A DNA stretch of 25,753 nt from IMG/VR virus record IMGVR_UViG_3300020020_000150, positions 1-25,753 of that record; one strand, written 5' to 3'. Numbering within the stretch: position 1 is the stretch's first letter; every line of letters starts with the position of its first letter. The notes beneath the pieces were generated by a model. That model did no database searches. It was not told the DNA's origin and worked only from the letters and a program-made list of their open reading frames with translations. A program made the position numbers and the translations under genes. Source of the stretch: a virus. Below, piece after piece: positions 1-25,753 of this stretch.

Positions 1-772
1 TCCCATAGCGGTCCCAGGCGTCGTTCAGGTAGTCCTTGGCGTCGGTGATCTCGGAGTCGAGGGCGCTGCCAGGCTCCACCTCGGGGTGCTCTTCGAAGAA
101 CCTGAAGATGTTCCCCTGGAGCTGCTGATACTCCAGCTGCTTCTGGTAGTTCGCCTTCATCTCCTCCCGCTCGATAGCGAGACGCTGTTCGATCTGGGCA
201 TCGATGTCGGCCGGTCCAAGGGCAGGTTGGGGGGCCGGGGCTTCGTAGCCCGCCGGGTATTCCCCGTACTGCGTCTTGTGCTGCTCGGCGAACGCGTTGT
301 ACGCGCGCTCACGTTGTGCTGCCTGCTCCAGGATCGGGACCACGCCCTCCATCTGCTGGTAGAGCTGGACGTACCGTTCCTGCAGCTCCAAGGCGCGCTG
401 CGCCTCGGCCTTCCGGGCCTCGTTTGCACGACGCCACATCTCTCGCGACTCGTTGTAGCCACGCTCCAGCTGCACCGGGTCGTCGAACTTGCCTGCGAAC
501 TGCACCCCCTCGGGCTTGGAGTCGAGCCATTGCTGGACGACGTCCACTTCCTCGGGTGCGACTTCAGTACCGTCATCTGACAGGGTTTCCTGTTGATCCT
601 CGGTACTCAACTCGGGGGCGGGGGCTTCTGCTGCCTCGGGGGCGACCTCTTCGGTCGGTGATCCCTCGGCTGGCTCTTCGACTTCGGGAGCTTCCAGGGT
701 GATCTCCTCGCCCGTCTCTTCGACTGGCTCGGAGGGCCTCTCCTCGATGCCGAAGACGTTGTCCTCAGCCAT
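1..772 (-). CDS. Scaffold-like capsid assembly protein, partial (cut by left edge)
   Basis: The minus-strand frame is open from an ATG at 772 to the window edge, giving 257 codons with no stop seen. A good ribosome binding site (AAGGAG, 6 bases before the ATG) supports the start. The first 85 or so residues are very acidic and Pro/Glu rich (PEVEEPAEGSPTEEVAPE). Then comes a Gln/Glu/Arg-rich helical, probably coiled-coil, stretch (NEARKAEAQRALELQERYVQ and onward). An acidic low-complexity N-terminus with long helices, next to a portal gene, is typical of phage scaffolding proteins, which guide procapsid assembly and are then lost. No catalytic motif is seen. The start overlaps the end of the upstream small gene by 8 bases. 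The function is inferred from composition and position; the major capsid gene would be expected to the left, outside the window. Confidence 0.7.
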   Translation of the reverse strand, partial: MAEDNVFGIEERPSEPVEETGEEITLEAPEVEEPAEGSPTEEVAPEAAEAPAPELSTEDQQETLSDDGTEVAPEEVDVVQQWLDSKPEGVQFAGKFDDPVQLERGYNESREMWRRANEARKAEAQRALELQERYVQLYQQMEGVVPILEQAAQRERAYNAFAEQHKTQYGEYPAGYEAPAPQPALGPADIDAQIEQRLAIEREEMKANYQKQLEYQQLQGNIFRFFEEHPEVEPGSALDSEITDAKDYLNDAWDRYG

Positions 773-1097
773 CGGTCTCTCCTTCGGCCTCCATGAGTTT
801 CCTCTGGAGGTCTGCGATCTTCTCTCGGAGCTGTTCGGGCTCCGCGCGTAGATCGCTCACTACTCGCGCGCGTTCGCGGGCGAGGATCATCTGCTCGGGG
901 TCTCCGACCATCATGTCGCGGAAGCTGCGTTCCAGCTTCTCCGCGAGCACCTTGTCGACGTGTTCCCAAGCACTCGTCTCGTACACCTCCAGCTCTTCGC
1001 GCTTGGCAACGATCGCCTCGCGAAGCTCCAGGATGTACAGGTCCTGCATCGCTTCGGCAGCTTCTGAGTCCTGCCTAAACAGCCGGTTCAGTGGCAC
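765..1097 (-). CDS. Hypothetical coiled-coil protein between portal and scaffold
   Basis: A 110-residue protein starting at GTG 1097 (MPLNRLFRQDSEAAEAMQD). Its start lies inside the 3' end of the portal gene (23-base overlap) and its end overlaps the scaffold-like gene by 8 bases, so the three are translationally linked. A purine-rich GAGGAAG stretch about 9 bases upstream may be the ribosome binding site. The sequence is almost wholly charged and helical, with heptad-like segments (LREAIVAKREELEVYE, LREKIADLQRKLMEAE), suggesting a coiled coil. Small helical proteins between portal and scaffold are common in tailed phages, but I do not recognise this one. A structural or assembly role is inferred from position only. 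Confidence 0.7.
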   Translation of the reverse strand: MPLNRLFRQDSEAAEAMQDLYILELREAIVAKREELEVYETSAWEHVDKVLAEKLERSFRDMMVGDPEQMILARERARVVSDLRAEPEQLREKIADLQRKLMEAEGETDG

Positions 1098-3099
1098 CTT
1101 CGCTCTCTTCCTCGGGGGCCTGCTGTTGCGCTGCCTGCTGCATCATCTGGATGTCCATGTCGGAGTAGAGGTACCTCTCGGCGTCCTTCCGGCCGAACTC
1201 CTTGAGCAGGTCCTCACGGATCGGCCGCGGCTTGAAGTACGGGTCCGCCATCGCGGTCTGCGCGAGCGACAGGGTCTGCTCCCGGCGCATGGACAGGGTC
1301 TGCGTGGACGACTCGGCCTGGATGTCGAAGTCGAACCGGCCGTTGATCGCGTCCTGTGTGATCCGCTTCCAGGTGTTCATCGGGTCGTAGGGCAGCCCGG
1401 TCTCCGGGTCGGTCATCATCTGCTGCATGATGCCCATGGCGTGCTGCTGCGCGAGCATCTCGTCGCCCGTGGCGGCCAGGGCCTGTTGCCCCGCCTGCTG
1501 GGCGGCCATCTGCGCCTGCTGCATCTTCTGCTCAACCTCGCCCTGCTTCATCCGCAAGACCAGGTCCTCGGGGAGGAACTGCTGGAGGATCGCGGCGTAC
1601 TGCCGCACGAGGTGCTTGTACCCCGTGTGCTCGGCCAGCGTGACCTTGAACGAGAAGCGGGTGTTCCCCTGCTCCGAGATCAGGGCCACACCGGTGGCCG
1701 TGCGGTTGTACGCCGGGCTGTCCTGGCCGGTCTGGTATGGGCTCACGCCCGTGGCCTGGTCGCCCATCTTCATCAGCTCGGCGGCCTCCGTGTAGGCGGC
1801 GCCGGTGACCTCGCCCATGTCGATCTCGCGGAACACCTGCTCCAAAGGGAGCCCCTCGCGGAACCGGACGACCCCGCCGGGCCGGTTCACCAGCTCGTTC
1901 GGGTCCATCATGTAGTCCGCGACGACCGCGTACATCTTGTTCAGCGTCAGCTTGATGTTGTCGAGGCGGGCGTTCCAGATCGCGTTCAGCTGATCCTGGA
2001 TGCCCTCCAGCGGCTCAAGCTCACCGACGCCGAAGAACTCGTGAGGGACGATGTGGTCGACGATCCGGATGAACGGAATCTCGCCGTGCGCGAACGGGTT
2101 GCGCTCCGCGCGCAGGAGGATGCCCTCGGCTTCCTCGCCTGCCACCGTAATAACGTAGTCCTTCGTCCAGAACTCCAGGAGCGGGAAGAGGTCCTTGTCC
2201 ATCCCCTCTTCGCTCGGCTCGCCGCCGCCCCGCTCGATCTCGGCCAGGCGCTGCAGAGCCTTGTTCGTCGTCTTGTTGTCGAGGTACCGCTTCCAGTCCT
2301 CGCGATCCGGCACCTTGTAAGTGCCGTCCTTGATCTTCGCCTTGACGTGCGCTGCGTCCCGGTACACGCGGTGGATCACGTACCGGCAGGTCTGCACGTC
2401 GTCGCCCATCGGGTCCGGGAAGAAGTTCTCCAGGTCCACGGCCTCGGCGACCGGCCCCGCGTAGGTGAGGTACTCCTCGCGGACGGTCTGAGTGATCTCG
2501 TTGCCCTCTTCGTCCAGCTTCGGCGTGGGCTCGCCGGGCATCTCCTGCATCAGCGGGTTGTCATCGATGTCGGTCTCGCCGGTCGGAACAGACGTCGTGG
2601 TCTGCTCCATCACCGGCTCCACCCGGATGTTGAAGCCCTTCTTCTCACCGTACCCGATCTTCAGGACGCCGGTGCCGAACATGAGGCTGGACTTCACGCC
2701 CGTCACCATCTGCGGGAACAGCTCGCTCTTGTCCTCGGCCCAGTGCAGCAGCTCCTCCATCGTCTCCGCAGGATCGACGTCCTCGGGGCCGACGGGGTTC
2801 ACCGTCGCCGAAGGCAGGCTCGCGCAGAGGCGCGGGAGGATCGTCTCGATCACGTAGAACGAGATCGGCATCCAAGTCTGGGACCGCCACTGTCCTGGCT
2901 TGCGGGCAGCGACGAACGACCGGTACGCCTTGTAGTACGTGAGCCAGCGCGTCTCATGCGGAGCGCGCGCCTGCTCCGCCATCTTGAACTTGCGCTGGAC
3001 GTAGGAGACGAGCTTCCGCTGGTCTTCTTCCTCCGGTGGGAACAGGTCTTCGCCGTCGACGCTCAGGTCGATCGGGACGTCCATCGCGAATCCTGCCAA
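1075..3099 (-). CDS. Portal protein (podovirus/P22-like type)
   Basis: About 670 residues. The portal is the dodecameric ring at one capsid vertex through which terminase pumps DNA and to which the tail attaches. The N-terminal third (KMAEQARAPHETRWLTYYKAYRS, then WMPISFYVIETILPRL) and the segment SSLMFGTGVLKIGYGEKKG are typical of large P22/head-tail-connector-type portals. So are the mid-protein IRIVDHIVPHEFFGVGELEP and LNAIWNARLDNIKLTLNKM. The C-terminal 130 residues are Gln/Met/Ala rich and helical, like the barrel of long podoviral portals. The start may be TTG 3099 (AGGAG about 7 bases upstream) or ATG 3084; both have a plausible binding site. The stop is TAG. Gene order terminase, small structural genes, portal, scaffold agrees. 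The family call is from recognised sequence style, not a search. Confidence 0.85.
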   Translation of the reverse strand: MAGFAMDVPIDLSVDGEDLFPPEEEDQRKLVSYVQRKFKMAEQARAPHETRWLTYYKAYRSFVAARKPGQWRSQTWMPISFYVIETILPRLCASLPSATVNPVGPEDVDPAETMEELLHWAEDKSELFPQMVTGVKSSLMFGTGVLKIGYGEKKGFNIRVEPVMEQTTTSVPTGETDIDDNPLMQEMPGEPTPKLDEEGNEITQTVREEYLTYAGPVAEAVDLENFFPDPMGDDVQTCRYVIHRVYRDAAHVKAKIKDGTYKVPDREDWKRYLDNKTTNKALQRLAEIERGGGEPSEEGMDKDLFPLLEFWTKDYVITVAGEEAEGILLRAERNPFAHGEIPFIRIVDHIVPHEFFGVGELEPLEGIQDQLNAIWNARLDNIKLTLNKMYAVVADYMMDPNELVNRPGGVVRFREGLPLEQVFREIDMGEVTGAAYTEAAELMKMGDQATGVSPYQTGQDSPAYNRTATGVALISEQGNTRFSFKVTLAEHTGYKHLVRQYAAILQQFLPEDLVLRMKQGEVEQKMQQAQMAAQQAGQQALAATGDEMLAQQHAMGIMQQMMTDPETGLPYDPMNTWKRITQDAINGRFDFDIQAESSTQTLSMRREQTLSLAQTAMADPYFKPRPIREDLLKEFGRKDAERYLYSDMDIQMMQQAAQQQAPEEESEGATEPAV

Positions 3100-3108
3100 G
3101 GCTGTCTC

Positions 3109-4632
3109 CTAACTTCCTGTCCAGAGGCGTCGACGCATCCGCACGGGCGGGTCCGTATTGGGACCGGGTCCGGCGCCAGGGATGCTCAGTGCGACGTTGT
3201 CGCCCAGGTGGGCGTGAAGTGCATCCTGGATCGTCAGGTTGTGAACCTGCGTCAGGACGAGGTTGTCGCCCGCGTGGGCGTGGAGCGCGTCTGCGACCAC
3301 CAGGACGTGCGCCTGCGTGAGTGTCAGACTGTCGGCCGCGTGACCGTGAATGGCGTCCTGGATGACCAAGTCACCAGCGGACTCTTCCACCAGGACCAGG
3401 TTGTCCGCGGCGTGCGCGTGGAGCGCATCTTGGATCGCCAAGACGTGGACCTGAGTCAGCGTCACGTTGTCGCCGAGCTGGGCGTGGATCGCGTCCTGGA
3501 TCGCTAGCACATGGAGCTGTGTCAGCACCACATTGTCACCAAGGTGCGCGTGCAGGGCGTCAGCGATCGCCAGGATGTGGAGCTGGGTCAGGACGATGCC
3601 ATCGGTCGTGTGCGCGTGCAGCGCGTCCTGGATCGCCAGGTTGATGATCAGGGCGACGTTGTCGGCCGCTTGAGCGTGCAGTGCGTCGGCGACGGTCAGG
3701 AAGTGGTCCTGGGTCAGCGCGAGGTTGTCGGCGGCATGGCCGTGCGTCGCGTCCTGGATGACCAGGGTGACTTCAGACGAGGTGTCCAGTTCCAGGACAT
3801 AGGAAGCGTACTCCCCGGTGCTGGAGGAACCCCACGTAACTGTGGTGCCGGTGAACCCGCTGCTTCGAGCGGCGACCTCTGTGCGGCTGTCTGGGACGGT
3901 GATGACTTGCTCACCAACCGGAGCTTCCGATTCGATCCAGTTTGTGGGCGGAGTCCAGCCGACTGCCGTGCCCTCGTCATGAACACCAATGAGCACGGGG
4001 TTCTCGGCCAAAGCGGCTGCGGCGAGCGCAGTGGCTTGCGGAGTACCCGCGGCGTGGACGTCATCCTGCGCGTCCTGACGAACAGCAGCTGCGCCGATCT
4101 TGGTCATGCCGGACACACCGAACACGTACAGGTGGTTGCCCGACGTGTTGTCACCGGGATAGCTCACGGTGACGACGGTTCCGGTAGCTGTCGTGAGGGC
4201 GGTTTGCACCCAGACCGTCAGCCGTCCATTGTTGCCCAGCGTCTCGAAGACGACGTATCCGACTTGGTCCCAAGCGGCGGTGTTGCCGGTGCTCGTACAG
4301 GTCATCGTCGTGTCGGACGTACCTGTACCGAATGCGAAGACGACGAGCAGCTCGTTCGCCGGTGGGACGAAGCTGGCGGATGAAATGGGTCCGGCGCTAG
4401 TGGTGCTGCTTGCGGCCCTAAGAGTGGTCGAGGAGACGGTGATCGTCGGGACTTGCGCGTAGGCATCGAGGACTGCGCCAGCGGTGTCGTTCCACAGCCG
4501 AAGGTCGATGGTGTCACCGACTGCGACATCGGCAGACCTGATCTGAACGCAGTACTCGACTTCGGTTAGACCACCAACCCCGAGGTCCCAGCCGCCTGAT
4601 TCACCGTTGACCTCGTCGAAGCCTCCAGCCAC
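3109..4632 (-). CDS. Fibre/appendage-like protein, C-terminal part, with nine tandem His-rich repeats
   Basis: A 507-residue frame if begun at GTG 4632, but that start has no ribosome binding site. The reading frame continues upstream without interruption to the TGA at 4738-4740, in frame with the preceding gene, so this is probably the rest of a 641-residue protein. Three parts are visible. First, the end of a beta-rich domain (FVAGGFDEVNGE, YCVQIRSADVAVGDTIDLRL). Second, a roughly 200-residue beta-sandwich-like domain (FVPPANELLVVFAFGTG to YASYVLELD). Third, nine copies of a roughly 22-residue repeat with core IQDALHAHAADN followed by LTQ and H. Such repeat-tailed proteins are seen in phage appendage genes; host or glycan binding is inferred. 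The stop is TAG, 9 bases before the portal start. Confidence 0.7.
   Translation of the reverse strand: MAGGFDEVNGESGGWDLGVGGLTEVEYCVQIRSADVAVGDTIDLRLWNDTAGAVLDAYAQVPTITVSSTTLRAASSTTSAGPISSASFVPPANELLVVFAFGTGTSDTTMTCTSTGNTAAWDQVGYVVFETLGNNGRLTVWVQTALTTATGTVVTVSYPGDNTSGNHLYVFGVSGMTKIGAAAVRQDAQDDVHAAGTPQATALAAAALAENPVLIGVHDEGTAVGWTPPTNWIESEAPVGEQVITVPDSRTEVAARSSGFTGTTVTWGSSSTGEYASYVLELDTSSEVTLVIQDATHGHAADNLALTQDHFLTVADALHAQAADNVALIINLAIQDALHAHTTDGIVLTQLHILAIADALHAHLGDNVVLTQLHVLAIQDAIHAQLGDNVTLTQVHVLAIQDALHAHAADNLVLVEESAGDLVIQDAIHGHAADSLTLTQAHVLVVADALHAHAGDNLVLTQVHNLTIQDALHAHLGDNVALSIPGAGPGPNTDPPVRMRRRLWTGS
3175..3768 (-). repeat. Nine tandem ~66-bp coding repeats (22-residue units)
   Basis: Each unit encodes a variant of IQDALHAH, two variable residues, DN, two residues, LTQ, then H. 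The units are diverged at DNA level but keep the 66-base period; the second is about two residues short and the sixth about two residues longer. The limits are approximate. Conserved His, Asp and Asn at fixed spacing suggest one structural turn per unit or ion coordination; this is inference. Confidence 0.8.
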
Positions 4633-4737
4633 GAACGTGCCGGTGCCCGACGAGAGCTGACGCGTAGTGGCAGTGCTGTCCGCGAGGTTGGGCGATGCAG
4701 ACGCACGGACAACGCTTGACGCTGCATTGACGTCGAG

Positions 4738-4740
4738 TCA
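4738..4740 (-). other. In-frame TGA joining two halves of one gene (TGG to TGA position)
   Basis: The minus strand reads GGT GCG GGA TGA CTC GAC GTC. The frames before and after are the same and both are free of other stops (5034 to 4741, then 4737 to 3112). No start codon with a binding site follows the TGA. TGA is used as an ordinary stop throughout this window (many ATGA and GTGA overlaps), so a changed genetic code is not the explanation. Confidence 0.75.
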
Positions 4741-5034
4741 TCCCGCACCGTTCAGGTTGTACTGGAGCTGGAAGACGGTGGCTGGGGGGTCTCCGCCCCC
4801 GGTCTCGTCCACGACGAACCGAACCCGGAGGTTCTCGTCAACGCACTGCTGCCAGTCGTTGTTCTCGGTGGTCTTCCACGTAGCCGTCGTCTCGTTGCCA
4901 TCGTCGAAGCGGGCTCGGAACCCCACTTGATCCAGGACCGCCGCGGCCGGGATGTCCAGCAATAGGACGCCGGTGCCGTCCTCAAGAAGGTACCCATCGG
5001 GTGCCCCTGATTCGAGAAGGTAGCGGTCAGCCAC
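4738..5034 (-). CDS. Fibre/appendage-like protein, N-terminal part, ending at a suspected Trp-position TGA
   Basis: 98 residues from GTG 5034, with a strong binding site (AGGAGG, 5 bases upstream). The N-terminus (MADRYLLESGAPDGYLLEDG) is a short attachment-type leader like those at the start of phage virion proteins. It is followed by the first half of a beta-rich domain (QVGFRARFDDGNETTATWK, VDENLRVRFVVDETGGG, FQLQYNLNGAG). Translation then meets TGA at 4740-4738. The frame after it continues with LDVNAASSVVRAS, completing the same domain, and in relatives that I recall the interrupted position is Trp (NLNGAGW). So this is either a nonsense-mutated or misread gene, or a protein made with partial TGA readthrough. 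As it stands it ends in mid-domain. Confidence 0.7.
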   Translation of the reverse strand: MADRYLLESGAPDGYLLEDGTGVLLLDIPAAAVLDQVGFRARFDDGNETTATWKTTENNDWQQCVDENLRVRFVVDETGGGDPPATVFQLQYNLNGAG

Positions 5035-5043
5035 CGCTGCCTC

Positions 5044-5706
5044 CTATGCGAGTCGCTTGACGATGCCGATGGAGTCGGCCTTGAACGTGACGGCTGCGCC
5101 GCCCTCTCCGGTCATCTGGAGCTTGAGGTCGGCGGTGGTGGAGACCACGATGATGCCCCGGACGTAGTCGAACTGGTCTTCGGTGATGGAACCCACGCCG
5201 GTGTTTGGACCCAGCACGAGCGGGTCAATCTCGTCGCTCATGTGCTCGACCAGCGCACCGGTCAAGTTGACCACCGTTCCGTCCGCAACTCCTGTTGCCG
5301 CCGCCGTACCCGTGGACTGGTAGTGCCGCGTGCCACGAGAACGAGTCACGGTGCCGGTGTAGTCCACCGTCCAGGTGCAGCCGACCGTCACGGTGCCCGA
5401 CCGCCAGACGAGGAAGTACTCGTACAGATACGTCCCGGCCACGAGCCCGGTGAAGGTCATGACGTCTTCGATGGTGGTCACCGCGTTGTCAGCAGTGTTC
5501 AGCAGCCACGCCTCGGAGCCCACGCCCTTGTCGGGGAACGCGCCGGAAGCGGGCGCGGCGGCGGAGGCGATGACCGTCGGGCTCACGTATGTGTCGAGCT
5601 GCGCGACCGTCAACTTCTTCGACGTGCCCGCCTCGTTGATGGCAAGCTCGTTCGCAGCCGCAGCGGCGCTCGCCGCCGCCAGCGCACTGATCTTGGTGTC
5701 AGCCAC
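5044..5706 (-). CDS. Virion/tail-associated structural protein
   Basis: 220 residues from GTG 5706. The N-terminus MADTKISALAAASAA, then ELAINEAGTSKKLTVAQLD, is a hallmark of phage head- or tail-fibre-associated proteins, where this short leader anchors a C-terminal beta domain to the virion. The remainder (GAFPDKGVGSEAWLLNTAD, then alternating short beta-type segments such as GTYLYEYFLVWRSGTVTVG) looks like an all-beta trimeric or jelly-roll-like fold. There is no clear GGAGG just before the start; translation may be coupled to the gene ending at 5710, three bases away. A structural role is likely; the exact place in the virion is not shown. Confidence 0.75.
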   Translation of the reverse strand: MADTKISALAAASAAAAANELAINEAGTSKKLTVAQLDTYVSPTVIASAAAPASGAFPDKGVGSEAWLLNTADNAVTTIEDVMTFTGLVAGTYLYEYFLVWRSGTVTVGCTWTVDYTGTVTRSRGTRHYQSTGTAAATGVADGTVVNLTGALVEHMSDEIDPLVLGPNTGVGSITEDQFDYVRGIIVVSTTADLKLQMTGEGGAAVTFKADSIGIVKRLA

Positions 5707-5709
5707 GGC

Positions 5710-6078
5710 TTACGTCGGGTCTGCGATCTCGACGTCCCACACGGGGAAGTTCACGGTGTTGCCTGACGTCAGCGCCTGCGAGGTGCAGGTCGTGACGTAC
5801 AGAAGCCGAGTGCCGTCGCAGATCGCAATGTGGGTGGCGGTACCCGAAGTGTCCACCGGGACCGAAGACTTGGCGGCCATCCGGACCTTGCGTCCGTTCG
5901 TGTCGCCGTCAGAGATCGTGTAGTCGGTGGTCGGCGTCATGGCGACGTCGGCCAGCTTGAAGGTCGTGATCGCCTCCGTCCGAGTGGTAGGTTCGGCGTT
6001 ACACGCCGTCATGATGTCGCCGTTGTCGAGAACGAGGAAGGCCCCGTCCAGCACGTCGTTGTGGACTGACTTAGCCAT
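5710..6078 (-). CDS. Small phage structural protein
   Basis: 122 residues from ATG 6078, with AGGAGG ending 5 bases upstream. The opening MAKSVHNDVLDGAFLVLDNG followed by TACNAEPTTRTEA is a pattern seen in small virion-associated proteins of several tailed phages. The rest is beta-rich (TDYTISDGDTNGRKVRMAAK, ATHIAICDGTRLLYVTTCT). There is no enzyme motif. It lies in the run of small structural genes between large terminase and portal and overlaps the preceding gene by 8 bases. A decoration or tail-tip role is possible, but I cannot tell which. Confidence 0.7.
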   Translation of the reverse strand: MAKSVHNDVLDGAFLVLDNGDIMTACNAEPTTRTEAITTFKLADVAMTPTTDYTISDGDTNGRKVRMAAKSSVPVDTSGTATHIAICDGTRLLYVTTCTSQALTSGNTVNFPVWDVEIADPT

Positions 6079-6319
6079 CGTCCCTCCTGAAGAGAGCCTT
6101 CAGACCAAGGAAGCCGTTGTCGATCTTCAGGTCCGTCGGCGTGGGATCGGGGGTGGGGTTCGGGTTATCGGACCCCTCGATCCACCCGTTACGGAAGAAG
6201 TACCTCGCCTTCTCGACGTCGACACGGTAGGACTCGCCCTTGACGAACCGGACGCCCTCATCGAGGAAGTCCTGGTTGGGGACGATCGTCGTGCGCTTCG
6301 GGCGCTTGGAGGACCTCAT
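6071..6319 (-). CDS. Hypothetical small structural-block protein
   Basis: 82 residues when started at ATG 6319, which overlaps the stop of the preceding gene in an ATGA junction; a longer frame upstream is out-of-frame shadow of that gene. The N-terminal 45 residues (MRSSKRPKRTTIVPNQDF, FVKGESYRVDVEKARYFFRN) look like a small beta/alpha module. A Pro/Thr/Asp-rich linker (NPNPTPDPTPTDLK) and a basic C-terminus (LKALFRRDD) follow. I do not recognise the family. Translation coupling with neighbours suggests a virion or assembly protein needed in similar amounts. Confidence 0.65.
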   Translation of the reverse strand: MRSSKRPKRTTIVPNQDFLDEGVRFVKGESYRVDVEKARYFFRNGWIEGSDNPNPTPDPTPTDLKIDNGFLGLKALFRRDDG

Positions 6320-6603
6320 GCGTAGTAGGAGATGTGCAACGTCGCGGTGGAGGTCCCACCGTCCTCTATGAACCGGATGGCCCTGGCCTGGCCGGTGTAC
6401 CACAGCTCGTCACCGGTGTCGATCGACATGCCGTCGGTCCCGGTTGGGTTAGTCCCGTCGTCACGCCAGCGGAACGCCTTCGTCTCGGCCTTGACCAGCA
6501 TGCGCCCGGCACCCGAAGGCACCGTCGGCGTCAACACCGATCCCGCGGATGTCAGCTTCTGGTAGCCCTTCGGCTGTAGCGTTGCATCTCTGACTCCTGC
6601 CAT
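6316..6603 (-). CDS. Small phage structural protein
   Basis: 95 residues from ATG 6603, with AGGAGG 9 bases upstream. The sequence is beta-rich with little charge clustering. It begins MAGVRDATLQPKGYQKLTSA and includes GAGRMLVKAETKAFRWRDDG and GDELWYTGQARAIRFIED. This resembles small head-fibre or tail-associated proteins of phages that carry paralogous leader-type proteins near the portal. It follows the large terminase gene (which ends at 6626) after 22 bases and overlaps the next gene by 4. No known enzyme signature is present. The structural role is inferred from context. Confidence 0.65.
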   Translation of the reverse strand: MAGVRDATLQPKGYQKLTSAGSVLTPTVPSGAGRMLVKAETKAFRWRDDGTNPTGTDGMSIDTGDELWYTGQARAIRFIEDGGTSTATLHISYYA

Positions 6604-6625
6604 CTAGTGGTCCTCCTTCGTGAGG

Positions 6626-8521
6626 TCAATAACCGGTTCCGGTGGGGGCGACGTCCCAGTTGCTCCGTGCCTCCCGGGCCTCGCGGTCGACCATGAGCGT
6701 AGCGTGACGGTGCTCACGCTCGCCTTGAGCCGCGAGAGCCAGGCTGATAACACGGTCGTCGTGCGTCCCCTCAGCCCCTGCGGGCTTGCCGTTGTCGTCG
6801 AACACGAACGTCGTCAGCTCGCGGACGGTCTGCGGGTCTGGTATCTCGACGAGGTCCTTGCGGATCAGCTCTCCCAGGTAGTCCAGGAGAATCCATCGAG
6901 ACCGCTCGTCCGTCCGCCAGCCGATCCGCCGCTCGAAGTTCTTGGTCCGGGTGTTCTGCTCGCGCATCCAGTACAGGCGCTTGTACTTCAGGATGTCCTT
7001 GAGGTACTCCAGCACCCTCTGTCCCGACGAATGGTTGTTCTCGACTAGAACGAGCGAGTAGTCCACGGTCTGCTTCTTCTCATCCCCGCACTTGTACCAC
7101 TCGCCTGCGAGCGCGACCTGCCGCGCGAAGATGTCGCTGGCGGGCTGGCCGTGGATCATCGCTACGAGCTTGCGCTTGGTGGCGGGGTGCTCCTCTTTGG
7201 TCCGATCGTCCGTCCACGCGTCGCGAGCCAGGCGCCATACGCTGGCAGAAGAGTAGTCACGTCCACCGGCTTCCTGGACGGCTCGATCGGCGTTGACCCG
7301 GGCCTTCTGTACGAGACGACCTTCGGCCGTATCCGCTCCGAGCGTGTAGTGTTCGCCGGGCCGGGGACGCTCCCAAACTTCAACGAGTCCTCGACGAGAT
7401 GGGTGGAGGACAACGACCTGCTTGACCTCGCCTTCGAGAGTGACCGTCTTGCGCGTGAGGTTTCCCGTTGCGTCGGGATCAACGGTGTGTCGGGCGAGGC
7501 GACGAAGAGCTTCCTCGTCAAAGAACGTCGCGCCACTGAAGAGGAAAGCCTCCTCCGCAGTCGCCGGATACTCCTGCTGAAAGTCACGGATCGCGTCCTT
7601 CCCGAGGGTCGTCGGATCACCGGCGAACCGCTGAATGATCGTCCGGCGACGCCAGGCGAGGCGCGAGAGCGGCAGCACGTACTGCTGGCCGTTCCACGGG
7701 ATGCCCTCCCCCAGGGCCTGCAGTTCGAAGTCGTCAGCGTGTTTCTCGATCGAGTCCAGCTCCGCCTGTGTTGGCGGGGCGGACGTGCCGTACCCTGCGT
7801 CGTATTCCTCGTGAATCCACCAGGGGAGGAAGATGCCGAGCCACCCGCTGTCCTTCTTCTGCGTCAGGTCCCACAGCTCGTAAAAGAGGCCACCGGCGCC
7901 GTTCGGCGTAGACTCGACGATGATCTCGCTACCTTGATCAGGGACCGCTTGCATGGCGGAGACCCAGACTTGGCGCTGGGTGTTGTCGGGCCAGAACGCG
8001 ATCTCAGAACAGTGCAGCAGGCCAATCGTCGCCGCTCGCCCCGCATTGGCATCGGAAGCTGGGCGAATGTCGATCTCGCTGTCGTGCATGAAGTGCATGT
8101 GCCGCTGCCCCGCGCGGCTCTTGATCTGCGGGTGCAGGTCTTCCGGCAGCTCGGAGTAGTACCTCTCGTAGATGCCGTAGATCGCCCGGGCCCGTTCCAG
8201 GGCGTCGGCGATGATCAGCGCCTTCTGCCCCGCCCAGAGGTTCGTCTTGTGGGTGAACCGCGCTGCGACCCACGTCGACACTCCCTCCTGCCGGGCCTTC
8301 AGGACCACCGCGCGTACGCGGCCTGTCGTGCGAAGCTGTTCCTCCAGCAGCGCCTCAACGTGCCGCTGTGCGAAGTTCGGCTGGAGCGGGATCAGCTGGG
8401 CGTTCTTGTCTCGGATGCGGAGACACGCCTGCGCGTACAGCTCACGGCTCTCGCGCAACCTGGCAATGGTCTGGACCAGGGTGTCGGTGCTCCCCAGTTC
8501 ATCGTGCGGGTTGGGAACCAT
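6626..8521 (-). CDS. terL: Terminase large subunit (packaging ATPase and nuclease)
   Basis: 631 residues. This motor translocates DNA into the procapsid through the portal and cuts it. The N-terminal ATPase carries an atypical Walker A (VVLKARQEGVSTW), a Walker B-like acidic motif (TIGLLHCSEIAFW, Ser-Glu at the end) and a coupling motif (IIVESTPNGAGGLF). The C-terminal RNase H-like nuclease shows its acidic triad in YTLGADTAEGR, LVLVENNHSSGQRVLEYL and EGTHDDRVISLALA. ATG 8521 is preferred over the longer frame beginning at 8563: GGAG lies 5 bases before it, and a 23-base overlap with the small subunit is enough for coupling. Length and motif order are normal for large terminases. Confidence 0.95.
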   Translation of the reverse strand: MVPNPHDELGSTDTLVQTIARLRESRELYAQACLRIRDKNAQLIPLQPNFAQRHVEALLEEQLRTTGRVRAVVLKARQEGVSTWVAARFTHKTNLWAGQKALIIADALERARAIYGIYERYYSELPEDLHPQIKSRAGQRHMHFMHDSEIDIRPASDANAGRAATIGLLHCSEIAFWPDNTQRQVWVSAMQAVPDQGSEIIVESTPNGAGGLFYELWDLTQKKDSGWLGIFLPWWIHEEYDAGYGTSAPPTQAELDSIEKHADDFELQALGEGIPWNGQQYVLPLSRLAWRRRTIIQRFAGDPTTLGKDAIRDFQQEYPATAEEAFLFSGATFFDEEALRRLARHTVDPDATGNLTRKTVTLEGEVKQVVVLHPSRRGLVEVWERPRPGEHYTLGADTAEGRLVQKARVNADRAVQEAGGRDYSSASVWRLARDAWTDDRTKEEHPATKRKLVAMIHGQPASDIFARQVALAGEWYKCGDEKKQTVDYSLVLVENNHSSGQRVLEYLKDILKYKRLYWMREQNTRTKNFERRIGWRTDERSRWILLDYLGELIRKDLVEIPDPQTVRELTTFVFDDNGKPAGAEGTHDDRVISLALAAQGEREHRHATLMVDREAREARSNWDVAPTGTGY

Positions 8522-8894
8522 CGATCTCCGCAATCGCTGCTGCCAGCGTAGAGGGGCCTGCATCAGCGGAACCGACTGGCTCCAGCTGCCTTGCTGCCTT
8601 GATCACGTCGAGCGCCGCCTTCAGCTGCTGCGGCGTGCCGTTCCCATCGAGCGACTCGTCGATCACGCGGAGGGCCTTCGGGACCATGTCCGACAGCCCC
8701 TGCACCGCCTGTGCCCCGACGTCATCGTCGGCGGGCGTCTGAGCCTTCAGGATCAGGTCTCGGAACGACGGGTCCTTCAGCCACTTGGTGATCGTGCCCG
8801 GATCGACTTCGGCAGCGCGTGCAGCCGCAGCCTTCGTCGATCCGTCCGCGAGCGATCGTGCGGCGCGGAGACGGCCGATCTCGTTGGCGCTCAT
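8499..8894 (-). CDS. terS: Terminase small subunit
   Basis: 131 residues. Small terminase binds the packaging start site and loads the large subunit. A helix-turn-helix is visible at residues 18-45 (DGSTKAAAARAAEVDPGTI followed by TKWLKDPSFRDL). After it comes a helical oligomerisation-type segment (AVQGLSDMVPKALRVIDESL, LKAALDVIKAARQLEPVG), the usual layout for this family. The ATG at 8894 forms an ATGA overlap with the preceding gene. A GGAGGT sits directly against the ATG with no spacer, so initiation probably depends on re-initiation after the upstream gene. It is placed just before terL, as expected. Confidence 0.85.
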   Translation of the reverse strand: MSANEIGRLRAARSLADGSTKAAAARAAEVDPGTITKWLKDPSFRDLILKAQTPADDDVGAQAVQGLSDMVPKALRVIDESLDGNGTPQQLKAALDVIKAARQLEPVGSADAGPSTLAAAIAEIDGSQPAR

Positions 8895-9115
8895 ACCTCC
8901 GAGAGGAACTCGCGCGTCTTCCGGCGCACGGTGGATCGGGTGTCCTCCACCCGCTCCTTGCTGAACGCCGAACCACGGCCATCGGGGTGCCCGATCTGAT
9001 CCAGCAGCGCGTCCTTGTCGTACATCGACGTGCTGTTGGAATCCCGAAACCCCCCGGGGACCGTGCCGAAGTTCAAGCTCTTGATCTTTTCCTTGAACGT
9101 CAGCTCTTCAGCCAT
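8891..9115 (-). CDS. Hypothetical protein upstream of small terminase
   Basis: 74 residues from ATG 9115, chosen because GGAGGACAGAGGG lies just upstream; the in-frame extension to 9148 has no such signal. The sequence starts MAEELTFKEKIKSLNFGT and ends in a basic helix (KERVEDTRSTVRRKTREFL). It overlaps terS by 4 bases, so the two are co-translated. I do not recognise the family. Its position as first gene after the long structured non-coding stretch, and directly before terS, makes a packaging-related or DNA-binding role possible, but nothing in the sequence proves it. Confidence 0.65.
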   Translation of the reverse strand: MAEELTFKEKIKSLNFGTVPGGFRDSNSTSMYDKDALLDQIGHPDGRGSAFSKERVEDTRSTVRRKTREFLSEV

Positions 9116-9180
9116 GTACCCTCTGTCCTCCGGGGGGTCCCGTTCCATTTGGGTGGCGCCCCAATGCGTCCCTCAGTCCG

Positions 9181-9251
9181 TGCCCCGGGGCGGGAGTCGA
9201 ACCCGCCTTACGGCCCTCCGGGGCTGTGCGCGATGACTGCGCGCCCGCGTG
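9181..9251 (-). tRNA. Degenerate tRNA-like sequence (T-arm intact, rest weak)
   Basis: On the minus strand, GCGGG TTCGACT CCCGC (9206 to 9190) is a perfect 5-bp T-arm with the classical TTCGA loop, followed by CCCGGGGCA as a 3' acceptor strand. A D-arm-like GCGC, 9-base loop counted loosely, GCGC lies at 9242-9228. However, the anticodon arm has only a 6-base loop and an A-C mismatch, and only 4 of 7 acceptor pairs form. No identity can be assigned. It is best read as a tRNA remnant, a tmRNA-like 3' end, or a tRNA-mimicking RNA, not a working tRNA. Confidence 0.3.
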
Positions 9252-9474
9252 TCCACGCAGGAAACGCAGCCCGCTCGCGTAACGCCGACGCGTAAGTGCG
9301 CCGGTACAGACAGGCAGCAGTGGCTATCCGTCTCTCGCGCGATCAACGCTCTGGACGGACCACACGGGTTCTCCCGGGGTGCCCCCCGGCCTGTCCAAGA
9401 CGCCGTCCCTTCCGGGGCTACCGGAAGAGCGACGTACCGTGCATCTCAGCATGCTGCCCTAGCGGGTGTCTCCG

Positions 9475-9495
9475 GGCCGGGCCGCTCGCCCGGCC
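9475..9495. other. GC-rich perfect hairpin
   Basis: GGCCGGGC, loop CGCTC, GCCCGGCC. No T-run follows on either strand, so it is not a classical terminator, but it would form a very stable stem in RNA. Confidence 0.6.
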
Positions 9496-9514
9496 GGAAA
9501 CCCCTACAGTCAAA

Positions 9515-9565
9515 CGGGCGGGGGACGCCGAGTCCCATGCCTGGGGGCGCCTGAGCCCCCGCCCG
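9515..9565. other. Two mutually exclusive stems (attenuator-like)
   Basis: CGGGCGGGGG (9515-9524) pairs perfectly with CCCCCGCCCG (9556-9565). The same right arm can instead pair with GGGGGC (9543-9548) through GCCCCC (9555-9560), around a 6-base loop. The two structures cannot coexist. Confidence 0.5.
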
Positions 9566-9612
9566 CAGTGGTGGCTCCCAGGTCTCAGGCAGACCCTGCC
9601 ACCGATGATGTG

Positions 9613-10008
9613 TTACGTGGCGAGCGTGACCGCCGTCACCGCCGTGGCGGCCGAGGCCGCGGACGGGTCGGAGATCACGAGCCAGCCGGTGCCGTCGGAG
9701 ACGACCCGGAGATGCTGGCCGATGGTGCCCGCCGTGGTGATCGTGTCGGCCGTGGCGTCCGCGTGGACGACCAGCTTGTCGGCCGGGTCCGAGGCGATGA
9801 CGATCGGCTGTGCGGCGACGGTCATGAACTCGAACTGGACGCCCTTCAGGCCAGTCACGGCGTCGATCTTCGGCAGCGTGAACGTCACAGACGCGCCTGC
9901 GCCGCGGTTCGTGAACAGCTTGCCGCAGTCACGCGGCTTGACGGTGTACGCGGCGGTCTTGGCCTCCACAACGGCGGCCCAGCCACCAAAGAGCAACTTG
10001 TTCGGCAT
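9613..10008 (-). CDS. Head-fibre-like structural protein
   Basis: 131 residues from ATG 10008, with AAGGAG 6 bases upstream. The pattern AYTVKPRDCGKLFTNRGAG followed by SVTFTLPKIDAVTG and FEFMTVAAQPIVI is a recurrent phage beta-domain motif (a 'xxGKxFTNxGAxxxVTFTLP' type segment) found in capsid-decorating or fibre proteins. The C-terminus is Ala/Thr rich and ordered in short beta units (QHLRVVSDGTGWLVISD). It stands between the small-gene run and the non-coding stretch before terS, unusually far from the other structural genes. A structural role is likely; its place in the virion is not known. Confidence 0.75.
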   Translation of the reverse strand: MPNKLLFGGWAAVVEAKTAAYTVKPRDCGKLFTNRGAGASVTFTLPKIDAVTGLKGVQFEFMTVAAQPIVIASDPADKLVVHADATADTITTAGTIGQHLRVVSDGTGWLVISDPSAASAATAVTAVTLAT

Positions 10009-10069
10009 CTATCTCTCCTTCCGGGAACGGCGCCCGAAGGCGCAGGGTCAGTGCGACCGGAGCATCCGG

Positions 10070-10360
10070 CTATTGCGTGGGCTCGCCGGTCACGAGGTCC
10101 ATCAGGGAGTTGCCCCCCGTCTCGAACTCGTCACAGACGTACCCGGCGTCGATCGATCCGTTGACCAATCGGCACGTTCCTTTGCCGCGCTGCCCTCCCG
10201 ACCAGCGGAAGTGCTTGCACTTCTCGCAGCGCGTGTTCGAAGACCCGGCGTCTCGGTAGGCCACGTCGGTCTTCGCGAACTTCGTGTCGCTCGTCACGCC
10301 CTCGTCCTCGACAGCGGCGCGCTGGGGGTTGCCAGGCGAGCTGTGCGGGAAGGGTCCCAT
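10070..10360 (-). CDS. HiPIP-like small Cys protein
   Basis: 96 residues from ATG 10360, which shares one base with the stop of the preceding gene (TGATG); the longer frame upstream is shadow sequence. The core reads TDVAYRDAGSSNTRCEKCKHF, split here as TDVAYRDAGSS, then TRCEKCKHF, GKGTCRLVNGSI, and DAGYVCDEFE. The four Cys in order C-x2-C, C, C, with Tyr before and the V-G-I-G-C-F framework, match the high-potential iron-sulfur protein fold. Members of this type occur in many phages near virion genes. The ligand (Fe4S4 or zinc) cannot be told from sequence. Its job in the phage is unknown. Confidence 0.65.
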   Translation of the reverse strand: MGPFPHSSPGNPQRAAVEDEGVTSDTKFAKTDVAYRDAGSSNTRCEKCKHFRWSGGQRGKGTCRLVNGSIDAGYVCDEFETGGNSLMDLVTGEPTQ

Positions 10361-10611
10361 CAGAGCGCCTGGGACAGGATCGACATGGCGTCGCTCAACG
10401 AGACGCCCTTCGGCACCGACACGGTCTTGCCCGCGACCTGATTTCCTTCGGCCGTCCACACGTTTCCCGGCCAAGGGAATGGGTTCGTCTGCCCGCCGCC
10501 GACGGGCGGAGTGTACACGAGCGGGAGCGGCCGTGCTTCCAGGTCAGCGATCCGGGCCTCAGCCCGCGCGAGGCGCGCTTCGAGGTCCTTGATGCGGTCC
10601 TCAGACTTCAC
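10360..10611 (-). CDS. Hypothetical protein with N-terminal coiled coil
   Basis: 83 residues from GTG 10611. Residues 1-27 form a clear heptad coiled coil (KSEDRIKDLEARLARAEARI). A Pro/Gly-rich segment (YTPPVGGGQTNPFPWPGNVW) and a small C-terminal module (KTVSVPKGVSLSDAMSILSQ) follow. Its stop shares one base with the ATG of the HiPIP-like gene. Short coiled coil plus Pro-rich tail suggests an oligomeric accessory protein. Family not recognised. Confidence 0.6.
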   Translation of the reverse strand: MKSEDRIKDLEARLARAEARIADLEARPLPLVYTPPVGGGQTNPFPWPGNVWTAEGNQVAGKTVSVPKGVSLSDAMSILSQAL

Positions 10612-10614
10612 GGA

Positions 10615-10770
10615 TCACCGTCTCTTCCTGCGGACCTTGCCCGCGGTGGGCGCCTGACGCGCAGGCGCAGGCGCAGCGGTAGACGACCCGTACTCCCGGT
10701 CCCACCGGGCGGCGATCTTCGGCAGCTTCGCGTGCATGTGCCTCCGCTGCCTCTCGCTCTTGTACGGCAC
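10615..10770 (-). CDS. Small basic protein (MPYKSERQRRHMHA type)
   Basis: 51 residues from GTG 10770. The N-terminus MPYKSERQRRHMHAKLPKI, then AARWDREYG, is the widespread small phage/plasmid protein pattern that begins 'P..SE.QRR.MHA..P.IA.RW..E'. A Pro/Ala linker and a strongly basic tail (GKVRRKRR) follow. It lies between the 10779 and 10611 gene ends with no room for anything else. A weak GGGTGG precedes the start. The function of this family is not established; a nucleic-acid-binding role is plausible from charge. Confidence 0.65.
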   Translation of the reverse strand: MPYKSERQRRHMHAKLPKIAARWDREYGSSTAAPAPARQAPTAGKVRRKRR

Positions 10771-10778
10771 GATCCACC

Positions 10779-11003
10779 CTACTTGGCCTCGACCGTCACC
10801 GTCACGGTCGCGCGGACCCCGCCCTCTTCGGCGACGCCCTGGAACGACTCGGCCTTCTCACCCTTGTCGACCAGGCGGTCGGCCCCGATCACGGGGTCTT
10901 CCGTCCGAACACCGCGGGCGGCAGCGTCGACCTTGTCCTCTGCCCGAAGGCGAGCCAGATTCAGCGCGCGCTTCAGGGCCGACACCTCCACGTAGTTTGC
11001 CAT
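10779..11003 (-). CDS. Hypothetical protein
   Basis: 74 residues from ATG 11003, with AGGAGG 7 bases upstream, next to the end of the preceding gene. The N-terminal half is helical and charged (VSALKRALNLARLRAEDKVD); the C-terminal 17 residues are beta-type (GVRATVTVTVEAK). No motif is recognised. It is part of the small-gene run leading the late leftward operon. Confidence 0.6.
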   Translation of the reverse strand: MANYVEVSALKRALNLARLRAEDKVDAAARGVRTEDPVIGADRLVDKGEKAESFQGVAEEGGVRATVTVTVEAK

Positions 11004-11004
11004 G

Positions 11005-11319
11005 TCATGCCTCCTTGGAATGCCCGGCGATGGTCAGGAACCCCTCACGATCCAGGGATGCCCACCGCGGGCGCAGTCCGTACTGCTCGATCAGCTTCTT
11101 CACGTCGATCCGGAGCAGCTTGGCCGCACCCGGAGTCTCTTCGTACCAGGGGCAGGTCTTCGCGTGGAAGCTGCCCTCGGCGCAGTTGCACCCGAGGCAG
11201 TTGGTCGCGAAGATCGCGGCCCGGCTGTCCCGGTCGTCGTAGTGGCTCACGCCCGCAGTCGCTCGGTCCTTGATCGCCTGTCGGTCGGCGTGCAGAGCGG
11301 CGTCGTCGGCTAGACTCAT
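11005..11319 (-). CDS. Hypothetical Cys/His protein
   Basis: 104 residues from ATG 11319, in an ATGA overlap with the preceding gene. The N-terminal half is helical. The centre contains CLGCNCAEGSFHAKTCPWYE, a compact C-x2-C-x-C...H...C group that could bind zinc. The C-terminus has short helix/strand segments (LLRIDVKKLIEQYGLRPRW). Such mini zinc modules are common in actinobacteriophage small proteins, with no established role. Confidence 0.6.
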   Translation of the reverse strand: MSLADDAALHADRQAIKDRATAGVSHYDDRDSRAAIFATNCLGCNCAEGSFHAKTCPWYEETPGAAKLLRIDVKKLIEQYGLRPRWASLDREGFLTIAGHSKEA

Positions 11320-11588
11320 CGCCGCCTCGCGGCGGTCGAGGAGATCAGCGTGCTGGTGATCAGCTCGCCCTGCTTATCGCGCAGCTCGACGGTCGAGGCG
11401 TCCATGGCCGGGCTCGGCGGCGGGCCGATCCACAGCGTCATCTCGTCGTTCCAGCCCTTGCCCCAGCCGAACTCTTCGCCCAACGCGATCAACTCCTTCA
11501 CGAGCTTCGCGGGGACAAACTGCCAACCCGTCGCGAACTCATACCGCTTGGGCGTGTCCTGGGGAAAGTCCTTCTCATCGAGCGCCAT
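11316..11588 (-). CDS. Hypothetical protein
   Basis: 90 residues from ATG 11588 (MALDEKDFPQDTPKRYEF), which shares one base with the TGA of the glycosyltransferase-like gene (TGATG). The longer in-frame extension to 11717 lies inside that gene and is rejected. Visible are an alpha segment (AKLVKELIALGEEFGWGKGW), then ELRDKQGELITSTLIS and a basic tail. The family is not recognised. Tight coupling to the gene before it suggests a linked role. Confidence 0.6.
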   Translation of the reverse strand: MALDEKDFPQDTPKRYEFATGWQFVPAKLVKELIALGEEFGWGKGWNDEMTLWIGPPPSPAMDASTVELRDKQGELITSTLISSTAARRR

Positions 11589-12439
11589 CAGATCATCTCC
11601 TGGCGCATGTGGCCCACCCGCGCGGCGGGGACCACGACGGTCTCGAAGCCCAGCTCCGCGGCCCGGAGGCAGAAGGTGAGGTCCTCCCGGCGGTCCTGGA
11701 CGGCCTCGAAGGGCCACTCGAAGTTCTCGGCCATGTTCCTCGCGACTTCCCGCTGCACCAGCGCCAGGCCAAAGCCGACCCCGGCTACCGGGATCGGCGT
11801 GGCGAGGGTGGCGGCCCAGGCGCCCATCGCCTCCTGGCGACGGTCGGCCTCGACCTTGTCCTCGGTACTCATGTCCTCCGTCACCTCGTAGGTGGGGAGG
11901 AGGTCTTCCGGCGGCGTGGGGAGGGTCACCGACACATACTGGGGTCCGTCCAGGAACTCTGGCGCGTAGTTAGCCAGCTCTTTCCCTTCGACCTCAGCAG
12001 GCGGTTCTTGCCCCACCCACGCCGTCGGCCACGACTCTTGGCCGGTCGCTGCGGTGAAGTAAAGTGCGCCAGCGATCGCGGCATCGGCCGCTATCAGCAT
12101 CGCCACGTCCTGTGGGGCGAAAGCGATGTTCGTGTCTGCGAAGAGGAGGTACTCGTCCTCCGTCTGCAGGAAGCTCTTGAGGAGCAGGTTCAGCGCCCGA
12201 GGGCGCTCGATGGTCACCTCGACGTCCCGGGGCCGGACCATGAAGCCCAACTCGCTCGATCGGGCCGCAACCGCGATGAGGGACCGGAGGAACTCCACCC
12301 GGACGAACTCGTCGGTCAGGTACCCCATGAACACCTTCTTCGGGGCAACTCCCACTTGCGAGAGGTCCACGGCGCCGCTCGCCAGCTGTGCCTGGAACTC
12401 CTTGGCGGCTTGCCGTCGTTGCGCTCGGTTCATCGTCAT
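11588..12439 (-). CDS. Glycosyltransferase-like protein (GT-A fold, GT2-like)
   Basis: 283 residues from ATG 12439; alternatives are ATG 12433 and TTG 12445, and AGGGAA about 9 bases upstream fits 12439. The core resembles phage GT-A family proteins. It has an N-terminal Rossmann-like strand set, the donor-metal region DEYLLFADTNIAFAPQD (DTN in place of DxD), DAAIAGALYF, and a C-terminal acceptor-side motif REDLTFCLRAAELGF followed by VVPAARVGH. Phage enzymes of this type may modify DNA bases or virion or host surface glycans. It is the first gene of the late block. The family call is moderate: the metal motif is weak and no substrate is visible. Confidence 0.6.
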   Translation of the reverse strand: MTMNRAQRRQAAKEFQAQLASGAVDLSQVGVAPKKVFMGYLTDEFVRVEFLRSLIAVAARSSELGFMVRPRDVEVTIERPRALNLLLKSFLQTEDEYLLFADTNIAFAPQDVAMLIAADAAIAGALYFTAATGQESWPTAWVGQEPPAEVEGKELANYAPEFLDGPQYVSVTLPTPPEDLLPTYEVTEDMSTEDKVEADRRQEAMGAWAATLATPIPVAGVGFGLALVQREVARNMAENFEWPFEAVQDRREDLTFCLRAAELGFETVVVPAARVGHMRQEMI

Positions 12440-12544
12440 GTGCAATGTTCCCTGCTCGGGGGTACAAAGTGTTGCCAGATTTCTGCTGTGGGTCCCATAT
12501 ACATCCTACGACCCACGCGCCGAGAAGTTCCATTCGCTTGTGCC

Positions 12545-12592
12545 TGTCCACTGTACTATCCACTGTACTTGACTGTCACAGTCACTGTCACA
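12545..12592. repeat. Four contiguous 12-bp operator-like repeats
   Basis: TGTCCACTGTAC, TATCCACTGTAC, TTGACTGTCACA, GTCACTGTCACA. They form two pairs of near-identical 12-mers with a shared CTGT core. GACTGT-C-ACAGTC (12571-12583) is a perfect palindrome about one base, and ACAGT-C-ACTGT (12578-12588) another. On the minus strand each GTGACA is followed 18 bases later by TACAGT, so promoter-like pairs exist too. Confidence 0.65.
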
Positions 12593-12790
12593 ATGGATCG
12601 CATCGATTAGATGGTCGGATAGGGACGAGTAACTCCCACGACCTAACACTGCGTACCTACGCTATGGGCTAGGGGGATGAACGTCGTCCCAAACCTGATC
12701 ACCTGCAGCAGCAGCGCGCCGAGCGCGCGGGGCACGCTTACTCCCGTTCTAGACGGTCGGTGCGTCCCGCTGCCGCGGATGCAGGTCTCC

Positions 12791-12816
12791 CCCATAATGT
12801 AGCCGAACCCGTCATC
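12791..12816 (-). promoter_or_regulatory. 26-bp phage promoter element, copy A (leftward, structural block)
   Basis: On the minus strand it reads GATGAC, four bases, TCGGCTACATTATGGG. The -10 hexamer would be TACATT. Upstream on the same strand lies TCGTGCCTA, as in copy B. It points at the glycosyltransferase-like and structural genes. Confidence 0.65.
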
Positions 12817-12860
12817 TAGGCACGATTTCGTAGGCACGCAATCTATCTTCCCGCAGGTCA

Positions 12861-12890
12861 TTGACAGTATCGGCCGATCCGGTGTAGCGT
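12861..12890 (+). promoter_or_regulatory. Sigma-70-like promoter for the Gp88 operon
   Basis: A perfect -35 TTGACA (12861-12866), an 18-base spacer and TAGCGT (12885-12890, TAnnnT) as -10. The start of transcription would be close to the GGAGGTGAT ribosome binding site at 12898-12906, giving a very short leader. Confidence 0.6.
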
Positions 12891-12911
12891 CGGGTCCGGA
12901 GGTGATACCGG

Positions 12912-13748
12912 ATGACAGAATCGAGCACAAAGCGCGCCCCGAGCCTATCGGCTCATCTCGAACACGTTGGGCCAATCGACCCAGATGCCATGCCGTACTC
13001 AGAGGCACGCGCGATCTGGAGGATGTTCCGAGTGAAGCAAGGGTACGCAGACGCATACGCTCACATCCTGAGCGATCCTGACGCCAATGTGAAGATGGCG
13101 AAGGGGACGGAAACGATCCTAGGGCTTTCCCTCGCTCCTGCCGACATGGCGGGAACTTGGGACGCCTGCCAATGGCGGACCCCAGGATGCACGGCCGTAT
13201 GCGTGCTGGCGACAGCGGGCAAAGGTCCGATGGCGTCAGTCCGGAAAGCACGGGTGACGCGGACCCTATTCGCGGGGGAACACCCGCAGGCCTTCGTTAC
13301 CGTCGTGGTCGGTGAACTTCGGGACGCGGTGAAACGCTATGGCCCGATTGGATGGCGGCCGAACGTCGCGAGTGATCTCCGTTGGGAGCGGTTCGCGCCT
13401 GCCGCGCTCGCCATCCCTGGAGTGACGGTGTACGACTACACCAAGGCTCCGCTCCGCCACCGTGAAGGCGCCGGATACCGTCTGACGTTCTCGGTGTCCG
13501 AGCGGGAACAGTCGGTGGCCGAAGCCCTGGAGTACCTACGGGCAGGCGGAAACGCGGCCGTAGTGTTCGACACCGTGAAAGGTCACACACTGCCCGAGAC
13601 CTGGAACGGGTTCCCCGTGCTAGACGGGGACCTGACCGATTACCGACCGAACGACCCTCACGGCGCCGTCGTGGGACTTCGCGCCAAAGGATCGGCGCGC
13701 AACGGTGGAGATTCCACCGGATTCGTGAAGGAAGGGGTAGCCTCATGA
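12912..13748 (+). CDS. Gp88-family protein (phage gene product 88)
   Basis: 278 residues from ATG 12912, with the longest ribosome binding site in the window (GGAGGTGAT). The order of signatures fits the actinobacteriophage Gp88 family. ILGLSLAPADMAGTWDACQW comes first, then RTPGCTAVCVLATAGKG (Cys cluster), ASVRKARVTRTLFAGEHPQ, the block GWRPNVASDLRWERF, VTVYDYTKAPLRH, YRLTFSVSEREQ, and finally AVVGLRAKGSARNG plus DSTGFV. The biochemical role of Gp88 is not established; the layout hints at a nucleotide- or metal-dependent enzyme. It heads a rightward operon, probably early, driven by the TTGACA promoter, and overlaps the next gene by ATGA. Length is normal for the family. Confidence 0.8.
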   Translation: MTESSTKRAPSLSAHLEHVGPIDPDAMPYSEARAIWRMFRVKQGYADAYAHILSDPDANVKMAKGTETILGLSLAPADMAGTWDACQWRTPGCTAVCVLATAGKGPMASVRKARVTRTLFAGEHPQAFVTVVVGELRDAVKRYGPIGWRPNVASDLRWERFAPAALAIPGVTVYDYTKAPLRHREGAGYRLTFSVSEREQSVAEALEYLRAGGNAAVVFDTVKGHTLPETWNGFPVLDGDLTDYRPNDPHGAVVGLRAKGSARNGGDSTGFVKEGVAS

Positions 13749-13984
13749 CAACCGACGCACGGGGATACGTCAACGCGCGAGACGGGCAGGACGCATACCG
13801 AAAGCTGCTGGTCGACCTAGGGCTGAGGGATCGCGACCCGTTTGCTACCCTGCGGGACCCTGAGGGGCCGTTCGAGCGGGCGGAGACCGGCGAAGCGTGG
13901 GACGCATCCCTCGCCGAGCGGGACGCGGACGCGATCGACTACATCGGCGGGCGAGGGGACCGCTGCGCCGAGCCGAACCTGTAG
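13745..13984 (+). CDS. Hypothetical acidic protein
   Basis: 79 residues from ATG 13745, overlapping the Gp88 stop in an ATGA junction. The sequence is acidic and Asp/Arg/Ala rich (YVNARDGQDAYRKLLVDLG, EAWDASLAERDADAIDY), with no known motif. It is the last gene before a strong hairpin (13994-14031), so the transcript probably ends or is processed here. Confidence 0.65.
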   Translation: MTTDARGYVNARDGQDAYRKLLVDLGLRDRDPFATLRDPEGPFERAETGEAWDASLAERDADAIDYIGGRGDRCAEPNL

Positions 13985-13993
13985 GCTGCGAGT

Positions 13994-14031
13994 CTCCCCG
14001 AAGAATCCCCCAAATGGGGGATGTCGGGGAG
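13994..14031 (+). terminator. Two-tier hairpin after the Gp88 operon
   Basis: CTCCCCGA (13994-14001) pairs with TCGGGGAG (14024-14031). Inside it, ATCCCCCA (14005-14012) pairs with TGGGGGAT (14015-14022). There is no T-run after it, as is frequent in high-GC hosts. It could also be a processing or attenuation site. A short palindrome, AGGTTC-G-GAACCT (14030-14042), overlaps its end. Confidence 0.6.
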
Positions 14032-14531
14032 GTTCGGAACCTGTAGAGTCAGGTCAGGACATAGCACCCGCGGCGGCCGACGGCCCCGTAAGCCGGAACC
14101 CAGTGCGGCGGGCGCGCAGGACGAGACGAGGCGCCAGGCAATGCGGGCAAGGAACCCGGAAGGCTGGCGCCGGATCGACGAGCCAAACTCATCTCCCTCC
14201 CTGCGGCCGTTCAGGCCCCCGGAGGTGCCTTCACCCGCAGAGTACGGCGCAGGTGTTGGGTAGGCAGACCGCTACAAAGTACGCCGACCAGCCGGTGCCC
14301 CCATAGGGCCATCCCCGGCTGGGATCGCGCCGAAACGTCCGGCTCGCCTGCCACCACCCTATCGAGCGAGGTTCCCGCGCGCTCGTGAGCCCGAACGGTG
14401 TTGGGGAGCGAACGGGGAGCCAGGATAGGATCGCAAGCCCGAGAGAGCCGCGAAGCTGCAGCGACGCGGGGACGTACGGTGCGCGTGGTGTCCTGCCTGA
14501 ACGGCCACAAGGATGGAGATGGGAGGCAACA
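14032..14531 (+). ncRNA. Possible structured non-coding RNA or long leader
   Basis: About 500 bases with no supported gene on either strand. Several strong local stems are present: GGCC-GAC-GGCC (14075-14085); CCAGCCGG (14288-14295) with CCGGCTGG (14315-14322), enclosing GCCC-CCATA-GGGC; and CGAGCG (14363-14368) with CGCTCG (14380-14385). A TAGGAT at 14426-14431 could be a -10. It matches no RNA family I know (not RNase P, tmRNA or 6S by eye). The RNA call is inference. Confidence 0.3.
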
Positions 14532-14675
14532 ATGTACGGACAGCCGGACAAGTCGTTCGAGCAGTTCTGCCAAGAGCAAGACGAATGGACGAACCGTATC
14601 CGTGCCGAGCACGAGCGCCTTGGCGCAGCGTGCCCGTGCGGTAACGGCCGCGACGAGGACGACAAGACCCCGTAG
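14532..14675 (+). CDS. Small hypothetical protein with CxC
   Basis: 47 residues from ATG 14532, chosen for GGGAGG 6 bases upstream; a longer frame starting at 14385 has no such site. The protein is helical in the middle (FEQFCQEQDEWTNRIRAEH) and ends ACPCGNGRDEDDKTP, a small CPCG knuckle. Family not recognised. Confidence 0.6.
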   Translation: MYGQPDKSFEQFCQEQDEWTNRIRAEHERLGAACPCGNGRDEDDKTP

Positions 14676-14717
14676 GGGTTCGTTGCGCGTGATCCCTGGA
14701 CCCACGAGCCGGAATCG

Positions 14718-14783
14718 AGCCCCACCTCGGGGCTGCGCCGGTACAATCGCCCAGGAGTCGCGCGGAGCGGGAAACGCCCGCTC
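14718..14783 (+). promoter_or_regulatory. Leader hairpins and possible promoter before the DUF932 gene
   Basis: Hairpin AGCCCC-ACCTC-GGGGCT (14718-14734), then TACAAT (14742-14747) as a possible -10 without a clear -35, then hairpin GAGCGGG-AAACG-CCCGCTC (14765-14783). ACAGGGAGGTG follows as ribosome binding site. The arrangement of hairpin followed by AGGGAGGTG recalls the repeated element at 15851 and 16373. Confidence 0.45.
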
Positions 14784-14800
14784 ACAGGGAGGTGCGTACC

Positions 14801-15853
14801 ATGTCACAGGAGACTAGCGAGTGGCTGAACACGCTCGTGCTGGTCGGGTTCACCGACAAGCGCGGCAACGCGTGGCACCACGATCTGGCACTCCAGAATG
14901 GACGCCCGAACCACTACGCTGGCGCAATCCCGGTCGGCGACGTGATCGAGCGGCTGTTCAACTTCGAGGTGCAATCGGTCCCGTTGTTCGTCCAGGCAAA
15001 GCTGGGCGACCTCGTGCTCGACTACCACCAGCTGCCCGATCGCCAAGCGATGCAGGCAGGCCCCGGCGCACCGTTCCCGGGCGAGGTGTTCGGCATTTTC
15101 AAGGACGGGTACCAGGGCCACGCCTACTCGGAGTGGCTGCTCGACAATGCCGAGCGGATCATGGGTGACGGGCTGGACATCGGCTCGGCAGGCTTGCTCC
15201 GCAAGGGCGCGCAGGCGTGGGTGCAGTACGAGTTGGACGAGAGCCGCAACGTGCTTGGAGTCAGCTTCCGCCCGTACCTGCTCGCGTACACGTCGTACGA
15301 CGGTTCCCTCGCAACCGGCTACAAGCTGGGCGCGAAGGTCGCGGTGTGCGATAACACGTTCGAGATCGCCCGTTCGGCCAAGGATGGGAACAGCTTCAAA
15401 CTCAAGCACACCCGCAACTCGGGGAGCAAGGTCCTGGAGGCCCGCGAGGCTCTGGGCGTGCTGTTCGAGACTGGTGATTCGATGGAGGCCGAGATCACAC
15501 GGCTGATCGAGACCGAGGTCACCCGGGCACAGTTCAACGCCCTGGTCGACCGCATGGTGCCGTTGCCCGCCAAGGATGGCACCGGCAAGGTCCCGGAAGG
15601 CCGCTCGCTCACCATCGCGGTCAACAAGCGGGACGCGCTGCAGGGCCTGTACGCGAATGACAACCGGGTCGCACCGTGGGCCGGGACTGCGTGGGGCGCC
15701 CTCCAGGCGTTCAACACCTTCGGGCACCACGTCGCCACGGTGAAGGGCGCGAGCCGCTCACAGCGGATTCGCTCCAACGCCATCGACGGCACCCAGGCCA
15801 AGGCTGACGCCGAGGTCCTGGAGGCGCTGGAGGGGGTGCTTGTCACCGTCTGA
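14801..15853 (+). CDS. DUF932 / phage-plasmid-like protein (TIGR03299 type)
   Basis: 350 residues from ATG 14801, preferred over GTG 14792 because GGGAGG stands 8 bases ahead. The N-terminal TDKRGNAWHHDLALQNGRP, AIPVGDVIERLFNFEVQ, and the central GFRP-like SFRPYLLAYTSYDGSLATGYKL are DUF932 features, split here as SFRPYLLAYTSYDGS then LATGYKLGAKVAVCDNTF. The block FKLKHTRNSGSKVLEAREAL and the C-terminal NTFGHHVATVKGASRSQR complete the family layout. Members are common in phages and plasmids and resemble Gp60-like proteins; their reaction is not established. Length is typical. It ends exactly at the start of the first covarying hairpin element. Confidence 0.85.
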   Translation: MSQETSEWLNTLVLVGFTDKRGNAWHHDLALQNGRPNHYAGAIPVGDVIERLFNFEVQSVPLFVQAKLGDLVLDYHQLPDRQAMQAGPGAPFPGEVFGIFKDGYQGHAYSEWLLDNAERIMGDGLDIGSAGLLRKGAQAWVQYELDESRNVLGVSFRPYLLAYTSYDGSLATGYKLGAKVAVCDNTFEIARSAKDGNSFKLKHTRNSGSKVLEAREALGVLFETGDSMEAEITRLIETEVTRAQFNALVDRMVPLPAKDGTGKVPEGRSLTIAVNKRDALQGLYANDNRVAPWAGTAWGALQAFNTFGHHVATVKGASRSQRIRSNAIDGTQAKADAEVLEALEGVLVTV

Positions 15854-15922
15854 CGCTGCGTCTCGCCCCCTCAGGGGGCGGGGCGGAACGGCAGAGAGCC
15901 GATTCCAGGGAGGTGAGGCAGC
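15851..15922 (+). ncRNA. Repeated intergenic two-hairpin RNA element, copy 1
   Basis: It begins in the stop codon of the DUF932 gene with TGACGCTGCGTCT, itself an inverted repeat GACGC-T-GCGTC. Hairpin 1 is CGCCCCC-TCA-GGGGGCG (15864-15880), followed by GGGC. Hairpin 2 is GGAA CGGC, loop AGAGA, GCCG, bulged A, TTCC (15885-15906). It ends in AGGGAGGTGAGGCA just before the ATG at 15923. The same plan is kept in copy 2 with different stem bases. Confidence 0.7.
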
Positions 15923-16375
15923 ATGACCCCGAAGGGGATGCGCCTGGAGGCGCAGGCTCTACGCAAGCAGGCCACACGCCTGTCCGATAGGGCCGACGAG
16001 TTGGAGCAGGATGCCGACGACATCGAGGGCGGCATCGTGGTCCAGGTCGTGTTCGAGCACGCATCGGGCACCGTATCGAGCCCGTACGCGTACCTCACGG
16101 GCGACCTGCCCGTGCGGGTGGGCGACGACGTGCTCGTGCCGGGTGCTGGCTACCGCAAGCAGCCCTCGATCGCACGGGTCGTCGGCGTCGGGCGTGGTGG
16201 CTACACGGGCCCGCTGAAGAAGCTGGTCGGCCTGGTCATCACGGAGGACGCCCGCACCGTGTTCGACGACTTCCGCGAGAGCCGCGAGGACAAAGGTCTG
16301 GGCACCTGCCCGGACTGCGGCTACGCGTACATCGACTCGGAGATGGCGGTTCCGTGCGGAGGTACCATGTCCTGA
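15923..16375 (+). CDS. Hypothetical protein with coiled coil and zinc-knuckle-like end
   Basis: 150 residues from ATG 15923, with a GGGAGGTGAGG binding site. Residues 1-35 are a charged coiled coil (RLEAQALRKQATRLSDRADE). A beta-rich middle follows (GTVSSPYAYLTGDLPVRVGD, GAGYRKQPSIARVVGVGRGG). The C-terminus is TCPDCGYAYIDSEMAVPCGG, a three-Cys knuckle. The middle has the feel of a small SH3/Tudor-like barrel. Family not recognised. It is framed by the two copies of the covarying RNA element. Confidence 0.65.
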   Translation: MTPKGMRLEAQALRKQATRLSDRADELEQDADDIEGGIVVQVVFEHASGTVSSPYAYLTGDLPVRVGDDVLVPGAGYRKQPSIARVVGVGRGGYTGPLKKLVGLVITEDARTVFDDFRESREDKGLGTCPDCGYAYIDSEMAVPCGGTMS

Positions 16376-16451
16376 CGCTGCGTCTGGTTGTCATATCCCA
16401 TGACAACCGGGCGGATCGCCAGAGCGGCGAATCCAGGGAGGTGAGGCAACC
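16373..16451 (+). ncRNA. Repeated intergenic two-hairpin RNA element, copy 2
   Basis: It starts at the stop codon with the same TGACGCTGCGTCT. Hairpin 1 is GGTTGTCAT-ATCCC-ATGACAACC (16386-16408), unrelated in sequence to copy 1 but equally perfect. GGGC follows, then hairpin 2: GGAT CGCC, loop AGAGC, GGCG, bulged A, ATCC (16413-16434), with compensatory base changes relative to copy 1. It ends AGGGAGGTGAGGCA before ATG 16452. Confidence 0.7.
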
Positions 16452-16559
16452 ATGTCTGACCCACTGGGCCCCGCGAGGGGCATCATGCTGGGCGTGGTGC
16501 TGGGTGTCTGCCTGTACGTGTTGGCGGCGCTCATCGGATGGGGGATCGTGGCGCTATGA
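16452..16559 (+). CDS. Small single-span membrane protein (35 aa)
   Basis: A 35-residue gene from ATG 16452, with GGGAGGTGAGG 6 bases or so upstream. The short polar N-terminus (MSDPLGPARG) is followed by one long hydrophobic helix (IMLGVVLGVCLYVLAALIGW) to the C-terminus. The stop TGA overlaps the next ATG (ATGA). Tiny membrane proteins in phages can act in lysis control, superinfection exclusion or host membrane effects; nothing here decides among them. Confidence 0.65.
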   Translation: MSDPLGPARGIMLGVVLGVCLYVLAALIGWGIVAL

Positions 16560-16786
16560 CCTGGTCCCGAGGGTACATCGAGTTGGAGTGCGGCCATCGG
16601 ATCGGGACCGCCGCGTGGGACACCACGCTCGTCGGCGACGACCTGCGGTGCCCGCAGTGCAAGGCGGCCAGGCCAGTCAAGGTCATGAGTCGCGTTCAAG
16701 AGGTCACCGGTTCGCGCGACTTCCAGCTGGGGGTGACCCATGCTGATGACGTACGAACGGATGACGCAGCTCCTGCAGGCTCGTGA
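16556..16786 (+). CDS. Small zinc-ribbon-like protein
   Basis: 76 residues from ATG 16556 in an ATGA overlap with the membrane protein. The first half forms a small ribbon: YIELECGHRIGTAAWD, then GDDLRCPQCKAARP, giving C-x2-H ... C-x2-C. This pattern is common in actinobacteriophage proteins. The remainder is unstructured-looking and acidic. It overlaps the next gene by 47 bases. Confidence 0.65.
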   Translation: MTWSRGYIELECGHRIGTAAWDTTLVGDDLRCPQCKAARPVKVMSRVQEVTGSRDFQLGVTHADDVRTDDAAPAGS

Positions 16787-16952
16787 CTTCCTGGGCCTGA
16801 ACCACGAGCTGAACGCTCACCCGGAGCGGTTCCCGTCGTGGGCCTTCGCGGCCCCGGTGGTCCGGCCGTACCGGGCGGGCGAGTTCGAGTGGCACGAGAT
16901 GGCCCGCAACGACTGGCAGGCCCTGAGGCAGTTTAGGGAGGCACACGGATGA
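16740..16952 (+). CDS. Hypothetical protein
   Basis: 70 residues from ATG 16740 (GGGGGTG upstream); ATG 16746 is an alternative. It is mostly helical (TYERMTQLLQARDFLGLNHE) with a Trp-rich second half (PERFPSWAFAAPVVRPYRAG). It overlaps the preceding gene by 47 bases and the next by 4. No motif is recognised. Confidence 0.6.
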   Translation: MLMTYERMTQLLQARDFLGLNHELNAHPERFPSWAFAAPVVRPYRAGEFEWHEMARNDWQALRQFREAHG

Positions 16953-17302
16953 ACAGGGAGGATGAGCTGACGCTCCTGATCGAGGAGCAGAAGAGAGACG
17001 ACGACCACTACCAACGCCCGGAGATGCACACGGTGCCGTTCGGCAACTTGCTAGAAGTGATGGACGACAACGGCCGTCTGCGAGAGCTGGTGCGAAAGGA
17101 ATGGGAACAGGGCTGTACGCTCCACGGGACACTCAGCCTACGCCCGGACCCAACACGAGGTGCCCCGGTCTGCAGGGTGTGCGACCGGGAGCGGAAGAAG
17201 CGAGACAGGCGAACGAACGGCGAATGGATGCGGGCGCAGGATCGAGCCCGCTACCCGCTCCGGAAGAGGAAGGCCGAGCGGGAGAAAGCGAGGGCGCGAT
17301 GA
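16949..17302 (+). CDS. Hypothetical basic Cys protein, last gene of rightward operon
   Basis: 117 residues from ATG 16949 in an ATGA overlap, with GGGAGG 10 bases before. The N-terminus is acidic and helical (NREDELTLLIEEQKRDDDHY). The centre carries CTLHG ... VCRVCDRERKKRDRR, a Cys/His group resembling a zinc-binding module or a truncated HNH-type framework, though no HNH catalytic His pair is visible. The C-terminus is highly basic (YPLRKRKAEREKARAR), suggesting nucleic acid binding. The operon terminator begins 4 bases after its stop. Confidence 0.65.
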   Translation: MNREDELTLLIEEQKRDDDHYQRPEMHTVPFGNLLEVMDDNGRLRELVRKEWEQGCTLHGTLSLRPDPTRGAPVCRVCDRERKKRDRRTNGEWMRAQDRARYPLRKRKAEREKARAR

Positions 17303-17305
17303 GCG

Positions 17306-17337
17306 AAGCCCCCCAGGCCCGTCGGCTTGGGGGGCTT
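17306..17337. terminator. Bidirectional terminator between convergent operons
   Basis: AAGCCCCCCA (17306-17315) pairs perfectly with TGGGGGGCTT (17328-17337), with a 12-base loop that can pair further (GCC/GGC). T-rich ends on both strands (TTTCG on plus; the AA of the left arm on minus) fit termination of the rightward and leftward operons that meet here. Confidence 0.8.
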
Positions 17338-17363
17338 TCGCGTTACCGGGGCGGTCTGCCACC

Positions 17364-17564
17364 CTACGTAGCAGAGGTCCCTCTCCCCAGCCATCGCTCG
17401 TGCGCCGCGCGTAGCGCCTCGCGACGTTCCTCGTTAGCAGTCTGATTCAGTTCAACCGCCTGCTCGACCGAGTGGCGCCGGTCGCACCCCTGGGGGCACG
17501 CGGACCCGTCGCCGGTGTGCCACGAGCCCCAGCCGCTGCCTCCCCACCCGCGCTTGGTCTTCAC
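17364..17564 (-). CDS. Small hypothetical Cys protein
   Basis: 66 residues from GTG 17564 (MKTKRGWGGSGWGSWHTGDG), with GGAGG 4 bases upstream and a GTGA overlap with the preceding gene; the longer frame to 17825 is shadow. It contains SACPQGCDRRHSVEQAVELN and a basic helical tail (ANEERREALRAAHERW). It is the last gene of the leftward metabolism operon. Family not recognised. Confidence 0.65.
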   Translation of the reverse strand: MKTKRGWGGSGWGSWHTGDGSACPQGCDRRHSVEQAVELNQTANEERREALRAAHERWLGRGTSAT

Positions 17565-17845
17565 AGGTCCTCCAGCTGTCGGTGGAAGTCGATCACGTCG
17601 TCGAGTGTGAACGGCGGGGCGTTGACGTCGAACAACTCGGGATGCTTGGGGCCATCGTCGGCCCACACCACACCCGCGCCGAGCAGCAGGCCCACGATCT
17701 TCTTGTCGGCGGCCTTCACGATGAAGTCGCCGCACGACGGGCAGACGAACGTGTACTCCTGCCGATCCTTGCGGAGCAGCCTGATCTGGGGCGGCTCCAT
17801 GTCGACCTCCCCGCACCGCGGGCACGCAGACCGGATGGTGGTCAC
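17561..17845 (-). CDS. Zinc-ribbon protein
   Basis: 94 residues from GTG 17845 (MTTIRSACPRCGEVDM), which forms a GTGA overlap with the protease gene; GTG 17854 is possible but less natural. Two knuckles, CPRCG and VCPSCGDFIVKAAD, about 24 residues apart, form a classical four-Cys zinc ribbon. A C-terminal region (KIVGLLLGAGVVWADDGPKH, FTLDDVIDFHRQLEDL) follows. This layout recurs in actinobacteriophages. The role is unknown; nucleic-acid or protein binding is likely. Confidence 0.7.
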   Translation of the reverse strand: MTTIRSACPRCGEVDMEPPQIRLLRKDRQEYTFVCPSCGDFIVKAADKKIVGLLLGAGVVWADDGPKHPELFDVNAPPFTLDDVIDFHRQLEDL

Positions 17846-18384
17846 AGGTACCACTCCCTCACAGAATCCAGGTCATGCACGTTGGGCTTCATGGCGCCAG
17901 ACATGATGCCGTTGCTGCCATGCCCCAGGCCCAGGCAGTGCCCGACCTCGTGGCACACGGTGCGATCCCAGGCGTACGTCGGCGAGCCCATCTTCTCGGA
18001 GGTCCGAAGGCGTTCGAGGTGGAACCACGCGATCGAGCCCTCGTTGTACCACGGCGAGGCCCACGCTGTCGGGTACCACTTCGGCGCGGGCGGCGTGTAC
18101 ACGGAGCGACCGAGGGTGATGGCGCCCGGCGTGATGGGCTGAACACCCTCGCTGCTGGACGCAGGCCAGTCCGGCTCACCGAGCCCGACGAACGTGGCCG
18201 GGGGCAGAATCTCATTCACGGCAAGCACGAGACCTGTCGGTTCCCACATGGCGAGCCCCGCGTCCCGGTGACGACGCCAGCGCCGCAACCTGCGGCCTTT
18301 CAGCGATCCAGCCACACGGTCGAATACAAGGATGCGGGGGACGAGCGGGTATGAGGGCGAGTAGTAGCTTCCGGGTCCGTGCAT
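17842..18384 (-). CDS. Metzincin-like zinc metalloprotease
   Basis: 180 residues from ATG 18384, sharing one base with the stop of the nucleotidase gene (TGATG). The active-site helix CHEVGHCLGLGH is the full HExxHxxGxxH zinc motif, and NGIMSGAM supplies the Met-turn, so this is a metzincin (matrixin-like). Upstream are a basic segment (GSLKGRRLRRWRRHRDAG) and a beta-rich N-lobe (PITPGAITLGRSVYTPP, SIAWFHLERLRTSE). No signal peptide is seen, so it would act inside the cell unless exported otherwise. Metzincins of this kind occur in some actinobacteriophages; targets are unknown. The call to the protease fold is firm; the role is not. Confidence 0.8.
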   Translation of the reverse strand: MHGPGSYYSPSYPLVPRILVFDRVAGSLKGRRLRRWRRHRDAGLAMWEPTGLVLAVNEILPPATFVGLGEPDWPASSSEGVQPITPGAITLGRSVYTPPAPKWYPTAWASPWYNEGSIAWFHLERLRTSEKMGSPTYAWDRTVCHEVGHCLGLGHGSNGIMSGAMKPNVHDLDSVREWYL

Positions 18385-18932
18385 CACAGCCTCCCCAGCT
18401 GATACTCCAAGGTGTCCCAGTCCGCACCGACGTTGTTGTTCCAGTCGGCCGCGAACTGAATGCCGATGCGGCCCACGAGGCGCGCGTCGTCGATGTTGTG
18501 CGGGCTGTCGTCGACCAAGACGTCCCACTCCACGCTGCTCTTGGGCTCCCCCTGCGACAGGATGCTGACGCCGGACCACGGGTACGGGTCTTCCTTGCCG
18601 AAGTGGAAGTCGATCCACGCCAGTGTGTCCTGTACCGCGTTGGCCGGTCGGTGGGTCACGATGATGAGGTCGTACCCGGCGGCCTTGAGCGAGCGGACTC
18701 CGAGCATGGCGCCTGTGATGACGTGGCCGTGGCGGAACAGACCCTGACGGACGCCCTCGTCGAAGAGCCAGTTGTACGCCTCCTGTCCGACCTGGTCGGC
18801 GACCACCCACTCGCGGAAGGGCACGGTCAGGTCGTACCCGTCGCACCAGCCCTTGTACACGTTCCGGAGCAGGTAGCGCGCGGTGCGCTGCCAGCTGTAC
18901 AGGACCTCGTCGCAGTCGAGCGCGACCCTCAC
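18384..18932 (-). CDS. 5'(3')-deoxyribonucleotidase-like HAD phosphatase
   Basis: 182 residues from GTG 18932 (MRVALDCDEVLYSW) in a GTGA overlap with the small membrane protein. HAD motifs are in order: motif I ALDCDEVLYSW (DxD nucleophile and acid), motif II LIIVTHRP (Thr), and motif IV WDVLVDDSPHNIDD (acidic pair). Length and motif spacing fit the NT5C-type deoxyribonucleotidases that dephosphorylate dNMPs. In phages they adjust the dNTP pool or remove unwanted nucleotides. A dNMP kinase is encoded two genes upstream, supporting a role in nucleotide balance. HAD membership is firm; the substrate is inferred. Confidence 0.8.
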   Translation of the reverse strand: MRVALDCDEVLYSWQRTARYLLRNVYKGWCDGYDLTVPFREWVVADQVGQEAYNWLFDEGVRQGLFRHGHVITGAMLGVRSLKAAGYDLIIVTHRPANAVQDTLAWIDFHFGKEDPYPWSGVSILSQGEPKSSVEWDVLVDDSPHNIDDARLVGRIGIQFAADWNNNVGADWDTLEYQLGRL

Positions 18933-19036
18933 TCGCCCACCCCCAACGTCTTGCCGACAAGCACGAGCGTCGAGTACCCGAACACCCAGAAGAAGACGAT
19001 GAACAGCATGATCGCGGCCCTCGTGGATTCCTTCAT
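18929..19036 (-). CDS. Small single-span membrane protein (35 aa)
   Basis: 35 residues from ATG 19036, with GGAGG 8 bases upstream, ATGA overlap with the endonuclease VII gene and GTGA overlap with the nucleotidase gene. After MKESTRAA there is one hydrophobic helix (IMLFIVFFWVFGYSTLVLVG) and a short tail. Its length matches the membrane protein at 16452 exactly, without clear sequence likeness. The function is not recognisable. Confidence 0.65.
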   Translation of the reverse strand: MKESTRAAIMLFIVFFWVFGYSTLVLVGKTLGVGE

Positions 19037-19419
19037 CGTGGCGGCCTCCTCATCTCATAGTTCTTCAGGAAGTAGAGGACGTTGGCTGCGCGTTCGATGC
19101 TGATCCCTCGTCCGAGATACGCGTGGTTGGCGTACCATGACACGAGCCCGCGGACGTACTTCTTCCGTTCATCGGGGGGCAGCTTCTCCCACCCGGGGAC
19201 ATGCTCGTGGTCGATCACAAACCGGCCAGTGCTGGGCGTCACGCCCATGATCGGGCAGACCCAGCTCTGCTCGTCAAGCATGATCAGCCAGTCGAGCGCG
19301 GTGAGCCCGTACTTCTTCAACGTGGCCTGCGTCGGGACCTTGATCCCCAGCGACGCGGCCTTCTCGTCGAGCAGCGTGGCTCCTGTTGCGGTGCGGCGTG
19401 GGTCCTCCGCCCGAGCCAT
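19033..19419 (-). CDS. Endonuclease VII-like HNH protein with lost zinc cysteines
   Basis: 128 residues from ATG 19419, overlapping the dNMP kinase stop (ATGA). The core QSWVCPIMGVTPSTGRFVID, continuing with HEHVPGWEKL, then YVRGLVSWYANHAYLGRG, follows recombination endonuclease VII, which resolves branched DNA before packaging. The DHEH catalytic segment and the Asn of the final helix are kept. The zinc-binding CxxC pairs of the family are not: the first is CPIM and the second (usually LCxxCN) is VSWYAN. It may fold without zinc or be a diverged form. Genomic context with nuclease and polymerase genes fits DNA processing. Confidence 0.75.
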   Translation of the reverse strand: MARAEDPRRTATGATLLDEKAASLGIKVPTQATLKKYGLTALDWLIMLDEQSWVCPIMGVTPSTGRFVIDHEHVPGWEKLPPDERKKYVRGLVSWYANHAYLGRGISIERAANVLYFLKNYEMRRPPR

Positions 19420-20102
19420 CAGGAGTCCGCCAGCGCGTCGAGCGCCTCGCGGTTGTCCTCGCGGGCCTTCTCCAGGAACCGGGTGACGATCGCCGCCCGA
19501 TTCTTGATCCCGCGGAACGCGATCTCCCGGAACTCAGCCGCGGACGGCGCTGCGTTGATGAACGTGAACTCGGCTCCGCGCAGCAGGATCGGGATGTCAC
19601 GCTCACTCGCATGCGTGCCGTTGGCTCCGAGCCCGTTGTCGAAGTCCGGCCGCTCGACGCCCCACACCTCGCCGTGCATGCGCCGGATGAACTCGGCCTC
19701 GTTCGTGAACCGCACGTCCGGGATCACGATCTTCCGCTCGTTCCCGTAGAAGCCCTTGGTGCCCTTCGCGAGCGCCTCGATCCAGACATCCTGCCCCAGG
19801 CCCTCGCGGCCGACCTCGGTGCCGAAGACCTGCAGCAAGCGGCGCACCTCGGCGTATTCCTTCGCCCCCTCCCAGCCGACGTGCTCCACCAGCTTCGACA
19901 GTCGCACCTCGTCGAACTCGTTCACCCCCCGCACGACTCGATGCACGATGTCGACCCTCGGGTCGAGCACGAGCATCAGCTCTTTCATCCTGTCGGCGAG
20001 CGCCACGCGGCTGTACCCCAGCTCCCGCGTGAGCACCGCCGCGACCGTGTCCTTGCCGTGCCGGGCGTACCCGGTGATTCCGATGATCCGAGGCAACCCC
20101 AT
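19419..20102 (-). CDS. Deoxynucleoside monophosphate kinase
   Basis: 227 residues from ATG 20102, immediately after the TAG of the upstream gene (TAGATG). The N-terminal P-loop is IGITGYARHGKDTVAAVL (GxxxxGKDT), with an acceptor-side region (YSRVALADRMKELMLVLD) and the lid/core motif RRLLQVFGTEVGREGLGQ followed by DVWIEALAK. A strand with IVIPDVRFTNEAEFIRR is next. This order matches phage dNMP kinases (T4 gp1-like), which convert dNMPs to dNDPs for DNA synthesis, in the cytoplasm. Length is normal. It is paired in the operon with a deoxyribonucleotidase. Confidence 0.9.
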   Translation of the reverse strand: MGLPRIIGITGYARHGKDTVAAVLTRELGYSRVALADRMKELMLVLDPRVDIVHRVVRGVNEFDEVRLSKLVEHVGWEGAKEYAEVRRLLQVFGTEVGREGLGQDVWIEALAKGTKGFYGNERKIVIPDVRFTNEAEFIRRMHGEVWGVERPDFDNGLGANGTHASERDIPILLRGAEFTFINAAPSAAEFREIAFRGIKNRAAIVTRFLEKAREDNREALDALADS

Positions 20103-20321
20103 CTACAGCTCCTTCCGCTCCACGACGTTCGCCAGCGGGATGTTCGTGATGGCCCGCCAGCCTTCCCTGCTCGGCAGCCGCTCGCTCCGGACCCGGAGGA
20201 ACCGGCCCTTCGTGTTCGTCCATCCGACCGTCTGCACGAGGTAGTCCTTGCGCGGCTTGTCGGGTGTGTCCTGGTCGAAGTATGCGTCCCTCCAGGTCAC
20301 CAGCTCCAGACGAGGCTTCAC
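20103..20321 (-). CDS. Hypothetical protein
   Basis: 72 residues from GTG 20321 in a GTGA overlap, with GGGGAGGAA upstream. The sequence (MKPRLELVTWRDAYFDQ, VGWTNTKGRFLRVRSERL) is beta-rich and basic, without a known motif. It stands between a tiny acidic gene and the dNMP kinase and is probably co-translated with both. Confidence 0.65.
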   Translation of the reverse strand: MKPRLELVTWRDAYFDQDTPDKPRKDYLVQTVGWTNTKGRFLRVRSERLPSREGWRAITNIPLANVVERKEL

Positions 20322-20401
20322 AGCTGTTCCTCCCCGTCTGGGATGTCGGGCGGCAGACCGCCGCGGGAGTCGTCGGCCGGGAAGTCTTCAGGCTCGATCA
20401 C
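20318..20401 (-). CDS. Tiny acidic protein (27 aa)
   Basis: 27 residues from GTG 20401, overlapping the nuclease stop (GTGA) and ending in a GTGA overlap with the next gene. The sequence is acidic and Pro/Asp-rich (MIEPEDFPADDSRGG, PPDIPDGEEQL). Its last codons form the ribosome binding site of the next gene. A GTGA junction at both ends suggests it is translated, but it could also be just a coupling spacer. Confidence 0.5.
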   Translation of the reverse strand: MIEPEDFPADDSRGGLPPDIPDGEEQL

Positions 20402-21216
20402 TTCGGCCCCCATGCCTGCCGCATCTTGTACAGCTCCCAGAATGGGAGGGCGGCGCTGCTCGGGAGGAACCGGTCGTCCTGTACCTCGTAGTACAGGCCC
20501 GTTTCCTCGTCGGGTGTGTCATGCGCGATCACGATCCGCTGCTTGGCGCACTCCCAGTCCGGGTCCATCTGCTCGGCAGCCAGCCCGTACATCGCCATCT
20601 GCATCCACTCCGAGAAGCGGTAGCCAGGGACGTGGGTCTTCAAGTCGTCGATCTGATCCTCAGGCCAGAAGACGTCGCACGTCCCGCTGAATCCGTGGGT
20701 GCAGCGCCCCTGCTTGTCGTGGTCGGTGCAGTCGTCAATCGGGTGCTCGGTCCAGTACAGCCGCTTCTCGGTCTCCGGCTTCGCCCCGCCGAGTAGCACC
20801 GGCTGGTACACCCCGAAGTACGCCTCGACGACGCCGCGGTCGAACCCCGCAGCGATGAGTTTCATTTCGCCGTCGTCGATCCAGAAGTCGTCTCCGTCTG
20901 GTGAAGCGAACGCCGTGACGGTGCCCTCCAACAGCTGCTGGAACAGCGTGTGAGAGGCCGTGCCCTCTTTCCCCCTGCGGCGCAACGTCTTGTTGGGATC
21001 GAAGTCGGACGCCTTCCATGCGTCATAGTGCTCCATCCACTCCGCCTCGGAGTCACCGAGCCACCGCGCGAACTGCTTCCCCCCGTAGTAGGCCATGGCG
21101 CTCTTGCCGTCGCCGAGGACCCAGTCGAGGGCCGTCGTGACCCGAGTCAGCTTCGCGGCGTTCCCGGCGTCGGTGGTGATCTGGTAGAAGCCGCGCTTCT
21201 GCTCGATCTTGGTCAC
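20398..21216 (-). CDS. RecB/Cas4-like PD-(D/E)XK nuclease
   Basis: 272 residues from GTG 21216 (MTKIEQKRGFYQITT) in a GTGA overlap; the in-frame extension to 21315 lies in the coiled-coil gene and is rejected. The family order is visible: an N-terminal LTRVTTALDWVLGDGKSAMA, a helix with GTASHTLFQQLLEG (catalytic His), a glutamate-bearing strand before KRLYWTEH, then GFSGTCDVFWPEDQIDDLKT holding the PD-(D/E)XK Asp and D-x-K, and the closing helix FSEWMQMAMYGLAAEQ. The Cys at CTDHDK, GRCTHG and CDVF could carry an iron-sulfur cluster as in Cas4, but this is not certain. It probably degrades or processes DNA ends during replication and recombination. Confidence 0.8.
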   Translation of the reverse strand: MTKIEQKRGFYQITTDAGNAAKLTRVTTALDWVLGDGKSAMAYYGGKQFARWLGDSEAEWMEHYDAWKASDFDPNKTLRRRGKEGTASHTLFQQLLEGTVTAFASPDGDDFWIDDGEMKLIAAGFDRGVVEAYFGVYQPVLLGGAKPETEKRLYWTEHPIDDCTDHDKQGRCTHGFSGTCDVFWPEDQIDDLKTHVPGYRFSEWMQMAMYGLAAEQMDPDWECAKQRIVIAHDTPDEETGLYYEVQDDRFLPSSAALPFWELYKMRQAWGPK

Positions 21217-21977
21217 GCTGTCCCGCTCTCGACTCGCCGCTCCAGGATCATCCGGTCGTATTCCGACTTGACGAAGACGTACCGGCCCTTCCACTTCTCG
21301 ACCTCGACTTTCCACGTTGCCGCCCTAGTAGCCAGGCGTTGCCACTCTGCAGTGCGCGCGAGGAATGCCTCGTGCAGCAGGGCGTTCTCGTCCTTGAGGG
21401 CGACATACTCACTGGGGGTTGGAGGGACGCCATCCTTCCACGCCCTCCAGGACTCCAGCTCCGCCTGGGTATCTTGCAGCCTCTCGACCTCGCGTTGCTG
21501 TTCCTCAGCCTGCACCTGAAGGTCCACGTTCAGGTCCGTCTGCACTTGCAGCAGTCCTCGCAGCTTCTCGACCTCTTCGGCGTGAATCCACCCGATGTCT
21601 TCGCCGTACCCGTTCAACTGGGCAACGTCCGACCGCAGCTTCTCGTTCTCGGCTTGCGCTTGACCGTAGAGCTGTTGGAAGCGGTCTCGTTCGGCCCGCA
21701 GCCTCTCGACCTCGTCAACCAGGCGGTTTTTCTCGGCGAACAGCTCGTTCCAGCGCGTACCCTTCGTTACCTCGTACAACTCTTCCCGCAGCCTCTCGAC
21801 CTCGGCCCCTAACTCACCCATCGTGTTCAGTCGGTGTTGCGCTTCGTTCTTGTAGCCGATGAGTTCGGCTTCGAGGCGGTCGAGGGCGGCAAGCGTGTTG
21901 TCCAACGTACCGTGCCCGCCATGCGGCCACTCAGCCTTCATCAACTGCTGCCGAATCATCTCGATGTAGTCGTTCAT
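21213..21977 (-). CDS. Long coiled-coil protein (paralogue 1)
   Basis: 254 residues from ATG 21977 in an ATGA overlap with its upstream paralogue. Nearly the whole protein is coiled coil (NRLVDEVERLRAERDRFQQL, EEQQREVERLQDTQAELESW). It begins MNDYIEMIRQQL and has TLDNTLAALDRLEAELI in the region that in the neighbour reads PHAALDHLEAEL. The two share the plan of a short N-terminal head then coiled coil, so they look like a tandem duplication. No enzyme motif is seen; scaffold or DNA-organising roles are possible. Confidence 0.7.
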   Translation of the reverse strand: MNDYIEMIRQQLMKAEWPHGGHGTLDNTLAALDRLEAELIGYKNEAQHRLNTMGELGAEVERLREELYEVTKGTRWNELFAEKNRLVDEVERLRAERDRFQQLYGQAQAENEKLRSDVAQLNGYGEDIGWIHAEEVEKLRGLLQVQTDLNVDLQVQAEEQQREVERLQDTQAELESWRAWKDGVPPTPSEYVALKDENALLHEAFLARTAEWQRLATRAATWKVEVEKWKGRYVFVKSEYDRMILERRVESGTA

Positions 21978-22594
21978 GGCTTATCCCTCCATGCGTTACG
22001 AAGTCGACCCCATTCAGGCGACATCGCGTCGATGCCGTATTCCTTGTCCACGTTGTAAAGCCCCATCACGCCCCTCGCTGCCTCCTCGATGCGGCGGAGG
22101 CGACGTAGCTGCTCTTGCTGTCGTTCCATGTGCCCCCGCAGCCTCTCGTTCTCGGCCTCGGTGAGGTCGTTCCGGTGGCGCTGGAGCGCGTTCTTCTCGA
22201 ACATCTTGTCTCGTGTGTCCCGCAGCCCCTCGTTCTCGGCACGAAGTTCCTTCTGTGTTCTCTCCAATGCCCTTATTTCCTGGTACAGAGAACTCTCGGT
22301 ACGAAGAGAACGCAGCCTCTCGACCTCTTGCCTTGCCCTCGCCCGCAGTAGTTCATAAGCCGCGTCGGCCTCTTTTAGTTCTTCCCGCAGCCCCTCGACC
22401 TCGGCCTCAACCTTCTTCCGCAGATTCAGATGCGCCTCGTTCGCCAGGTTCGCGGTGTTGAGTTCGGCTTCGAGGTGGTCGAGGGCGGCATGGGGGTCAC
22501 CTGCATCGGCATCGGCTATCAACTCTGGCTCAAAGGCAAAGTCGTCAGGGAAATCGGGTAGCCAATACCGAATCGTCTCGATGTCGTCGTTCAC
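21974..22594 (-). CDS. Long coiled-coil protein (paralogue 2)
   Basis: 206 residues from GTG 22594 (MNDDIETIRYWLPDF) in a GTGA overlap. Shared features with the next gene are the MND-IE-IR start, ALDHLEAELNTANLANEA and VEGLREELKEA, followed by a long coiled coil (ENERLRGHMERQQEQLRRLR). The C-terminus ends in a small non-coiled piece (NVDKEYGIDAMSPEWGRLR). Its middle is highly charged. Family not recognised. Confidence 0.7.
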   Translation of the reverse strand: MNDDIETIRYWLPDFPDDFAFEPELIADADAGDPHAALDHLEAELNTANLANEAHLNLRKKVEAEVEGLREELKEADAAYELLRARARQEVERLRSLRTESSLYQEIRALERTQKELRAENEGLRDTRDKMFEKNALQRHRNDLTEAENERLRGHMERQQEQLRRLRRIEEAARGVMGLYNVDKEYGIDAMSPEWGRLRNAWRDKP

Positions 22595-22752
22595 CCTCCG
22601 CCTCCGATGTCGTGGGTGTCGTCCTCGTCACCCCAAAGGATCGTGGCTGAGTGCGGGCCCTTGTGGCCCACCGGCCTGTCGCAGACCATCCAGCCGTAGC
22701 CGTCGGCCAGCTCGGGCTCGCTGCAGAGCTTCGTCACCTTCGGTTCATCCAT
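22591..22752 (-). CDS. Small Cys/His protein (53 aa)
   Basis: 53 residues from ATG 22752, sharing one base with the sigma-like stop (TGATG) and ending in a GTGA overlap. The core LCSEPELADGYGWMVCDRPV followed by GHKGPHSATILW has C, C, H, H at the spacing seen in a group of small actinobacteriophage proteins (xxC-x-x-P-x-GHxGPHxxxxxW). The rest is acidic and Gly-rich. The role is unknown. Confidence 0.7.
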   Translation of the reverse strand: MDEPKVTKLCSEPELADGYGWMVCDRPVGHKGPHSATILWGDEDDTHDIGGGG

Positions 22753-23474
22753 CACAGGTCCCTCTCGTACGCCGTCTTGGCCCTCTCCCGGGCCTCAGCG
22801 ATCAGGTTGTGGGCCGACCGGGTGTTCTGGAAGCCCAGCCGTTCCGCGATCACGTCGGGGGGTGTGCCGTCAGCGTGCATGCGAAGCGCCCATGCTTCCC
22901 TGGAGGACAGCTCCCCCAGGGCGTTGCCCAGCCGGGCAGTGACTTCGGGGTCCGGTACCGGCGGTGGATCGGCCACCGTCGATTGCGGTGCTTCCCAGTC
23001 CTCGCCGACGCTCTGGCCGTGTCGTGGGCCAGGGGCGTCGTCGGTGGGGCCGTCGTCCAGGTACATCCGCGGCATCGCGCTCACCTGGAGCGTCTCGACG
23101 GAGTGGTTGGCCGCCAGCCAGGTGTCGAAATCCTTCTGCAGCCCCCGCCAGATGACCCGCTCCAGGTACTTCTCGGAGACAGGCTTGCCCCCCGCCTTCT
23201 CTGGGTCGAACCGGGAGAAGGCCACCGCGGCCTCTTCCAGCCCCCGGGCCTCCAGGTCCTGCATCAGCGCGACTGCGTCCTCGCCGTAGGCGGTGGGCTG
23301 CGGCACGATCCACTCGAAGTTCGGCGCGCCGATCCGGCCACGGTAGAACACTCCCCGGGCCATGGCGTTCTCTCCGAACTTCCGGATGACCTTGTAGATC
23401 AGCGGTCGCCACGCTACGACCTGATCCCAGTCCTCTGGTGTCAGCTCAGGCGCCCTGCGCGCATTAGGCTCCAT
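22752..23474 (-). CDS. Sigma-factor-like protein (region 2- and region 4-like)
   Basis: 240 residues from ATG 23474, TGATG-coupled to the upstream zinc gene; the longer frame to 23585 lies within that gene. Residues 14-120 resemble sigma region 2: VVAWRPLIYKVIRKFGENAM, then EDAVALMQDLEARGLEEAAV, AFSRFDPEKAGGKPVSEKYL and a Trp-bearing ERVIWRGLQKDFDTW. A Pro/Asp-rich linker (about 130-175) follows. The end is a region 4-like helix-turn-helix (ELSSREAWALRMHADGTPPD, then VIAERLGFQNTRSAHNLIAE). So it is probably a diverged phage sigma factor that redirects host RNA polymerase. The long linker and weak region 2.3/2.4 leave room for a plain HTH regulator. Confidence 0.65.
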   Translation of the reverse strand: MEPNARRAPELTPEDWDQVVAWRPLIYKVIRKFGENAMARGVFYRGRIGAPNFEWIVPQPTAYGEDAVALMQDLEARGLEEAAVAFSRFDPEKAGGKPVSEKYLERVIWRGLQKDFDTWLAANHSVETLQVSAMPRMYLDDGPTDDAPGPRHGQSVGEDWEAPQSTVADPPPVPDPEVTARLGNALGELSSREAWALRMHADGTPPDVIAERLGFQNTRSAHNLIAEARERAKTAYERDL

Positions 23475-23596
23475 CAGCTGGCCTCCCGGTCCTCGTCGGT
23501 CTCCAGGAGCCTCCCACAGACCGCGCAACGCACAGGGCCGCCCCAGGGGTCGAACTCGACCTCCACGATGCCGCACTCTCCACAATCCCTCAACAT
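23474..23596 (-). CDS. Small zinc-ribbon protein (40 aa)
   Basis: 40 residues from ATG 23596, overlapping the end of the first operon gene by 7 bases and sharing one base with the sigma-like start. Two Cys pairs (RDCGECGIVEVEFD and RCAVCGRLLE) form a minimal four-Cys ribbon. Zinc ribbons this small are usually protein or nucleic-acid adaptors. It stands directly before the sigma-like gene, so a link to transcription is conceivable. Confidence 0.65.
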   Translation of the reverse strand: MLRDCGECGIVEVEFDPWGGPVRCAVCGRLLETDEDREAS

Positions 23597-23796
23597 GATG
23601 CGCCCCTTTTCCCGGTGGGCATGCTCTTCACCACTCCGGTGGAAGGAAACTGCTGCCGTCGAAGCTCGGCCTCGATCTCCGCCGGGGTTGGGTCATGCGC
23701 CTTGCACTGATCGACGTGGTTGCCGTCCTTCGCGCAGAACGAGCACCCCGTCGTCTCGTCGCACGGGCACCATTCTAGCTGGCAGCTGCTGATCAC
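23590..23796 (-). CDS. Cys-rich small protein, first gene of the leftward metabolism operon
   Basis: 68 residues from GTG 23796, with GGGGAG about 7 bases upstream. The N-terminal third is Cys-rich (CQLEWCPCDETTGCSFCAKD, then a further Cys and His in GNHVDQCKAHDPTPA). This is a probable double zinc site. A short helix and a basic tail (VVKSMPTGKRGASC) follow. It is the first gene after promoter element copy C and an untranslated stretch of about 200 bases. Confidence 0.65.
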   Translation of the reverse strand: MISSCQLEWCPCDETTGCSFCAKDGNHVDQCKAHDPTPAEIEAELRRQQFPSTGVVKSMPTGKRGASC

Positions 23797-24008
23797 TCGG
23801 ACTCCCCTACGCGCTCACGCGCGCGAAAGTATGACATTGTGCTAGTGCTTGTCCTTGTTCACCTTCGGTGTCTTCCTTCAGACTCTGCGATCCCCGAGCG
23901 GCGCGCTCTTTGCGCCGCGTAGCGGGTGAGCGAGTCGGAGTGGATGCCTGCTCAAAGACGGACGGCGACGGAGTCGCCTTCTCCCCTTTCACTTGAACTA
24001 TGTGTACA

Positions 24009-24034
24009 CCCATAGTGTAGCCGAGTCTGTCATA
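24009..24034 (-). promoter_or_regulatory. 26-bp phage promoter element, copy C (leftward, metabolism operon)
   Basis: Minus strand: TATGAC, four bases, TCGGCTACACTATGGG, with -10 TACACT. It points at the operon beginning at 23796. Upstream the motif GGCACGA replaces the TCGTGCC of copies A and B in inverted form. Confidence 0.65.
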
Positions 24035-24061
24035 TCGTGCCTGAGTTCAATCTCGTGCCTG

Positions 24062-24087
24062 GATGACGAGGTCGGCTACAATATGGG
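24062..24087 (+). promoter_or_regulatory. 26-bp phage promoter element, copy B (rightward, polymerase operon)
   Basis: GATGAC, four bases, TCGGCTACAATATGGG, with -10 TACAAT (24077-24082), about 35-40 bases before ATG 24122. TCGTGCCT stands directly upstream as in copy A. No canonical TTGACA -35 is present. Confidence 0.7.
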
Positions 24088-24121
24088 CGTCACCAGAAAA
24101 CATTCGATGACAGGAGGAACG

Positions 24122-24424
24122 ATGGTTCGCAGGAGGCGCAAATCGCTTGAGCGGGACTCCCAGCTGCTGGCCGAGGCCGTGCCGATCATGAGGGCCGCTC
24201 TCGACGAGCTGGAATACCTGCGACTGCAGTTGCGGGTCTGTGCAGGTGAGAACGCCAAGCTGCAGAAGGCGTACAGGCTCCAGGGGTACCAGGTGGTCGA
24301 GCTGATCGAGGCCAACGATCAACTGCTGCTGGACCAGACGGCCTACTCGGACGAGGACGAGGATCAGTCGGACGAGTGGATTCTTGGCTCGCCGGTCGAC
24401 CCGACGTCGGAGCCCTTCGCTTGA
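24122..24424 (+). CDS. Small coiled-coil protein before DNA polymerase
   Basis: 100 residues from ATG 24122, with AGGAGG 4 bases upstream; the longer frame from 23993 crosses the promoter and is rejected. The basic N-terminus (MVRRRRKSLERDSQ) leads to a helical, Leu-zipper-like body (PIMRAALDELEYLRLQLRVC, NAKLQKAYRLQGYQVVELIE) and a strongly acidic tail (SDEDEDQSDEW). A dimeric accessory or regulatory protein is plausible. It overlaps the polymerase start by 4 bases (TTGA), so the two are probably made together. Confidence 0.7.
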   Translation: MVRRRRKSLERDSQLLAEAVPIMRAALDELEYLRLQLRVCAGENAKLQKAYRLQGYQVVELIEANDQLLLDQTAYSDEDEDQSDEWILGSPVDPTSEPFA

Positions 24425-25753
24425 GCGTTCACTTCGTCGAGGGCCACTTCGACCGGATGGACTTTGCCCGGTGGTACCGGCAGATTCCGACCTGGGACTG
24501 GGTGGCCTGTGACGTCGAGACGACGGGCCTGGACCCGTGGAACGACAAGCTCCGCCTGGTCCAGTTCGGCACTGAGTCGGACGCTTGGGCCTTGCCGTAC
24601 CCGGAGCAGGCGGACATGATCGAGGGCACCCTCGCGATCAGCCGCGAGCTGGTCGGGTGGAATGGGAAGTTCGACGAACAGTTCCTGACCAACGCCGGGT
24701 TCCAGCCTCGATTCGAGAACGATGCCAAGCTGATGGCCCACCTGCTGTACAGCGAGCAGGACATCGGCCTGAAGGCGTTCGCTGACAACCATCTCGGGGC
24801 GGACAGCTCGAAGGCCCAGCGCGAGATGCGCGAGATGTACAAGCGCACGAAGACTGGCTGGGCCACGGTCCCGACCAACACGTACGAGTACTGGTTCTAC
24901 GGCGGGATGGACACGATCCTGACGGCCAAGGCCGCCGCCTACCTGTACCCGCAGATCGTGGCTCGGGGCTACGACGACCTGTACCAGCTGGAGTTGGAGG
25001 TCGTGAAGGCCATCGCCGACGCAGAGCGCCGAGGGATGAAGGTCGACCTGGCGTACTGCCAGGAGCAGCTGACGCTGTTGGAGGCGCAGGCCAAGGCGAT
25101 CCAGGACCGGTACGACTTCCCGCTGGGGGGGAAGAAGAAGCTGGCCGAGCACCTCGAAGCCGATGGGGTGAAGCTCAAGCTGGGGCGCCCCGGGCCGAGG
25201 ACGGGCCGCCGCCAGCCGGTGCTGGACGACGACGCGATGCGGGAGTACGGCCATCCGATCGCCGACGACGTCCTGGAGTACCGGGGCCTGCTGAAGAACG
25301 CCCACACGTACTTCCGGGCGTACCTGAGCCACGAGGTGGACGGCCGGGTTCACACGACCATGCAGACGATGCGAGCCCGCACCGGCCGGATGTCGTCGTC
25401 GCAGCCGAACCTCCAGAACGTCCCGAAGCGGGAGGCCGGGGACTACGTCCGGCGGGCGTTCGTAGCGGACCCGGGCCACACGTTCGTGTTCGCCGACTAC
25501 CACCAGATCGAGTACCGCATCTTCGCGGCCGACTGCCAGGAGCCCGCGCTGATCCAGGCGTTCCTCGACGGCAAGGACATGCACGCCGTGACGGCGGAGA
25601 TGGTCCTCGGCCACGAGCCCACGGCGAAGGAACGGGACACGGCCAAGGGCACGAACTTCACCGAGCTGTTCGGTGGTGGGGTCGAGGTGCTCGCGAAGAC
25701 CGCCGACATCACCGAGGTCGCCGCGAAGCGGTTCAAAGAGGCGTACCACGGGA
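24421..25753 (+). CDS. Family A DNA polymerase with 3'-5' exonuclease domain, partial (cut by right edge)
   Basis: 444 codons to the edge. TTG 24421 overlaps the previous stop (TTGA) and has GGAG 9 bases before it; ATG 24457 would cut the usual N-terminus close to Exo I. The exonuclease motifs are present: Exo I ACDVETTGLDPW, Exo II LVGWNGKFDEQFL, Exo III YGGMDTILTAK. The polymerase domain shows GRMSSSQPNLQNVP, motif A FVFADYHQIEYRIFA (Asp catalytic) and the O helix ERDTAKGTNFTELFGGG. There the Arg, Lys and Phe of the family are kept and the usual Tyr is Phe. The palm's second Asp (motif C) would be past the edge. It replicates the phage genome. No 5'-nuclease domain is seen at the N-terminus. 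Confidence 0.95.
   Translation, partial: MSVHFVEGHFDRMDFARWYRQIPTWDWVACDVETTGLDPWNDKLRLVQFGTESDAWALPYPEQADMIEGTLAISRELVGWNGKFDEQFLTNAGFQPRFENDAKLMAHLLYSEQDIGLKAFADNHLGADSSKAQREMREMYKRTKTGWATVPTNTYEYWFYGGMDTILTAKAAAYLYPQIVARGYDDLYQLELEVVKAIADAERRGMKVDLAYCQEQLTLLEAQAKAIQDRYDFPLGGKKKLAEHLEADGVKLKLGRPGPRTGRRQPVLDDDAMREYGHPIADDVLEYRGLLKNAHTYFRAYLSHEVDGRVHTTMQTMRARTGRMSSSQPNLQNVPKREAGDYVRRAFVADPGHTFVFADYHQIEYRIFAADCQEPALIQAFLDGKDMHAVTAEMVLGHEPTAKERDTAKGTNFTELFGGGVEVLAKTADITEVAAKRFKEAYHG

Follow-up and report, generated by a model that had tools for sequence, protein, structure and literature searches.

Why should a phage operon whose genes mostly touch or overlap keep two gaps that begin and end with the same letters and have diverged in the middle? 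The window analysed here spans a whole IMG/VR record (25,753 bp, 65% G+C) from an unclassified phage, whose proteins include an SU10-type portal and a terminase; the open frame at its right end resembles, by its sequence, a family-A DNA polymerase. The nearest relatives of its DUF932 and GP88 proteins are in actinophages and those of its portal in podoviruses of other hosts; the host is probably an actinobacterium.

Two gaps in a packed operon

The rightward operon extends over roughly 12912-17302, and the exceptions to its tight packing are the gaps 15854-15922 and 16376-16451. Each gap, together with the preceding stop codon, constitutes one copy of a repeated element, here called copies A and B. 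Three genes adjoin them:

14801-15853, plus strand: DUF932 gene, upstream of copy A (Pfam PF06067, E 5e-35; phrog_1221)
15923-16375, plus strand: 150-aa ORF with copies on both sides; a distant relative lies in record L014 (38% over 83 residues)
16452-16559, plus strand: 35-aa membrane-type ORF downstream of copy B, with one hydrophobic segment

The 150-aa ORF had no Pfam or PHROG match, and a family search with the 35-aa ORF gave no significant family. At 17303-17340, 3' of the last gene of the operon, the sequence AAGCCCCCCAGGCCCGTCGGCTTGGGGGGCTTT is terminator-like by eye; the consensus terminator scan did not list it.

The first-pass annotation had described both stretches as running exactly from stop codon to start codon with a common beginning and end, and the sequence bears this out: copy A opens on the DUF932 stop codon, TGA (15851-15853), copy B on that of the 150-aa ORF (16373-16375), and both terminal segments are identical between the copies. 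In each, the order from 5' to 3' is TGACGCTG, hairpin 1, hairpin 2, AGGGAGGTGAGGCA and the start codon:

15851-15922, plus strand: copy A, from the DUF932 stop codon to the base preceding the ATG at 15923
15851-15863, plus strand: conserved 5' segment TGACGCTGCGTCT of copy A, same letters as 16373-16385, including the TGA and a palindrome
15860-15884, plus strand: hairpin 1 of copy A, 11 bp, with base GUCU/GGGC and a variable apical stem of 7 bp, CGCCCCC-UCA-GGGGGCG
15885-15906, plus strand: hairpin 2 of copy A, GGAA CGGC AGAGA GCCG A UUCC, 8 bp with a bulged A
15907-15920, plus strand: conserved 3' segment AGGGAGGTGAGGCA of copy A, same as 16435-16448, carrying the Shine-Dalgarno (SD) sequence of the 150-aa ORF
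16373-16451, plus strand: copy B, from the 150-aa ORF's own stop codon to the base preceding the ATG at 16452
16373-16385, plus strand: conserved 5' segment TGACGCTGCGTCT of copy B
16382-16412, plus strand: hairpin 1 of copy B, 13 bp, with base GUCU/GGGC and a variable apical stem of 9 bp, GGUUGUCAU-AUCCC-AUGACAACC
16413-16434, plus strand: hairpin 2 of copy B, GGAU CGCC AGAGC GGCG A AUCC, 8 bp, with two compensatory changes relative to copy A
16435-16448, plus strand: conserved 3' segment AGGGAGGTGAGGCA of copy B, carrying the SD of the 35-aa ORF

The 5' segment holds an 11-nt palindrome, GACGC T GCGTC (15852-15862 and 16374-16384), that is identical in the two copies and has no other occurrence in the window. 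Hairpin 1 had been described as a perfect stem of 7 or 9 bp with unrelated sequence in the two copies; the perfect stems and their unrelatedness stand, whereas the length is extended to 11 and 13 bp by folding, which pairs a conserved GUCU with a conserved GGGC (G-C, U-G, C-G, U-G) at the base. Hairpin 2 has a five-base loop, follows hairpin 1 without a linker and ends directly at the SD, and the two hairpins may thus stack end on end. An outer helix closing copy A (GCUGC/GCAGC) was rejected, being missing from copy B.

Pairing in the two copies against chance

Judged by their shared ends of 13 nt (5') and 14 nt (3'), copies A and B are plainly homologous. Across hairpin 2 they differ at 5 of 22 positions, comprising two complete pairs (A-U to U-A and G-C to C-G) and one loop base, while the AGAG of the loop and the bulged A are kept, as the first-pass annotation had observed. 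In simulations placing five random substitutions in this hairpin, 7e-4 of the trials kept the stem Watson-Crick throughout and contained two double changes. The flanks show 0 differences in 32 positions against the 5/22 of hairpin 2 (p 0.008). The hairpin-1 inserts have no common sequence and are each paired end to end, an outcome that shuffled inserts reach with frequencies of 2e-3 (A, 7 bp) and 5e-6 (B, 9 bp). At its conserved base, hairpin 1 never varies between the copies and so yields no evidence of covariation.

On the sense strand the cores fold with z-scores of -4.6 (A, 48 nt) and -5.9 (B, 54 nt), and none of the shuffles was as good; for the whole elements the values are -3.8 (A) and -2.9 (B). 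A hairpin abutting the SD arises in shuffled sequence with a frequency of 0.003 (A) and 0.010 (B). The idea that the structure presents an open SD was set aside as inconsistent between the copies, the unpaired probability being 0.95 in A and 0.29 in B (the latter computed with the start one base off). Neither copy holds a promoter- or terminator-like site by pattern and consensus scans, nor a -10 hexamer inside the repeat, and Rfam gave no match above the gathering score anywhere in the window.

The first-pass annotation read the compensated changes as the sign of selection on RNA structure. The simulations, shuffles and fold scores within the two copies argue for this, as does the analogy described below, and the material within the window consists of two paralogues. 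Two copies offer no phylogenetic test of covariation, and template switching is able to make perfect hairpins in one step; we therefore regard selection on RNA pairing in A and B as likely rather than shown.

Relatives and parallels in other phages

The first-pass annotation had proposed looking for more copies with a covariance model. Pattern and covariance-model searches revealed no true third copy in the window, which may be a fragment, and neither three DNA-pattern scans of IMG/VR nor blastn against phages returned one; the IMG/VR pattern matches lie mostly within genes or lack the hairpin and were put down to chance. A Cluster J mycophage match to hairpin 2 is antisense to the adjoining genes and was likewise judged a chance hit. 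The covariance model of hairpin 2 gave nothing above noise in ten records, nine of them protein relatives, or in 28 further loci. Failure to find further copies in related genomes had been named as grounds for abandoning the structure; searches with the terminase and portal turned up no close relative of this phage, and those grounds do not fairly apply. The relatives of the DUF932 protein are at most 49% identical, so the element's absence from them says little.

The region 14718-14792 had been put forward as a looser relative of the two copies. Its similarity is weak (14.7 bits, E 0.1) and comes mostly from the SD, and the region looks instead like a promoter leader:

14739-14800, plus strand: leader C before DUF932, with a promoter-like TACAAT, then a hairpin at 14765-14783, then AGGGAGGTG

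Its hairpin (7 bp, GAGCGGG-AAACG-CCCGCTC) stands two bases 5' of the SD. Leader C is apparently a promoter leader with an SD-abutting hairpin, related to A and B in design but not demonstrably by descent. The repeated intergenic regions of the Cluster DR phage CaiB, which infects Gordonia, have the same GAGCGGG/CCCGCTC stem as leader C and, like A and B, a five-base-loop hairpin directly before a conserved SD (PMC9302106); unlike A and B, they include a promoter-like hexamer. A group of soil viral contigs (the L046 group) also carries the leader C stem after a promoter-like hexamer, although these contigs were retrieved with that stem as the query and only CaiB is an independent case. In the leaders of CaiB, the soil contigs and leader C the hairpin lies between promoter and SD, as expected of a 5' roadblock.

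A numerically stronger parallel in layout was found in the Ronaldovirus phages of Gordonia (Guey18, Ronaldo, Fryberger, Ziko and Volt), whose leaders we describe here from their records; a literature search found no paper on them.

17434-21894 of record L040, and the same region in L041, L042 and L043, minus strand: Ronaldovirus operon-internal leaders

Ten gaps, 74-86 nt long, interrupt the leftward operon of Guey18, and every one of them contains a stop codon, hairpin 1, hairpin 2 and an SD of the GAGAGAGGAAAG type; most of these gaps recur in Ronaldo, Fryberger and Ziko. Hairpin 2 has a loop of 5-6 nt, and the stems of both hairpins differ freely between gaps yet remain paired. In the Watson-Crick helices of these leaders G-T mismatches outnumber A-C mismatches by 17 to 1, in counts that are not fully independent as they include orthologous copies; such an excess would be expected if it is the sense RNA that folds. 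The leaders share with A and B their position in operon-internal gaps and the succession of stop, two hairpins, conserved SD and start, but have no sequence in common with them. A and B also agree with them in having, between stop codon and SD, two hairpins whose stems are unrelated between copies, with the reservation that in hairpin 2 the change from A to B is confined to two pairs. The loops of the Ronaldovirus leaders are not conserved.

The Ronaldovirus leaders also show a feature of their own, in that 5-10 nt in the hairpin-2 loop region match, by complementarity, a segment spanning the upstream stop codon in 11/11 leaders examined. In a permutation test 0 of 50,000 permutations reached the observed complementarity (p < 2e-5), an effect that is large, with loops picked by eye and the test made post hoc. 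The complementarity often extends into the arms of the hairpin-2 stem, so the stop-to-loop and stem pairings would be mutually exclusive, suggesting a switch rather than a pseudoknot.

Several gaps in other actinophages drew attention on their own account. The gap after DUF932 in the Rhodococcus phages REQ1 (L036:3557-3650) and Madraxi (L034:3569-3657) folds like a shortened tRNA, with an acceptor-like GCCCTG/CAGGGC and a T-arm-like hairpin. Rhodococcus phage Trogglehumper has CACTCACCGA...GGGAG repeats before start codons (L037:2407-2501, 3571-3660, 4037-4085 and 831-937), in which CUC/CC could pair with the SD. In Microbacterium phage Shotgun (L039:1884-1967) the sequence around the stop codon, TGACTGCCGCC, is complementary to GGCGGAGGTCA, within which the next SD lies, a possible case of translational coupling.

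Function and place among known repeats

The first-pass annotation had listed processing, translation control and protein binding as candidate functions. We favour, at a probability of roughly 45%, the reading of A and B as cis-acting RNA leaders inside the operon that separate cistrons of one mRNA and shield or present the next ribosome-binding site. Hairpin 1 would form just 3' of the upstream stop codon, and hairpin 2 would stack on it and end at the SD of the next gene, so that every small gene would become a unit of its own on a shared mRNA. The RNA may be cleaved in or near the hairpins, leaving the upstream message with a 3' end protected by hairpin 1 and the downstream one with hairpin 2 as a 5' roadblock ahead of its ribosome-binding site; hairpin 2 would also keep upstream sequence off that site. 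We infer RNA processing at A and B, with stability or independent initiation as the trait under selection. The leaders compared here have a common design, an SD-adjacent hairpin that comes after a promoter in some and after a second, cistron-boundary hairpin in others, and their simplest common function would be to set a 5' barrier in front of the ribosome-binding site, while hairpin 1, where present, closes off the message upstream. Counting against the cistron-separating reading are the two copies on one contig and the lack of any relative found with the element.

The Ronaldovirus complementarity raises the alternative that the ribosome finishing the upstream gene sits over the stop region and thereby determines whether hairpin 2 can form beside the next SD, coupling the two genes. 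Copy A could accommodate this by pairing the conserved UCUC with the loop GAGA, and copy B by pairing UCU with AGA; however, no consistent stop-to-loop pairing is found across the two, and their stop segment is invariant and offers no covariation, so we hold such a termination switch to be unlikely here. It is rather unlikely, too, that A and B are members of a broader class of cistron-boundary RNAs in phages that sense translation termination, as the complementarity in all examined Ronaldovirus leaders would suggest, with the ribosome at the upstream stop controlling the SD-side hairpin. The retention of AGAG and the bulged A while stem pairs change is what protein-binding stem-loops usually show, and a phage or host protein on hairpin 2 could control both downstream genes; against this stand the number of copies, two, the want of a candidate protein and the unconserved Ronaldovirus loops, which leave protein binding an outside candidate on a par with the switch.

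Three further explanations give the hairpins a lesser or different role. The copies flank exactly one gene, itself without a known family, and their ends are identical around a diverged middle, as might be left by a gap duplicated when the 150-aa gene was inserted, with the shared ends as the exchange point and the hairpins incidental or template-switched; this recombination history gives no reason for both hairpins to have remained paired through the observed changes, and we consider it distinctly doubtful. The palindrome GACGC T GCGTC, confined in the window to A and B, could bind a regulator dimer, as proposed for the extended start-associated sequences (ESAS) of Cluster K phages, whose repeats were judged likelier to be DNA-binding sites (PMC3203893); such a DNA-level site would leave the paired hairpins unexplained, and with only two sites and no promoter beside them it seems very unlikely. 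The strong hairpin 1 directly after the stop codon also recalls a partial terminator or attenuator, by which expression would fall stepwise from gene to gene. The scarcely credible standing of this last account follows from the missing U-rich tail and terminator call at both copies and from the consideration that the hairpin pair, if efficient and followed by no promoter, would silence the rest of the operon.

Start-associated repeats have been described before and are a mixed kind (PMC3203893, PMC7302621, PMC9302106, PMC9753669), reported in several actinophage clusters without an established role (PMC3203893, PMC7302621). The start-associated sequences (SAS) and ESAS described in mycobacteriophages of Cluster K and Microbacterium phages of Cluster EF resemble A and B in their conserved SD region and long upstream gaps (PMC3203893, PMC7302621), and in the inverted-repeat or poorly conserved part immediately 5' of the SD region. 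A and B accord with the broad actinophage kind in being stop-to-start repeats with an unusually conserved SD region, but not in copy number, as that kind has many copies across a genome (11-19 SAS copies in Cluster K) and the window two. The 13-bp Cluster K motif GGGATAGGAGCCC by the start codon is absent from A and B, which carry AGGGAGGTGAGGCA instead. Nor do they have the 17-bp inverted repeats of conserved consensus that mark Cluster K, hairpin 1 being without common sequence: the Cluster K inverted repeats keep their sequence, and A and B keep the pairing while the sequence changes. The repeats of Cluster DJ were rejected as relatives because they appear to be promoters with TATAAT; in Burley, a phage of that cluster (L064:13402-20225), the published start-associated repeats carry both TTACAC and TATAAT and have the look of promoters.

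For the proposed processing, the available comparisons are bacterial. RNase J, a 5'-3' exonuclease, occurs in actinobacteria and is documented in Streptomyces, whose RNase III cuts the intergenic rpsO-pnp hairpin (PMC10126417), which like A and B lies between cistrons of one mRNA, processing being only proposed for the latter; in Bacillus, 5' roadblocks stabilise mRNA (PMC3997798). If the element does separate cistrons or couple translation, it would explain how small, swappable phage genes can be strung into one transcript. In the best-described case of start-associated repeats, that of Cluster K, RNA pairing was argued against, since the changes among the ESAS do not support it (PMC3203893). 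Sense-strand changes that preserve pairing, here and more strongly in Ronaldovirus, mean that a repeat so far anonymous can be tested as an RNA device, and by their sequence A and B appear to differ from the described repeats in being paired RNA without a promoter.
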